From contig JAVKGW010000004.1 of NCBI GenBank assembly GCA_031460175.1, positions 1 through 59,302 on the forward strand: 59,302 nt of DNA, read 5' to 3'. This document shows positions 1-59,302 of the stretch, piece after piece (within the stretch, counting starts at the first letter, position 1; each line of letters begins with the position of its first letter). This DNA comes from Armatimonadota bacterium (lineage in GTDB: Bacteria; Sysuimicrobiota; Sysuimicrobiia; Sysuimicrobiales; Sysuimicrobiaceae). The translations under genes were made by a program, and so were the position numbers. The notes beneath the pieces are model-generated. The model ran no database searches and was not told the origin of the DNA. It saw only the letters and a list, made by a program, of their open reading frames with translations.

Positions 1-2
1 CC

Positions 3-143
3 GTGGTCGAACGCGCGCTTCAGCGGCGCACCCTGGCGGCGGTGGCGGGCAAGGGATTGGGCAGGGACCGCAGGACGCAACGGGCCGTCTCCGCGGTGTG
101 GCGGGTGCTAGACGGTACGGCCTCGCCCCCCGCGACTCGCTGA
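3..143 (+). CDS. C-terminal fragment of an unrecognised protein (5' end outside window)
   Basis: A frame open from the window edge runs 46 codons to TGA at 141-143. The third codon positions are strongly G/C, as in the real genes here. The peptide is basic (arginine-rich around QRRTLAAVAGKGLGRDRR) and ends in a short, probably disordered tail. No family is recognisable from so short a piece. It lies about 100 bp upstream of the zinc dehydrogenase on the same strand, so the two could be co-transcribed, but nothing in the sequence shows this. Confidence 0.35.
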   Translation: MVERALQRRTLAAVAGKGLGRDRRTQRAVSAVWRVLDGTASPPATR

Positions 144-244
144 AGCTGGGTTGCTTCCAGTCTGCTCAAGTAGGTCTCTCCCCAGAAGGATCCCGCGGGC
201 CGGGAGGAGAAATCAGAATCAGAGGGATCGGGACGGAGGTCTAG

Positions 245-1336
245 ATGTCGGAGCTTGTCCGCGCTGCGGTACTCACCGGTCCGGGGGTACTCGAAATCCA
301 CAGGTTCCCCCGCCCGAAAATCGGGCCGGATGAGGGGCTCTTACGGATCGAGCGCTGCGGCATCTGCGGGAGTGACATCGAGATGATCCGGGGTGAGCAC
401 CCGCGGCCGCCCTGCATCCCGGGCCATGAGATCCTCGGCGTCATCGAGGAGGTGGGCGAGCGCGCGGCCCAGCGCTGGGGGGTGCAGGTCGGTGATCGGG
501 TGGCGGTGGAGATCATCGTCCCGTGCCGCTTCTGTGAGCTGTGCCTGACCGGGCGCTACATGTTCTGTAGAAATCGGCCGGGCGGATACGGAGGGAACAC
601 GCCGATCACCCGCGACCCGCCCCTGTGGGGCGGGTACGCCGAGTATCTGTACTTACACCCGAACGCGATCCTCCACAAGGTGGACAAGACCTTGCCGGCG
701 GACGTGGCGGTCATGTTCAACCCCCTGGGCGCCGGGGTTCGCTGGGTCCTCCACCTGGGCGGTGTCACGGCCGGAGACACGGTGCTGATCCTGGGGCCGG
801 GGCAACGGGGGTTGATGGCGGTGATCGCCGCGAAGATGGGCGGTGCCGGCACGGTGATCGTGACAGGCCTGGCACGGGATGCCCACAAACTCGAACTGGC
901 GAAGGAACTGGGCGCCGATTACGTGATCAATGTCGAGGAAGAGGACACAGTTCAGCGTGTGCGCGAAATCACGGACGGTGTGGGAGCCGACGTGGTCCTC
1001 GATGTGACGCCCATGGCGCATCAACCGGTGCTCGATGCCATCGAGTGCGTGCGCCACGGGGGGCGCGTGGTGCTCGCAGGCCTGAAGGGACGGAGGCCCA
1101 TCCCGCTCGTCACGGACGCGATCATCGGCAAAGGTGCGACGGTGGTGGGTGCCTACAGTGTGGACGCACGCGCCTACATCGAGGCCATCAAGATCATTGA
1201 GTCGCGTCGGTTCCCTCTGGAGAAGCTCCACACGCACACCTTCGGCCTGGAAGAGGCCAGGTACGCGATCGACGTCCTTGCGGGCGACGTTCCAGGGGAG
1301 CAGGCGGTGCATGTGAGCATCGATCCGAGCAGATAG
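245..1336 (+). CDS. zinc-dependent medium-chain dehydrogenase (sorbitol/threonine dehydrogenase-like)
   Basis: A 363-residue MDR-superfamily oxidoreductase that should oxidise an alcohol or polyol with NAD(P). Catalytic-zinc motifs are visible as GICGSDIEM near residue 40 and the GHE of IPGHEILGVIEEVG. The structural-zinc lobe is CRFCELCLTGRYMFC around residues 97-111. The Rossmann nucleotide loop is GPGQRGLMAV near residue 185. The length is normal for the family. The ATG follows a GGGACGGAGG ribosome site. Substrate cannot be assigned: the flanks are an unknown fragment and degraded genes, so there is no pathway context. Family assignment is secure; specificity is not. Confidence 0.9.
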   Translation: MSELVRAAVLTGPGVLEIHRFPRPKIGPDEGLLRIERCGICGSDIEMIRGEHPRPPCIPGHEILGVIEEVGERAAQRWGVQVGDRVAVEIIVPCRFCELCLTGRYMFCRNRPGGYGGNTPITRDPPLWGGYAEYLYLHPNAILHKVDKTLPADVAVMFNPLGAGVRWVLHLGGVTAGDTVLILGPGQRGLMAVIAAKMGGAGTVIVTGLARDAHKLELAKELGADYVINVEEEDTVQRVREITDGVGADVVLDVTPMAHQPVLDAIECVRHGGRVVLAGLKGRRPIPLVTDAIIGKGATVVGAYSVDARAYIEAIKIIESRRFPLEKLHTHTFGLEEARYAIDVLAGDVPGEQAVHVSIDPSR

Positions 1337-1355
1337 AAAATCGGAGTTCGGCGGA

Positions 1356-1424
1356 CCCGCGGGTCTGCTCCTCCACCTTTCCTTCGAGGTACGCCACCCG
1401 CTCCTCGAGCGTCCCCTGCGCCAT
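1356..1424 (-). pseudogene. truncated N-terminus of a small coiled-coil protein
   Basis: An ATG at 1424 opens MAQGTLEERVAYLEGKVEEQ, a heptad-rich start typical of short coiled-coil proteins. After about 23 codons the frame runs antisense into the 3' end of the dehydrogenase and loses coding character. I read it as the surviving 5' end of a gene whose remainder was lost at a junction just downstream of the dehydrogenase stop. The alternative is a chance open frame, but the heptad pattern and the GGGGGCTGG before the ATG argue against that. Confidence 0.4.
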
Positions 1425-1539
1425 TCCAGCCCCCTGCACCTCTCGTCGACGGCTTACCTAATTGTTTGAATGCGAGCACACACGCGTCCGAAGGGAGAGG
1501 TGGGCTCCATCCCCACCTCGCGCCGCGCTCACCCGTCCG

Positions 1540-2356
1540 CCACCCTGGAGAGGACCACGACGCAGGGCTTCCCGTCCCGCTCCACCCGGGTTCCTCTTTC
1601 CACGCCTGCAGCAAGTGCACCAGGGCGTGCGCCGTCAGGTGCGCGCCGGGTCTCTCCGCGTGGAAGCGCAGGACAGGCACGATCTCTGGCCACCATGGGA
1701 CGAGGCCGATCGCCAACAGCAGCGGAAAGGCCCCGTGAAAGGACAGCTGCTCCCGAGCGGGGATGCGCCGGTTCCAGAGCCAGATGCCCACCGTCGGCCA
1801 GAAAATGACCGGCAGCCACTTCACGAGCACGCCGACCGCAAGCAGGAAGCCCGCGCATGTGCACCTGCCGCGCAAAGAGGTATAGAAGGCTGCCAGGGTG
1901 GGCAGGACCATCAGCGTGTCGATGGTCCACGCACCGGTCACAAGGACGATCAGCGGGTTCAGGGAAAACGCTCGGGCCGCGTCTTCCCCCGCCACCCGCC
2001 ACAGCAGCGCCGCGATCGCGACGTCCGAGATCCACAAGGGCACCTTGAACGCCACCAGCTTCGCCAGGGGCCAGTAAAGCAACGCCGGAAGCGGCGGGTA
2101 CGCGCAGGACTCGTAGGCTGCCAGCCGCACGTCCGCCTCGATCCCCGAGAGGGCTCCGGCGACACCGGAAAGCGACCGGAACGTCCCGTAGGGCGACGCT
2201 CCCCTTGCCAGGTCCGCGAACATGTTGTAGAAGGTCTGCAGGTCCCAGGGGTAGTGGACACCGAGGAGCAACGCCCGCAGCGCCAGACCGGCCCAAAACC
2301 ACGACGGAACTGCGTACAGCAGACCCCATCGGTCCTTCCGTATTCCCGGATCTCAT
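1540..2356 (-). pseudogene. GT87-like (DUF2029) membrane glycosyltransferase, frameshifted and truncated
   Basis: An ATG at 2356 overlaps the stop of the upstream TPR-like gene (ATGA), as expected for a coupled gene, but that frame soon turns into nonsense. The coding frame continues one nucleotide over. From about 2340 it reads WGLLYAVPSWFWAGLAL, then the GT-C type pattern HYPWDLQTFY, AYPPLPALLYWPLAKL, NPLIVLVTGAWTIDTL and AGFLLAVGVLVKWLPV with several hydrophobic helices. Past about 1600 the hydrophobic pattern stops. GT87-family enzymes are polyprenol-linked mannosyl-type transferases. Here one 5' frameshift and a missing C-terminus suggest decay; a sequencing error could explain the frameshift but not the lost end. 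Confidence 0.5.
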
Positions 2357-2775
2357 CGGTGCGGCAGATATCGCTCCAGCCGCCGCACCATCCGTGCATC
2401 CGCGCTGTTTGGAGCCCGTTCGACAACGCAGGAGAAGGCATCTCTGGCCTCCCCGGTCCGCTCTGCCAGCATCAGGATCAGGCCTAGCCAGCAGGACGCC
2501 TGCAGGTCACAGGGCCGGCCAACCAGCATCTCACGGTACAGGGGGACAACCCGATGAATCTCACCGCGAGTCCGGATTACGCGTCCGGGATCTCCGGAGC
2601 GCCGCGCAAGCACCTCTGATTCTCCCAGGTAGGCCCGTAGCTCGCTGCTCATCCGCCGAGCCAACGCCGAGACGGGGTCGAATCCGCGGGCTCGCGTTCC
2701 CCACTCGAACATCGCGGTGGCTTGGTCGGGATTGTCCAGCACCAGCGCTACGAGACCCAATGCTGGGTAGGTCAA
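2353..2775 (-). CDS. TPR-like hypothetical protein (possibly N-terminally truncated)
   Basis: 140 residues of alternating helices. The C-terminal part (LQASCWLGLILMLAERTGEA and ERAPNSADARMVRRLERYLP) has the spacing of tetratricopeptide repeats, so a protein-interaction role is likely. The only start seen is TTG at 2775, yet the same frame stays open and protein-like upstream to about 2855 without an initiation codon. The 5' end may therefore have been lost. It couples by ATGA to the broken GT87-like gene and lies just downstream of the O-demethylase gene. It is probably the remnant of a cell-surface glycosylation locus. Confidence 0.5.
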   Translation of the reverse strand: MTYPALGLVALVLDNPDQATAMFEWGTRARGFDPVSALARRMSSELRAYLGESEVLARRSGDPGRVIRTRGEIHRVVPLYREMLVGRPCDLQASCWLGLILMLAERTGEARDAFSCVVERAPNSADARMVRRLERYLPHR

Positions 2776-2859
2776 CGCGTGGGCCCGACCAGAGATGGCC
2801 AGAGGTTCGCGCCGTGATTCCGGAGCATCGGTCCACCCGCTCGCCGGGCCTCCTCCCGA

Positions 2860-4290
2860 TCAGCGCCTGGCCTTCACCGCGGCCCAGTACTCCCGGGCCA
2901 CGCGGCTGATGGGCACGGGCGCCACCGTGGCCCGCACGGGCATGGGCTCGTGCCGTTCGATCCACGGTCCGCTCCGGGCCCCTCCTCCGTCCTCCCCCCA
3001 GATCACCACCACCTCGGTCCCCGGCTCCGCGTACGCGGCGTCCACCATCCCCAAGGAGAGCACCGCCCGCTCGTTCGCCACGTACCCCGTCCACTGGGAG
3101 ATCCCGACGAGGTTCCCCCGTCCGTCCTCCACCCGGTCGTACTTCCACCGCGCGTACATGCTCACGGGGAGGTCCAGGTGCTTTGCCGGCGTTCCGTCCG
3201 CCAATAGACTCCGCCGCATGAGTTCCAGCACGTCCTCCGCCCTCCACACCAGGGTCACCTTCTGGCGGTGCGGCTTCTGTGCCAACCGCTCCAGCGCCTC
3301 CCGTCCGACGAAGTCGTGGTCGAACTTCACGATGCGCCCGTAACCCAGGTCGTAGGGCGTGAGGTAGTAGTCCTCGATGTTGGGGGAGTAGAAGCTCCCC
3401 CCGATGGCCCCCGTGGCCTCCGGGGCGGTGGTCGGCAGCCACTCCCGATACGGCCGGAGCGCCTCCCCCGTGTAGACGGCAGGCATGGGCCCCGCGATCC
3501 ACCCGGATTCCAGGGCGTTGGTGAAGTATGCGAGGGAACCGATGCGCCGCAGCCCGAACTCCCTCCCCGCTTCCAGAATGGCCTGCAGCACCCGCTCCCG
3601 GTCCTCCCACGGACCACTCAGCTCAAACCCCGGGGAGCCCGTCATGCTGTGCCGCAGGACCCAGACCTGACACCCCGCGATGGGCAGCGTGGTGAAGTGG
3701 AAGAACTTGATCTCCGGCAGCGGTCCGCCCACCAGCTTCTCCATGAGCGGCGTGGCCTTCGGCCCCTCCAGCTCGAACCGGTACAGGGTCCGCCGTCCCG
3801 TGGGGTTGTCCGAGAACAGCGGGTCCCGCTCGACGGTCACCCGGTACCCTTCCGCCTGCGCGTGGTATTGGACCCAGTTCATGGTGGTGTCCACCCCCAC
3901 CAGCACGAAGGTCTCCGGCGCCAGGTAGTACAGCACGGCATCTCCGATGAAGTATCCGTCCGGAGAACACGCGATGAACTGCTTGGCCCGCCCCGGCACA
4001 TACCCCTGAAAACTGTTGACCGCCAGTCGCTCCAGGAAGCGGAAGGCGTCCGGTCCCCGAACCCAGAGGTTCGTCATGTGAAAGGACTGGTCCGACAGCC
4101 CCACGGACTCCCACCACGACCGCTGCTCGTCCCGCCAGTTCGTGAACTCCGGGGAGACGTAGGGGGAGGGCATGGCGTAGGAGATGAACCGGTAAAGGGC
4201 TCCCTTGGGGTTGCGGAAGAGGTAATCCACGAGGTTCGGCACCGAGTCCACCAGCTCCTGCAGGTTCCGTGGTTTCCGAGATCCCGTCAT
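2860..4290 (-). CDS. LigM-like tetrahydrofolate-dependent aromatic O-demethylase (GcvT family)
   Basis: 476 residues, the full length of the LigM/DesA branch of the aminomethyltransferase (GcvT) family. These enzymes move a methyl group from vanillate, 3-O-methylgallate or syringate to tetrahydrofolate. Stretches shared with LigM as I remember it include FTNWRDEQRSWW near residue 50, FQGYVPGRAKQF, WVQYHAQAEGY, LRHSMTGSPGFELSGPW, NALESGWI, PAVYTGEALRPYREWLP, AIGGSFYSPNIEDYY and GRIVKFDHDFVGREALE. The order is GcvT fold, then a C-terminal beta domain (VVIWGEDGGG...). The ATG is preceded by GGGGAGGCGG. No aromatic dioxygenase or folate-cycle genes are nearby, so the natural substrate may be another methoxylated compound. 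Subfamily placement is strong, substrate is inferred. Confidence 0.82.
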   Translation of the reverse strand: MTGSRKPRNLQELVDSVPNLVDYLFRNPKGALYRFISYAMPSPYVSPEFTNWRDEQRSWWESVGLSDQSFHMTNLWVRGPDAFRFLERLAVNSFQGYVPGRAKQFIACSPDGYFIGDAVLYYLAPETFVLVGVDTTMNWVQYHAQAEGYRVTVERDPLFSDNPTGRRTLYRFELEGPKATPLMEKLVGGPLPEIKFFHFTTLPIAGCQVWVLRHSMTGSPGFELSGPWEDRERVLQAILEAGREFGLRRIGSLAYFTNALESGWIAGPMPAVYTGEALRPYREWLPTTAPEATGAIGGSFYSPNIEDYYLTPYDLGYGRIVKFDHDFVGREALERLAQKPHRQKVTLVWRAEDVLELMRRSLLADGTPAKHLDLPVSMYARWKYDRVEDGRGNLVGISQWTGYVANERAVLSLGMVDAAYAEPGTEVVVIWGEDGGGARSGPWIERHEPMPVRATVAPVPISRVAREYWAAVKARR

Positions 4291-4327
4291 GGTCCGCCTC
4301 CCCGTGGCTTGAGATGTCCGATCCGGA

Positions 4328-4356
4328 ATTGTACGGGTCCGACCCTCGTCCGGGAA
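4328..4356 (-). promoter_or_regulatory. candidate promoter of the LigM-like gene
   Basis: On the minus strand TACAAT (4333-4328) is a good -10 box 38 bp before the ATG. A weak -35 (TTCCCG, 4356-4351) lies 17 bp upstream. The -10 is convincing and the -35 is poor, so an activator may be needed. Confidence 0.4.
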
Positions 4357-4383
4357 GAGCGCGGTGGCGGGAAACGCACCGAT

Positions 4384-5517
4384 CTACCGCCAACCCCGCC
4401 GATCCCGGAGGGCGGTTTGGATCCCCGCGGCCCGGGCGAGCTCCCGGTGGATGCGGCCGGTGCGTTCCACCTGCCCTTTGGCGGGGAAGCGTTCGTAGAA
4501 GCCGTCCGTCCGGAACATCCGCCGCAGCTCCGCCCACGGTTGCAGCCGCTCCTCCCACCGGTCCACCCGGCCTTCCTCCGGCTCCGCGTCCTCCGCGGCC
4601 AGGTCCGCGCAGGCCCGGATCATGGCCTTGAGGGTCACGGGCCGGGTCACCATGTAATTGGGGTTGCCCCAGGCTTCCCCCCATACCCGCTCCGCGGCCT
4701 TGAGGAAGTCCCGCAGGACACCGTAGTAATCCTGCGGCTGGAGGCCGCGCTCCTGGATCTGCGGCCAGGTGAGTCGCACCCACCGGTGCAGCTCGTTGAA
4801 GAGCTCCGCCTGCAGGATCCACTTCTCCTGCCGGCTGCGGCCGCCCGGCCGGTTGATCCGGTAGCGGAGGGGGCTACTGGGCTCCTCGTACAGCATCCGG
4901 ACGACCCGGGCCGCGAACTTCTTCTCCGGAGTGGCCTGCCACCACGTCACCCGCTCGTAGAGCTCCACCAGGTGGCTCTTGTTGATGCGGGTGGGGGTGG
5001 CGTTGATGATGACGAACATCTCCGCGGCGAAGTCCTCGCTGCGACCGTCGAAGATGACGCAGGGCACGTAGATGGTCCTGGCCTCCTCCGGCCGCTCCCG
5101 CCGGTAGAACTCCAGGGCCGCGAGCCGGTGCTGGCCGTCGATGATGAGGTACTTTCCGAGCGGTTCCTGCAGGTCCCCGACGGTCTCGTACCGGTCCAGG
5201 GGCTCGAAGTGCAGGTGCTCGGGGGTGAAGAGGAGGATGGTACCGGGAATCGGGGGCTGCTCGCCCGCGGTCTCGTAGAAGTTCTTGATGTCCCGGACCT
5301 TGCGACGCGACAGCGCCCGCTGGAAGGCGCGGTCGCTGCGCTCGATGCGGGCGATGAACTGGGCGATCTCGTCCCCCTCCGGGACGGGCTCCGGCGCGAT
5401 CTGCTCCCCCTCCCCGTAGTACCGGCTCATGAACCGGACCCGGCTCAGCAGATCCTCCGCGGGGTACGCCACGAAGTAGAAGACCCCGTCCTTCTGGCGG
5501 ATCTGGGTCGCCAGCAT
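4384..5517 (-). CDS. DGQHR-domain protein (DndB-like)
   Basis: 377 residues. The diagnostic motif IIDGQHRLAALEF is at residues 125-137 and is followed by FVIINATPTRINKSHL (168-183), as in DGQHR/DndB proteins. DndB is known as a regulator of DNA phosphorothioation loci; other DGQHR proteins are mostly uncharacterised. No dndCDE genes are here. Instead it is the last gene of the nurA-herA-sbcD-sbcC run, 48 bp after sbcC, with its own GAAGGAGGGGG ribosome site. I infer a regulator or accessory factor for DNA-end processing. Direct nucleic-acid binding is plausible but not shown. Confidence 0.75.
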   Translation of the reverse strand: MLATQIRQKDGVFYFVAYPAEDLLSRVRFMSRYYGEGEQIAPEPVPEGDEIAQFIARIERSDRAFQRALSRRKVRDIKNFYETAGEQPPIPGTILLFTPEHLHFEPLDRYETVGDLQEPLGKYLIIDGQHRLAALEFYRRERPEEARTIYVPCVIFDGRSEDFAAEMFVIINATPTRINKSHLVELYERVTWWQATPEKKFAARVVRMLYEEPSSPLRYRINRPGGRSRQEKWILQAELFNELHRWVRLTWPQIQERGLQPQDYYGVLRDFLKAAERVWGEAWGNPNYMVTRPVTLKAMIRACADLAAEDAEPEEGRVDRWEERLQPWAELRRMFRTDGFYERFPAKGQVERTGRIHRELARAAGIQTALRDRRGWR

Positions 5518-5565
5518 GTCGCTCCCCCTCCTTCAGTTCCATTACACCGTCCGCAGCCCCCGCTC

Positions 5566-8500
5566 CTAGTCCGTGACCACCCGGACCCGGGAGCCCTCGG
5601 GTCGCTTCTCCACCACCACCCGGGTCGGCAGACGCGCGGAGAGCTCCTGGAGGTGGGTGACGATGCCCACCATCCGGCCGCCCGTCTGGAGGGCCTCGAT
5701 GGCGCAGGCCACGTGATCCAGGGTCTCGGGGTCCAGGGTCCCGAAGCCCTCGTCGATGAAGAGGCTGTGGAGGGCCACGGCCCCGCTCGACCGTTGCACC
5801 TGCTCGCTGAGCTCCAGGGCGAGGCTCAGGGAGGCCAGGAAGGTCTCCCCGCCGCTCAGGGTGTCCGCACTGCGGCGCTCCCCCGCGTTGTCGTGGTCCA
5901 CCACCGCGAACGACCCGTCCTCGCCGTATTCGAGGGTGTAGCGGTGGCTGAACCGCAGGAGACGCACGGAGGCTCCGGCCACCAGCTCCCGGAAGGTTTC
6001 CTCCAGCACGAACTCCTGGAAGTGCTCGCTGCGCAGGTCGTCCGCCAGTTGCCGGATGAGGGTGTACTCGGCCTCCAGCTGGGCCCGCTCCTTCCGCAGC
6101 CGTTCCGCCCGCTCCACCCGCTCCCGCAGCTGCACGAGGTTCTGCTCCGCGGCGGCCACCCGCTCCACCGCTTCCCGGTAGGCGGCCTCCAGGGACTCCC
6201 GCTCCTTGCGGGCCCGCTGCAGGGCTTCCTCCGTCACCGCCTCCTCCCCCAGCTCCCGCTCCAGCCGTCGGAGCTGCTGCCGGACGCTCCGGCGCTCCGC
6301 CTCGTAGGTCTCCACGAGCTGCCGGAGCCGCTCCCCCTCCGCCTCCGCGAGCGCCGCCTCCCGCACCGCCTCCAGATCCCGAAAGCCCGCCTTACGGGCC
6401 GCGGCCTCCGCCTGAGCCTTCTGCTCCTCCGCCTCCTGCTGGGCACGCCGCGCGGTCTGCTCCGCCTCCTGGAGCCGGACGGCCAGCTGGTCGGCCTCCG
6501 CCTCGGCCCGGGTGGCGGCCTCGCGGGCCTGTGCGAGGGCCGCGAGGAGCCCCTCCGCTTCCCGCTCCAGGGCATCCCGCTCCGCCAAGGGATCCTCCGC
6601 GTCCGTCACCTCCCGGACGCGGCGCTCGTACCCCCGCACCACTTCCTCCTCCGCGGCGAGCCGGAGCCGGACCTCCTCGCGTTCCCCCTGCAGCCGGATC
6701 AGCCGATCTTCCAGATGGCGGGCGCGCTCCTGCGCGGCCAGCAGTTCCCTCCGTCTCGCCTCCAGGTGCTCTTTCGCCCGTGCGTGCTGCCGCCGCTTGT
6801 CCCGCACGCGCCGCAGGGCCTCGCGGATCCGCTCCTCGATGGTCTTGCCCGGCTCGCCGGCCACGTGCGGGCCTACCCGCTCCTCCAGTTCTTCCGCCCA
6901 CGCATGGACCTGCTCGCGGAGCTCCAGGCAGCGTTCCCGGGCCTGCTGGGCCCCACGGGCCTTCTCCTCTGCCGCGGCCCTCGCCGCCGCGTGCACGGCC
7001 GCGGCCCGCTCCAGATCCTGCCTCGCCTGTTCCAGATCCTGCCGGGCCCGGCGGGCCTCGTCTTCCAACCGCTCCAGCTCCGGAAGGGGGGGCTGCGGAG
7101 GCAACCGGACCACGGGTTGGGCGCAAACCGGACACGGTTCCCCCGGTCGGAGCCGGGCCCGCAGGGCGTGCGCGGCGTGGTGCATGCGGACCTCCTGCAC
7201 CTGCCGATCCCATGCCTCCGCCCGCTCTGCGGCCCGGCGGAGGGCATCCTGGGCCTGCGCGGTGGCCCGCTCCGCCTCCACCTGCTTCTCGTGGGCCCTC
7301 CGGGCCTCGGTCTCCAGGGCTTCCGCCTCGCGGGCCATCCGCTCGAGCTCCGCCCGGGCCTGCCTCAACTCCGCGGCCCGCTCCGAGACCTCCTCCAGCA
7401 ACCGGTCCACGGACTCCTCGTACCCGAGGATCCGCAAGCTCTCCTCCGCCGCCTCCACCTCGGCCCGGATCCCCCGAACCGTTGCCTCCAGCCGCTCCAA
7501 CTCCGACCGGGTCCGGGTCACCTCCGCCTCGAGCCCCTCCAGGTGGCTCCGGTGCGCCTCGAGCCGGCTTCTGGCCGCGGCACAGGCCTCCACGATTCCC
7601 CGGAGCTCGTCCAGGGCGCGGATCCGTGCCCGCAGGGCCGGGATGCGCCGGGCCTCTTCCTCCGCCCGGGCCAGGTCCCTCCGGGCCTGTTCCCACACCC
7701 GGCGCGCCTGCTCCAGTTCCTCCCGCACCGCCTCCGCCCGCCTCGTGGCGAGGAGGGCCTGCTCCAGGGCCCACTCCGCGCCCGCAAGCTGCGGCAGAAC
7801 CTCCTTGGCCCGCTCCGCCCGCCTCAGGCGCTCCGCGGCTCGGCGGACCTCCTTCTCCTGCGCGTCCAGGGCCCGCTCCCGCTCCCGGAGGGTCTCGAGC
7901 TCCGCGGTCTTCCGGCGGAGCTCTACCAGGACCTCCAGCCGCCGCTCCAGCTCGCGGAGTTGGAGGCCGAGGTCGTCCCGCGCTCTCCGGAGTCTCCCCA
8001 CCTCCTCCTCCGCGGCCCGCAGGGCCTGCGGGGTGGCGTCCGCGTACTCCTCACACAGGCGCAGTAGCCCCCGCCAACTGCCCTCCAGGGCCTGGCGCTC
8101 CTCCTGGGCCAGCTGCCGCATCCGCTCGTAGACCTGCAACCGCAGGAGGTTGCGGAGGATCTCCCGGCGCTCCCCGGGAGGGCTCTTGAGGAAGGTGGCG
8201 AACTCCCCCTGGGGCAGCACCACGGCCTGGGTGAAGGCCTCATATGGGAGGCCCAGGAGGTCCTGGACGGCCCGATCCACCTCCCGGACCCCGCTCGCCA
8301 GCACCCGGGCGCCGCCGTCCAGGATCTCTTCCAGGATCGCCTGAGCGGGGCCGCCCCGCCGTCCCACCCGCCCCACCCGGAAGCGGCGGTCCAGCACCCG
8401 GAACTCCAGGACCACGGACATCCGGTCCCGGCCCAGGGAGATGAGCTCCGCATACCGGCGGCTCACCCGCGGGATGCGGCCGTAGAGGGCGAAGATCATG

Positions 8501-8631
8501 GCATCCAGCAGGCTCGTCTTGCCCGCGCCGGTGGGCCCCGTGATGGCGAAGAGGTCCAGGGAGGCGAAGTCGAGGGTCTGTCCCTCCTTGAAGCAGGTGA
8601 AGCCCTCCAGCAGCAGTTTCAGCGGCCGCAT
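5566..8631 (-). CDS. sbcC: exonuclease SbcC / Rad50-type SMC ATPase
   Basis: 1021 residues with Rad50 architecture. The N-terminal ATPase half has Walker A GPTGAGKTS at 32-40. Two long coiled-coil arms rich in Glu, Arg and Ala flank the zinc hook C500-P-V-C503. The C-terminal half carries the signature TLSGGETFLASLSL near 921 and Walker B LFIDEGFGTLDPE near 955. With SbcD it forms an ATP-driven nuclease that opens hairpins and trims double-strand ends. I start at ATG 8631, which overlaps the sbcD stop by 13 nt and begins the conserved MRPLKLLLEGFTCF. The frame is open far upstream, but that is antisense to sbcD. Confidence 0.96.
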   Translation of the reverse strand: MRPLKLLLEGFTCFKEGQTLDFASLDLFAITGPTGAGKTSLLDAMIFALYGRIPRVSRRYAELISLGRDRMSVVLEFRVLDRRFRVGRVGRRGGPAQAILEEILDGGARVLASGVREVDRAVQDLLGLPYEAFTQAVVLPQGEFATFLKSPPGERREILRNLLRLQVYERMRQLAQEERQALEGSWRGLLRLCEEYADATPQALRAAEEEVGRLRRARDDLGLQLRELERRLEVLVELRRKTAELETLRERERALDAQEKEVRRAAERLRRAERAKEVLPQLAGAEWALEQALLATRRAEAVREELEQARRVWEQARRDLARAEEEARRIPALRARIRALDELRGIVEACAAARSRLEAHRSHLEGLEAEVTRTRSELERLEATVRGIRAEVEAAEESLRILGYEESVDRLLEEVSERAAELRQARAELERMAREAEALETEARRAHEKQVEAERATAQAQDALRRAAERAEAWDRQVQEVRMHHAAHALRARLRPGEPCPVCAQPVVRLPPQPPLPELERLEDEARRARQDLEQARQDLERAAAVHAAARAAAEEKARGAQQARERCLELREQVHAWAEELEERVGPHVAGEPGKTIEERIREALRRVRDKRRQHARAKEHLEARRRELLAAQERARHLEDRLIRLQGEREEVRLRLAAEEEVVRGYERRVREVTDAEDPLAERDALEREAEGLLAALAQAREAATRAEAEADQLAVRLQEAEQTARRAQQEAEEQKAQAEAAARKAGFRDLEAVREAALAEAEGERLRQLVETYEAERRSVRQQLRRLERELGEEAVTEEALQRARKERESLEAAYREAVERVAAAEQNLVQLRERVERAERLRKERAQLEAEYTLIRQLADDLRSEHFQEFVLEETFRELVAGASVRLLRFSHRYTLEYGEDGSFAVVDHDNAGERRSADTLSGGETFLASLSLALELSEQVQRSSGAVALHSLFIDEGFGTLDPETLDHVACAIEALQTGGRMVGIVTHLQELSARLPTRVVVEKRPEGSRVRVVTD

Positions 8632-9791
8632 GCGGCTTCCTCCGCCCGTTCCCGGAACCGCTCGAAGGCGGCCACCAGTGCCTCCGAGGGCTCCGCGCCG
8701 TACCGGGCGCGGTGGAACAACCGGTAGAGCTCCAGGGGGCTCAGGTGCCGGCGCTCCGGGGTCGAGGGCGCGGGCTTTGCCTCCGGGAGCTCCACCCGCA
8801 CCGCCACCGCCTCCGGCAGGACCCGCCGCACCTTGGTCCCGATGTCGGGGTCCGGCGCGGCGAGCGGCACGGTGACCCGGATCCACCCCCTTCCCCGGAG
8901 ATCCGAAGCCCGGCGCTCCAATTCCTCCAGGGTGCACCGCACGTCCAGGAGCGGTTTCCCGCCCCGGTACGGGATTCTCTCCGTTCGCACGGGCCGGCCG
9001 GGAACCGCCTCCGGGATGAAGACGAAGGACTTCTCCTCGCCCGCCTCGTTGAAGTCCAGCTGCAGCACCGAGCCCGCGTACTCCGCGGGGGCGGGGGAAG
9101 CAGGGACCCGCTGGGGGCGGTGCACGTGGCCCAGGGCCACGTAGTGGGCCTGAGGGGGGAGGGCCTGAGGGGTCGCGGCCCAGGCCTCGCCCACGTGGAC
9201 CTCCCGTTCGGACCCCGAGAGCACCGCGCCTTCCACGAAGGTATGAGCCACGAGGAGGTTCACCGCGTCCGCCCGGAATCGCCTCCCCAGGTGATCCACC
9301 ATCCGCTGGAGGTGGTGGGCATACCGCTGGTGGGCCTCGGTGTCCGTCCCCGCGAGGTCCAGGGCCCGCACGAAGGCGCCGACCGGGGCAAAGGGGATGG
9401 CGGCCACCACCGCCCGCTCCCCGGACCGGGTTCCGAGCTCCAGCACCCCCCCTTCCTCGGCCCGAAGAGGCCTGCCCACGGCCCGGACGTTGACGAGCTC
9501 CGCCAGGGTTCCCCACGCCTGCAGCCGCACGGGACTGTCGTGGTTCCCCGCCACCACCACGGTCTGCACCCCGGCGGTCCCGATGCGTTTGAAGAACTCG
9601 AACACCACCCGCTCCGCCTCCGCGGGCGGGAGGGGGGAATCGAAGACGTCCCCGGACATGAGGAGCACATCCACCCGCTCCCGCTCGAGGAAGTCCGCGA
9701 GGTCCTCCAGGGCGGTGGCGAGCTCCGGGAGCCGGTTCACCTGCCGCCAGAGCCGGCCCGCGTGCCAGTCGCTGGTGTGGACGATGCGCAT
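8619..9791 (-). CDS. sbcD: exonuclease SbcD / Mre11-type nuclease
   Basis: 390 residues of calcineurin-like metallophosphoesterase followed by a capping domain. Metal-binding motifs appear in order: HTSDWHAG (D8, H10), LMSGDVFDS near 48, VVAGNHDSP near 80 and ALGHVHRPQ near 205. It is the nuclease subunit that pairs with SbcC. ATG 9791 is 2 bp from the herA stop and opens directly on the first metal motif, which fixes the start. Its end overlaps sbcC, so the two subunits are probably translationally coupled. Confidence 0.95.
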   Translation of the reverse strand: MRIVHTSDWHAGRLWRQVNRLPELATALEDLADFLERERVDVLLMSGDVFDSPLPPAEAERVVFEFFKRIGTAGVQTVVVAGNHDSPVRLQAWGTLAELVNVRAVGRPLRAEEGGVLELGTRSGERAVVAAIPFAPVGAFVRALDLAGTDTEAHQRYAHHLQRMVDHLGRRFRADAVNLLVAHTFVEGAVLSGSEREVHVGEAWAATPQALPPQAHYVALGHVHRPQRVPASPAPAEYAGSVLQLDFNEAGEEKSFVFIPEAVPGRPVRTERIPYRGGKPLLDVRCTLEELERRASDLRGRGWIRVTVPLAAPDPDIGTKVRRVLPEAVAVRVELPEAKPAPSTPERRHLSPLELYRLFHRARYGAEPSEALVAAFERFRERAEEAACGR

Positions 9792-9793
9792 GG

Positions 9794-11479
9794 CTAGAGG
9801 CGGGCGAAGGGATCCTCGTCCTCCGGCAGGGCGGCCTCGCTCCGCCGGGTGGCCCAGGCAGGGAAGGGGAAGCGCAGGAGCAAGGGGGTAGGGATGTCGG
9901 GCTGGGAGACGATCATGGTGCCGGGCTGCAAGAGCTGCGCCCGCAGCCGGGCGGTGCGCGTGAGCCATCCGTACTCTCCCCGCTCCGCCTCCGCGGGATC
10001 CAGCCGGCCCACCACCTTGAGGGCAGCATTCGCGAGGATCCGACGCTCCACCTCGCTCGCGGTCTGCTGACACCCGAACAGGGAAACCCCCAGGGATCGC
10101 CCCCGCTCCGCGATGTCCAGAAGCACGTCCCGGATGGGGCTGCTGCCCTCCCGGGGCGCGTACTTGTTGAGCTCGTCCAGGACCACGAACACGAGCGGCC
10201 GGGAAGTCCCCCGCCGCTCCTTTTCCTCCATCATGCGCTTGAGGAGCACCCCCACCACGAACATCTGGGCCTGGCCGGAGAGGGTGTGCAGGTCCACCAC
10301 GGTGACCTGCTGTGCCTGCCAGTCAATGCGCCATCCCACCGCGTCCAGGTCCCCCCGCACGAGGTGACCCATGCGATCCGCGGCGGCGTGGAGGCGCCGG
10401 CGGAAGGCGTCCAGGGTGCCGGGAGCCGCCTGAACCCAGCCCTCCACCAAAGCATTCAGGTGGTCCACGAACTCCCAGAAGGTGGTGATGCGGCGGCCAT
10501 CCACGGTGAGGCCGGGGTCTTCGGGATCGCCCTGCTCCGCCATGCGGCGGAGTTGGTTCTCCACCCGGGCCACCACGAAGGAGATCTGGGCCCGGGCATC
10601 CTCCGCCTCCGCAAAGCAGAACCGCAGCAGCCCTTCCCGACAGAACTCCCGGAGGGTCCAGAGGTACGGCCGGACACCGGTGCTCCGGCTTCCCACGTCC
10701 GGGACGGGAACCCGGGAGTGCCGTTTGGCGGGGGCGTAGAAGGCCACGCTGCGGAAGGGGCCCGCGGGCAGGCCCAGACGCGCGTATTCCGCCCGGGTTC
10801 CCTCATCCAGCCGGGCGTTGGGCTGATCCAGCCACAGGAGGTCTTCCCCCTTCACGTTGAAGACGAGGGCCTTCGCGTTGGTGGCGTCCGTGCCGAGGGC
10901 GCCGGAGTGGAAGAGGGCGTAGAGGAGGAAGGTGGCGTAGCTGGTCTTCGTGGCGACCCCCGAGACCCCGCTGATGGAGACGTGGGCTCCCCGGGTCCCG
11001 TCCAAGAACTCCAGGTTGGCGTAGACGGGTTCCCCGGTCCGGGTGAGGCCGATGGGGATCCTGCGGGCGAAAGTGTCGAAGTACAGGGCCCGCTGGAACT
11101 CCTCCCCCCGCACCACCCAGGCCCGGTCCCCGGGAGAGGGCGGGACGAACACCTCTGGGTCGATGCGGGTGACCTGCACGTGGGCCGCGTACGAGACGTC
11201 CGCGGGCAGGGTCCCGTCCGTGACCCGGAAGGCGTCGTTGTCGTAATAGGTGCCCTCGTAGCGCTTGCGGACCTGATCCACCACCCCGTAGAACCGCACC
11301 CGTTGCCCGTCGGGAAGCGCGGTCTCCGCCACCACGAGATCGTCCAGCTGCACCACTCCGCCTTCCTGCACGCCGAGCCAGAACTCCAAGGGGGTGGCGT
11401 CCAGGGTTCCCAGGACGACCCCGCCGCCCGGGGTTCCCACCTCAGGGGATTGGACGGACGGCCGAATCCTCGTCTCCAC
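9794..11479 (-). CDS. herA: HerA-like hexameric DNA translocase ATPase
   Basis: 561 residues. An N-terminal HAS-barrel-like beta domain (about 20-165) precedes a FtsK/HerA RecA-type ATPase. The P-loop reads GVSGVATKTS at 171-180, with Thr in place of the usual Gly before the Lys. Walker B is VFVVLDELNKYAP near 430-442, followed by an arginine-containing AERGRSLGVS at 457-466. HerA pumps DNA for NurA and, in archaea, works with Mre11-Rad50. The start overlaps the end of nurA by 38 nt. Assignment by domain order and neighbours is firm. Confidence 0.88.
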   Translation of the reverse strand: METRIRPSVQSPEVGTPGGGVVLGTLDATPLEFWLGVQEGGVVQLDDLVVAETALPDGQRVRFYGVVDQVRKRYEGTYYDNDAFRVTDGTLPADVSYAAHVQVTRIDPEVFVPPSPGDRAWVVRGEEFQRALYFDTFARRIPIGLTRTGEPVYANLEFLDGTRGAHVSISGVSGVATKTSYATFLLYALFHSGALGTDATNAKALVFNVKGEDLLWLDQPNARLDEGTRAEYARLGLPAGPFRSVAFYAPAKRHSRVPVPDVGSRSTGVRPYLWTLREFCREGLLRFCFAEAEDARAQISFVVARVENQLRRMAEQGDPEDPGLTVDGRRITTFWEFVDHLNALVEGWVQAAPGTLDAFRRRLHAAADRMGHLVRGDLDAVGWRIDWQAQQVTVVDLHTLSGQAQMFVVGVLLKRMMEEKERRGTSRPLVFVVLDELNKYAPREGSSPIRDVLLDIAERGRSLGVSLFGCQQTASEVERRILANAALKVVGRLDPAEAERGEYGWLTRTARLRAQLLQPGTMIVSQPDIPTPLLLRFPFPAWATRRSEAALPEDEDPFARL

Positions 11480-12452
11480 GGGAACGCACCTCCCGAACGA
11501 TGAGGGCTTGGATGTGCCGCCGGAGCAGGAGGCGATCCCCGAGCCGCCGGCGAAGCTGCGCCTCGAGGGCGCCGACGGGGGCCAGGTTCTGGGGGGCCCG
11601 CGGATCCGTGCCCCGGGACCGCACGAACCGCGGGAGGGCCCAGGCGGTGGCGTCCGCCAGGCGCCTTGCGGTCTCCAGCCCCACCGTCTCCGAGACCTCG
11701 AGCCGCACGATGCCGGAGAACGGGGGATCGCCCGCGGCCGGGGGGGTCAGCCGCAGGAACCACGAGTAGCGGGCAAACCGGCGGGCGCTGTGGAGACCGA
11801 AGAGGGGCGTGCGGGCGCCCGTGGGGAGATCGCGCAGGATCTGGAGGCTCTTCGGGGCGGTGAGGTAGAAGCGGGAGATGTGCTTGATGAAGCCCACCGC
11901 AGCCCCCCGCACGGGATCCGCGAAGGTGAGAGGGCCGTCCACCACCACCAGGGTGCGGTCCGCGTCCGCGAGCTCACGGGCGAGCCGCTCCTCCGCAAGC
12001 CGCATCTCCTCCTGCAGTTTCTGAAGGGGCGCTTCCGAATCCCGCTTCCCGATGCTCACCGGCCGGTAGACGGCCCCCGGCATCACGGGAACCGGTTCGT
12101 CCAAGGACTTCCCGCCCCCCACCACGAGGATCCGATCCACCAGCGAAGGGCCGAACTGGGCAACCCCGTCCCGCACGGAAACGCTCCCCGCGGCGAAGCT
12201 CCCGAAAGCCCCGTACGCCACCGGCTCCCCTTCCACCACCACCCGGGCATCGAGGCGCCGGACCCCATCCACGAAATAGATGCGGTCCGGAAGGAAGGGG
12301 TCCGTGGGGGATATGGGACGCCATGCCTCCTCCGGCAGCTCCACGTCCGGGAGCACGTCGGGTTTCTGCCCCTCCGGCTCCTCCTCCGCGGAGAGCTCCG
12401 GGCCGTAGTCCGCGTCCCACGGATCCAGGCGAATCCTCAGTCCCCCGAACAT
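11442..12452 (-). CDS. nurA: NurA-family 5'-3' nuclease
   Basis: 336 residues with the NurA/RNase H-like fold. The first acidic motif is IYFVDGVRRLDARVV near residue 60, and another acidic strand is LVVVDGPLTF near 175. NurA resects DNA ends when bound to the HerA hexamer. I choose ATG 12452 over a longer open frame because a promoter sits at 12499-12471, placing transcription start about 12 nt before this ATG. A GGGGG just upstream of the ATG is the probable ribosome site. It is the first gene of the five-gene operon. Confidence 0.85.
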   Translation of the reverse strand: MFGGLRIRLDPWDADYGPELSAEEEPEGQKPDVLPDVELPEEAWRPISPTDPFLPDRIYFVDGVRRLDARVVVEGEPVAYGAFGSFAAGSVSVRDGVAQFGPSLVDRILVVGGGKSLDEPVPVMPGAVYRPVSIGKRDSEAPLQKLQEEMRLAEERLARELADADRTLVVVDGPLTFADPVRGAAVGFIKHISRFYLTAPKSLQILRDLPTGARTPLFGLHSARRFARYSWFLRLTPPAAGDPPFSGIVRLEVSETVGLETARRLADATAWALPRFVRSRGTDPRAPQNLAPVGALEAQLRRRLGDRLLLRRHIQALIVREVRSRGDEDSAVRPIP

Positions 12453-12470
12453 CCGGCCCCCGTACACGGA

Positions 12471-12499
12471 ATTATGCCGAACCCGTGTTCGAATCGCAA
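12471..12499 (-). promoter_or_regulatory. sigma-A-type promoter of the nurA-herA-sbcD-sbcC operon
   Basis: The minus strand reads TTGCGA (12499-12494), a 17-bp spacer, then CATAAT (12476-12471). Predicted start is near 12464, giving a leader of only about a dozen bases before nurA. An A-rich run lies just upstream of the -35 and could act as an UP element. Confidence 0.65.
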
Positions 12500-12573
12500 G
12501 ATTTTTTTGCGGCCGCGGGTTCCACCTCACCGGTGTTCGGGCCGAGAGAGGAGGTCTCCTGCCGGTGGGCGGG

Positions 12574-13386
12574 TTAAAGGCGGCCGAGCAGGAGGCCCAG
12601 GGCCCCCACCGCGACCAACGTGACGGCGGCCAAGGCGTCGTGGGAGGTGTAGCGCAGTTGCCGCATGCGGGTGCGCCCTTCCCCGCCCCGGTAGCCCCGG
12701 GCTTCCATGGCGAGGGCGAGCTCCTCCGCCCGGCGGAAGGCGCCCACGAAAAGCGGAACCAGCACGGGCAGCAGGGCCCGGGCCCGCCGGAGGGGCCCTC
12801 CGGACTCGAAGTCCGCGCCCCGGCTCATCTGGGCCTTGATGATCTTCTCCGTCTCCTCCACGAGGGTGGGGATGAACCGGAGGGCGATGGTCATCATCAT
12901 GGCGAGCTCGTGCGCGGGAACTCCGATCCGCCGGAAGGGGTTCAGCAGGTGCTCCAGGGCGTCCGCGATGGCCACGGGGGAGGTGGTGTAGGTGAGTAGG
13001 GAAGTGCCCACGATGAGGAGGACCAGGCGTGCGGTAACGAACAGTCCCTGGAGAAGTCCCTCGCGGGTGGCCACGAGGGGGCCCATCCGGACCAGCACCG
13101 TCCCTCCCTCCGGGGTTCCGAAGAAGAGCTGCAGCAGGAGGGCGAGGAGGAGCAGGAAGAGAACCGGGCGCAGGCTCCGGAGCGCGAACCCGATGGGGAT
13201 GTGGGCGAGGGCGAAGGTGATCCCGAGAAACGCGGCGAACACCGCGAATCCCCCAAACCCCCGCACGAGGAACAGGATCACCATGAAGGCGGCGGTGGCC
13301 AGGATCTTGGTGCGGGGATCGAGCCGGTGCACGGGGGAGTCCCGGGGGATGTACTGACCGATGGAGAGGGAACGCAGGAGCTCCAC
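12574..13386 (-). CDS. ecfT: energy-coupling factor transporter transmembrane protein EcfT
   Basis: 270 residues with several hydrophobic helices (ILATAAFMVILFLV, FLLLLALLLQLFF, LVLLIVGTSLL). EcfT coupling motifs near the C-terminal half include KAQMSRGADFE and EELALAMEARGYRG, the two Ala-Arg-Gly-type helices that dock on the EcfA ATPases. It is the membrane scaffold of vitamin/metal ECF importers. The GTG at 13386 lies 3 bp after ecfA2. No substrate-binding S protein is in the window, so this is probably a shared group II module. Confidence 0.93.
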   Translation of the reverse strand: MELLRSLSIGQYIPRDSPVHRLDPRTKILATAAFMVILFLVRGFGGFAVFAAFLGITFALAHIPIGFALRSLRPVLFLLLLALLLQLFFGTPEGGTVLVRMGPLVATREGLLQGLFVTARLVLLIVGTSLLTYTTSPVAIADALEHLLNPFRRIGVPAHELAMMMTIALRFIPTLVEETEKIIKAQMSRGADFESGGPLRRARALLPVLVPLFVGAFRRAEELALAMEARGYRGGEGRTRMRQLRYTSHDALAAVTLVAVGALGLLLGRL

Positions 13387-13389
13387 AAA

Positions 13390-14256
13390 TCAGCTCCGAA
13401 GGGCTCGCACGATCTCCGCGCAGGCCTCCTCCACGGTGAGGCGGTCCGTGCGCACGGGCAGGCCCGCCGCCCGTAGGCGCAGGAGCACGTCCGTGACCCG
13501 GGGCACGTCCAGGCCGATTTCCCGCAGGCGTGCGGCTTCGCGGAAGGCTTCCCGCACGGGCGCGTCCAGGTACACCTGCCCATGGTGAAGCACCACCACC
13601 CGTTCGCATATGCGGGCCACCTCGTCCATGCGGTGGGAGATCAGGACCAGGGTGAGATCCGGGCGCTCCCCGCGGAGCCTCCGGACGAGCTCCCACAGGG
13701 CCCGGCGGCCCTGGGGATCCAGGCCCGCGGTGGGCTCGTCCAGGATGAGGACCTCCGGCCGCATGGCCAGGACCCCCGCGATGGCCACCCGCCGCATCTC
13801 GCCTCCGGAGAGGGAGAAGGGCGACCGATGCCTGAACTTCTCCGGCGCAAGGCCCACGAGGCTCAGGGCCTCCTCCACCCGCTCCGCCACCTCCTCGGGG
13901 CCCAGACCCAGGTTGCGGGGGCCGAAGGCCACATCCTCGAACACGGTCTCCTCGAAGAGCTGGTGCTCGGGATACTGGAACACGAGCCCGATGCGCTGCC
14001 GGATCCGTTTTCGGTCCACCCCGCGGCCGCCGAGTTCCACGCCCCCCACCCAGACCCGGCCGCCCGTGGGCCGCAACAGGCCCGCGAAGATCTGCACCAG
14101 GGTGGACTTACCCGAGCCCGTGGGCCCCAGGATGCCCACGGATTCCCCCCGGTAGATGGAGAGGGTCACGCCCCGCAAGGCCACGGAGGCAAGCGGCGTG
14201 CCCGCCAGGTAGACGTGGGTGAGATCCTGACACGCGAGGAGCGGACCGCCGTTCAC
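13390..14256 (-). CDS. ecfA2: energy-coupling factor transporter ATPase EcfA2
   Basis: 288 residues, ABC ATPase. Walker A is GPTGSGKSTL near 45, the Q-loop is GLVFQYPEHQLFEETVFEDV, the signature is FSLSGGEMRRVAIAG and Walker B is EVLILDEPTAGLDP with a following switch His (LISHRMDEV). The YPEHQLF Q-loop is typical of the EcfA' (EcfA2) subunit. GTG 14256 overlaps the ecfA1 stop (GTGA), which identifies the start inside a longer open frame. Confidence 0.93.
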   Translation of the reverse strand: MNGGPLLACQDLTHVYLAGTPLASVALRGVTLSIYRGESVGILGPTGSGKSTLVQIFAGLLRPTGGRVWVGGVELGGRGVDRKRIRQRIGLVFQYPEHQLFEETVFEDVAFGPRNLGLGPEEVAERVEEALSLVGLAPEKFRHRSPFSLSGGEMRRVAIAGVLAMRPEVLILDEPTAGLDPQGRRALWELVRRLRGERPDLTLVLISHRMDEVARICERVVVLHHGQVYLDAPVREAFREAARLREIGLDVPRVTDVLLRLRAAGLPVRTDRLTVEEACAEIVRALRS

Positions 14257-15113
14257 CGCACTCCCTCCCGGACCCGGAGGATCTCCCGACTCAGGGCCTC
14301 GGAGGTGAGGGGCAGGGAGGGAAACCGAACCCCGTGCCGGCGCAGACAGTGGGCGAGGGAGACGATCTCCGGGAGATCCAGGCCCAGGTCCCGCACCTGC
14401 TCGGGTCTGCTGAACACCTCTCCCGGAGGCCCGTCCATGGCGATCCGGCCCCGGGAGAGCACCACCACCCGCTCCGCGAGGGCGGCCTCGTCCATGTCGT
14501 GGGTGATGAGGAGGACGGTGATGCGTTCCTCCCGCAGGCGTTGCACGGTCTCCAACACCTCCCGGCGGCCCTGGGGGTCCAGCATGGTGGTGGCCTCGTC
14601 CAGGACCAGGACCTCTGGCCGCATGGCCAGGACCCCCGCGATGGCCACCCGCTGCTTCTGGCCTCCGGACAGGAGGTGCGGCTCCCGGTGGCGGTATTCC
14701 TCCATGCCCACCACCCTCAGCGCCCACTCCACCCGCCGCGCGATCTCCTCGGGGGGAAGCCCGAGGTTCTCGGGACCGAAGGCCACGTCCTCCTCCACCA
14801 CCGTGGCCACGATCTGGTTGTCGGGGTTCTGGAAGACCATGCCCACCCGCCGCCGGATCTCCCAGAGGTGACGGGGATCCCGGGTGTCCATCCCCGCCAC
14901 CCACACCTCCCCCTCCGTGGGCAGGAGGAGGGCGTTCAGCAGCCGGGCCAGGGTGGACTTCCCGGAGCCGTTCGCGCCCACCAGGGCCACGAACTCCCCG
15001 GACCGGATGGTGAGCTGCACATGGTCGAGGGCCCGGACCTCTTCGGGCGTTCCCTTCCGGTAGACGTAGGAGACGTCGCGCAGCTCGATGAGAACGTCCC
15101 CCGGGTCCGCCAC
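14253..15113 (-). CDS. ecfA1: energy-coupling factor transporter ATPase EcfA1
   Basis: 286 residues, ABC ATPase. Walker A is GANGSGKSTLARL, the Q-loop is MVFQNPDNQIVATVVEEDV, the signature is HLLSGGQKQRVAIAG, Walker B is EVLVLDEATTMLDP and the switch is LITHDMDEA. NPDNQ is characteristic of EcfA1. It heterodimerises with EcfA2 to power EcfT. GTG start, 6 bp after rplQ, so it is a tail gene of the ribosomal superoperon, as in Firmicutes. Confidence 0.93.
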   Translation of the reverse strand: MADPGDVLIELRDVSYVYRKGTPEEVRALDHVQLTIRSGEFVALVGANGSGKSTLARLLNALLLPTEGEVWVAGMDTRDPRHLWEIRRRVGMVFQNPDNQIVATVVEEDVAFGPENLGLPPEEIARRVEWALRVVGMEEYRHREPHLLSGGQKQRVAIAGVLAMRPEVLVLDEATTMLDPQGRREVLETVQRLREERITVLLITHDMDEAALAERVVVLSRGRIAMDGPPGEVFSRPEQVRDLGLDLPEIVSLAHCLRRHGVRFPSLPLTSEALSREILRVREGVR

Positions 15114-15119
15114 CGCAAG

Positions 15120-15476
15120 CTACTTCTCCAGCAGCTCCAGGTAGGCCATGGGCGCCGCATCCCCCCTGCGGGGCAGATCCTTGACGATGCGGGTATATCC
15201 GCCTCGCCCCCGCTCGTAGCGGGGAGCGATCTCCCGGAAGAGCTTGCGCAGGACCTCCTTGTCCTGGACGAGGCGGGCCGCCTGCCGCCGGCTGTGGAGG
15301 GTCCCTTCCTGGGCGAGGGCGATGAGCCGATCGGCGATCTTCTTCGCCTCCTTCGCCTTCGCCTCCGTGGTGTGGATGCGGCCGTGCCGGAAGAGGGCGG
15401 TCACGAGGGCCCGAAACAGGGCCAGCCGCTCCCCCGTGTCCCGACCCAGCTTGCGTCCCTTCACGCCCGTGCCCAT
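15120..15476 (-). CDS. rplQ: 50S ribosomal protein L17
   Basis: 118 residues. The family pattern is clear: RKLGRDTGERLALFRALVTA at the N-terminus, then GRIHTTEAKAKEAKKIADRL, and GGYTRIVKDLPRRGDAAPMA at the C-terminus. It lines the exit-tunnel side of the large subunit. It follows rpoA by 9 bp, the standard alpha-operon order. Confidence 0.96.
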   Translation of the reverse strand: MGTGVKGRKLGRDTGERLALFRALVTALFRHGRIHTTEAKAKEAKKIADRLIALAQEGTLHSRRQAARLVQDKEVLRKLFREIAPRYERGRGGYTRIVKDLPRRGDAAPMAYLELLEK

Positions 15477-15485
15477 GACCGCCTC

Positions 15486-16451
15486 CTACGCCCGGGCCTC
15501 CTCGCCCTTCTTGCGCAGGGACAGGCCCAGCTTCGCCAGTTTCTCCACAACCTCGTCCAGGGACTTCTTCCCGAAGTTCTTCACGCTCATGATCTCCTCT
15601 TCCGTGCGCTGGATGAGGTCCCCCACGGTGTGGATGTTGGCCCGCTTGAGGCAGTTGTAGGGCCGGACGGAGAGGTCCAGCTCCTCGATGGGCATGTTGA
15701 GGAGCTTCTGGAGCTCGGGATCCCGCACCGCGCCCTCCTGCACCGCTCCCTGCTCCGTCATGCCGCCGATGAGGCGGAAGTGGTCAATGAGGATGCGGGT
15801 GGCCTCCGTGATGGCCTCGTCGGGGCGCACGGCCCCGTTGGTCCAGACCTCCAACACCAGCCGCTCCATCTCCGCGCCGTGGGAGACCCGGGCATCCTCC
15901 ACCAGGAAGTTCGCCTTCTGCACGGGAGAGAAGACGGAGTCCACGGGGATGACGCCGATCACATGCTCGCTGCGACGGTGTTTCTCCGCGGGCACATAGC
16001 CCTTGCCCCGCTCCACCACCACCTCCATGGCCAGCCGGGCGTCCTTTCGGTCAATGGTGGCAATCACGAGGTCCGGGTTCAGGATCTCCACCTCCGCATC
16101 GGGTTGGAAGTCCCGGGCCGTCACCTCCCGCTTGCCGCGGGCCTCCAGACGCAACAGCTTCGGCTTGTCCGTGTGCAGCCGGATGGCCAGCTCCTTGAGG
16201 TTGAGGACGATCTGGGTGACGTCCTCCACCACTCCCGGAATGGTGCTGAACTCGTGCAGGACCCCCTCGATCTTGACGGACGTCACCGCGGCGCCCGGGA
16301 TGGAGCTCAGGAGGACCCGGCGGAGGGCGTTCCCCAGGGTGGTGCCGAACCCCCGCTCGAGAGGCTCCACCACCAGCCGGGCGTAGGTATCGGAGAGCTC
16401 CACGTACTCCACCCGCGGCTTGGTGAGTTCCCAAAGACCGAACACGCTCAC
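15486..16451 (-). CDS. rpoA: RNA polymerase alpha subunit
   Basis: 321 residues. The N-terminal assembly domain contains VVEPLERGFGTTLGNALRRV and LLSSIPGAAVTSVKIEGV, and the long linker begins near residue 235. The C-terminal HhH domain (SVRPYNCLKRANIHTVGDLI, MSVKNFGKKSLDEV) contacts UP elements and activators. The length is normal and all expected regions are present. It lies between rpsD and rplQ. Confidence 0.97.
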   Translation of the reverse strand: MSVFGLWELTKPRVEYVELSDTYARLVVEPLERGFGTTLGNALRRVLLSSIPGAAVTSVKIEGVLHEFSTIPGVVEDVTQIVLNLKELAIRLHTDKPKLLRLEARGKREVTARDFQPDAEVEILNPDLVIATIDRKDARLAMEVVVERGKGYVPAEKHRRSEHVIGVIPVDSVFSPVQKANFLVEDARVSHGAEMERLVLEVWTNGAVRPDEAITEATRILIDHFRLIGGMTEQGAVQEGAVRDPELQKLLNMPIEELDLSVRPYNCLKRANIHTVGDLIQRTEEEIMSVKNFGKKSLDEVVEKLAKLGLSLRKKGEEARA

Positions 16452-16464
16452 ACCACCACCTCCC

Positions 16465-17091
16465 CTATCGCGAGTAGAACTCGACCACCAGCTGCTCCTG
16501 AACCGGGACGTCGATCTCTTCCCGGCTGGGGAGCGCCAGGACCCGACCCGTGGCCGTCTCCGGATCGAACTCCAGCCAGGAGGGAGGGCGGGTGGAATGG
16601 GATTCCAGGAGCACCCGCGTGCGCTCGTTGCGCCGGCCCCGCTCCGTGAGCCCGACGGTCTGCCCGGGCCTGAGCTGGTAGGAGGGGATGGTGACCTTGC
16701 GGCCGTCCACCGCGATGTGGCCGTGGACGACCATCTGCCGGGCCTCCTTGCGGGAGCTCGCCAGCCCCAGGCGGTAGACCACGTTATCGAGACGCGTCTC
16801 CAACAGCTGCAGCAGCCGGGTGCCGGTCACGCCCTTGGCCTTCGCGGCCTCCTCGAAGTACCGCCGGAACTGCCGCTCGTAGATCCCGTAGATGCGGCGC
16901 AGCTTCTGCTTCTCACGCAGCCGAAGCCCGTACTCCGAGGCCTTCCGCCGCACGCTCCCCGCGTGCATCCCGGGCGGGTATGGCCGCTTGACGAGGGGGC
17001 ACTTGTCCGTATAGCACTTCTCGCCCTTGAGGTAGAGCTTCACGCCTTCCCGCCGGCACAGCCGGCACACCGAGCCCGTGTAGCGTCCCAT
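16465..17091 (-). CDS. rpsD: 30S ribosomal protein S4 (zinc-binding form)
   Basis: 208 residues. The N-terminus keeps a full four-cysteine zinc site ([10 protein letters not shown]... EKCYTDKCP), so this is the C+ form. The S4 RNA-binding domain includes [19 protein letters not shown] and [21 protein letters not shown]. It nucleates assembly of the 30S body and can repress its operon in some bacteria. It sits between rpsK and rpoA. Confidence 0.97.
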
Positions 17092-17109
17092 CCGTGCGAT
17101 CCTCCTTTC

Positions 17110-17496
17110 CTACACCCGCCGGCGCTTGGGAGGCCGGCACCCGTTGTGGGGGACCGGGGTCACGTCCTTGATGAGGCTGATGTCCAGCCCCGCGCTCTGC
17201 AGGGACCGGATGGCCGCCTCCCTGCCCGGTCCCGGTCCCTTCACGTACACCTCCACGGTCCGCACCCCGTGCTCCATGGCCTTCCGGGCCGCGGCCTCCG
17301 CGGCGAGCCCCGCGGCGTACGGGGTCCCCTTCCGGGACCCCTTGAACCCCTGGGTGCCCGCGCTCGCCCAGGCCAGCACGTTGCCGTGGGGATCCGTGAT
17401 GGTCACGATGGTGTTGTTGAAGGTGGACTGGATGTGGGCGTGCGCGAGCGGGACGTTCTTCCGCTCCCGACGCCGCCGGGTTCCCTTGCGCGCCAT
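17110..17496 (-). CDS. rpsK: 30S ribosomal protein S11
   Basis: 128 residues. Conserved segments are [40 protein letters not shown] and the C-terminal [18 protein letters not shown]. It binds the platform of the 30S subunit near the mRNA exit. The gene lies 9 bp from rpsM. Confidence 0.97.
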
Positions 17497-17505
17497 ACTC
17501 CCTCC

Positions 17506-17889
17506 TTACTTCTTGGCCTTCGCCCGCCGACCGGTCCCCACCGTCTTGCGGGGGCCCTTGCGGGTGCGGGCGTTGGTACGGGTGCGTTGCCCCCGCACGG
17601 GAAGTCCCAGTTTGTGGCGTAGGCCCCGGTAGGACCCGATCTCGATGAGGCGCCGGATGTTCATGGCCACCTCCCGGCGGAGGTCCCCCTCCACCCGGTA
17701 GTTCCGTTCCACGAACTCCCGGATCCGGGAGACCTCCTCCTCCGTGAGGTCCCGCACCCGTACGCCCGGACGGATCCCCGTGTGCACCAGGACCTCGTAG
17801 GCCCGGGACCGACCGATGCCGTAGATGTGGGTCAGGGCGATCTCCACGGGTTTCTCCCGCGGAAGGTCCACCCCCGCGATCCGTGCCAT
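17506..17889 (-). CDS. rpsM: 30S ribosomal protein S13
   Basis: 127 residues. It begins [20 protein letters not shown] and has [10 protein letters not shown], the helix-hairpin-helix region, [19 protein letters not shown], and a Lys/Arg-rich C-terminal tail that reaches toward the P-site tRNA. It forms head bridges to the large subunit. It follows rpmJ. Confidence 0.97.
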
Positions 17890-17899
17890 CTCCCCCTCC

Positions 17900-18013
17900 C
17901 TAGCCCTGCTTTTGCCGGTGCTTGGGGTTCTCGCAGATCACCCGGATCCGCCCGTGGCGGCGGATGATCTTGCATTTCTCGCACATCCGGCGCACCGAGC
18001 TCCGAACCTTCAT
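17900..18013 (-). CDS. rpmJ: 50S ribosomal protein L36 (zinc-binding form)
   Basis: 37 residues: it begins [20 protein letters not shown] and ends [12 protein letters not shown]. The CxxC...C...H zinc ligands are all present. It was read directly from the minus strand, being too short for routine ORF lists. It lies in its usual place between infA and rpsM. Confidence 0.97.
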
Positions 18014-18057
18014 CCCTTTCCCTCCCTCTTACCGGGGACCTCCCCGCGGAAAGACGC

Positions 18058-18279
18058 TTACCGATACCGGTACGTGATCCGGCCCCGGGTCGGATCGTAG
18101 GGACTCAGCTCCACCTTCACCCGGTCCCCGGGGGAGATGCGAATGAAGTGGATCCGCATCTTCCCGGAGATGTGGGCCAGGACCCGGTGGCCCGTGTCCA
18201 GCTCCACCCGGAACATGGCGTTCGGGAGGACCTCCACCACGGTCCCCTCGACCTCGATGACGTCCTTCTTTGCGGACAT
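18058..18279 (-). CDS. infA: translation initiation factor IF-1
   Basis: 73 residues, one OB fold. The family pattern is [20 protein letters not shown], then [20 protein letters not shown] and the C-terminal [15 protein letters not shown]. It occupies the A site of the 30S subunit during initiation. It lies between map and rpmJ; the KOW-domain gene found here in many Firmicutes is absent. Confidence 0.97.
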
Positions 18280-18304
18280 CCCTCTTTCCGCGCAAACGTT
18301 AATG

Positions 18305-19093
18305 TTACCGTTTTTGTCCTTCCTCGTCCAGGAGGGTGAGGATCTCGCACCCCTCCTCCGTCACCGCCACCGTGTGCTCGAAGTGGGCGGAGGGCTGGCC
18401 GTCCGCGGTGCGCACCGTCCACCCGTCCCCGTCCACCACCGTCCGCCACGTTCCGAGGTTCACCATGGGCTCGATGGCGAGGGTCATCCCCGGCTGCAGC
18501 ACGAGCCCCTTCCCGGGCCTCCCGAAGTTCGGGACCTGCGGATCCTCGTGGAGTTCCCGCCCCACCCCGTGGCCCCCGAAGTTCCGCACCACGGAGAACC
18601 CGTGGGCCTCCACAAAGGACTGGATGGCGTGGCCGATGTCCCCTAGGTGTGCCCCGGGTCGAACCAGGGCGATGGCCCGGTACAGGGCCTCCTCCGTCAC
18701 CCGCACGAGCCGGGCCAGCCGCGGGGGGATCCGGCCCACGGGGACCGTGGTGGCCACATCCCCGTGGAAACCGTCCACATAGGCTCCCAGGTCGATCTTC
18801 ACGAGATCCCCCTCCCGCAGGACGCGTCGGCCGGGGATCCCGTGCACGATCTGGTCGTTGACGGAGACGCAGATGTTGGCGGGAAAGCCCCGGTAGCCCT
18901 TGAAGGAGGGGACTCCGCCTTCCCGCCGGATGGCCTCCTCCGCCACCCGATCCAGGTACGCGGTGGACACCCCGGGCCGCACCGCCGCGGCCACCACCCG
19001 CAGGGCCCGGGCTGCAACCTGTCCCGCCCGGCGCATCCGGTCGATTTCCTCCCGGGTCTTGATGTAGATGCCCCGGGTCCGTACGTCGTTCAC
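18305..19093 (-). CDS. map: methionine aminopeptidase type I
   Basis: 262 residues with the pita-bread fold. Metal ligands are visible in [17 protein letters not shown] (Asp pair), [15 protein letters not shown] (His) and the Glu residues of MTLAIEPMV and [12 protein letters not shown]. It removes the initiator Met co-translationally. The start is GTG 19093, giving a GTGA overlap with the adk stop; the frame is open further up only as adk antiparallel noise. Confidence 0.95.
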
Positions 19094-19752
19094 GCTCGTC
19101 CCGTCCTTGCCTCGTCCAGGATGGTGCAGAGCCGGCGGGTGACCTCCTCCAGTCCCGCGGCCCCGTCCACCTCCCGGAACACGCCCCGGGCCCGGTAGTA
19201 TTCCACGAGGGGGGCCGTCTGCCGTTCGTAGACCTCCAGGCGCCGGGCCACGGCCTCCGGTCGGTCGTCCGGGCGCTGGTAGAGCTCGCTCCCGTCCAGG
19301 TCGCACCGGCCCGGAACGCGCGGCGGGTGGTGGTCCTCGTGGTACACGTGGCCCGCGGCCCGGCAGATCCACCGTCCGCCCAGGCGGCGCAGGAGGGTTT
19401 CTTGGGGGACCCGGAAGAACACCACCAGGTCCAGCCGCCGACCCATCCGGTCCAGGAGGGCATCGAGGCCCTCCGCCTGGGGGCGCGTGCGGGGGAAGCC
19501 GTCGAGCAGAAACCCACCCCGCGCATCGGGCTCCCGGAGCCGCTCCTCCACGAGGCGCAGCATGACCTCGTCCGGCACGAGCTCCCCTCGGTCCACGTAG
19601 GACCTCGCGAGCCGTCCCAGCTCTGTACCCCGCGCGATGGCCTCCCGGAGCATGTCGCCCGTGGCGATGTGGGGGATCCCGTAGCAGGCAGAGACCCGGG
19701 CCGCCTGGGTTCCCTTGCCCGCGCCCGGAGGCCCCAGGAACACCACGTTCAT
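19090..19752 (-). CDS. adk: adenylate kinase
   Basis: 220 residues. The P-loop GPPGAGKGTQA is at 7-17, with the NMP-binding region IATGDMLREAI and the LLDGFPRTRPQAEGLD motif. The LID domain carries a C-x4-H ... C-x2-D set (ICRAAGHVYH and GRCDLDGSELYQRPDD), a metal-stabilised variant. The long LID form is usual in Gram-positive bacteria. ATG 19752 overlaps the secY stop (ATGA). Confidence 0.96.
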   Translation of the reverse strand: MNVVFLGPPGAGKGTQAARVSACYGIPHIATGDMLREAIARGTELGRLARSYVDRGELVPDEVMLRLVEERLREPDARGGFLLDGFPRTRPQAEGLDALLDRMGRRLDLVVFFRVPQETLLRRLGGRWICRAAGHVYHEDHHPPRVPGRCDLDGSELYQRPDDRPEAVARRLEVYERQTAPLVEYYRARGVFREVDGAAGLEEVTRRLCTILDEARTGRA

Positions 19753-21032
19753 CGCAGAAAGCCTTCGTAGTGCCGCATGAGGACGTAGGCCTCCAGCTGT
19801 CGCATGGTCTCCAGGGCGACCCCCACCACGATCAGCACGGAGGTGCCCGCCAGGTAGAGGGTGAGGCTGCTGGCGGCCCGGAAGAGAAGCGGAAGGACCG
19901 CGATGGCGCTCAGGAAGAGCGCCCCCACGAAGGTGAGGCGCTCCGTGACCCGCATGAGGAACTCGCTGGTGGGACGTCCCGGACGGATCCCGGGGATGAA
20001 CCCTCCGTACTTCTTGATGTTGTCCGCGATGTCGTCCGGGTCGAACTGGACCGCGGTGTAGAAGTACGTGAAGACGATGATGAGGACCGCGTAGAGCAGG
20101 GTGCCCAACCAGTGCTGCCCGGGCTGCAACCGCTGCCCCCAGTCCACCAGGGGCTGCCAGCGCACGAAGCTCGCCACGGTGCTGGGGAACTGCAGCACGG
20201 AGATGGCGAAGATGATGGGGATCACGCCCGCCTGCACGATCTTGAGGGGGAGGTGCGTGGTCTGCCCGCCCAGCACCCGCCGGCCCACCACCCGCCGTGC
20301 GTACTGGACCGGGATGCGCCGGGTGGCCTGAGTGATGAAGATGACGGCCACGATGCTGAGAAGCACCAGCACCACGTCCAGGAGGAACAGCAAGAACGAG
20401 GCGGACCCCACCTGGATGGTGGCCAGGGTGGCCGCGATCTGCCGGGGGATGCGGGCCACGATTCCACCGAAGATCAACAGCGACACCCCGTTGCCGACCC
20501 CGTGCTCCGTCATGACCTCTCCCATCCAGGTGAGGACCATGCTGCCCGCCACCAGGGTGGAGAGGATGAGGGCCCAGTTGAGGGGGCTGTAATCCGTGAT
20601 GGCCCGGCCCTGGCTGAAGGCCTGGATGAGGCCCGTCTGGCCCCATGCCTGGAGAGCTGCGAGGGGAATGGTGAGGTAGAGGGTGTACCAACCGATGCGG
20701 CGGCGGCCCGCCTCCCCCTCCTCCCGCGCCATCTCCTTGAGGCGGGGGAAGGCCACCTGCAGCAGGCTCATGATGATGGAGGCGGTGATGTAGGGGATCA
20801 CGCCCAAGGCGAAGATGCTGAAGTTCTCGAGCGCCCCGCCCACCAGGAGGTTCAGGAATCCGAAGGCTGTCCCTTGGGCCGCCTGCTGGAACTGCTGCCG
20901 GACGGCCTCCACGTTCACGCCCGGCACCGGGATGTGGGCACCCAGACGGAACAGGGCCAGCATGAGGGCCGTGAACATCAACCGGCGGCGCAGGTCCGGG
21001 ATCCGGAGGGGATTGGCAAGGCCACCGATCAC
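19749..21032 (-). CDS. secY: protein translocase channel subunit SecY
   Basis: 427 residues with ten predicted helices. Landmarks are RLGAHIPVPGVNVE after TM1, FALGVIPYITASIIMSLL, EHGVGNGVSLLIFGGIVARI, HLPLKIVQAGVIPIIFA and the cytosolic loop NIKKYGGFIPGIRPGRPTSE. It forms the Sec channel in the inner membrane. The GTG 21032 overlaps the rplO stop (GTGA), so it is coupled to ribosomal protein synthesis. Confidence 0.97.
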   Translation of the reverse strand: MIGGLANPLRIPDLRRRLMFTALMLALFRLGAHIPVPGVNVEAVRQQFQQAAQGTAFGFLNLLVGGALENFSIFALGVIPYITASIIMSLLQVAFPRLKEMAREEGEAGRRRIGWYTLYLTIPLAALQAWGQTGLIQAFSQGRAITDYSPLNWALILSTLVAGSMVLTWMGEVMTEHGVGNGVSLLIFGGIVARIPRQIAATLATIQVGSASFLLFLLDVVLVLLSIVAVIFITQATRRIPVQYARRVVGRRVLGGQTTHLPLKIVQAGVIPIIFAISVLQFPSTVASFVRWQPLVDWGQRLQPGQHWLGTLLYAVLIIVFTYFYTAVQFDPDDIADNIKKYGGFIPGIRPGRPTSEFLMRVTERLTFVGALFLSAIAVLPLLFRAASSLTLYLAGTSVLIVVGVALETMRQLEAYVLMRHYEGFLR

Positions 21033-21502
21033 GGGATGACCTCCGCACGCCCTCCTGCCGCTTCGATGGCCGCCTTGGCGGAGGCGGTGAAGGCGTGAGC
21101 CCGCACGGTGAGGGGACGCGTGAGCTGGCCCGTCCCCAGAACCTTGATGCGGCCCTTCCGGGAGACCACGCCGGCTTCCCGCAGCCGCTCCGGGGTCACC
21201 TCGCTGCCCGGGTCGAACCGCTCCAGCTGCTTGAGGGTCACCTCCACGTACGGCGGCCGCGGGGGTCCTCCCGTGTGGGAGGCTCCGTACGCCCGCACGC
21301 CCCGCTGGAACGGGATCCGCTTGCTCAGCGGGGTCTGGCCTCCCTCGAATCCGGGGCGGGGCCCCTTACCGCTCCGGGCCTTCTGCCCCTTGATCCCCCG
21401 GCCCGCGTACGTCCCGTGCCCGCTGCCGATTCCCCGCCCGACCCGCTTGCGCCGGCGCTTAGCACCGGGCGGGGGTGCCAGGTTATCCAGCCGTAGCGGC
21501 AT
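21029..21502 (-). CDS. rplO: 50S ribosomal protein L15
   Basis: 157 residues. The Gly-rich N-terminus is RVGRGIGSGHGTYAGRGIKG, followed by GFEGGQTPLSKRIPFQRG and the C-terminal HAFTASAKAAIEAAGGRAEV. The ATG lies inside the end of rpmD (20-nt overlap) and is preceded by GGAGGAGGGAGAGG, an unusually strong ribosome site that explains efficient restart. Confidence 0.96.
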   Translation of the reverse strand: MPLRLDNLAPPPGAKRRRKRVGRGIGSGHGTYAGRGIKGQKARSGKGPRPGFEGGQTPLSKRIPFQRGVRAYGASHTGGPPRPPYVEVTLKQLERFDPGSEVTPERLREAGVVSRKGRIKVLGTGQLTRPLTVRAHAFTASAKAAIEAAGGRAEVIP

Positions 21503-21701
21503 CCTCTCCCTCCTCCACCTCCACGGGCTCCACCGCCACCAGGTGACGGACCTTCCGGAGGGCGCCCTCGAGTTCCGGGGACCACATCCGTACCACGGAC
21601 TGCCCCCTCCGGCGCAGGCCCAGGGTCCGCACCGCGGCCCGCTGGTCCTCCGTGGTGCCGATGAGGGATCGCTGCAGGGTGAGGCGTACCCGACCCGCCA
21701 T
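21483..21701 (-). CDS. rpmD: 50S ribosomal protein L30
   Basis: 72 residues, slightly longer than the usual 58-62. The core reads GRVRLTLQRSLIGTTEDQRA and RTLGLRRRGQSVV. The extra C-terminal residues are acidic (VEPVEVEEGEDAATAG) and overlap the start of rplO. It sits 2 bp after rpsE. The identification rests on the core motif and the conserved spc-operon position. Confidence 0.92.
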   Translation of the reverse strand: MAGRVRLTLQRSLIGTTEDQRAAVRTLGLRRRGQSVVRMWSPELEGALRKVRHLVAVEPVEVEEGEDAATAG

Positions 21702-21703
21702 CC

Positions 21704-22228
21704 CTATCCTCCCACCGCGGCCCGCCCCAGGATCTCCTCCACCCGCTTGCCGCGGGCGGCGGCCACCTCTTCGGGGGTGCGCAGCATCCGCAGGCCCTTG
21801 AAGGCCGCCCGGGTGAGGTTGATGGGGTTGGTGCTGCCCAGGGCCTTGGTGAGCACGTCCCGGATGCCCGCCGCGTCCATCACGGCCCGGACCGCGCCGG
21901 CTGCGATGACCCCGGTCCCCTCGCGGGCGGGTTTCAGGAGCACCTCGGACGCCCCGAACTTCGCGATGACCTCGTGCGGGATGGTGGTTCCCCTCCGGGG
22001 GATCCGCACCAGGTTCTTCTTGGCGTCCTCCACGGCCTTGCGGATGGCATCGGGGACCTCCGCGGCCTTTCCGATCCCCACGCCCACCACGCCGTCCTGA
22101 TTCCCGACCACCACCATCACCCGGAAGTTGAACCGCTTGGCCCCCTGGGTGACCTTCGCCACCCGGGTGATGGAGACGGTCTTCTCGAAGCTCAGGGTGA
22201 CCTCGTTGGGGCTTACGGGTTCCGCCAT
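21704..22228 (-). CDS. rpsE: 30S ribosomal protein S5
   Basis: 174 residues. The N-terminal dsRNA-binding-like domain holds [20 protein letters not shown] and [20 protein letters not shown]; the C-terminal half holds [20 protein letters not shown]. It takes part in decoding fidelity and mRNA entry. It is between rplR and rpmD. Confidence 0.97.
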
Positions 22229-22237
22229 CCTCGCCTC

Positions 22238-22615
22238 CTAGAACTCCAGGCCCTCGCTGCGGGCACCTTCCGCCAGGGCCCGCACCCGACCGTGGTACTT
22301 GTAGCCCCCCCGGTCGAAGACCACCCGCGTGACCCCTTTGGCCTTGGCCCGCCGGGCCAGGAGCTGCCCCACGAGGCGGCTTTGCTCCGTCTTGGGAAGC
22401 CCCTTGAGTTGATCCCGGATCTCGGGATCCAGGGTGCTGGCCGCAGCCAGGGTGTGTCCTCGCTCGTCGTCGATCAACTGGGCATAGATGTGCTTGAGGC
22501 TCCGGAACACGCTGAGGCGGGGACGCTCGGCGGTGCCGAACACCTTTTTCCGGATGCGGGCGTGCCGGATCTTCCGCCGCTGGTTCCGATCCTCCTTCAA
22601 GATCATGACCCCCAC
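22238..22615 (-). CDS. rplR: 50S ribosomal protein L18
   Basis: 125 residues. Landmarks are [40 protein letters not shown] and [20 protein letters not shown]. It binds 5S rRNA. The GTG 22615 directly abuts the rplF stop with GGGAGG 6 nt upstream; an ATG three codons in (22606) is an alternative. Confidence 0.96.
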
Positions 22616-23167
22616 CTACTTCCTCCCGCCCGCGCGGCCCGCCTTGCCGGGCTTGAGTTTCAGGATTTCGCCCGCATACCGAATCCCCTTCCCCTTGTAG
22701 GGATCCGGCGGGCGGAGGGCCCGAAGCTGGGCGGCCACCTGCCCCACCAGCTCCTTGTCGATTCCCCGCACCACGATGCGGGTGGGAACCGGGACCTCCA
22801 GGGTGATGCCCGGAGGGGGGGTGAACTCCACGGGATGCGAGAACCCCAGCTGGAGGACCAGCTTGCCGCCCTGGAGGGCCGCCCGGTACCCGGTACCCAC
22901 CAGCTCCAGCTCCTTGGTGTACCCCTCCACCACGCCCCGCACCATGTTCGCCAACAGGGCCCGGGTGAGGCCGTGGAGGGCCCGGTGGTGCCGGAGATCC
23001 GTGGGACGCTGGACCACGAGGCTCCCGTCCTCCACCACGACGCGCATGTCCGGGTGCACGGTGCGCTCCAGCTCCCCCCGGGGCCCCCGCACCCGCACCC
23101 GGGCACCGTCCACCTGAACCTCCACTCCCGCAGGGATGGGGACCGGCATCCGTCCGATGCGACTCAT
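22616..23167 (-). CDS. rplF: 50S ribosomal protein L6
   Basis: 183 residues with two L6 domains. It starts MSRIGRMPVPIPAGVEVQVD and has VRGPRGELERTVHPDM, LELVGTGYRAALQGGKLVL and the C-terminal RPPDPYKGKGIRYAGEILKL. It supports the sarcin-ricin region. Order rpsH-rplF-rplR is standard. Confidence 0.97.
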   Translation of the reverse strand: MSRIGRMPVPIPAGVEVQVDGARVRVRGPRGELERTVHPDMRVVVEDGSLVVQRPTDLRHHRALHGLTRALLANMVRGVVEGYTKELELVGTGYRAALQGGKLVLQLGFSHPVEFTPPPGITLEVPVPTRIVVRGIDKELVGQVAAQLRALRPPDPYKGKGIRYAGEILKLKPGKAGRAGGRK

Positions 23168-23176
23168 GGCCTTCCC

Positions 23177-23578
23177 TCACCAGACAAAGCAGATCACCTC
23201 GCCGCCCACCCCGGCCGCCCGGGCCTGTTGATCGGTCATCACCCCCTTCGAGGTGGAGAGGATGGCGATGCCGAGCCCTCCCTGGACCCGGGGGATCTGA
23301 TCCCGCCGGACGTAGATTCGGCGGCCGGGCTTGCTGACCCGCCGGAGTCCCAGGAGGACCCGCTGCTTCTTGGGGCCGTACCGAAGCCGGATGGAGAGAA
23401 TCCCCTGCTTGCCGTCCGGTTCCACCCGGTAGTCCGCGATGTACCCCTCCTCCTTCAGGATGCGGGCGATCTCCGTCTTGAGCCGGCTCGCCGGGACCTG
23501 CACCTCCTCGTGCCCCGCGGCGTTCGCGTTGCGGATCCGGGTCAGCATGTCCGCGATGGGATCCGTGACCTTGCTCAT
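23177..23578 (-). CDS. rpsH: 30S ribosomal protein S8
   Basis: 133 residues. It starts [20 protein letters not shown] and has [20 protein letters not shown] and the C-terminal [20 protein letters not shown]. It binds the central domain of 16S rRNA. The gene follows rpsZ by 9 bp. Confidence 0.97.
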
Positions 23579-23587
23579 CCGGGTCCC

Positions 23588-23773
23588 CTACCAGCTGGCC
23601 TTGGTCATGCCCGGGATCTCTCCCCGATAGGCGAGCTCCCGCAGGCAGATCCGGCACAGTCGGAACTTCCGGAACACGGCCCGGGGGCGCCCGCACCGCT
23701 CGCAGCGGCTGTAGGCCCGGACCCGGAACTTCGGGGGCCGCTTCCACTTCTCGATCAAGGCCTTCCGTGCCAT
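23588..23773 (-). CDS. rpsZ: 30S ribosomal protein S14, zinc-binding type Z
   Basis: 61 residues, the short zinc form. It has [17 protein letters not shown] and [20 protein letters not shown], giving a complete C-x2-C...C-x2-C site. This form is common in Gram-positive bacteria and Thermus. ATG 23773 lies 8 bp after rplE. It was separated from a longer open frame by its ribosome site and motif start [12 protein letters not shown]. Confidence 0.97.
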
Positions 23774-23781
23774 GCTTCCTC

Positions 23782-24348
23782 CTAGGACGCCGCGGCCGCC
23801 GGCTCCCGCTCCCGGAAGGGCAGGCCCAGCAGGCGCAGCAGTTCCCGGGCCTCCTCGTCCGTGCGGGCCGTGGTGACGATGGCGATGTCCATGCCGCGGA
23901 TCTTGTCGATCTTGTCGTAGTCCAACTCCGGGAAGATCAGTTGCTCCCGGATGCCGAGGTTGAGGTTGCCCCGGCCGTCCAGCTGCCGCTCGCTGAAGCC
24001 CCGGAAGTCCTTGATCCGGGGCAGGGCCACGTGGATGAACTTCTCCAAAAACTCCCACATGCGGTTGCCCCGCAGGGTGACCATGACCCCGATGGGAGCC
24101 CCCTTGCGCAGCTTGAAGGCCGCGATGGACTTCCGGGCCCGGGTGATCACGGGCTTCTGTCCCGCGATGACGGCCAGCTGCTCCGCCGCCCGATCCGCCT
24201 GACGGGGGTCCTGCGCCCCTTCCCCCACCCGCATGTTCAGCACCACCTTCACCAGGCGCGGGATCTCCATGGGGTTGCGGTACCCGAACCGCTGCTGCAG
24301 GGCGGGCCGCACCTCCCGCAGGTACTTCTCCTTCAGCCTCGGCACCAT
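23782..24348 (-). CDS. rplE: 50S ribosomal protein L5
   Basis: 188 residues. Landmarks are [50 protein letters not shown] and the C-terminal [20 protein letters not shown]. It binds 5S rRNA and contacts P-site tRNA. It follows rplX by 7 bp. Confidence 0.97.
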
Positions 24349-24355
24349 ACGCCCC

Positions 24356-24703
24356 TCACGCCTTATCGATGAGCTCCCCGGACTTCTTCGCGTACCGCAC
24401 CCGTCGGCCGTCCGGCAGGACCCGCACCCCGACCCGGGTGCGCCCCTTGGTCTCGGGGTCCACCAGCATCACCTTGGAGGCCGGGATGGGGGCCTCCTTT
24501 TCCACGATGCCGCCCTGGGGGTTCTTGGGGGAGGGTTTCATGTGGCGCTTCACCAGGTTCACGCCCTCCACGATCACCCGTCCCTCCCGGGGGAGCACCC
24601 GCAGGACCTTGCCCCGCTTTCCCTTGTACTTTCCCGAGATGACCACCACCAGGTCCCCCTTCCGGACGTGCATCCTGACGCGGTCGGCTCCCACGACGGG
24701 CAT
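24356..24703 (-). CDS. rplX: 50S ribosomal protein L24
   Basis: 115 residues with an N-terminal KOW motif ([19 protein letters not shown]) and [20 protein letters not shown]. It is an assembly initiator of the 50S subunit. The first ten residues ([10 protein letters not shown]) precede the usual start; ATG 24692 (MHVRKG) is a possible shorter start. Confidence 0.95.
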
Positions 24704-24704
24704 C

Positions 24705-25073
24705 TCAGAGCACCTCCGGCGCCAGGGAGATGATCTTCATGAACTGCCTGTCCCGCAGCTCCCGGGCCACGGGCCCGAAGATCCGGGTGCCCCGGGGATT
24801 GAGCTGCTCGTTGATCAGCACCGCGGCGTTGTCGTCGAAGCGGATGTACGATCCGTCCGGCCGACGGATCTCCTTGCGGGTGCGCACGATCACCGCCCGC
24901 ACCACCTCCCCCTTCTTGATGGGGCTGTTGGGGACCGCCTCCTTCACGGAGGCCACCACGATGTCCCCCACCCGGGCGTACCGGCGGTTGCTCCCGCCCA
25001 GGACCCGGATGATGCCGATCTCCCGCACACCCGTGTTGTCCGCCACCTTCACCCTGGACAGGTTCTGCAGCAT
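24705..25073 (-). CDS. rplN: 50S ribosomal protein L14
   Basis: 122 residues. It starts [20 protein letters not shown] and has [20 protein letters not shown] and [20 protein letters not shown]. It forms bridges to the 30S subunit. Spacing to rplX is 1 bp. Confidence 0.97.
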
Positions 25074-25076
25074 GGT

Positions 25077-25397
25077 CTATCCCTCCCCGGGCTGTGGGCC
25101 TTCCGGCTCCTCCACGGCCTCCACCGCGGCCGGGTGGGCCCGCTGGAGGATCTCCACCACCCGCCACCGCTTCTCCTTCGAGAGGGGACGGGTCTCCATG
25201 ATGCGCACCACGTCCCCCACCCGGCAGGCGTTGTGCTCGTCGTGCGCCTTGAACTTCCGGTGCCGGCGGACGGGCTTCTGGTAAAGGGGGTGGCGGGTCA
25301 CCGTCTCCACCCGGACCACCACCGTCTTGTCCATCCTGTCGCTCACCACCTCGCCTACCAGGACCTTGCGCTTCCCCCGAACCCTCACCTTCTCCAC
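25077..25397 (-). CDS. rpsQ: 30S ribosomal protein S17
   Basis: 106 residues against a usual 80-90. The OB-fold core has [40 protein letters not shown] and [19 protein letters not shown]. It continues with an extra, acidic, Pro/Gly-rich tail ([15 protein letters not shown]). The core binds 16S rRNA; the tail is probably disordered. Confidence 0.96.
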
Positions 25398-25406
25398 GGC
25401 CTCCTC

Positions 25407-25601
25407 CTACACCCGAACCCCGCGCTCCGCGAGCACGGTCTTCAGCCGGGCGATGTCCTTGCGGACCTCCCGCAGACGCGAGGGGTTCTGGGCCTTCCCC
25501 GCACGGATCTGGATCTGCAGGCGGAAGGCCTCCTGAACGGCCTCATCCAGCCGCCGCTGCAGCTCCTCCGTACTGAGCTCCCGCATCTGTTGCGCCTTCA
25601 A
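25407..25601 (-). CDS. rpmC: 50S ribosomal protein L29
   Basis: 64 residues, helical hairpin: it begins [20 protein letters not shown] and contains [19 protein letters not shown]. The TTG at 25601 overlaps the rplP stop (TTGA) and has GGGAGGG about 8 nt upstream, so I prefer it to the internal ATG 25586. It lines the peptide exit site. Confidence 0.94.
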
Positions 25602-26029
25602 TGGAGCATCCCTCCCGCGCGCTCCTCCCGCCGGACGAACCGTACCCGCACGGGGAGCTTGTACCCCGCGAGTTCCAACGCCTCCCGGGCCACCTCCTCT
25701 CCAACCCCCCCAAGCTCGAAGAGGATGCGGCCGGGCCGCACCACGGCCACCCAGTACTCCGGGTTGCCCTTGCCCCCGCCCATGCGGGTCTCCGCGGGCT
25801 TCCGGGTCACCGGCTTGTCGGGGAAGATCCGGATCCACAGCTTCCCCCCCCGCTTGATGTGGCGGGTGATGGTGCGGCGGGCGGCTTCCAGCTGCTGGGC
25901 GGTGATCCACCCCGGCTCCATGCACTGCAGGCCGTACTCCCCGAAGACCACGGTGTTCCCGCTGTAGGCCATGCCGGTGCGCCGTCCCCGGTGCTGCTTG
26001 CGGAACTTCACCCGCTTGGGCATCAGCAT
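25598..26029 (-). CDS. rplP: 50S ribosomal protein L16
   Basis: 143 residues. Landmarks are [40 protein letters not shown] and [20 protein letters not shown]. It organises the A-site tRNA contact. It is coupled to rpmC by a 4-nt overlap. Confidence 0.97.
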
Positions 26030-26045
26030 GATGCGCCTCCCTCCT

Positions 26046-26714
26046 CTACGCCCGAGCCCGCAGGGCGCCCGCCTCCCGGCGGGACTCCGGGAACACGTCC
26101 CCCCGGTACACCCACACCTTGACCCCGATCCGGCCGTACTTGGTGAGGGCCTCCGCCACCCCGAAGTCGATGTCCGCCCGGAGCGTGTGGAGCGGAACCC
26201 GACCCTCCCGGTACCACTCGGACCGGGCGATCTCCGCGCCCGCGATGCGGCCCGAGACTTCGATTTTAATGCCCTTGGCGCCCGCCCGCAGGGCCCGCTG
26301 CACCGCCTGCTTCATGGCCCGCCGGTGGGCCACCCGGCGTTCCAGCTGCTGGGCCACGGTCTCCGCCACCAGTTGCGCCTCCAGCTCCGGCCGACGGATC
26401 TCCTGGACGTTCACCTGGACCTCCTTGCCCGTCAGCGCACTGAGCTCCTGGCGGAGGGCATCGATCCCCACCCCGCCCCGGCCGATGAGGATGCCGGGTC
26501 GGGCGGTGTGGACCGTTACCCGGATGCGGTTCCCCTGGCGCTCGATCTCGATGCGGGAGATCCCCGCACGGAACATCTTCTCCTTGATGTACCTCCGGAT
26601 CCGGAGGTCCTCGTGGAGCTGGTCCGCGAAGTTCTTGTTGGTCCCGAACCACCGGGACTCCCAGTCCCGGATGATCCCGATCCGCAGCCCCACGGGGTGT
26701 ACCTTCTGTCCCAC
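26046..26714 (-). CDS. rpsC: 30S ribosomal protein S3
   Basis: 222 residues. It starts [20 protein letters not shown] and has a KH domain with [20 protein letters not shown] (GxxG-type loop), then [20 protein letters not shown] and [19 protein letters not shown]. It forms part of the mRNA entry helicase. Confidence 0.97.
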
Positions 26715-26726
26715 CGTCAGCCCTCC

Positions 26727-27071
26727 TCACTCCCGCTCCGCCACCACCACGGTGACGTGGCAGGTGTGGCGGCGGATGATGTCCGCCCTTCCCCGCGCCC
26801 GTGGCCACAGCCGCTTCCACATCCCGCCCCCAGGCCCCCGGTCCACGGAGATGCGGGCCACCACGAGGTGGTCCGGATCCAGTTCCAGGTTATGCTCCGC
26901 GTTGGCCACCGCGGACCGGATGGCCTTCTCGATCACCCGGGCCCCCCGATGGGGCAGGACCCGGAGGAGGGCCAGGGCTTCCTGCACGGGCCGCCCCCGG
27001 ACCACATCCGCCACCCGGCGGACCTTCTTCGGGGACATCCGGATGTACTTGGCGATGGCCCGGGCCTCCAT
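26727..27071 (-). CDS. rplV: 50S ribosomal protein L22
   Basis: 114 residues. It has RMSPKKVRRVADVVRGRPVQ, AIRSAVANAEHNLELDPDHL and the extended loop PGGGMWKRLWPRARGRADII that reaches into the exit tunnel, the classic site of macrolide-resistance changes. Confidence 0.96.
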   Translation of the reverse strand: MEARAIAKYIRMSPKKVRRVADVVRGRPVQEALALLRVLPHRGARVIEKAIRSAVANAEHNLELDPDHLVVARISVDRGPGGGMWKRLWPRARGRADIIRRHTCHVTVVVAERE

Positions 27072-27073
27072 GG

Positions 27074-27373
27074 CTACTTCTCCTCCCTCCGCCGCACGGT
27101 GGTGGTGCGCTCCCCCCCCCCGCCGTGGCCCCGGAAGGTCCGGGTGGGCGCGAACTCTCCCAGCTTGTGGCCCACCATCTGCTCCGTGATGTAGATGGGC
27201 ACGTGCTTGCGGCCGTCGTACACCGCGATGGTATGCCCCACGAACTCCGGGGTGATGGTGGAGCGCCGCGACCAGGTGCGGATCACCCGCTTCTCCCGCC
27301 GCTCGTTGAGGGCGCGGATCTTCTCCAGGAGGTGCGCGTCCACGAACGGTCCCTTCTTCTTGGATCGGCCCAT
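27074..27373 (-). CDS. rpsS: 30S ribosomal protein S19
   Basis: 99 residues. It has [40 protein letters not shown] and [20 protein letters not shown]. It sits in the 30S head and contacts the A-site finger. It is 2 bp from rplV. Confidence 0.97.
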
Positions 27374-27383
27374 TCCCCTTCCC

Positions 27384-28211
27384 TCACTTCCGGCGCTTCA
27401 CGATGAAGCGGGTGCTGGGCTTGCGGGGCTTGCGCGTCTTCTTCCCCAGGGTGGGCTTGCCCCACGGGGAGACGGGGCTCGGCATGCCGACGGGGGAGCG
27501 ACCTTCCCCGCCGCCGTGGGGGTGGCTGCGGGGGTCCATGGCCACGCCCCGCACCGCGGGCCGCCACCCCAGCCACCGCCGCCGTCCCGCCTTCCCGTAC
27601 TTGATGGCCTCGTGCTCCACGTTGCCCACCTGCCCCACGGTGGCCCGGCACCGGATGTGGATCTTCCGGAGCTCGCCGCTCGGCAGCCGCAGGAGGGCAT
27701 ACTCCCCCTCCTTGGCCATGACCTGGGCCGCGGCCCCCGCGGCCCGCACCAGCTGCCCCCCTCGCCCGGGCACCAGCTCCACGTTGTGCACGAGGGTGCC
27801 CGTGGGGATGTTCGCCAGAGGGAGGGCGTTCCCGGGTTTGATCTCCACGTTCTCCCCGCTCATCACCACATCCCCAACTTGAAGTCCCACGGGGGCCAGG
27901 ATGTAGCGCTTCTCGCCGTCCGCGTACTGCAGGAGGGCGATCCGGGCGGAGCGGTTCGGGTCGTACTCGATGGCGGCTACCCGGGCCGGCACCCCGTCCT
28001 TGTCCCGGCGGAAGTCAACGAGGCGGTACAGACGCTTGTGCCCCCCGCCCCGATGCCGCACCGTGATGCGGCCCTGGTTGTTGCGACCCGCGTGCCGGTG
28101 AAGGGAGACCACCAGGGACCGCTCCGGGGAGTCCTTGGTGATCTCCTCGAAGGTGTAGCCCGTGGCGATCCGCCGGCCCGGGGTCGTGGGTCCGTACTTC
28201 TTGATGCCCAT
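27384..28211 (-). CDS. rplB: 50S ribosomal protein L2
   Basis: 275 residues. It has [20 protein letters not shown], the [20 protein letters not shown] segment, and the C-terminal [20 protein letters not shown] loop containing the conserved His next to the peptidyl-transferase centre. It ends in a basic tail. Confidence 0.98.
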
Positions 28212-28219
28212 CTCTCCTC

Positions 28220-28507
28220 CTACGCGAACTGCTCCAGATCGATCTTGTAGCCCGCCTGGAGGGTGACGATGGCCTTCTTGCGATCCGGCGTCCGGTACAC
28301 ATGCGGTCCCCTCCGCCGGGTCTTTCCGGGAATCCGGAGGGTGTTCACCTTGGCCACCTTCACCCCGAAGATCCGCTCCACGGCCTCCCGGATCTCGGGC
28401 TTGGTCGCGTCCCGGGCCACCTCAAAAGTGTACTTCCCCAACTCCACGCCCCGCATGCTCTTCTCCGTGAGGATGGGACGGCGGAGGATCTCCCGGGGAT
28501 CCCTCAT
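28220..28507 (-). CDS. rplW: 50S ribosomal protein L23
   Basis: 95 residues. It has [40 protein letters not shown] and [20 protein letters not shown]. It is the exit-site dock for trigger factor and SRP. ATG 28507 overlaps the rplD stop (ATGA), which fixes the start. Confidence 0.97.
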
Positions 28508-29136
28508 GCGAGCACCTCCTCCATCCTCGGGATGGCCGCCCGCTCCACCAGGATGTGATCCGCCCACAGGAGGTCCGCCACGTTCAGGGTTCCGGGACCC
28601 AGGACCAGGACCCGGGGGAGGTTGCGGGCGGCCCGGCGCACCAGCTTCTCCTCATCCCGGGCGATGAGGAGGATGCGGCCCACTAGTCCCATCCGCTGCA
28701 GAAACGCCACCACCTCCCGGGTCCGGCCCTCCGCGACCCCAAACCCCTCCACCACCCGGAGCCGGCCCGTGGCCACGGCATCCGAGAGCACGGAGCGCAC
28801 CGCCAGCCGCCGCATGGCCTTCGGGAGCCGCTGGGTGTAGTCCCGGGGTTTGGGGCCGAAGACCACCCCGCCCCCCACGAAGATGGGGGCCCGGATGTCC
28901 CCGTGACGGGCCCGGCCCGTGCCCTTCTGGCGCCAGATCTTCCGGGTGCTCCCCGCCACCTCTCCCCGGGTCTTGGTGGAGGCGGTACCAGCCCGGGCAG
29001 CCGCCCACTGGGCCACCAGGGCCTGGTGGACCACGGCCTTGTGCGGCTTGATGCCGAAGATGGCCGCCGGGAGCTCCACCTGGCCGACCGCACGGCCTTG
29101 CGCGTCGTAACTGGTGACCACCGGCATCCCCATCAC
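28504..29136 (-). CDS. rplD: 50S ribosomal protein L4
   Basis: 210 residues. The tunnel loop is [20 protein letters not shown], followed by [18 protein letters not shown]4 also represses the S10 operon in some bacteria. GTG 29136 overlaps the rplC stop (GTGA); ATG 29133 is one codon later. Confidence 0.96.
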
Positions 29137-29765
29137 TCCTGTGTCTTTGCCTTCCGGATCATCACCAGTCCCCCCCTGGGCCCGGGCACCGCGCCCTTGA
29201 TGAGGAGGAGGTGGTGTTCGGGGTCTACCCGCACCACCGACAGTCCCCGGATGGTGACCCGCTCGCCGCCCATGCGGCCGGGCATGCGCTTTCCCTTCCA
29301 GACCTTTCCCACGCCGCTCGTGCCGATGCTCCCCACGGCCCGGTGCATGAGGGAGACCCCGTGGGAGTCCCGCTGCCCTCCGAATCCGTGCCGCTTGATG
29401 GCTCCCGCGAATCCCTTGCCCTTGCTCGTGCCCGTCACGTCCACCTTATCCCCCTCGGAGAACACCGAGACCGTGATCTCCTGCCCCACCCGGTATCCCT
29501 CCCCGTCCTCGATCCGGAACTCCCGAAGGATCCGGTGGGGCCGCACCCCGGCTTTGCGGAACACGCCCCGCATGGGCTTGTTCACCCGGTGCTCCGGCAC
29601 CGGCTCGAACCCCAGCTGCACCGCCCGATACCCGTCCCGCTCCGGGGTACGGAGCCCCACCACCACGTTCGGGGTGGCCTCCACCACGGTCACGGGCACC
29701 ACCGCACCCGTCCGCTCATCGAAGACCTGCGTCATCCCGATCTTCCGTCCTAGGATCGCCACCAT
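29133..29765 (-). CDS. rplC: 50S ribosomal protein L3
   Basis: 210 residues. It has [40 protein letters not shown] and [20 protein letters not shown] with the central loop that approaches the peptidyl-transferase centre. It follows rpsJ by 21 bp. Confidence 0.97.
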
Positions 29766-29786
29766 GGAACCACCCCCTCCGACCTC

Positions 29787-30092
29787 CTACAGCTTGATCT
29801 CGATGTCCACGCCCGCGGGGAGGTCCAGCGTCATCAGGGCGTCCACGGTCTTCTGGGTGGGCTCCAGGATGTCGATGAGCCGCTTGTGCGTGAGGATCTG
29901 GAAGTGCTCCATGGATTCCTTGTCCGTGTGGGGAGATCGGATCACGCAGTACACGTTCCGATCCGTGGGGAGGGGGACGGGCCCGCTCACCCGGGCCCCG
30001 GTCCGCCGCACGGTCTCCACGATCATGGCCGCGGACTGGTCCAGCAGCCGGTGGTCGAAGGCGCGCAGCTTGATGCGGATCCGCTGTGCCAT
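29787..30092 (-). CDS. rpsJ: 30S ribosomal protein S10 (NusE)
   Basis: 101 residues. It has [40 protein letters not shown] and [20 protein letters not shown]. It works in the 30S head and in transcription antitermination with NusB. It follows fusA by only 11 bp; the usual tuf gene in between is missing. Confidence 0.97.
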
Positions 30093-30103
30093 GGAACTCC
30101 TCC

Positions 30104-32188
30104 CTAGGCTCTCGCGGCCACGGGCCGCCCCCGGATGATCTCCTCCGCCACGTTGGGCGGCACCTCCTCATAGTGGGAGAACTCCATGGTGTACGAGCCC
30201 CTCCCCTGGGTCATGGACCGGAGGTCCGTGGCATACCCGAACATCTCCGCGAGGGGGACGAGGGCCGTGACGACCCGCATTCCCGCCTGCTCCTCCATGG
30301 ACTGGATGCGGCCCCGCCGGGCGTTGAGGTCGGAGAGGACGTCCCCCAGGTAGGCCTCGGGGGTTGTCACCTCCACCTTCATGATGGGCTCCAGGAGCAC
30401 CAGCCCCGCCTTCATCGCGGCGTCCTTGAAGGCCAGGGACCCCGCGATCTTGAAGGCCAACTCCGAGGAGTCCACCTCGTGGTAGGACCCGTCCACGAGG
30501 GTGGCCCGCACGTCGATCACGGGGTACCCTGCCAGCACGCCCGTCTCCATGGCCTCCCGGACTCCCTGCTCGATGGCCTTGTGGAACTCCTTGGGCACCA
30601 CCCCGCCCGTGGTGCGGTCCACGAACTCGAACCCCCCACCGCGCCCGAGGGGCTCGATCTCCAGGATCACGTGCCCGTACTGGCCCCGACCACCGGTCTG
30701 CCGGATGAACTTCCCCTCACCCCGAGCCGGGACCCGGATGGTCTCCTTGTACGCCACCTGCGGCCGGCCCACCCGGGCCTCCACCCGGAACTCCCGCACC
30801 AGGCGGTCCGTGATGATCTCCAGGTGCAGCTCGCCCATGCCCGAGACGATGGTCTGACCGGTCTCCGGATCGTAGCGCACCTTGAAGGTGGGGTCCTCCT
30901 CCGCCAGCTTGGCGAGGGCGGTGGCAAGTTTGTCCGCGTCCGCCTTGGTCTTCGGCTCGATGGCCACGGAGATCACGGGCTCCGGGAACTGCATGGCCTC
31001 CAGCAGAATGGGGGCCGCCTCATCGCACAGGGTGTCCCCCGTGGTGGTGACCCGAAGCCCCACCGCGGCCACCACGTTTCCCGCCGTGGCCTCGGGGATG
31101 TCCTCCCGGTGGTTGGCGTGCATCTGGAGGATGCGGCTCACCCGCTCCCGGGTCCCCTTGGTGGCGTTGAAGACGTAGGAGCCGGCCCGGAGGGTGCCGG
31201 AGTAGACCCGGAAGTACGTGAGCTTCCCCACATAGGGGTCCGTCATGATCTTGAAGGCGAGGGCCGCGAACGGGGCCTGCTCGTCCGGGGGCCGCTCCTC
31301 CGCCTCTCCGGTCAGGGGATTGGAGCCCCGGACGGGACCGATGTCGAGGGGGGAGGGGAGGTAGTCCACCACCGCGTCCAGCAGGGGCTGTACCCCCTTG
31401 TTCCGGAAGGAGGAACCCGCCAGCACGGGGACGATCTTTCCGGAGATCGTCCCCTGGCGGATGGCCTGCTTGAGCAGGGCCTCAGAAACGGGCTGGGCCT
31501 CCAGATAGGCCATCATGACCTCGTCCGAGACCTCTGAGGCGGCCTCCAGGAGCCTCTCCCGATACTCCCGGGCCCGGTCCAGGAGGTCCTCCGGAATGGC
31601 GGTCTCATCGGACCGGGTTCCGAGATCGTCCAGGTAGATGATGGATCGCATGCGCACCAGGTCCACCACGCCCCGGAAGCCATCCTCCGCGCCGATGGGC
31701 AGCTGCACGGGGACCGCGTTCGCGCCGAGCCGCTCCCGGACCATCTCCACCACCCGGAGGAAGTCCGCGCCCGTGCGGTCCATCTTGTTCACGTACACGA
31801 TGCGGGGGACCCGGTAACGATCCGCCTGCCGCCAGACGGTCTCCGACTGCGGTTGAACCCCCTCCACCGCGCTGAGGATGACGATGGCTCCGTCCAACAC
31901 CCGGAGGCTGCGCTCCACCTCCACGGTGAAGTCCACGTGTCCGGGGGTATCGATGATGTTGATGCGGTGGTCCCGCCAGAAGCAGGTGGTGGCCGCGGAG
32001 GTGATGGTGATCCCCCGCTCCCGCTCCTGGACCATCCAGTCCATGGTGGCAGAGCCTTCATCCACCTCGCCCAGGCGGTGGACCCGACCCGTGTAGAACA
32101 GGATGCGCTCCGTGGTCGTGGTCTTCCCCGCGTCGATGTGGGCAATGATCCCGATGTTTCGGATGCGTTCAATGGGTACCTTGGCCAT
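30104..32188 (-). CDS. fusA: translation elongation factor G
   Basis: 694 residues, the full five-domain translocase GTPase. G motifs are [15 protein letters not shown] (G1), [11 protein letters not shown] (G2), [11 protein letters not shown] (G3) and [12 protein letters not shown] (G4). Domain IV carries [15 protein letters not shown], with its tip near [13 protein letters not shown] start at ATG 32188, with GGAG 5 nt upstream, rather than the GTG immediately before it. It is in the str cluster after rpsG. Confidence 0.97.
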
Positions 32189-32198
32189 CACGTCTCCA

Positions 32199-32669
32199 TC
32201 ACCACCGATAGTGGGCGAAGGCCTTGTTCGCCTCCGCCATGCGGTGCACCTCGTCCCGCCGCTTCACGGCTCCGCCCTGCCCCTGGGCCGCATCCAGGAT
32301 CTCCGCGGCGAGCTTCTCGATCATGCTCCGGCCGGACCGCTGGCGGGCGTACTCCACCAGCCACCGGATGCCCAGGGACATCCGTCGCTCGGGCCGCACC
32401 TCGATGGGCACCTGATACGTGGCTCCCCCCACCCGGCGGGGACGGACCTCCAGGATGGGCATCACGTTCCCCAGGGCCTTCTCCAGGACCTGGACGGGAT
32501 GCTGCCCCGTCTTCTCTTCCACCTTGCGAAGGGCGCTGTAGACGATCCACTCCGCGACGGTCTTCTTGCCCTTCTTCATGACCTTGTTGATGAGCCGCTG
32601 GACGATGGGGCTCCCGTACACCACGTCCGGAGGAATCACCCGGGGCGGAACCGGTCCCTTGCGCGGCAT
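32199..32669 (-). CDS. rpsG: 30S ribosomal protein S7
   Basis: 156 residues. It has [40 protein letters not shown] and [20 protein letters not shown]. It organises the 30S head and the E site. In other bacteria it can repress the str operon. Confidence 0.97.
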
Positions 32670-32681
32670 CCTCCTCCCCCC

Positions 32682-33056
32682 CTACTGCTTGGGCCGCTTG
32701 GCCCCGTACTTGCTGCGCCCCTGCCGCCGACCCGCCACGCCCGCGGCGTCCAGGGCGCCGCGGACGATGTGGTACCGGATGCCCGGCAGGTCCTTCACCC
32801 GCCCGCCCCGGACCAGCACCACGGAGTGCTCCTGGAGGTTGTGCCCGATGCCCGGGATGTAGGCCGTGACCTCGATCCCGTTCGTGAGCCGGACCCGGGC
32901 GATCTTCCGCAGGGCGGAGTTCGGCTTCTTCGGGGTCATGGTCTTCACCTGGATGCACACTCCCCGCTTGAAGGGGTTCCCCTGCAGCGCCGGCGACTTG
33001 CTCTTGTGCCGCAGGGGCTCCCGCCCGTAGCGCACCAATTGGTTGATGGTCGGCAT
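32682..33056 (-). CDS. rpsL: 30S ribosomal protein S12
   Basis: 124 residues. It has [20 protein letters not shown] and the streptomycin loop [20 protein letters not shown] with the wild-type Lys, then [20 protein letters not shown] and [20 protein letters not shown]. It governs decoding accuracy. Confidence 0.98.
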
Positions 33057-33144
33057 CCAACCTCCCTCCCAAAATTCCCGGAATCACGCCACACCCAGGC
33101 CCCGGTCGGGCACCGGATGATCCCGCCAGGTCCTCTGCCCTCCC

Positions 33145-33164
33145 ATCGGATCGGGGGATCCGAT
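33145..33164. repeat. perfect inverted repeat in the ylxQ-rpsL intergenic region
   Basis: ATCGGATC and GATCCGAT (8 bp arms) flank a GGGG loop. It lies in the 244-bp stretch 33057-33300, the only sizeable gap in the ribosomal cluster. There is no T run on either side, so it is not an obvious intrinsic terminator. It could be an RNA hairpin in the rpsL leader or a protein site. I see no gene and no second clear promoter in that gap. Confidence 0.45.
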
Positions 33165-33300
33165 CCCGCGCCCGATGGACAACCGGCCCGCCCGCCAGCG
33201 GATCCCCAGGGGGTGACCTCGGAGATCATGGCGCCGGACGTCCTGCGGCGCGGTCACTGCCTCGACGATGCGGCTCGGTAGCGATCCGCCGGACCCGGGG

Positions 33301-33567
33301 TTACGACTCCGAAGCGGGTCCCCTCAGGATCGCGGCCGCGGCCGCGTCCACCGCGATCCCACACGCACGTCCGAGCTCCCGCTTCGTGTGCTCCTGCACC
33401 AGCGGGAGCCCCTTCTGCTGCGCCGCCCGCACCACCGACTCCGTGACCCGCGGGTCCGCGTCCTTCGCCACAAACACGACCAGGGCCTGCCCCCGCTGGA
33501 TGGCCTTGGCCGTCTGGTTCGTTCCCACCGCGCGGTGCGCGGCCTGGCGCAGCGCCTCAAGCGTCAC
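33301..33567 (-). CDS. L7Ae-family ribosomal-associated protein (YbxF/YlxQ-like)
   Basis: 88 residues, L7Ae/L30e/Gadd45 fold: TNQTAKAIQRGQALVVFVAK near 17-36 and DADPRVTESVVRAAQQKGLP are typical of the kink-turn binding proteins. In Bacillus the relative YbxF sits just before rpsL, as here. It is expected to bind K-turn RNA on the ribosome or in leaders. The GTG at 33567 has GGAGGAGG about 8 nt upstream. It is the first gene of the superoperon. Confidence 0.85.
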   Translation of the reverse strand: MTLEALRQAAHRAVGTNQTAKAIQRGQALVVFVAKDADPRVTESVVRAAQQKGLPLVQEHTKRELGRACGIAVDAAAAAILRGPASES

Positions 33568-33629
33568 GGCCCCAGCCTCCTCCAGGAAGCCCGTGGCCTC
33601 CTGTCCTCAGGGACCTGCGGGCCTCTCCG

Positions 33630-33658
33630 AGGATAGACAATCCATTCGGCCCTGTCAA
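33630..33658 (-). promoter_or_regulatory. sigma-A-type promoter of the ylxQ/str/S10 superoperon
   Basis: On the minus strand a consensus TTGACA (33658-33653) is followed after 17 bp by TATCCT (33635-33630). The start site is expected near 33623, about 55 nt before the first gene. It is the only strong promoter I see for the 21-kb cluster. Confidence 0.7.
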
Positions 33659-33730
33659 CCGAGGGCCCGCGCGGGAAGCCTCCGCGACCCCACCGGCACA
33701 GGGCGCAGGTCTGAACTGTCTACAACAAAG

Positions 33731-33759
33731 TTGACACTATCCGGCCGGGGGAATACAAT
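33731..33759 (+). promoter_or_regulatory. consensus promoter of the 6PGDH-like dehydrogenase
   Basis: TTGACA (33731-33736), 17-bp spacer, TACAAT (33754-33759). The predicted transcription start falls at about 33766, which is the GTG start codon itself. The divergent ylxQ promoter has its -35 about 72 bp away. Confidence 0.75.
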
Positions 33760-33765
33760 GCGGCC

Positions 33766-34605
33766 GTGCTGCGGCGCCTGTCTTTAGCCTCCCTCACGGT
33801 AGCCGTCCTCGGCCTGGGTGAGGCGGGGAGCGCGGTGGCGGAGGACCTCGCGCGGGCAGGGGTCCGGGTGGTGGGCTGGGATCCCCAGCCGAAGCGTCTT
33901 CCCGAAGGGGTGCGCCTTGCGGAGGACCCTCACGCCGCGGTGGAGGACGCGGAGGTGATCCTGGTGCTCACCACGCCCTCCGCCTCCCTGGCGGTGGCCT
34001 CGGCGGTGGGCGAGCGGCTGCGGCCGGGCCAGGTGTACGCGGACTGCAACAGTACCTCCCCGGCCGTAAAGCGGCAGGTGGCCCGCCTCCTGGAATCCTC
34101 CGGGGCCCTGTTCGCGGACGTCGCGCTGATGGCGCCCGTCCCCGGGCGGGGCGTCCGGACCCCGGCCCTGGCCAGCGGGCCCGGCGCGCAGGCGTTGGCG
34201 GATCGGCTCGCGCCCCTGGGAATGCCGGTGCGGGTCCTGGGGCCGGAGGTGGGCTTGGCGGCCGCCCGCAAACTGGTGCGCAGCGTGTTCACGAAGGGGC
34301 TCGCGGCCTCCGTCCTGGAGGCCCTGGTCGCGGCCCGGGCCCTCGGTTGCGAGAGGGAGGTCTTGGAGGACATCTCCAAGACCCTGGAAGAGGCCGACGC
34401 GGCCCTCCTCCACCGCTTGGTGGAGGGGACACGCCAGCACGCGGCGCGGCGGGCGGACGAGATGCGGGCCGCCTGCGAACTGCTGGACGAGCTCGGGGTT
34501 CCCGCCCGGGTCGCCCGGGCCTGCGTGGCGTGGCTGGAGGACCTGGCGGGGTGGACCCGGGAGGGATCACCGAGCCGGATCCGCGGCAACCGCCCGGATG
34601 GTTGA
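33766..34605 (+). CDS. NAD(P)-dependent dehydrogenase, 6PGDH-like N-terminus with DUF1932-type C-terminus
   Basis: 279 residues. A Rossmann domain opens with VAVLGLGEAGSAVAEDLARA (near 12-31) and has VILVLTTPSASL and the YADCNSTSP motif of the beta-hydroxyacid dehydrogenase family. It is followed by a helical C-terminal domain (LAAARKLVRSVFTKGLAASV) like DUF1932 proteins. It probably oxidises or reduces a hydroxyacid; the substrate is unknown. The GTG start lies exactly at the predicted transcription start, so the mRNA is probably leaderless. Its stop overlaps the -35 box of the next promoter. Confidence 0.82.
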   Translation: MLRRLSLASLTVAVLGLGEAGSAVAEDLARAGVRVVGWDPQPKRLPEGVRLAEDPHAAVEDAEVILVLTTPSASLAVASAVGERLRPGQVYADCNSTSPAVKRQVARLLESSGALFADVALMAPVPGRGVRTPALASGPGAQALADRLAPLGMPVRVLGPEVGLAAARKLVRSVFTKGLAASVLEALVAARALGCEREVLEDISKTLEEADAALLHRLVEGTRQHAARRADEMRAACELLDELGVPARVARACVAWLEDLAGWTREGSPSRIRGNRPDG

Positions 34606-34630
34606 CGGGCAAGACCCGAAGGCTTACCCT
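34602..34630 (+). promoter_or_regulatory. promoter of fluoride-riboswitch unit 1
   Basis: TTGACG (34602-34607) overlaps the stop of the preceding gene. After a 17-bp spacer comes TACCCT (34625-34630). Predicted start near 34637 puts the aptamer at the very 5' end of the RNA, as expected. Confidence 0.6.
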
Positions 34631-34651
34631 GAGGAGGACGGACTCGAATAT

Positions 34652-34706
34652 CGGGCGATGGAGCTCGCCCTACCTGCCTGGCCCGGACCAGGCTGATGGC
34701 TCCTAC
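34652..34706 (+). promoter_or_regulatory. fluoride riboswitch aptamer (crcB motif), copy 1
   Basis: P1 is GGGCG/CGCCC around the invariant GATGG, P3 is GCCTGG/CCAGGC, and the 3' segment is CTGATGGCTCCTAC, whose CTCC re-pairs with the GGAG of the P1 loop as a pseudoknot. These are the hallmark features of the crcB motif. The joining segment is TACC instead of the common AAAC seen in copy 2, a deviation that could alter affinity. The aptamer's last strand is shared with the terminator below. Confidence 0.88.
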
Positions 34707-34731
34707 TTGTAAAGCAGTGGGGGCCTTTTTT
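34698..34731 (+). terminator. intrinsic terminator, expression platform of fluoride riboswitch 1
   Basis: GGCTCCTACT (34698-34707) pairs over ten positions, with three G-U pairs, with AGTGGGGGCC (34716-34725), and T6 follows. The 5' arm includes the aptamer's pseudoknot strand, so fluoride binding should prevent the terminator and turn expression on. Confidence 0.88.
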
Positions 34732-34738
34732 CTTCAAC

Positions 34739-35143
34739 ATGGGCCGGACCCTGACCCTTCTCCTGGCGGGCGAAGACCTCACCCGCCTCGCCGCGGACCT
34801 GGCCCGCCGGGGCGACGGGCCCCTGGAAGCAGGCCTTGTGTGGCTCCTCGCCGAGGGAGCCCGACACTACGCCCGTGACCAGCACCGATGGCATCGCATG
34901 GAGGCGGAGCCAGCCACCGCGGACGAGGCAGAACGGTTGGAGCTCCAGCGGCGGGAAGCCGCCGCACATCTGCTTTCCATGCGCGCCCGCGTGCTCCAAA
35001 CCGAGCTGGAACGGGACACGCTGAGGTCCCAGGTGGCCGCCCTGGAGGAGGAGTACCGCGCGCTCCGAGACCGCCTCTTTGCCCTCCAGCAGGAGCGCCG
35101 GGTCCTGGTAGAGGCCTTGCGGGAACGGGGAATTCGACCGTGA
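34739..35143 (+). CDS. fluoride-riboswitch-controlled small coiled-coil-like protein 1
   Basis: 134 residues, unrecognised. The N-terminal third (GRTLTLLLAGEDLTRLAADL) is a compact mixed segment. The rest is one long charged helix (residues about 55-130) with heptad spacing, e.g. LERDTLRSQVAALEEEYRAL. There is no signal peptide or membrane helix, so it is probably cytoplasmic. The ATG lies 8 nt after the riboswitch T run; GTGGGGG in the terminator's 3' arm may serve as ribosome site when the terminator is not formed. It overlaps the next gene by GTGA. Confidence 0.7.
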   Translation: MGRTLTLLLAGEDLTRLAADLARRGDGPLEAGLVWLLAEGARHYARDQHRWHRMEAEPATADEAERLELQRREAAAHLLSMRARVLQTELERDTLRSQVAALEEEYRALRDRLFALQQERRVLVEALRERGIRP

Positions 35144-35583
35144 CGGACGTGCTGGCCACCGTGCACCTGCTCCTGGAGGAGGATCTCTGGGCAGAGGTGG
35201 AATCGGTCCTCCGGGCAGAGGGCTGGCGGGAGGAGGAGGGGCTGCGGATCCTGTTGGGATACGGCGCCGCGGTGCACCTGGACGGACCCTCCGAAGACCC
35301 CCTGCGGGCGCTGCGGACCGCCCGGGCTGAGCTCGCTACCCTCCGGCACCGGGCGTACCTCGCGGACGAGGCCGTGCGCGGGCTGCGGATGAACCTCACG
35401 GGTCTGGAGGCATCCCTTCGCCAGGCCCGGCGATCACTAGACCGGCTGGAGCGGGAGATCCGCGTGCTGCGCGATCGTGCCCGGGAGGCGGGGGTGAACG
35501 CGCCGGATTCCCCGCGGATCTCGGCCTCCGATGCGCTGCGCAGGCGACTGCGGGCCCTGTTCGGATACCGCAACACACCGTGA
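35140..35583 (+). CDS. fluoride-riboswitch-controlled small coiled-coil-like protein 2
   Basis: 147 residues, unrecognised. Residues 1-55 look globular (MTDVLATVHLLLEEDLWAEV). Residues 60-120 form a predicted coiled coil (LASLRQARRS-like heptads in LTGLEASLRQARRSLDRLER), and a basic end follows (ALRRRLRALFGYRNTP). The GTG overlaps the stop of gene 1, so the two are translationally coupled and may form a hetero-coiled-coil. No enzymatic motif is seen. The basic tail could contact nucleic acid, which is only an inference. Confidence 0.7.
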   Translation: MTDVLATVHLLLEEDLWAEVESVLRAEGWREEEGLRILLGYGAAVHLDGPSEDPLRALRTARAELATLRHRAYLADEAVRGLRMNLTGLEASLRQARRSLDRLEREIRVLRDRAREAGVNAPDSPRISASDALRRRLRALFGYRNTP

Positions 35584-35627
35584 ACCGGGAAGAAACCGCC
35601 CACCGCCTCCCCGCCCCTCCAGGCCGG

Positions 35628-35655
35628 TTGACAGCGCCCCCGCCTCCTGTAGAAT
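35628..35655 (+). promoter_or_regulatory. promoter of fluoride-riboswitch unit 2
   Basis: Consensus TTGACA (35628-35633), 16-bp spacer, TAGAAT (35650-35655). Expected start near 35662, two bases before the aptamer. The MutS-like genes therefore have their own fluoride-gated transcript. Confidence 0.8.
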
Positions 35656-35663
35656 GAGGTCGA

Positions 35664-35714
35664 GGGCGATGGAGCCCGCCCAAACCGCCTCGATGAGAGG
35701 CTGATGGCTCCTAC
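35664..35714 (+). promoter_or_regulatory. fluoride riboswitch aptamer (crcB motif), copy 2
   Basis: It is very close to the well-studied Thermotoga form. P1 is GGGCG/CGCCC with GATGG, the linker is AAACC, P3 is GCCTC/GAGGC, and CTGATGGCTCCTACC provides the pseudoknot strand. All elements are in order without insertion. With promoter and terminator at the right spacing, this is a textbook fluoride ON switch. Confidence 0.95.
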
Positions 35715-35736
35715 CCAGATCGGGTAGGGGCCTTTT
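35706..35736 (+). terminator. intrinsic terminator, expression platform of fluoride riboswitch 2
   Basis: GGCTCCTACCC (35706-35716) pairs with GGGTAGGGGCC (35722-35732) over 11 bp around an AGATC loop and is followed by TTTT. The 5' arm is the aptamer's 3' strand, so ligand binding and termination exclude each other. Confidence 0.93.
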
Positions 35737-35779
35737 CTATTCGGCCCCTCCCCGAGCGGAGGTGCTCCGTGGACGCCGT

Positions 35780-35857
35780 ATGGCTCATCCGGGGGATTCC
35801 GCCGAGATCCGAGGGGCCGCGGACGGCCTCATCGTGCGCCTGCTCCCCGCCCCGTGA
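35780..35857 (+). CDS. possible 25-codon leader peptide
   Basis: ATG 35780 opens MAHPGDSAEIRGAADGLIVR plus five residues, ending just before the ribosome site of the MutS-like gene. The GGAGG at 35758-35762 is better placed for a GTG at 35769, which begins an N-terminally extended version of the MutS-like protein. Either the short peptide, the extension or neither may be made. I list it because the 134-nt leader after the riboswitch is otherwise unexplained. Confidence 0.2.
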   Translation: MAHPGDSAEIRGAADGLIVRLLPAP

Positions 35858-35870
35858 AGGGGGCGCACCG

Positions 35871-37436
35871 ATGGAAGGCCCCGTCCACCCGCCCAGCATC
35901 CTCTTCCCACCCGACGAACCACGGCCTGCGCTTTCCACGGATCCCCCGCCCTGCGTTTCCGATCTCTTCCTGGACCAGGTGGTGGACGCCGTCCTCGCGG
36001 GTCGGGAAGCGTACGATCTCAAACCTTTCTTTTACACCCCGCTCCGGAGCCCCTCCGCGGTGATGTACCGTCAGCAGGTCATGCGGGACCTGGAGGACCC
36101 TCACGTGTATGCCCGGATCGCCAGCTTCGCCGCCGCCATGCAGGCCGTCCGGGAACACCTCGCGCACGCGGAGACGACGTTCTATGTGCGGCAGCGGGAA
36201 CGCTGGTTTCTGGACGCCGCTTACCGGTACTGTGAGGCCATCCAGCAACTCGCGGAGGATCTGTCCCGGGCGCGGATCCGGTCCGCGGGCCTGGTGGCCT
36301 TCCGCGACTACCTGGAGCGCTCCGTCGCCTCGGCGGCGTTCTGGCAGCTCCACGCGGAGGCCGTGCGGCTCCTGCAGGAGCTCTCTGCGATCCGGTACAC
36401 CGTCCTCATCCGGGGGCTGCGGGTGGAGGTCCGGCCCTACGCCGGAGAACCGGACTACAGTGCGGAAATCGTGGCCGCGTTCGAACGTTTCCGTCAGGCG
36501 GATGTCCCGGGATCCGCCTTCACCTTCCGGGACTCTCCGGAGATGAATCACGTGGAGGCGCAGATCCTGGACGGCGTGGCCCGTCTCCATCCTGAAGTCT
36601 TCTCCCGTCTTGCCGCTTTCCGTCGGGCCCACCGCTCCTTCCCCGACCCGGTGGTCGTCGCCTTCGACCGCGAAGTGCAGTTCTATCTCTCCTATCTCGC
36701 GTACATTGCCCCCCTTCAGCAGGCGGGCCTCCCCTTCTGCTACCCCGAGATCACCGAGAAGCCGGGTCGAATCTACGCTCGAAATTGTTACGATCTGGCC
36801 CTGGCCCAGAAGCTCGTCCGGGAGGGGACCGTTCCCGTATGCAACGACTTCGAGCTCACCGGTCCCGAGCGCATGCTGGTGGTGACCGGTTCCAATCAGG
36901 GCGGGAAGACCACCTTCGCCCGGAGCATCGGACAGCTGCACCATCTCGCGGCCCTCGGGTGCCCCGTACCCGGTACACAGGCTCGATTGCTCCTCACCGA
37001 CCGGATCTTCACGCACTTCGAACGAGGGGAGCCCGCGCTGCACCAGACGGGCAAGCTGGAGGACGACCTCCTCCGAATCCGCAGGATCCTCGAGAACGCC
37101 ACGCCCCACAGTCTCCTCATCCTCAACGAGCCCTTCTCCTCCACCTCCCTGCACGACGCCCTTTTCCTGAGCGAGCGGATCGCCACCGCGGTCCTGGACC
37201 GGGGTGCCCTCTGCGTGTGGGTCACCTTCCTGGACGAGCTGGCCTCCCTCAACGCGCAGACGGTGAGCATGGTGGCCACCGTGGATCCTCAGAACCCCGA
37301 GGTGCGGACCTTCCGCATCGAGCGGCGGCCCGCGGATGGCCTCGCATACGCCGTCGCTCTGGCGCGGAAGCACCGCCTCACCGAGGACCAGATCCGGGAA
37401 CGCCTCCGACATGAGAGCCCGGCTCCTCTATCCTGA
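35871..37436 (+). CDS. MutS-like ABC ATPase 1, under fluoride riboswitch
   Basis: 521 residues. Helical clamp/core-like region: LFLDQVVDAVLAGREAYDLK near 32-51, FFYTPLRS, then EMNHVEAQILDG. A MutS-type ATPase follows: Walker A GSNQGGKTTF at 340-349 and Walker B LLILNEPFSSTSLHDA near 416-430, with Asn in place of the Asp before the catalytic Glu. No mismatch-binding domain with an FxE motif and no Smr nuclease is present, so it is neither MutS1 nor MutS2. Start ATG 35871 has GAAGGGGG upstream and precedes the conserved ILFP; GTG 35769 is the alternative. It overlaps its partner by 26 nt. Confidence 0.87.
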   Translation: MEGPVHPPSILFPPDEPRPALSTDPPPCVSDLFLDQVVDAVLAGREAYDLKPFFYTPLRSPSAVMYRQQVMRDLEDPHVYARIASFAAAMQAVREHLAHAETTFYVRQRERWFLDAAYRYCEAIQQLAEDLSRARIRSAGLVAFRDYLERSVASAAFWQLHAEAVRLLQELSAIRYTVLIRGLRVEVRPYAGEPDYSAEIVAAFERFRQADVPGSAFTFRDSPEMNHVEAQILDGVARLHPEVFSRLAAFRRAHRSFPDPVVVAFDREVQFYLSYLAYIAPLQQAGLPFCYPEITEKPGRIYARNCYDLALAQKLVREGTVPVCNDFELTGPERMLVVTGSNQGGKTTFARSIGQLHHLAALGCPVPGTQARLLLTDRIFTHFERGEPALHQTGKLEDDLLRIRRILENATPHSLLILNEPFSSTSLHDALFLSERIATAVLDRGALCVWVTFLDELASLNAQTVSMVATVDPQNPEVRTFRIERRPADGLAYAVALARKHRLTEDQIRERLRHESPAPLS

Positions 37437-39093
37437 TGTGGATTTTGACTGGATGCGGGCGCAGCGGGCGGTGGCAGACCGGACCGCGCGGCGCACGGGC
37501 TACCGTTCGCGCCGTGCCCCGGAGGCCGATCCCCGCACCGGCCTCCCCCCGAACGCGGAGGACCTGGAGCGGGACCTCCACCTCGCTCCCCTCCTTTCTG
37601 CCATGGCGCGGGGAGACGACTGGGTCCACGAGGTGAGCCGCAGGATCCTGTTGGAAGGGACACAGGGAGATCCCTCGGTCATCCGGTACCGCCAGGACAT
37701 CCTGCAGGACTGCCTGGAGCATCCAGCGGTGGTCCGCCGCCTCTACGCCCTCACCGTGGAAGCCGCGGAACGGACCCGGGGACATTTCCTCGGCGTGCTC
37801 TCCCGCTTCCCCGACTGGGTTCTGCGCGAGGCCGTGGAGACCCTGGAGCGGCTCCTCCCCCTACTGCGGGAGTTGCGGGAGATCGCGGAGCAGCATGGAC
37901 CCCAGCTCCGCTCGGAGGGATGGACCCGGTTCTTCACCGCCCTTCGGGAGAACCTGAGCGCGACGTACCTGGAAGAGGTCCAAGGCCACCTGCACGAGCT
38001 CCGATTCCCTCGTGGAGTGCTGCTGAGCGCACAGCTCGGAACGGCCAACAAGAGCACCGGCTACCGCCTCCACCGGGTGCCCGGCGGACACCGGGCTGTC
38101 CGGAATTGGTGGAGGAGCCTTTGGGGGGAGGCCTCACCCGTCTACCGGTTCGAGGTCTCCCCCCGGGACGAGGCCGGGGCCCAGACGCTGCAGGAGCTCC
38201 GCAACCGGGGCATCGCCTCTGCCGCGGACGCTCTGGGCCGGGCCGCGGACCACGTGCGGGACTTCTTCTGTATGCTGCGGGCGGAGCTCGCCTTCTACGT
38301 AGGCTGCCTCAACCTCCACGAAGCGCTCACCGACCGGGACGTCCCCTCCTGCTTCCCGCAGCCCGCTTCCGTTGCCGAGCGGCGGCTGTCCTTCCGGGGT
38401 CTGCATGATGCGGTGCTCGTCCTGACGGAGGACCGGCCGGTGGTCCCCAACGACCTGGAGGCGGATGGCAAAAGCCTAATATTCATCACGGGGCCCAACT
38501 CGGGGGGGAAGACGACCTTCCTCCGCAGCCTCGGCATCGCGCAGCTCCTGATGCAGGCCGGGATCTTCGTGCCTGCACGATCTTTCACCGCAAGCCTCTG
38601 CATCGGGCTCTTCACGCACTTCAAGCGGGAGGAGGACATCGCGCTGGAACGGGGGAAGCTCGATGAGGAACTCGCCCGCATGAGTATCATCGTGGATCAC
38701 ATCCGCCCCGGCGCGGTTTTGCTCTGCAACGAGTCCTTTTCCGCCACCAATGAACGGGAGGGATCAGAGATCGCCCGCCAGGTCCTCCGGGCCCTCACGG
38801 AGCTGGGTGTCCGAACCTACTTCGTCACCCACTTCTACGACCTCGTCCGTTCCTTCCGCGACCGGGGGCTGAGTCACGTCCTGTTCCTGCGGGCGGAGCG
38901 GCTTCCGGACGGGCGCCGGACCTATCGGATCCTCCCCGGGGAGCCGCTCCCCACCAGCCACGGGGCAGACGTCTACCACCGGATCTTCGGAACCTCCCGC
39001 ATGGAGGACGGATCCTCTCCGTGGGGCACAACCCCGGGCACGGTTCCACCGTCGCCGCGCTACTCGGATGCGGAATCCCGGGGGGCACCCTGA
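37411..39093 (+). CDS. MutS-like ABC ATPase 2, under fluoride riboswitch
   Basis: 560 residues, paralogous to its upstream partner. A long helical N-terminal region (VIRYRQDILQDCLEHPAVVR near 90-109) leads to Walker A GPNSGGKTTFLRS at 361-373, a signature-like EEDIALERGKLDEEL, Walker B AVLLCNESFSATNEREG near 435-451 (Asn again before Glu) and the switch FVTHFYD at 471-477. No nuclease or mismatch-recognition motif is seen. The 26-nt overlap suggests co-translational assembly of a heterodimer. MutS-family ATPases act as DNA or ribosome clamps; what this pair senses is unknown. Its 3' end overlaps rarA tail to tail by 34 bp. Confidence 0.87.
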   Translation: MRARLLYPDVDFDWMRAQRAVADRTARRTGYRSRRAPEADPRTGLPPNAEDLERDLHLAPLLSAMARGDDWVHEVSRRILLEGTQGDPSVIRYRQDILQDCLEHPAVVRRLYALTVEAAERTRGHFLGVLSRFPDWVLREAVETLERLLPLLRELREIAEQHGPQLRSEGWTRFFTALRENLSATYLEEVQGHLHELRFPRGVLLSAQLGTANKSTGYRLHRVPGGHRAVRNWWRSLWGEASPVYRFEVSPRDEAGAQTLQELRNRGIASAADALGRAADHVRDFFCMLRAELAFYVGCLNLHEALTDRDVPSCFPQPASVAERRLSFRGLHDAVLVLTEDRPVVPNDLEADGKSLIFITGPNSGGKTTFLRSLGIAQLLMQAGIFVPARSFTASLCIGLFTHFKREEDIALERGKLDEELARMSIIVDHIRPGAVLLCNESFSATNEREGSEIARQVLRALTELGVRTYFVTHFYDLVRSFRDRGLSHVLFLRAERLPDGRRTYRILPGEPLPTSHGADVYHRIFGTSRMEDGSSPWGTTPGTVPPSPRYSDAESRGAP

Positions 39094-40409
39094 GGCGGGC
39101 ACCGGCGGTCCCTCCACAGCCGCATGAGGCGCTCCCGGATCTCCGCCTCACGCCCCTGGTCCGTGGGCTCGTAGTACACGCGTCCCCGGAGGTTCTCGGG
39201 CAGGTAGTCCTGCTCCACGAACCCGCCGGGGAAGTCATGCGGGTAGCGGTACGCCTGGCCGTGGCCGAGCTGCACGGCTCCCGGGTAGGAGACATCCCGC
39301 AGGTGCAGGGGAACCGGCAACGCGGGCAGGTGCTCCAGATCCTCCCGGGCCCGGGCCAGGGCCCGCACCACCGCGTTGCTCTTCGGCGCGCACGCGATGT
39401 AGATGGCCGCTTCCGCGAGCGGGATCTGGGCTTCCGGCAGGCCTACGAACTCCACCGCGTGCGCGGCCGCGACCGCCACGAGGAGGGCGGTGGGATCTGC
39501 GAGCCCCACGTCCTCCGCCGCGTGCACGATCATCCGGCGGGCGATGAACCGCGGATCCTCTCCGGCCTCGAGCATGCGCACGAGCCAGTACACCGCGGCG
39601 TCCGGGTCTGACCCCCGGAGGCTCTTGATGAAGGCGCTCGCCACGTCGTAGTGCTCGTCCCCGGATTTGTCGTACCGGATCATCCGCCGCTGCAAGGCCT
39701 CCTCCACCGCCGCGAGCCCCACCCGCCGCACGCCGTCCGCGTCCGGGGGCGTGGTCCGGACCGCCACCTCCAGGGCGTTGAGGGCCACCCGGGCATCTCC
39801 GTTCGCGGCATCCACCAGGTGCGCCAGGGCTTCCGGGCTCAGCTCCACCCGCTCCCTGCCCAGGCCCCGCTCCGGGTCCTGCAGGGCCCGCTCCACGATC
39901 TTGCCGATCTCCTCCGGCCGCAGGGGCTCCAGGCGCAGGAGCCGGCACCGGGAGAGCAGGGTGGGGTTCACGTCGAAGAAGGGGTTCTGGGTGGTGGCAC
40001 CGACGAGGACCACGGTCCCGTCCTCCACCGCAGGGAGCAGGAGATCCTGCTGGGATCGGTTGAACCGGTGGATCTCGTCGATGAACAGCACCGTGCGCTC
40101 TCCCCGGTAGCGGAGCCGGTCCCGGGCCTCCTGGATCACCCGCCGCACCTCCGCCACGCCGCTCGTGACCGCGTTGAGGGAGACGAAGTGGGCGCGGAGG
40201 GTATTGGCGAGGACCTGGGCCAGGGAGGTCTTGCCGGTCCCCGGCGGACCGTACAGGATGAGGGAGACGAGCTGCCCAGAGCTCAGGAGCCGGTGGAGGA
40301 ACCTGCCGGGGCCCAGTAGGTGCCGCTGTCCCACGAACTCTTCCAGGGTGCGCGGCCGCATCCGGGCCGCGAGGGGGAGGGAGGTCGGATCCGGTTCGAA
40401 CAGCGCCAT
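39060..40409 (-). CDS. rarA: replication-associated recombination protein A (RarA/MgsA), AAA+ ATPase
   Basis: 449 residues. Clamp-loader-like AAA+: ARMRPRTLEEFVGQRHLLGP, Walker A YGPPGTGKTSLAQVL near 54-68, Walker B VLFIDEIHRFNRSQQD, sensor 1 VGATTQNPFFDVN, and the C-terminal family domain KSLRGSDPDAAVYWLVRMLE and RRMIVHAAEDVGLADP. It acts at stalled forks. It follows aspS by 42 bp, as in many Gram-positive genomes. Confidence 0.96.
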   Translation of the reverse strand: MALFEPDPTSLPLAARMRPRTLEEFVGQRHLLGPGRFLHRLLSSGQLVSLILYGPPGTGKTSLAQVLANTLRAHFVSLNAVTSGVAEVRRVIQEARDRLRYRGERTVLFIDEIHRFNRSQQDLLLPAVEDGTVVLVGATTQNPFFDVNPTLLSRCRLLRLEPLRPEEIGKIVERALQDPERGLGRERVELSPEALAHLVDAANGDARVALNALEVAVRTTPPDADGVRRVGLAAVEEALQRRMIRYDKSGDEHYDVASAFIKSLRGSDPDAAVYWLVRMLEAGEDPRFIARRMIVHAAEDVGLADPTALLVAVAAAHAVEFVGLPEAQIPLAEAAIYIACAPKSNAVVRALARAREDLEHLPALPVPLHLRDVSYPGAVQLGHGQAYRYPHDFPGGFVEQDYLPENLRGRVYYEPTDQGREAEIRERLMRLWRDRRCPPQGAPRDSASE

Positions 40410-40451
40410 CCAGGCTCAGGATGGCACCTCCCGGGAGGACGGGCAAGTCGC

Positions 40452-42220
<1,769 letters not shown>

Positions 42221-42224
<4 letters not shown>

Positions 42225-43486
42225 CCCGTCCCCTCGCGCAGGGTCTCCACCACCCGGTCCAGGGGGACCACCCGCTGCTCCCCCGCCTGGAGATTCCGGA
42301 GCACCGCCTCTCCCCGCTCCAGGCCCGCGTCCAGAAGGATCACCGCATACTGTGCGCCAAGACGCGCCGCATGCCGCAGCTGGGCGCCGAGACCCCTTCC
42401 CATGAGGTCTCCCTCGGCCCGGAACCCAGCTTCCCGCAACCGATCCAGGAGTCCAAAAGCCTCCTCCTCCGCCCGGGGGCCGCTGCTGGCCACGTACACC
42501 TCCACGGGCCAGGGCTCCTCCGGAAGCACCCCCTCCTGCTCCAGGATCAGCAGCACCCGCTCGATGCCCATGCCGAAGCCCACACCGGGCGTGGGGGGGC
42601 CTCCCAGGGCCTCCGCGAGCCCGTCGTACCGTCCGCCGCCGAAGACCGCGTTCTGGGCGCCCAGCCTGCCGCTGAAGACCTCCGCGGCCGTCCGGGTGTA
42701 ATAGTCGAGTCCCCGCACGATGAAGGGGTCCACCTCCGTGGGGATCCCAAGCCACGCGAACCGCCGCACCACCCCCTCGAAGTGCGCCCGGCACGCGTCA
42801 CAGAGGTAGTCCAGCATCTTGGGCGCGTCTCGGGCGATCTCCCGGGTCCGCTCCACCTTGGAGTCGAAGATGCGGAGGGGGTTCGTGCGGAGCCGCCGGC
42901 GGCTGTCCTCGTCCAGTTCGTCCGCGAACCGCTCGAAGTACTCCCGGACCCGCTGGATGTAGGGTGGTCGGCAGGCCGCGTCTCCCACGCTGTTGAGGTG
43001 GACCCGGACCTCCCGCAGCCCCAGGCTCTGCAGGATCCGGATGGGCAGCGCGAGCACCTCCACGTCCGCGGCGGGGGAGGGGCTCCCCAGCACCTCCGCC
43101 CCGAACTGGGTGTGCTGCCGGTAGCGCCCCGCCTGCGGGCGGTCGTACCGGAACATCTCCGCGATGTAGTACAGCTTCACGGGCTGCGGCCGGGTGTGAA
43201 GGCCGTGCTCGAGGTACGCCCGCATCACCGGGGCCGTGCCCTCGGGCCGGAGGGTGAGGCTGCGCCCTCCCCGGTCCGTGAAGGTGTACATCTCCTTGTC
43301 CACGATGTCCGTCCCCTCCCCCACGCCCCGCAGGAACACCTCCGTGTGCTCCACCACGGGGGTCCGGATCTCCCGGTACCCGTACCGGTGCGCGAACTCC
43401 CGGCACCGGGCGAGGACGCGCTGCCACCTCTCGGACTCGGGGGGGAGCACGTCCCGCATCCCGCGGGGTGCCTGGTACCTCGCCAT
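42221..43486 (-). CDS. hisS: histidyl-tRNA synthetase
   Basis: 421 residues. Class II core: PRGMRDVLPPESERWQRVLA at the start, motif 2 IAEMFRYDRPQAGRYRQHTQ, the His-A segment VRGLDYYTRTAAEVF, motif 3 GVGFGMGIERVLLILE, and a C-terminal anticodon-binding domain. It heads the hisS-aspS-rarA unit. The leader (43487-43580) contains two hairpins; no T-box core sequence was found. Confidence 0.96.
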
Positions 43487-43507
43487 GGGAACCCCTCCAA
43501 ATCAAAG

Positions 43508-43558
43508 CGCTCCGCCCGCTTGTGAGGAACGGAGCGACGCTGCGTGGCCTCCGGCCAC
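43508..43558. repeat. two adjacent stem-loops in the hisS leader (dispersed-repeat-like)
   Basis: CGCTCCG (43508-43514) pairs with CGGAGCG (43530-43536), and GTGGCC (43544-43549) pairs with GGCCAC (43553-43558). One plus-strand frame reads CEERSDAAWPPATD. I recall similar spurious CEERSD peptides arising from short palindromic repeats in several bacterial genomes. It could be such a mobile repeat or an attenuator of hisS; there is no T run. Confidence 0.4.
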
Positions 43559-43580
43559 CGATCCCGCTCGCCTTGCCGAG

Positions 43581-43609
43581 ATTGTACCAGAGTGGTGGGG
43601 CCCGTGCCA
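43581..43609 (-). promoter_or_regulatory. candidate hisS promoter
   Basis: On the minus strand TACAAT (43586-43581) is a strong -10, with a poor -35 TGGCAC (43609-43604) 17 bp upstream. The -35 region overlaps a 14-bp palindrome. The leader to hisS is about 90 nt. Confidence 0.5.
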
Positions 43610-43618
43610 CGCGTGGCA
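43605..43618. promoter_or_regulatory. 14-bp perfect palindrome (operator candidate) between hisS and the nucleotidyltransferase
   Basis: TGCCACGCGTGGCA is fully self-complementary, covers the -35 region of the hisS promoter and lies 57 bp before the divergent nucleotidyltransferase ATG. Such a site suits a dimeric repressor controlling one or both genes. No matching regulator gene is recognised in the window. Confidence 0.4.
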
Positions 43619-43674
43619 AAATGGCGGTGCGACACCCGTTTCGGGAGTGCCACGGCACGGTGCGGGAGGTGGAC

Positions 43675-44376
43675 ATGCAGGCCATCATCCTCGCGGGAGG
43701 GAAAGGGGAACGGCTGCGGCCCTACACCCAGGATCGTCCCAAGCCCATGGTGGAGGTCCTCGGAATCCCCATTCTGGGCTACCAGATCCAGTGGCTCCGG
43801 GTGCAGGGGATCACGGACATCGTGATCGCCTGCGGGTATCGGCACGAGGTGATCCGGGACTACTTCGGGGACGGCCGCAAGTGGGGGGTACGGATCCGCT
43901 ACTCCGTGGAGGAGGAGCCCCTCGGCCGCGGTGGGGCCCTCCGGCAGGCCATGGGATTCGTGGAGGGGGAGGTGTGCATCGCCACCAACGGGGACGTCAT
44001 CACCAACGTGCGGATCCAGGAGGTCCTGGCCCAGCACCGGGCGAACGGGTGGCTCGTCACCGTGGTCCTCACCCCCTTCGTGAGTCCCTACGGCATCGTG
44101 GAGGTGGCGGAGGACGACCGCATCGTGGCCTTCCGGGAGAAGCCGGAGCTGCCGTACTGGATCAACGCGGGGATCTACGTGCTGAACCGGGAGGTCGAGG
44201 AGCTCCTGCCCGAGGTGGGCGACCATGAGACCACCACCTTCCCCCGGCTCGCGGCGGAGGGACGGCTGGGGGGATTTCGGTCCCGGGCGTACTGGAAGGG
44301 GGTGGACACCATGAAGGACCTCTCGGAGGTCAGCAAGGACCTGGAGGATCGGCTGCTCTCCGCGTTTCTGGGGTAG
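43675..44376 (+). CDS. NDP-sugar pyrophosphorylase (nucleotidyltransferase)
   Basis: 233 residues. The N-terminal signature is MQAIILAGGKGERLRPYTQD with KPMVEVLGIPILGYQI. The sugar-binding region has EEEPLGRGGALRQAM, the metal motif is CIATNGDVI and the later part has YWINAGIYVLNREVEELL. It forms NDP-sugars (mannose-1-P guanylyl- or glucose-1-P thymidylyl-like); the exact sugar is uncertain. No C-terminal left-handed helix is present. ATG 43675 has GGGAGG upstream. It ends overlapping comF, tail to tail, by 47 bp. Confidence 0.88.
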   Translation: MQAIILAGGKGERLRPYTQDRPKPMVEVLGIPILGYQIQWLRVQGITDIVIACGYRHEVIRDYFGDGRKWGVRIRYSVEEEPLGRGGALRQAMGFVEGEVCIATNGDVITNVRIQEVLAQHRANGWLVTVVLTPFVSPYGIVEVAEDDRIVAFREKPELPYWINAGIYVLNREVEELLPEVGDHETTTFPRLAAEGRLGGFRSRAYWKGVDTMKDLSEVSKDLEDRLLSAFLG

Positions 44377-45130
44377 GGACCCGGAGCGACGGATCCCGGA
44401 GCGCCATGGCCACCGTGACCGCCCCCACCACCTCCCCTCCTGCCCCCCGGATGGTACGGGCGCACTCCGCGAGGGTGCTCCCCGTGGTGATGACGTCGTC
44501 CACCAGCAGCACCCGGAGCGCCCGTACAGGCCCACGCACCGCGAAGGCGCCCCGGACGTTCCCCCGCCGCTCCACCTCCGGAAGGCCCACCTGAGGGGCC
44601 GTGGGCCGCACCCGCACCAGGGTCCGGAGGAGGGGGATCCCGGTCTGCCGCGCGACGACCTTTGCCAGCTCCTCGGACTGGTTAAAGCCCCGTTCCGCCT
44701 CCCGCCGTGGGTGCAGGGGAACCGGCACGAGGGCGTCCGCGGCGGAGAGGATCGGATCCTCCCGAACCACCTCCGCCAGGGCCTGCCCCAGGGGATCCGC
44801 GAGGGCCACCCGGCCGCGGTACTTGAGGGCGTGCAGGGCGTCCCGCAACCGACCCTCGTAGAGCCCGAAGGCCCGAACCCGCAGGGGGTCCTTACCGGCC
44901 CGGCACGGGACACACGTGAAGGCGAGGTCCGGGGGGCCCGAAAGCGGCCGGCCGCACACCGAGCAGCGGGGAGGCCCGATGCGGGAGAACCGCCCAAGAC
45001 ACCCCGCGCACAGGGGGAAGGTTCCTCCCACCCCGCACACCTGACAGCGGGGAGGGAACAGGAGGTCCAGGACGGCCCCAAGCCAGGGCCGGAGGACCTC
45101 CGAGAAGCGGCGGTTCCCCCCAGATCCCAC
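44330..45130 (-). CDS. comF: ComF-family phosphoribosyltransferase-like protein
   Basis: 266 residues. N-terminal zinc knuckles CQVCGVGG...LCAGC and CSVCGRPL...CVPC are followed by LKYRGRVALADPLGQAL, VPVPLHPRREAERGFNQSEE and the PRPP loop VLLVDDVITTGSTLAECART. ComF helps DNA uptake and ssDNA handling in competent bacteria. The last 15 or so residues run into the nucleotidyltransferase gene on the other strand. GTG start; the first residues are uncertain. Confidence 0.9.
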   Translation of the reverse strand: MGSGGNRRFSEVLRPWLGAVLDLLFPPRCQVCGVGGTFPLCAGCLGRFSRIGPPRCSVCGRPLSGPPDLAFTCVPCRAGKDPLRVRAFGLYEGRLRDALHALKYRGRVALADPLGQALAEVVREDPILSAADALVPVPLHPRREAERGFNQSEELAKVVARQTGIPLLRTLVRVRPTAPQVGLPEVERRGNVRGAFAVRGPVRALRVLLVDDVITTGSTLAECARTIRGAGGEVVGAVTVAMALRDPSLRVPTPETRRAADPPGPC

Positions 45131-45173
45131 CCACGGAGATCAACGGGCCCAGGGGACGTTTCGGCGAAGGGAT

Positions 45174-46055
45174 CTAGGGGAGTTCGGAGAAGGCCTCCCG
45201 GAACCGCCGGAGGGCCTCCAGGTGCTCTTCCGGCGTTCGGAACCCGCTGCGCATGGTGTTCACGCTGAGGTGAGTGCCGCCGAGCGCCCTCCACAGGCGG
45301 ACCGCTTCGGGCCACCGGTCCTCCGGGGTCGTGCCCAGGTGCACGCGCCCCTCGATCCCGAATCGGTCCGGGTCGCGGCCCGCCTCCCGCACATACCCGC
45401 GCACCCGATCCAGGACCTCCGCGGCCTGGGAAGTGGGCGCCAGCTGCGAGATCCACCCGTCCGCGATCCGGGCAATGCGCCGTAAGGCCCGGTCCGCGCT
45501 CCCGCCCATCCAGATGGGGATGGGCCGCTGCACGGGAAGCGGGTTGAGGCCCGCCCGACGGATCCTGTGGTGGCGGCCCTCGAACTCCACGAGCTCCTGG
45601 GTCCACAGCAGGCGCAACAACGTGATCTGTTCTTCCACCCGCCGCCCGCGGTCGCGGAAGTTCGCCCCCAGGGCCTCGTACTCCACGGGATTCCAGCCCA
45701 ATCCCACGCCCAGGCGCAGGCGGCCCCGGCTCAGCACATCCACCTCCGCGGCCTGCTTCGCGACCAGCACCGTCTGCCGCTGGGGCAGGATGACGATCCC
45801 GGTGGCGAGCTCCAGCTTCGAGGTCACCGCGCTCAGGTAGCCGAAGAGCACAAACGGCTCGTGGAAGGGGGATTCGTGGGTGTAGGGAGGCTGGGGCACC
45901 CCGAGTGCCCGGAGCCGATCCGGAGGAGCCCCCACCACGTGCTCGTAGGCCAGGAGGTAATGGTAGCCCAGCGCCTCCACCGTCTGGGCGAATTCCCGGA
46001 TGACGCCCGGATCGTTCCCGATCTCCGTCTGGGGAAACACCACGCCCACGCGCAC
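45174..46055 (-). CDS. LLM-class F420-dependent oxidoreductase
   Basis: 293 residues, luciferase-like TIM barrel: MRVGVVFPQTEIGNDPGVIR, ALGYHYLLAYEHVVG, LELATGIVILPQRQTVLVAK, LSRGRLRLGVGLGWNPVEYE and PIPIWMGGSADRALRRIARI. This subgroup usually uses coenzyme F420, which suggests the host makes F420. The substrate is unknown. The GTG follows GGGAGGTGGAGC. It is 24 bp downstream of ahcY, probably in the same transcript. Confidence 0.87.
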   Translation of the reverse strand: MRVGVVFPQTEIGNDPGVIREFAQTVEALGYHYLLAYEHVVGAPPDRLRALGVPQPPYTHESPFHEPFVLFGYLSAVTSKLELATGIVILPQRQTVLVAKQAAEVDVLSRGRLRLGVGLGWNPVEYEALGANFRDRGRRVEEQITLLRLLWTQELVEFEGRHHRIRRAGLNPLPVQRPIPIWMGGSADRALRRIARIADGWISQLAPTSQAAEVLDRVRGYVREAGRDPDRFGIEGRVHLGTTPEDRWPEAVRLWRALGGTHLSVNTMRSGFRTPEEHLEALRRFREAFSELP

Positions 46056-46079
46056 GCTCCACCTCCCGCGAATGCCGGG

Positions 46080-47333
46080 TTACGTCCCCTCTCGCCAGGA
46101 TTCCAGGTACGCCCGCTGCTCCGGGGTAAGCTCGTCAATCCGCACGCCCATGGCGCGGAGCTTGAGGGCCGCCACCTGCCGGTCGATCGCCTCCGGCACC
46201 GGGTATACCTGGGGGGAAAGGCCCCGTCCGGCCCGCACCAGCCACTCCACGCACAGGGCCTGGTTCGCAAACGACATGTCCATGACCGCGGCGGGATGCC
46301 CTTCCGCGGCCGCGAGGTTCACGAGACGCCCCTCTGCCAGCACGTACAGCCGTCGCCCGTCCGGAAGGGTGTACTCGTCCACGTGCTCCCGCACCCGCCG
46401 CACGCTCACGCTCATGGTCTGTAGGGCCTCCAGATCGATCTCTACGTTGAAGTGGCCCGCGTTCGCGAGGACCGCCCCGTCCCGCATCTCCTCGAAGTGC
46501 TCCCGCCGCAGGACCCCGCGGTTTCCGGTCACCGTCACGAACACCTCCCCCACCCGGGCGGCTTCCAGGGAGGGCATCACCGCAAACCCGTCCATCACCG
46601 CCTCCAGGGCCGGGAGGGGGTCCACCTCCGTGACGATCACGTGGGCGCCGAGTCCCCGTGCCCGGGCCGCCACGCCCCGGCCGCAGGCCCCGTATCCGCA
46701 CACCACCACCTTCCGGCCTGCCAGCAGGAGGTTTGTGGCTCGCAGGATGCCGTCCAGAGCCGATTGCCCGGTGCCGTAGCGATTGTCGAACCAGTGCTTG
46801 GTCTTGGCGTCGTTCACCGCCACGATGGGGTAGCGCAGCACCCCCTCCCGGGCCATGGCGCGCAACCGGAGGACTCCCGTGGTGGTCTCCTCCGTCCCGC
46901 CCACCACTCCTTCCAGCAGGTCCGTGCGCTCGCGGTGGAGGGTGGTGACGAGGTCCGCGCCGTCGTCCAGGGTGAGGTGCGGCTCGATCTCCAGGACCTG
47001 CTGGATGTGCCGGTAGTAGGTCTTTCGGTCCTCTCCGCGGACCGCGAAGACCTGCACCCCCTCCTCCGCCAGGGCCGCGGCCACCTCATCCTGGGTGGAG
47101 AGGGGATTGCTGGCACAGAGGGCCACCTCCCCTCCTCCCGCCATCAGGGTCCGCACCAGGGCCGCGGTCTCGCTGGTGACGTGCAGGCAGGCGGCGATGC
47201 GGAAGCCCGAAAGGGGCCTTTCCCGGGCGAACCGCTCGCGGATCTGCCGCAATACGGGCATCTCCCGCTCCGCCCACGCGATGCGGTCGCGTCCCACGGA
47301 CGCGAGGGTGGGGTCCCGGATCTCGAACCGCAC
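46080..47333 (-). CDS. ahcY: S-adenosylhomocysteine hydrolase
   Basis: 417 residues. It has the substrate/NAD motifs [47 protein letters not shown], the Rossmann loop [20 protein letters not shown], and [18 protein letters not shown] at the C-terminus. It recycles SAH to adenosine and homocysteine after methyl transfer. It is the short prokaryotic/archaeal-length form. GTG 47333 overlaps the rpoD stop by one base (TAGTG). Confidence 0.95.
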
Positions 47334-48442
47334 TACTCGATGAAGTCCCGCAGCCGCTTGCTGCGGGAGGGATGCCGCAACTTGCGCAACGCCTTGGCCT
47401 CGATCTGGCGGATGCGCTCCCGGGTAACCCCGAACTCCCGGCCCACCTCCTCCAGGGTGCGGGGTCGGCCGTCGTCCAATCCGAACCGCAGCTTCAGGAC
47501 CTTCCGCTCCCGGGGCGTCAGGGTTTCCAGCACGCTTTCGAGCTGCTCCTTGAGCAGGGTATAGCTGGCGGCCTCCGCGGGGGCCAGGGCCTCCTGGTCC
47601 TCGATGAAGTCCCCGAGATGCGAGTCCTCCTCCTCCCCGATGGGGGTCTCCAGGGAGATGGGTTCCTGGGCGATCTTCATGATCTCCCGTACCCGCTCCG
47701 GCGTGAGGCCCATCTCCTCCGCGATCTCCTCCGGGGTGGGCTCGCGCCCCTTCTGCTGCAGCAGCTGCCGGCTCACGCGCACCAGCTTATTGATGGTCTC
47801 CACCATGTGCACGGGGATGCGGATGGTGCGGGCCTGGTCTGCCAGGGCCCGGGTGATGGCCTGCCGGATCCACCAAGTGGCGTAGGTGCTGAACTTGTAC
47901 CCCTTGCGCCAATCGAACTTCTCTACGGCCCGGATGAGGCCGAGATTCCCCTCCTGGATGAGGTCCAAGAACAGCATGCCCCGGCCCACGTACTTCTTCG
48001 CGATGGCCACCACCAGGCGCAGGTTTGCCTCGATGAGCTTGCGCTTCGCCTCCTCATCCCCCTTCTCCATGCGCTTGGCGAGCTCCACCTCCTCCTGCGC
48101 CGTCAGGAGCGGAACCCGGCCGATCTCCTTCAGGTACATGCGGACGGGGTCGTCCACGGAGACCCCTTCCAGGGTCTCCACGTCCACCGCCTTCTCCTGA
48201 TCCTCCTCCTCGTCCTCCCTGTCCTTCACGACGATGTCCATCTCCTGGAGGAGGTTGAAGACCCGCTCGCTCTCCTCCGCGTCCGTCTCCACCGCGGGGA
48301 TGGCCCGTACGATCTCCTCGTACAGGAGGTGCCCCTTCTTCCGGCCGAGCTCGATGAGGTCCCGGAGCTCGGGGAAGAGCTCGTCCGAAAGCGGCCGGAT
48401 GTCCGGCACGCTTCCCTTTTTCTTGTTCGCCTTCGCAGGCAT
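47333..48442 (-). CDS. rpoD: primary RNA polymerase sigma factor (RpoD/SigA)
   Basis: 369 residues. A short region 1.1-like N-terminus and an acidic stretch ([15 protein letters not shown]) precede region 1.2 [20 protein letters not shown], region 2 [20 protein letters not shown] and [20 protein letters not shown], region 3 and region 4.2 [20 protein letters not shown]. It should recognise TTGACA/TATAAT, which matches the promoters seen here. It lies 6 bp after dnaG. Confidence 0.97.
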
Positions 48443-48448
48443 CGTCCC

Positions 48449-50194
48449 TCAGGTCCCCTTCCCAGGCTGGTCTTGTCGAAGACGCTGGAGTTCCTCCTGG
48501 ATTCGGCGTACCCCTGCTCGGTCCCCGGACCGCTGCGCCTCCTCTAGCTCACGAACGAGCGCGGCGATCCGTTCCTTCCGTTGGGCCTCCCGGAGGCGCG
48601 TAAGCCCCCCCTCCAGGTCCGGGGTGGGCGGCCGCTCGCTGAAGATCAGACGGTCGAGGACCGCCCGGGCTTCCTCACCCAGGGCCCGCCGGGCCGCGTG
48701 GACGTCCCCGAGAGCATGGGCCAGGGCCCGGAAGATCTCCCGGTGCGTCTCACCCGCGAAATCCTCCTCCCGGAGCTCCCGGAGGAGACGCTCCCGAGCC
48801 GCCTCATCGTCCAGCATCAACATGAGCAGGTACCGCTCCACCACCGGCCGCTCGCTGGCCCGCTCTACCGCCACCCGGGCCGGATCGAACGCACCGCCCC
48901 CCCTGCGCCCTCCCCTCCCGGGCCGCAGCGCACCGGCGCGGCGGCGGATCACTTCCTCCGGAACTCCGAGTCGCTTGACGAGCTGCGTCAGGTACTCGTC
49001 GCGGGCCAGTTCGTGCCGGTAGCTGGCGATCAGGGGAGCCAATTCGTCAACGATCCGGATTTTTCCTTCCACCGTCTGAGGGGAATGCGTGCGCAGGAGG
49101 TAGTCCAACCGGAAGTGGAAGATGGACTGGGCTCCCTCCACCGCCCGCAGGAAGGCGTCCCGGCCGTGACGGCGCAAAAACAGATCCGGATCCATCCCTT
49201 CCGGAAGGGTGACGGCCCGAACGCTCAGGCCCGCTTCCTCGAAGAGGGGCAGGGCCCGCTCCGCGGCCCGCTGTCCTGCCTCGTCGGAGTCGTAGACGAG
49301 CACCGCGGCGGTGGTGAACCGGCGCAGAAGCCGGACCTGGTCCGGGGTGAGGGCCGTGCCCAGGGATGCCACCGCGTGGTGGATGCCGTGCTGGTGACAG
49401 AGGATGGCGTCCAGATACCCCTCCACCAGGATGGCGTAGCCGGTCCTGCGGATGGCCTCCCGCGCAACGCTCAGGGCGTAGAGGGTCCGTCCCTTGTGAA
49501 AAACCGGACTCTCCGGAGAATTGAGATACTTCGGCTGATCCTCCTCCCGGAGGGCCCGGCCGCCGAAGGCCACGGGCCGGTCCTGGAGGTCCAGGATGGG
49601 GAAGACCAGCCGGTGCCGGAAGACGTCGTAGTGCCCGCCCTGCGGGGTGGAGCGCACGAGCCCCACCTTCGCCAGCACCTCCACCCCGTGCCCGCGGCCC
49701 ACGAGGTGGCGCAGGAGAGCATCCCGGTCCTCCGGTGCATAGCCCAGCCGGAAGCGTTCTGCGGTCCGGGGATCCACCTCCCGGTGCGCCAGGTATGCCC
49801 GAGCCGTCCGTCCTGTCTCGGGGTGGAGCAGGTTTTCCTGGTAGAACCGCGCCGCGGCGTCCAGGGCCCGGTACAGGGGCTCCACCTCCTCCCGCGGAGC
49901 CGGACGCTCCCGGAGGGGAACCCCTGCCCTGCGGGCCAGCTCCCGCAGGGCCTCCCCGAAGGAGAGGCCTTCCACCCGCATGAAGAAGTCGAAGACGTCT
50001 CCCCCGGCCCCACACCCGAAGCAGTAAAACAGGCCCCGATCCCGATCCACGGTAAAGGAGGGGGTCCTCTCCGCGTGAAACGGGCACAGGCCTACGTAGC
50101 GCCGGCCGCTCCGCTTGAGGGAGACGTACGCGGAGGCGAGCTCCACGAGATCGATGCGAGAGCGGATCTGCTCCCGGATCTCCTCCGCCGCCAT
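48449..50194 (-). CDS. dnaG: DNA primase DnaG
   Basis: 581 residues. The CHC2 zinc site is C37, H40, C58, C61 (LCPFHAERTPSF, YCFGCGAGGDV). The catalytic core has SPVFHKGRTLYAL and the TOPRIM ILVEGYLDAILCHQHG with VLVYDSDEAGQRAAER. The C-terminal part should bind DnaB. It primes lagging strands. dnaG-rpoD order is the widespread macromolecular-synthesis arrangement, here without rpsU. Confidence 0.97.
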   Translation of the reverse strand: MAAEEIREQIRSRIDLVELASAYVSLKRSGRRYVGLCPFHAERTPSFTVDRDRGLFYCFGCGAGGDVFDFFMRVEGLSFGEALRELARRAGVPLRERPAPREEVEPLYRALDAAARFYQENLLHPETGRTARAYLAHREVDPRTAERFRLGYAPEDRDALLRHLVGRGHGVEVLAKVGLVRSTPQGGHYDVFRHRLVFPILDLQDRPVAFGGRALREEDQPKYLNSPESPVFHKGRTLYALSVAREAIRRTGYAILVEGYLDAILCHQHGIHHAVASLGTALTPDQVRLLRRFTTAAVLVYDSDEAGQRAAERALPLFEEAGLSVRAVTLPEGMDPDLFLRRHGRDAFLRAVEGAQSIFHFRLDYLLRTHSPQTVEGKIRIVDELAPLIASYRHELARDEYLTQLVKRLGVPEEVIRRRAGALRPGRGGRRGGGAFDPARVAVERASERPVVERYLLMLMLDDEAARERLLRELREEDFAGETHREIFRALAHALGDVHAARRALGEEARAVLDRLIFSERPPTPDLEGGLTRLREAQRKERIAALVRELEEAQRSGDRAGVRRIQEELQRLRQDQPGKGT

Positions 50195-50292
50195 CCTCGG
50201 CTTTCCATCCCCTCCTTCGCCACTCCGGAACGTTCAGGATCCCCCATCCCTCTCCTCGCGCCCCGGGGATTCGGATCCGACCCCATGCGGAC

Positions 50293-50330
50293 AAAAACGG
50301 CGGGACCCGCAGCACCCGCCCCGGGTCCCG
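50293..50330 (-). terminator. intrinsic terminator after dgt
   Basis: On the minus strand CGGGACCC (50330-50323) pairs with GGGTCCCG (50308-50301) around a 14-nt loop, and TTTTT follows at 50297-50293. It lies about 80 bp past the dgt stop, in the 218-bp gap before dnaG. I see no convincing dnaG promoter in that gap. Confidence 0.75.
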
Positions 50331-50412
50331 CTCGCGTCCCCCCCTGCCCTTCTAATGTCCGTTTTTTCGCGAACGATCCCAAAACTCCTCCTTGCGGGGC
50401 CGGAAGATTTCC

Positions 50413-51480
50413 CTAGCCGACCCAGCTCCGGGGCAGGAAGAGGGACTCCGCGATCCGGATCGCGTACCGGTCCGTCATCCCCGCGAGGAAGTCACACACC
50501 ACCCTGGGGACGGGCTCGCCGAGGGCGATGAGCCGCTGGTACTCCGGGGAGATCCGCTCCGGGTGGTCCAGGAAGTGCTCGAAGAGCATCCGGAGCAGCC
50601 GCTGGGCCCGCGGTTCCTCCGCCTTCGCCGCGGGGTTCAGATACACCCGCTCGAACAGGAAGTCCTTGAGGAGATCCAGGGCTTGGCGCACGGGCTCGCT
50701 CATGGCGATCCGGGGCCGGTCCTCGCTGCTCGCGACCACGTCCCGCACCAGGACGTCCACCCACCGGCCCCGGGTGGGTCCCAGGACTTCCCGCACCTCC
50801 CTGGGGATCTCCTCTTCCCGCAGGAGGCCCGCCCGGACCGCGTCGTCCATGTCGTGGTGCACGTAGGCGATGCGATCCGCCACCCGGGCCACCTGCCCCT
50901 CCAGGGTAGCGGGGAGCCCGTGCTCGAACTGCATGTCCGCGGTCCCCTTGCTGTGCCCCAGGATCCCGTCCCGCACTTCCCAGGTGAGGTTGAGCCCCCA
51001 CTCCACGGTCCCGTCGGACCGGCGGCGCTGCTCCAGCAGATCCACGACCCGCAGGCTCTGCTCCGGGTGACGGAACCCGCCCCAGGGCCGCATCACCTCG
51101 TCCAGGGCGGCTTCGCCCGCGTGTCCGAAGGGCGGGTGTCCCAGGTCGTGGGCGAGCACGATGGCCTCCGTGAGGTCCTCGTTGAGGCGCAAGGCCCGGG
51201 CGATGGTGCGGGCGATCTGGGCCACCTCCAGGGTGTGGGTGAGCCGGGTCCGGTAGTGATCCCCTTCAGGCGCGAGGAACACCTGGGTCTTGTGCTTGAG
51301 CCGGCGGAACGCCTTGCTGTGGATCACCCGGTCCCGGTCCCGCTGAAAGCAGGTGCGGAGGTCATCCTCGGGCTCCGGGACGCGTCTTCCCCGGGAGTTG
51401 CGGCTCAAGGTGGCGTAGGGCGAGAGCCGCTCCGCCTCCTCCGCTTCCACCCGCTCCCGGATGCGGCCTACGGACTCCAT
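50413..51480 (-). CDS. dgt: deoxyguanosinetriphosphate triphosphohydrolase-like protein (HD domain)
   Basis: 355 residues. It has CFQRDRDRVIHSKAFRRLKH, KTQVFLAPEGDHYRTRLTHT and the HD motif VLAHDLGHPPFGHAGEAALD, and later VADRIAYVHHDMDDAV. These enzymes release PPPi from dNTPs and affect nucleotide pools. ATG 51480 overlaps the glyS stop by 13 nt; the longer open frame upstream is antiparallel to glyS. The glyS-dgt-dnaG order resembles Gram-positive neighbourhoods. Confidence 0.93.
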   Translation of the reverse strand: MESVGRIRERVEAEEAERLSPYATLSRNSRGRRVPEPEDDLRTCFQRDRDRVIHSKAFRRLKHKTQVFLAPEGDHYRTRLTHTLEVAQIARTIARALRLNEDLTEAIVLAHDLGHPPFGHAGEAALDEVMRPWGGFRHPEQSLRVVDLLEQRRRSDGTVEWGLNLTWEVRDGILGHSKGTADMQFEHGLPATLEGQVARVADRIAYVHHDMDDAVRAGLLREEEIPREVREVLGPTRGRWVDVLVRDVVASSEDRPRIAMSEPVRQALDLLKDFLFERVYLNPAAKAEEPRAQRLLRMLFEHFLDHPERISPEYQRLIALGEPVPRVVCDFLAGMTDRYAIRIAESLFLPRSWVG

Positions 51481-53549
51481 CCCTCCGCCTTCCGCTCCTG
51501 CGGAGTCACCGCGAGCCGCGAGAGGTCCGCGATCCTCCGCACCAACCGCACCACCTCCCCCAGCAGAGCATGGCGGCGGCGCCGGACCTCCGGATCCGGA
51601 TCGTTGACGAAGACGGCTTCGAAGAACCGCGCCACGGGGTCTCGAAGCCCGGACAGCTCCGCGAGGGCTGCCTCGTAACGCGAGGAGCAGAGGTGGGCTT
51701 CCACCTTGGGACGCACCGTCCCGATGGCCTCCAGGAGGCTTCGTTCCGCCTCGTTCTCCGCCACCGGCTCCCCCTCGGGCAGGAGGGCAGGGTCGAGGAT
51801 GCGGTGTGCCCGATCGAAGGCCTCGTAGAGGGCTCCGAAGGCCGGGGTGGTCCGGAACCGGGTGAGGGCCTCCGCCCGGTCCACCACGTCCGGCACGTCC
51901 GCCCACGAGGCACTCAAGACGGCCTCCACGGTGTCGTGCGCATACCCCCGCTCCAGCAGCCAGGCCCGCAGCCGCGCGAGGAGAAAGGCGAAGACCTCCC
52001 CGTGGTCTTCCAGCTCCCGGTACCCCTCCAGGGCCCGGCGGAGCAGGGCATCCAGCGGGATTCGGATGCGGTGGGCGTGGAGGATCTCGAACAGGGCTCC
52101 CGCAGCCCGGCGCAGGCCGTAGGGATCCGCGGAGCCCGTGGGCGCAAGCCCGATCCCAAGGCACCCGGCCAGGGTGTCCGCCCGGTCCGCGATCCCCAGG
52201 AGGGCCCCGAGGCGGCCTGCGGGAGGCGCATCCTCCGCGGTCCGCGGTTTGAGGTGCTCTGCGATGGCCTCCGCGACGGCCTCCGGTTCGCCATCCAGCC
52301 GCGCATACAGCCCGCCCACGGTGCCCGCGAGTTCCGGGAACTCTCCCACCACGTGGGTGGCGAGATCCGCCTTGCACAGTTCCGCGGCCCGCACCAGGTG
52401 AGCCCGATCCTCCTCCGGGAGCTGGAGCTGTTCGGAGAGCCACGCGGCGAGGGACCGCAGCCGCTCCACCTTGTCCCACATGGTGCCCAGCCGCTCCACG
52501 AACACCATCTCCCGAAGCCGCTCCAGGCGGGTGGCGAGGGAAGCCTTCCGATCCTCCTCGTAGAAGAACCGGGCGTCCTCCAATCGGGCCCGCAGGACCC
52601 ACTCGTTCCCCTCCCGAACTTGCTCCAACCCCACCTCGTCCCCGTCCCGCACCGCAATGAAATAAGGAAGCAACCGCCCCCTTTGCTCCACGGGGAAGTA
52701 GCGCTGGTGGTGCTGCATCACCGTGATGAGGATCTCCCGGGGAAGACCGAGGAACTCCGGGTCGAAGGTCCCCCGGAAGGGCGTGGGATACTCCACGAGA
52801 AAGGTGACCTCTTCGAGGAGGGAAGCGGGCACGAGGGCCTCGCCGTCCACCTCCGCGGCGAGGCGACGCACGCCCTCCAGGATCTGCGCCGCCCGCTGCC
52901 GGTGGTCCACCACCACCCGGGCCTCCTCCAGCACCCGCTCGTACTCCGCGGCGTGTGGAACGGGGTGTGGGCCGGGGCAGAGGATCCGGTGCCCTCGGGT
53001 GGTGCGGCCGCTGCGGACGCCTGCCAGCTCGAACCCGATCACCCGGTCGTCCAGCATGGCCACCATCCACCGGATGGGGCGGCCGTACCGGAGGTCGTGA
53101 TCCCCCCACCGCATGGTCTTGGGGAACGAGAGGTCCGTGATCAGGCGGGGCAGGCGTTCCCGCAGGACCTCCAGGGTGGAGCGGCCCGGCACCTGAACCC
53201 GGGCGAACACGTACTCCCCCGCCTCCGTGCGCCTCCGCTCCAAGCTGTCCACGGTCACGCCCTGAGATCGCGCGAAGCCCAGGGCCGCCTGTGTGGGTCT
53301 CCCCTCGGCATCGTAGGCCACCTTCACCGCGGGGCCCCGCACCTCCCGCACCACGTCCTCCTGCCGTTCCGGCACCCCCCAGGCGGTGACCACGAGCCTC
53401 CGGGGGGTTCCGAAGGCTCGGACCTCCTGGGCGGATACCCGCTCCTCTGCCAGCAGGGTGCGAAGTCCCACCTCCAGCTGCTCGAGGGCCGGGAGGACGA
53501 ACCGGCAGGACATCTCCTCCACGCCGATCTCCAGCAGAAGCCTAGGCAC
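51468..53549 (-). CDS. glyS: glycyl-tRNA synthetase beta subunit
   Basis: 693 residues. It begins [20 protein letters not shown] and has [60 protein letters not shown] and [10 protein letters not shown]. It pairs with the alpha subunit in the tetrameric bacterial GlyRS. GTG 53549 overlaps the glyQ stop by 8 nt. Confidence 0.96.
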
Positions 53550-54432
53550 CCCGCACCTCCGCGGGCTCCCGCAGAAGGGGCCATCCCATGGCCTCCCGCT
53601 GGGCCAGGTAGCGCTCCGCCACCTGCCGGGCCAGGCGGCGGCAGCGGGCCATGAGGGACGCCCGCTCTTGGGCGCCCACGGCCCCTCGGGCATCCAGGAG
53701 GTTGAAGACATGAGAGCACTTCAGCACGTAGTCGTAGGCCGGGAGGACGAGGCCTGCCTCCAGGGCCGCACTCGCCTCCTGTTCGTAAGCGTCGAACCAT
53801 GCCCGCAGCCGCCGGACGTCCGCCTGCTCGAACCCGTACCGGCTCCACTCCACCTCCTCCCGGTGCCGCAGCTCCCCGTAGGTGATGCCAGACGCCCACT
53901 CCAGCTCGAAGACGCTGCCCTTCCGCTGGAGGTACATGCACAGCCGCTCCAGCCCATACGTGATCTCCGCGCACACGGGACGGCAGTCAATGCCCCCGCA
54001 CTGCTGGAAGTACGTGAACTGGGTGATCTCCATGCCGTCCAGCCACACCTCCCACCCAAGGCCCCAAGCGCCCAGGGTCGGGGACTCCCAGTCGTCCTCC
54101 ACGAACCGCACGTCGTGGGTACGGAGGTCGATGCCCAGGGCTTCCAGGCTGCGCAGGTACACATCCTGCACGTCCTCGGGAGAGGGTTTGAGGATGACCT
54201 GGTACTGGTAGTAAGCGCCCAGGCGGTTGGGATTCTCGCCGTAGCGGGCATCCGCGGGCCGGCGGGAGAACTGCACGTACGCCACCTTCCACGGCTCCGG
54301 CCCCAGGGCCCGGAGGAAGGTGGCGGGGTGCATGGTTCCGGCCCCGACCTCCACGTCGTAGGGCTGAGCGATCACGCACCCGTAGTCCGCCCAGTACCGA
54401 TCTAGGGCGAGGATGAGCTCCTGAAACCGCAT
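53542..54432 (-). CDS. glyQ: glycyl-tRNA synthetase alpha subunit
   Basis: 296 residues. It has [80 protein letters not shown] and the class II core [20 protein letters not shown]. The length is the usual one. A strong hairpin lies 22 bp before the ATG. Confidence 0.97.
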
Positions 54433-54454
54433 CGCTTCCCTCCAAAACGCGGAG

Positions 54455-54483
54455 GACCTCCGTCCCGCGTCGGGACGGAGGTC
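54455..54483 (-). terminator. 13-bp perfect hairpin before glyQ (terminator or attenuator)
   Basis: GACCTCCGTCCCG and CGGGACGGAGGTC pair without mismatch around a 3-nt loop. On the minus strand a TTTT follows 7 nt later, next to the glyQ ribosome site. A smaller CGCCGC/GCGGCG hairpin (about 54491-54506) comes directly after the preceding stop codon. It may separate the recO unit from glyQS or attenuate glyQS. No T-box core sequence is seen. Confidence 0.5.
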
Positions 54484-54509
54484 TCCCCGACGCCGCTCCT
54501 GCGGCGCCC

Positions 54510-54755
54510 TTACCCGATGCCGAGGGGTTCCTCCTCCCGGATCCGCTCCCGGCCCTGGATCCCCGAGACCACGGAGGCCACGAGCAACCCCAGGAGCCCC
54601 GCGGCTGCCCAGGCCAGAGGGAGCTCGATGGTCCGGCCGTCGGTGCGCAGCCGGACCATCCCGCTCTGATCCACCCGCACCACCTCCCGCACCTCCTGGA
54701 GGGCCTCGGAGAGCTTCACCAGGACCTGCTTCGCCCGATCCAGATCGATCTCCAT
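54510..54755 (-). CDS. small single-pass membrane protein of unknown function
   Basis: 81 residues. A helical N-terminal part ([20 protein letters not shown]) is followed by a beta-like segment ([20 protein letters not shown]), one membrane helix ([17 protein letters not shown]) and a short charged end. The start ATG 54755 is 10 bp after recO. Not recognised; its place between recO and glyQ suggests co-expression with recO. Confidence 0.65.
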
Positions 54756-54765
54756 CCGTCGCACC

Positions 54766-55551
54766 TCAGGGATTCCTCGCCTCGAGTATATCCCCTCCGG
54801 GCGGCCGCGCGGAGGCCTGCAGGTCCCGGAGGACCCCCAGACTGCGCAGGCGCCCCTCCATGCGGGCCTCCGCATACGTCACCAAGGCATCCAAGGCCTC
54901 CGCCCGGGCAGAGGGACTCAGCCGAAGCCGGGCGAGATGGGGGGGCCGGGCGCGGCTCAGAAACCGCAGAGCTCCCACGGTTTCCCCGCGGATCCCGTGC
55001 GCCCGGGGATCCCGGAGGGCACAGGCCACGCACAGAAGCCCGCCGTCCACCACGTGCCACCCCCCCGCTCCCTGCACCCGCTGTCCGCACACCGCACACC
55101 GGTCGAGCACGGGCCGGTAGCCCAGCAGGCTCACGAGGCGCAGGACGTACCACAACGTCGCCACCTCCGGATCCCCATCCGCCAGGAGCTCCTGGGCCTG
55201 CCGCAGGGCCTCGAACACCTCGGGGTGCGGCTCCAGCTCTCCGAGCATCCGATCCGTGAGTTCCGCGCACACCGAGGCCCAGGCGGTACGGAGGAGGTCG
55301 GTGCGCAGGGCGGCGAAGCTCTCGATCACCTCCACCTGGGCCACCACGTCTAAAGTCCGGCCCCGGGCCAGGAGAAACCGGGCGTGGGTGAAGGGCTCGA
55401 GCCGGCCCGCCAGGCGGCTACCGGGGCGGCGCACCGCTTTCGCCTTCACCCCGAGCTTCCCGTGCTCCCGGGTGAGGAGGACGAGGATCCGGTCCGCCTC
55501 CCCCAGGTTGCGGCGGCCCAGCACGATCCCTTCCGCTTTGTAGACCGGCAT
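54766..55551 (-). CDS. recO: DNA repair protein RecO
   Basis: 261 residues. N-terminal OB fold MPVYKAEGIVLGRRNLGEAD with RILVLLTREHGKLGVKAKAV and RLAGRLEPFTHARFLLARG. The C-terminal zinc module has RCAVCGQRV and LLCVACAL (C-x2-C twice). It loads RecA with RecF/RecR. It lies 1 bp from the upstream mgtE stop, an unusual partner. Confidence 0.94.
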   Translation of the reverse strand: MPVYKAEGIVLGRRNLGEADRILVLLTREHGKLGVKAKAVRRPGSRLAGRLEPFTHARFLLARGRTLDVVAQVEVIESFAALRTDLLRTAWASVCAELTDRMLGELEPHPEVFEALRQAQELLADGDPEVATLWYVLRLVSLLGYRPVLDRCAVCGQRVQGAGGWHVVDGGLLCVACALRDPRAHGIRGETVGALRFLSRARPPHLARLRLSPSARAEALDALVTYAEARMEGRLRSLGVLRDLQASARPPGGDILEARNP

Positions 55552-55552
55552 C

Positions 55553-56884
55553 CTAGCCCCCCAGCCGCAACAGCCGTACCGCCACGGTGAAGTACACGGT
55601 GACGGTCACGAGGTCCATCAGGGAGGTGATGAAGGGACCGGAGGCCACCGCGGGATCCCGCCGCAGGAGCGTGAGCCCGAGGGGGACGAGGGAGCCCAAG
55701 AGGGCCGCCAGGTTCATCACCGCGAAGACCGTGGCCGCCAGGGCCAGGCTCAGGCGAGGGTCCTGCCACCACACCCACCCGATCGCCGCGGCCACCCCGG
55801 CGCTCAGCAGGGCCGACAGGAGGCCCACCAACCCCTCGCGGAGCACGAAGGCCCGATACGTCCGGCGATCCACCTCTCCCGTGGCGATGGCCCGCACCGC
55901 GATGGCCGCGCACTGGATCCCCATGTTCCCCGCCTGGTCGTTCAGCATGGGGATGAAGAAGGCGAGGGCCACCAGGGCCTGCAGGGTGTGCTCGAAGTGT
56001 CCCACCACCCGGGCCGCCACGGCCTCCAGCCCCATGAGGGCCAACAGCCACGGGAGCCGCCGCAGGGCCCGCCGCCAAGGGGAGGGTTCCACCTCCACCG
56101 CCTCCACCAGCCCCGTGAGCCGGTACGCGTCCTCCGTGGCCTCTTCCTCCACCACGTCCAGGACATCGTCCACGGTGACCACGCCCAGGAGCCTGCCGGC
56201 CCGGTCCACCACGGGAAGGGCAAGTAACCCGTACTTCTCGAACAGGCGGGCCACGGTCTCCTGATCGTCCTCCGCCTGCACGGAGACCACCCGGGTGGTC
56301 ATCACCGCGGCGATGCGGGATTCCGGGCGGGCCACGATGAGGTCCCGCAGACTCACCACGCCCCGCAGCCGGCCTTCCGAGTCCACCACGTACACGTAGT
56401 ACACGGTCTCCGCGGCAGGTGCCGCGCGCCGCAGGTGCTCCAGGGCCTCTTCGACCGTCTGGTCCTGGTGCACCGCCACGAACTCCGGGGTCATCCGGCC
56501 GCCCGCGGTCTGCGGCCGGTAGCGCAGGAGCCGGCGGACGTCCTCCGCCTCCGCGGGCGCCATCCGGTCCAGGAGGGTACGGGCCTCCTCGGGCCGCAGG
56601 CTTCCCAGGAGGTCTGCGGCGTCGTCCGTACTCATCCCCCCGAGGATCTCGATCTGGAGGTCAGGAGGGACCTCCTGGAGCAGGGTCCGCTGGCGCTCGG
56701 GCGGGAGATACGCCATCACCTCCGCACCCCGAGCTCCTAGGGCCTCCAGCACCTGCCTCGCCTCCGGATCCGACAGGCGCTTGAGGGCTTCTGCCACGTC
56801 CGCGGGGTGGGTTTCGCGCAGGGCCTCCCCCACGCGGGCCGGATCCCGCAGAAGCTGGCGCAACCACTCCCCAAGCCGGCTCAC
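55553..56884 (-). CDS. mgtE: MgtE-family magnesium transporter, paralogue 1
   Basis: 443 residues: N-terminal MgtE superhelix (DVAEALKRLSDPEARQVLEA), two CBS domains (VYYVYVVDSEGRLRGVVSLR; LALPVVDRAGRLLGVVTVDD) and five membrane helices with QAGNMGIQCAAIAVRAIATG. The pore Asp is probably in SLMDLVTVTVYF. It conducts Mg2+ and is gated by cytosolic Mg2+ through the CBS part. GTG 56884 overlaps the stop of paralogue 2 (GTGA). Confidence 0.92.
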   Translation of the reverse strand: MSRLGEWLRQLLRDPARVGEALRETHPADVAEALKRLSDPEARQVLEALGARGAEVMAYLPPERQRTLLQEVPPDLQIEILGGMSTDDAADLLGSLRPEEARTLLDRMAPAEAEDVRRLLRYRPQTAGGRMTPEFVAVHQDQTVEEALEHLRRAAPAAETVYYVYVVDSEGRLRGVVSLRDLIVARPESRIAAVMTTRVVSVQAEDDQETVARLFEKYGLLALPVVDRAGRLLGVVTVDDVLDVVEEEATEDAYRLTGLVEAVEVEPSPWRRALRRLPWLLALMGLEAVAARVVGHFEHTLQALVALAFFIPMLNDQAGNMGIQCAAIAVRAIATGEVDRRTYRAFVLREGLVGLLSALLSAGVAAAIGWVWWQDPRLSLALAATVFAVMNLAALLGSLVPLGLTLLRRDPAVASGPFITSLMDLVTVTVYFTVAVRLLRLGG

Positions 56885-58221
56885 GGCAGCCCTCCCAGCA
56901 CCAGGGTGGCCAGGATCAGGTACAGCCCGAGGGAGAGGTTGTCCGTGAGGGTCGTAAGCAGCGGGCCGCTCGCCACCGCGGGATCCACCCGGAGTGCCGC
57001 GAAGCCAAACGGCACCAGGATGCCCACCGCGGCCGCGAGGGCGAGGCTCAGGCTCATGGCCCCGCCCACCACGAACCCGAGCAGCGGATTCCCCTGCCAC
57101 AGGGTCGCGAACAGGAAGGCCGCAAGCCCGCACGTCCCGCCCACCAAGGCACCCGTCAGCACCTCCCGGACCACCACCCTCCAGCGGTCCTCGTCCAACA
57201 GTCCCGTGGCCATCCCCCGCACCGCCACCGCCAGGGACTGGGTTCCCACATTCCCTGCGGTGGCCGCGATCATGGGGAAGAAGAAAGCCAGGGCCACCAT
57301 CCGCTCCAGGGTGGACTCGAACCGGCTGATGAGCACCGCGGCCACCACGTCCAGGACCAGGTTGAAGGCCAGAAAGCCCGCGCGCTTTGCCACCCACCGC
57401 CAGGGGAACCTCCCCGCAAGCCCTGCCAGGGCAGCCGGAGCGCCCGCCAGACGCAGCACGTCCTCGGTGCCCTCCTCCGCGGTCACCCGCAAAAGGTCGT
57501 CCGCGGTGATGATGCCCAGCATCCGCCCCTGGCTGTCGCACACGGGCAGGGCCAGCAGGTCATACTTCTCCACCAGCCGCGCCGCCTCTTCCCGGTCCGT
57601 CTCGGGCCGGACGGTGACGAGGTCCGTGCGCATGATCTCCCGCACGGGCGCATCCGGCGGAGCCACCACCAGATCCCGGAGGGAGAACACGCCCCGCAGC
57701 CGGCCCTCCGGGTCCACCACGTACACGTAGTAGGGCAGCTCCACCTCCTGCCCCACCCGCCGCAGCTCCTCGAGGGCGTCCCGCGCCCGCAGGTGGGCGC
57801 GTACGGCCACGTACTCCGTGGTCATGAGGCCACCCGCGGTGTCCTCGGGGTACCGCAGGAGCTCCTGCACCGCCTCCGCCTCCCGTCCCATGCGGGCCAG
57901 AAGCCGGCGGAGGCGGTCCTGCGGAAGCTCTCCCAGCACGTCCGCGGCCTCGTCCGCGCCCATCTGGAGGAGGAGACGGCTGGCTTCCTCGTCGTTCAGG
58001 TGCTCCAGGAGTTGCAGGCGCACCTCGTCCGGCAGCTCTTCGAGGACCTGGGCGGCGCGGTCCGGGTCCAGGAGGAGCAGCAGGGTCAAGCGTTCCGGGC
58101 GCTCGAGCTGGAGGAAGAGATCCGCGAGGTCAGCGGGGTGCAGCTCGGCCGCGAGGGCCCGCAACCCCTCGGGTTGCCGGGCCGCCAGGTACTCCCGGGT
58201 ACGATCCAGCAGGGAGGACAT
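56881..58221 (-). CDS. mgtE: MgtE-family magnesium transporter, paralogue 2
   Basis: 446 residues with the same layout as its neighbour: superhelical N domain (LHPADLADLFLQLERPERL), CBS pair (PYYVYVVDPEGRLRGVFSLR; LALPVCDSQGRMLGIITADD) and a membrane part with the classic ATAGNVGTQSLAVAVRGMAT and TDNLSLGLYL. I prefer ATG 58221 (MSSLLDRTREY), with GAGGG upstream, to an ORF start 16 codons earlier. Tandem overlapping copies could make a heterodimeric channel, though MgtE is normally a homodimer. Confidence 0.93.
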   Translation of the reverse strand: MSSLLDRTREYLAARQPEGLRALAAELHPADLADLFLQLERPERLTLLLLLDPDRAAQVLEELPDEVRLQLLEHLNDEEASRLLLQMGADEAADVLGELPQDRLRRLLARMGREAEAVQELLRYPEDTAGGLMTTEYVAVRAHLRARDALEELRRVGQEVELPYYVYVVDPEGRLRGVFSLRDLVVAPPDAPVREIMRTDLVTVRPETDREEAARLVEKYDLLALPVCDSQGRMLGIITADDLLRVTAEEGTEDVLRLAGAPAALAGLAGRFPWRWVAKRAGFLAFNLVLDVVAAVLISRFESTLERMVALAFFFPMIAATAGNVGTQSLAVAVRGMATGLLDEDRWRVVVREVLTGALVGGTCGLAAFLFATLWQGNPLLGFVVGGAMSLSLALAAAVGILVPFGFAALRVDPAVASGPLLTTLTDNLSLGLYLILATLVLGGLP

Positions 58222-58265
58222 GGAGCCCTCGCGGTGATCGGTCCATGGCACACCAACCCGCCTCC

Positions 58266-58280
58266 CCACTAGACTAGTGG
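58266..58280. promoter_or_regulatory. 15-bp palindrome between divergent mgtE operon and RibD-like gene
   Basis: CCACTAG, one central base, CTAGTGG: perfect 7-bp arms. It lies in the 86-bp gap between two divergent starts (58221 minus, 58308 plus), a good place for a repressor. TAGACT inside it (58270-58275) could be a weak -10 for the plus-strand gene. Confidence 0.4.
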
Positions 58281-58307
58281 CATCGAGTCCGGTTGGAAAG
58301 AGAGCAG

Positions 58308-59066
58308 ATGCGTCGGTTGATCCCGGATTGCCGGGAGGAGGCCCTGGAGGACCTGTACGCGGACCTGCGGTTCCCCGACCGCCCGGACCGGCCTCACGTG
58401 GTCCTGCACCTGGTGATGAGCGCGGACGGGGGGGCGACGCTCCGGGGGAGGACCGGAGGGATGGGGGGTCCCGCGGACCGTCTGGCGTTCCGCCGTCTGC
58501 GGGAAGCCTGCGACGCCATCCTGGTGGGCGCGGGCACCGTGCGGGAGGAGGCCTACCGACCGCCCGCCCTTTCTCCGGAAGCCCAGGCCCGCCGCATCGC
58601 CCGGGGACTCGCCCCGCTCCCGCGCCTCGTGATCCTCACCGCCCGGGCTGCCTTAGACCCGGCCCACCGGGTTTTCTCCGATCCGGGCCGGGCACCCCTC
58701 GTGGTCGCTCCCGAGGACGCGGACACGGAGGCCCTGGATGGGATCGCCCGGGTGGCGGAGGTGATGCGGTGCGGGCGGGGAGAGGTAGACCTTCCCCGGC
58801 TGCTGGGCCTCCTGCGGCCACGGGGGATCCGGTGGGTGGTGTGCGAGGGCGGACCGGTGTTGGCCGCCCAGCTCCTGGCCCTGGACCTCGTGGACGAACT
58901 CTTCCTCACCCTGGCGCCCTGGGTGGTGGGCTCCGGCGAGCGCCGCCTCGTGGACGGGGTATTGAACCCTCCCCGGCGGCTGCACCTCCTGGAAGCCCGG
59001 GAGCACGGGGGGGACCTCCTGCTGCGATACGCCCTGGTCCCGAAAGAGGAACCGCCCGCGGGATAA
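58308..59066 (+). CDS. RibD C-terminal-domain reductase (pyrimidine reductase family)
   Basis: 252 residues, dihydrofolate-reductase-like RibD-C fold: [20 protein letters not shown] near 30-49, [20 protein letters not shown], then [20 protein letters not shown] and [20 protein letters not shown]. It lacks the deaminase domain of full RibD. It may reduce a pyrimidine or act as a general NADPH reductase; there are no other riboflavin genes nearby. ATG 58308 follows GGAAAGAG; a TTG five codons earlier is possible. Confidence 0.87.
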
Positions 59067-59082
59067 CGAACTCCGTCTTGCC

Positions 59083-59302
59083 ATGGGGTACGCGCTCATC
59101 GGGCGCCTGCGGGGAGGACTCGTGGTCTCCTGCCAAGCCCTTCCCGGAGAGCCGCTTTTCGGCCCTGACCTCATGGCCCGGATGGCGGTGGCGGCGTACG
59201 AGGGAGGTGCGGTCGGAATCCGGGCGAACTCCAGGGAGGACATCCGGGCCATCCGGAGGACGGTGCCGCTCCCGGTGATCGGGCTTATCAAGCGCACCTA
59301 TC
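59083..59302 (+). CDS. nanE: N-acetylmannosamine-6-phosphate 2-epimerase, 5' part
   Basis: 73 codons before the window ends. [20 protein letters not shown] and [20 protein letters not shown], then [13 protein letters not shown], match the start of NanE, which converts ManNAc-6-P to GlcNAc-6-P in sialic-acid or amino-sugar use. It lies 16 bp after the RibD-like gene on the same strand. The ribosome site is weak. The rest lies outside the window. Confidence 0.85.

Follow-up and report, generated by a model that had tools for sequence, protein, structure and literature searches.

A fluoride riboswitch-controlled pair of paralogous proteins, predicted to form a stalked RHH-like heterodimer, in the phylum Sysuimicrobiota

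The fluoride defences known so far rely chiefly on two exporters. Resistance operons under the control of the fluoride (crcB) riboswitch have been described in which a terminator-type riboswitch precedes a multi-gene stress operon (PMC5533749), an arrangement shared by the loci considered here, where the Usp and pyrophosphatase partners of those operons also recur (Usp at several loci, an H+-pyrophosphatase in genome G041). The operon content differs, however, in that crcB is absent from most of the present genomes and two proteins, here termed P1 and P2, are found instead together with a DUF6062 protein. As early as 2010, fluoride riboswitches (crcB motif) were reported in association with mutS genes (Weinberg 2010, PMC2864571), which they precede here as well; the part of that report available to us makes no mention of P1-P2-like proteins, which in our data occur independently of the MutS pair in six of 14 genomes. 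With regard to protein architecture, TraY of the F plasmid contains a whole ribbon-helix-helix (RHH) dimer fold within one polypeptide (PMC12117103), and PcfF of pCF10 consists of an N-terminal RHH domain and a helical stalk at the C-terminus, through which a partner protein is recruited (PMC6514445). No description of P1-P2-like proteins, or of the DUF6062 operon context, was found in the literature.

The window, that is, the whole 59,302-nucleotide stretch of DNA that was analysed, carries P1 and P2 behind a leader on the plus strand whose anatomy is that of a transcriptional riboswitch. A sigma-70-type promoter (TTGACG-N17-TACCCT, 34602-34630) overlaps the stop codon (TGA) of the preceding gene, as a preliminary description of this DNA had noted. 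The site matches eight of 12 consensus positions and falls below the threshold of the consensus scan, but 13 of 14 homologous leaders keep an equivalent site in the corresponding position, and no more than 1% of shuffles reach its score. The crcB-type aptamer of that description was likewise borne out, with a match to RF01734 at 34645-34712 (48.1 bits against a gathering threshold of 34, E 2.8e-10) that covers the whole model, positions 1-64. An intrinsic terminator (34698-34731), composed of a hairpin (34698-34725; 10-pair stem, -17.1 kcal/mol) and the T6 tract noted earlier, overlaps the 3' end of the aptamer, such that the 3' strand CUCCUAC (GGCUCCUAC) is common to both structures. A hairpin that has the aptamer 3' strand in common is present in all 14 homologous leaders, followed by at least four T in ten of them. 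The riboswitch had been called the second of its kind, whereas in map order it is the upstream member of a tandem pair, the partner aptamer lying at 35656-35720; a third fluoride riboswitch in the genome of the window (G000) precedes crcB. Fluoride control of P1-P2 is a prediction that is supported as well as sequence allows.

P1 (34739-35143, plus strand, 134 aa) and P2 (35140-35583, plus strand, 147 aa) are, as first described, two coupled genes whose overlap reads GTGA. Comparison with a congener gives dN/dS ratios of 0.22 for P1 and 0.39 for P2, indicating that both are real genes under purifying selection. In profile searches neither protein reaches the Pfam or NCBIfam cut-offs; matches to coiled-coil Pfam families, to DARPins (P2 profile) and to GCN4-like sequences (P1 profile) were set aside as composition noise. 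The two profiles align with one another end to end (probability 96.5, E 8.9e-10), and P1 and P2 are therefore paralogues. In one genome (G040, L023:2452-3315) they are naturally fused in a single frame as one protein. Invariant residues are mostly found in the C-terminal part of each protein, predicted to be a helical stalk (R72, E73, M81, R82 and R84 of P1; R62, E64, L65, R69, R71 and N85 of P2).

In a set of 43 genomes from the phylum, 14 are matched by the P2 profile with E-values below 1e-40, and the P1 profile matches the same 14 plus a P1-like fragment in G010, a genome that has no P2. Two further genomes, G007 and G020, gave weak P1 matches (E about 0.009) that were not confirmed by profile and were left out. 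P1 and P2 are neighbours in all 14 genomes, and in every one a fluoride riboswitch lies directly upstream on the same strand, 13 of these having been found by the scan of the phylum and the remaining one, in G012, being weak (22 bits, below threshold). The gap between riboswitch and P1-P2 is 22-44 nucleotides at 13 loci and 197 nucleotides in G041. An arrangement that recurs in 14 genomes is far beyond chance. The genomes of the phylum are related, and the counts are consequently not independent. The proposal that P1 and P2 are fluoride-response proteins is strongly supported by the presence of the riboswitch at all 14 loci, and widespread homologues unlinked to fluoride, the outcome named beforehand as refuting it, did not come to light. 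The family seems, on the contrary, to be restricted to a single phylum, apparently Sysuimicrobiota/CSP1-3, with many hot-spring members: a pattern scan of 84,980 genomes, resting on two conserved peptides that distant relatives could escape, returned six loci, each of those that could be matched lying in one of the present genomes, and no relatives outside the phylum, and a search of plasmids with P2 gave no match.

The genes that most often accompany P1-P2 are those for a DUF6062 protein, which is Cys-rich with two CxxC/CxxH-like blocks, and for a major-facilitator (MFS) transporter, present at most P1-P2 loci. Ten genomes of the phylum pass the DUF6062 search; nine of them have P1-P2 nearby, and in the tenth (G029) DUF6062 has a fluoride riboswitch of its own, directly upstream (L098 6803-7685). 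A second DUF6062-like protein of G029 is encoded in its MutS-pair operon (L096 8525-9991). DUF6062 may thus respond to fluoride as a family independently of P1-P2. In the genome of the window DUF6062 has been lost and P1-P2 have been kept, in the presence of both CrcB and a CLC, and the riboswitch-crcB locus of the same genome (L037 8736-10771) adjoins DUF190 and an MFS gene whose relatives in other genomes follow P1-P2. Other genes in these neighbourhoods include the H+-translocating pyrophosphatase of G041, which lies downstream of P1-P2-DUF6062 on the same strand (L026 6202-8556). Further fluoride riboswitches of the phylum precede a MoxR-type AAA ATPase and two more genes in family f5 (L090 7928-10250, L095 12313-14634 and L096 5692-8009), and weak ones precede genes resembling respiratory-complex-type membrane subunits in G027 and G029 (L095 14799-16685; L097 8622-10528).

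In the family of the window (f1), a set of genes for an exchanger, a Usp protein and two MutS-like ATPases is found behind a second fluoride riboswitch. In the window this second unit starts from a promoter (TTGACA-N16-TAGAAT, 35628-35655, plus strand) that matches 11 of 12 consensus positions, followed by an aptamer and overlapping terminator (35656-35736; aptamer 55.6 bits, terminator at 35706-35736 with an 11-pair stem and TTTT). The two ATPase genes lie downstream on the same strand, at 35871-37436 (MutS_V, E 1.2e-16; start chosen by comparison with homologues) and at 37411-39093 (MutS_V, E 2.4e-19; found in 11 of the 43 genomes). MutS domain V is the sole profile match of the pair, the N-terminal halves matching nothing. 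As a test of a lysine 5,6-aminomutase reactivase (KamC-like) role for the pair, an aminomutase was sought in the genome of the window and none was found, although control genomes gave none either. Across the 43 genomes, P1-P2 and the MutS pair occur together in eight, P1-P2 only in six and the pair only in three. Co-occurrence with P1-P2 has a Fisher P value of 0.002 in the case of the MutS pair and of 3e-5 in that of DUF6062, both ignoring relatedness, and DUF6062 and the MFS transporter are closer companions of P1-P2 than is the MutS pair.

CrcB was found in three of the 43 genomes and CLC in six, by searches that match in most control genomes, and homologues of both are absent from 12 of the 14 P1-P2 genomes. 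Among riboswitch-bearing genomes there is a trend towards mutual exclusion of P1-P2 and exporters (P 0.05), with coexistence of CrcB and P1-P2 in G000 and G035. The sole f1 genome that lacks P1-P2, G038, is informative in this respect. The flanks of its locus (L087 7614-10095) share about 76% DNA identity with those of G039, yet P1-P2 are deleted, DUF6062 is cut to residues 75-239, and the position of exchanger-Usp-MutS-MutS in G039 is taken by a riboswitch-crcB unit. Judged from this comparison, riboswitch-crcB appears to have replaced the exchanger-Usp-MutS-MutS set naturally at this locus.

An AlphaFold model of the natural fusion (pLDDT 83.5, pTM 0.73), built from a block-diagonal alignment of 19 rows, two of them identical, predicts that each half is a strand-helix-helix unit followed by a long helix. 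The predicted segments are a strand at residues 2-9 with helices at 10-22 and 28-55 in the first half, and a strand at 144-151 with helices at 153-166 and 170-185 in the second, mostly with pLDDT above 90. When P2 is modelled alone no strand is formed (pTM 0.51). This is in line with a strand that depends on its partner, but the depth of the alignment also differs from that of the fusion. The best structural matches of the fusion in Foldseek are chains of the F-plasmid relaxosome (best probability 0.96, TMt 0.66) and VirC2, with weak E-values of 0.1 to 0.9. The relaxosome chains are presumably TraY, which they fit by length. Modelled by itself, P2 gives weak matches to the RHH proteins Arc, CdbA, Reg576 and AtaR. 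The pTM of 0.73 and the single-chain RHH matches, weak as their E-values are, suggest that the two strands may pair in an antiparallel ribbon, and P1-P2 are likely to form a heterodimer of RHH-like fold that bears a coiled-coil stalk. The earlier statement that the proteins have no known domains hence holds for curated sequence profiles, but not for the predicted fold. The likeness to TraY and VirC2 is limited to the prediction of the fusion as a single-chain RHH-like unit; the matched chains have no long stalk, they are conjugation proteins with DNA-binding ribbons, and no sequence similarity to them was detected. The layout of N-terminal RHH and C-terminal stalk is also that of PcfF, which is, however, a homodimer that binds oriT, whereas P1-P2 are predicted to be heterodimeric and their RHH unit is acidic.

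We infer from these features that P1 and P2 would act as a stalked, heterodimeric adaptor of RHH type in a lineage-specific fluoride-resistance module, a reading to which we would assign a probability of about 0.5. According to this proposal, and to the known mechanism of RF01734 riboswitches, fluoride binding would stabilise the aptamer and the overlapping terminator could not form, such that P1-P2 are transcribed. The N-terminal strands and helices of both proteins would then combine into one RHH-type heterodimer with a coiled-coil stalk, which would serve mainly as a scaffold or adaptor through its conserved stalk rather than as a DNA binder. Candidate partners of the stalk are DUF6062, itself rich in Cys, and the module's transporters in the membrane (MFS and Na/H exchanger), and the module as a whole may stand in for the Fluc/CLC-F exporters in the phylum, the operon having been trimmed to P1-P2 alone in the genome of the window. 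That genome, in which P1-P2 persist without DUF6062 and beside CrcB and a CLC, counts against the proposal. A broader version, in which P1-P2, DUF6062 and the MFS transporter constitute an undescribed fluoride-resistance system that replaces Fluc/CLC-F in most of the phylum, with an RHH heterodimer that has given up DNA binding as its scaffold, is put forward as a tentative extension.

Alternatively, P1-P2 could represent a heterodimeric RHH transcription regulator that adds a second layer of control to the fluoride genes, with the ribbon on an operator and the stalk providing cooperativity or sensing. Such a role would be in keeping with the predicted fold and its matches to DNA-binding RHH proteins, with the precedent of PcfF, which binds DNA and has the same order of RHH domain and stalk (PMC6514445), and with the sub-threshold matches of single P2 members to curated RHH profiles (RHH_5, E 0.0022; FitA-like RHH, E 0.044), none of which rises above the cut-off. 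In f1, moreover, where the ribbon residues are Thr/His and not Glu, a DNA-binding role is conceivable. The RHH-like unit is nonetheless net acidic in most, indeed nearly all, members, and the P1 ribbon carries Glu-Glu in G002, G003 and G005. An acidic P1 ribbon is often accompanied by Arg in the ribbon of P2 (4/6 vs 0/7, P 0.02, a comparison confounded by relatedness), a pattern that fits side-by-side pairing. No obvious shared operator is seen in the promoter spacers of the homologous leaders, and these promoters already carry a fluoride switch of their own. A regulatory role is thus considered rather unlikely, and the acidic RHH-like unit, together with the location of the invariant residues mostly in the stalk, would favour a protein-binding over a DNA-binding role.

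It is improbable that P1 and P2 are general coiled-coil proteins of the envelope or protein-stress response, similar to PspA/Vipp1 and induced as fluoride perturbs metabolism. One P2 member weakly matches PspA_IM30 (E 0.0013) and P2 alone weakly matches Vipp1 filaments, but such matches are typical of long helices and stand beside many unrelated coiled-coil matches, and neither an N-terminal strand-helix-helix unit nor paralogous pairing is a feature of PspA. Most improbable is the idea of the preliminary description that P1-P2 serve the MutS-like ATPases as structural or adaptor partners, which draws on the adjacency of two fluoride-switched units in f1 and on their co-occurrence but does not stand as a general rule. 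The ATPases are neighbours and not obligate partners, given six P1-P2 genomes without the pair (five of which have a completeness of 97% or more), three pair genomes without P1-P2, separate promoters and riboswitches in the window, and one to four intervening genes at all examined f1 loci except that of G000.

P1-P2 belong to a lineage where most riboswitch-bearing genomes are without CrcB and CLC, and where the fluoride switch accompanies both of these new protein families with no exception. That crcB has been swapped in naturally in one species hints at functions that overlap. If the proposal is correct, P1, P2 and their companions would be genetically testable candidates for a further route of fluoride survival, and in the heterodimer an RHH-like fold would have been put to an unusual, non-regulatory use.
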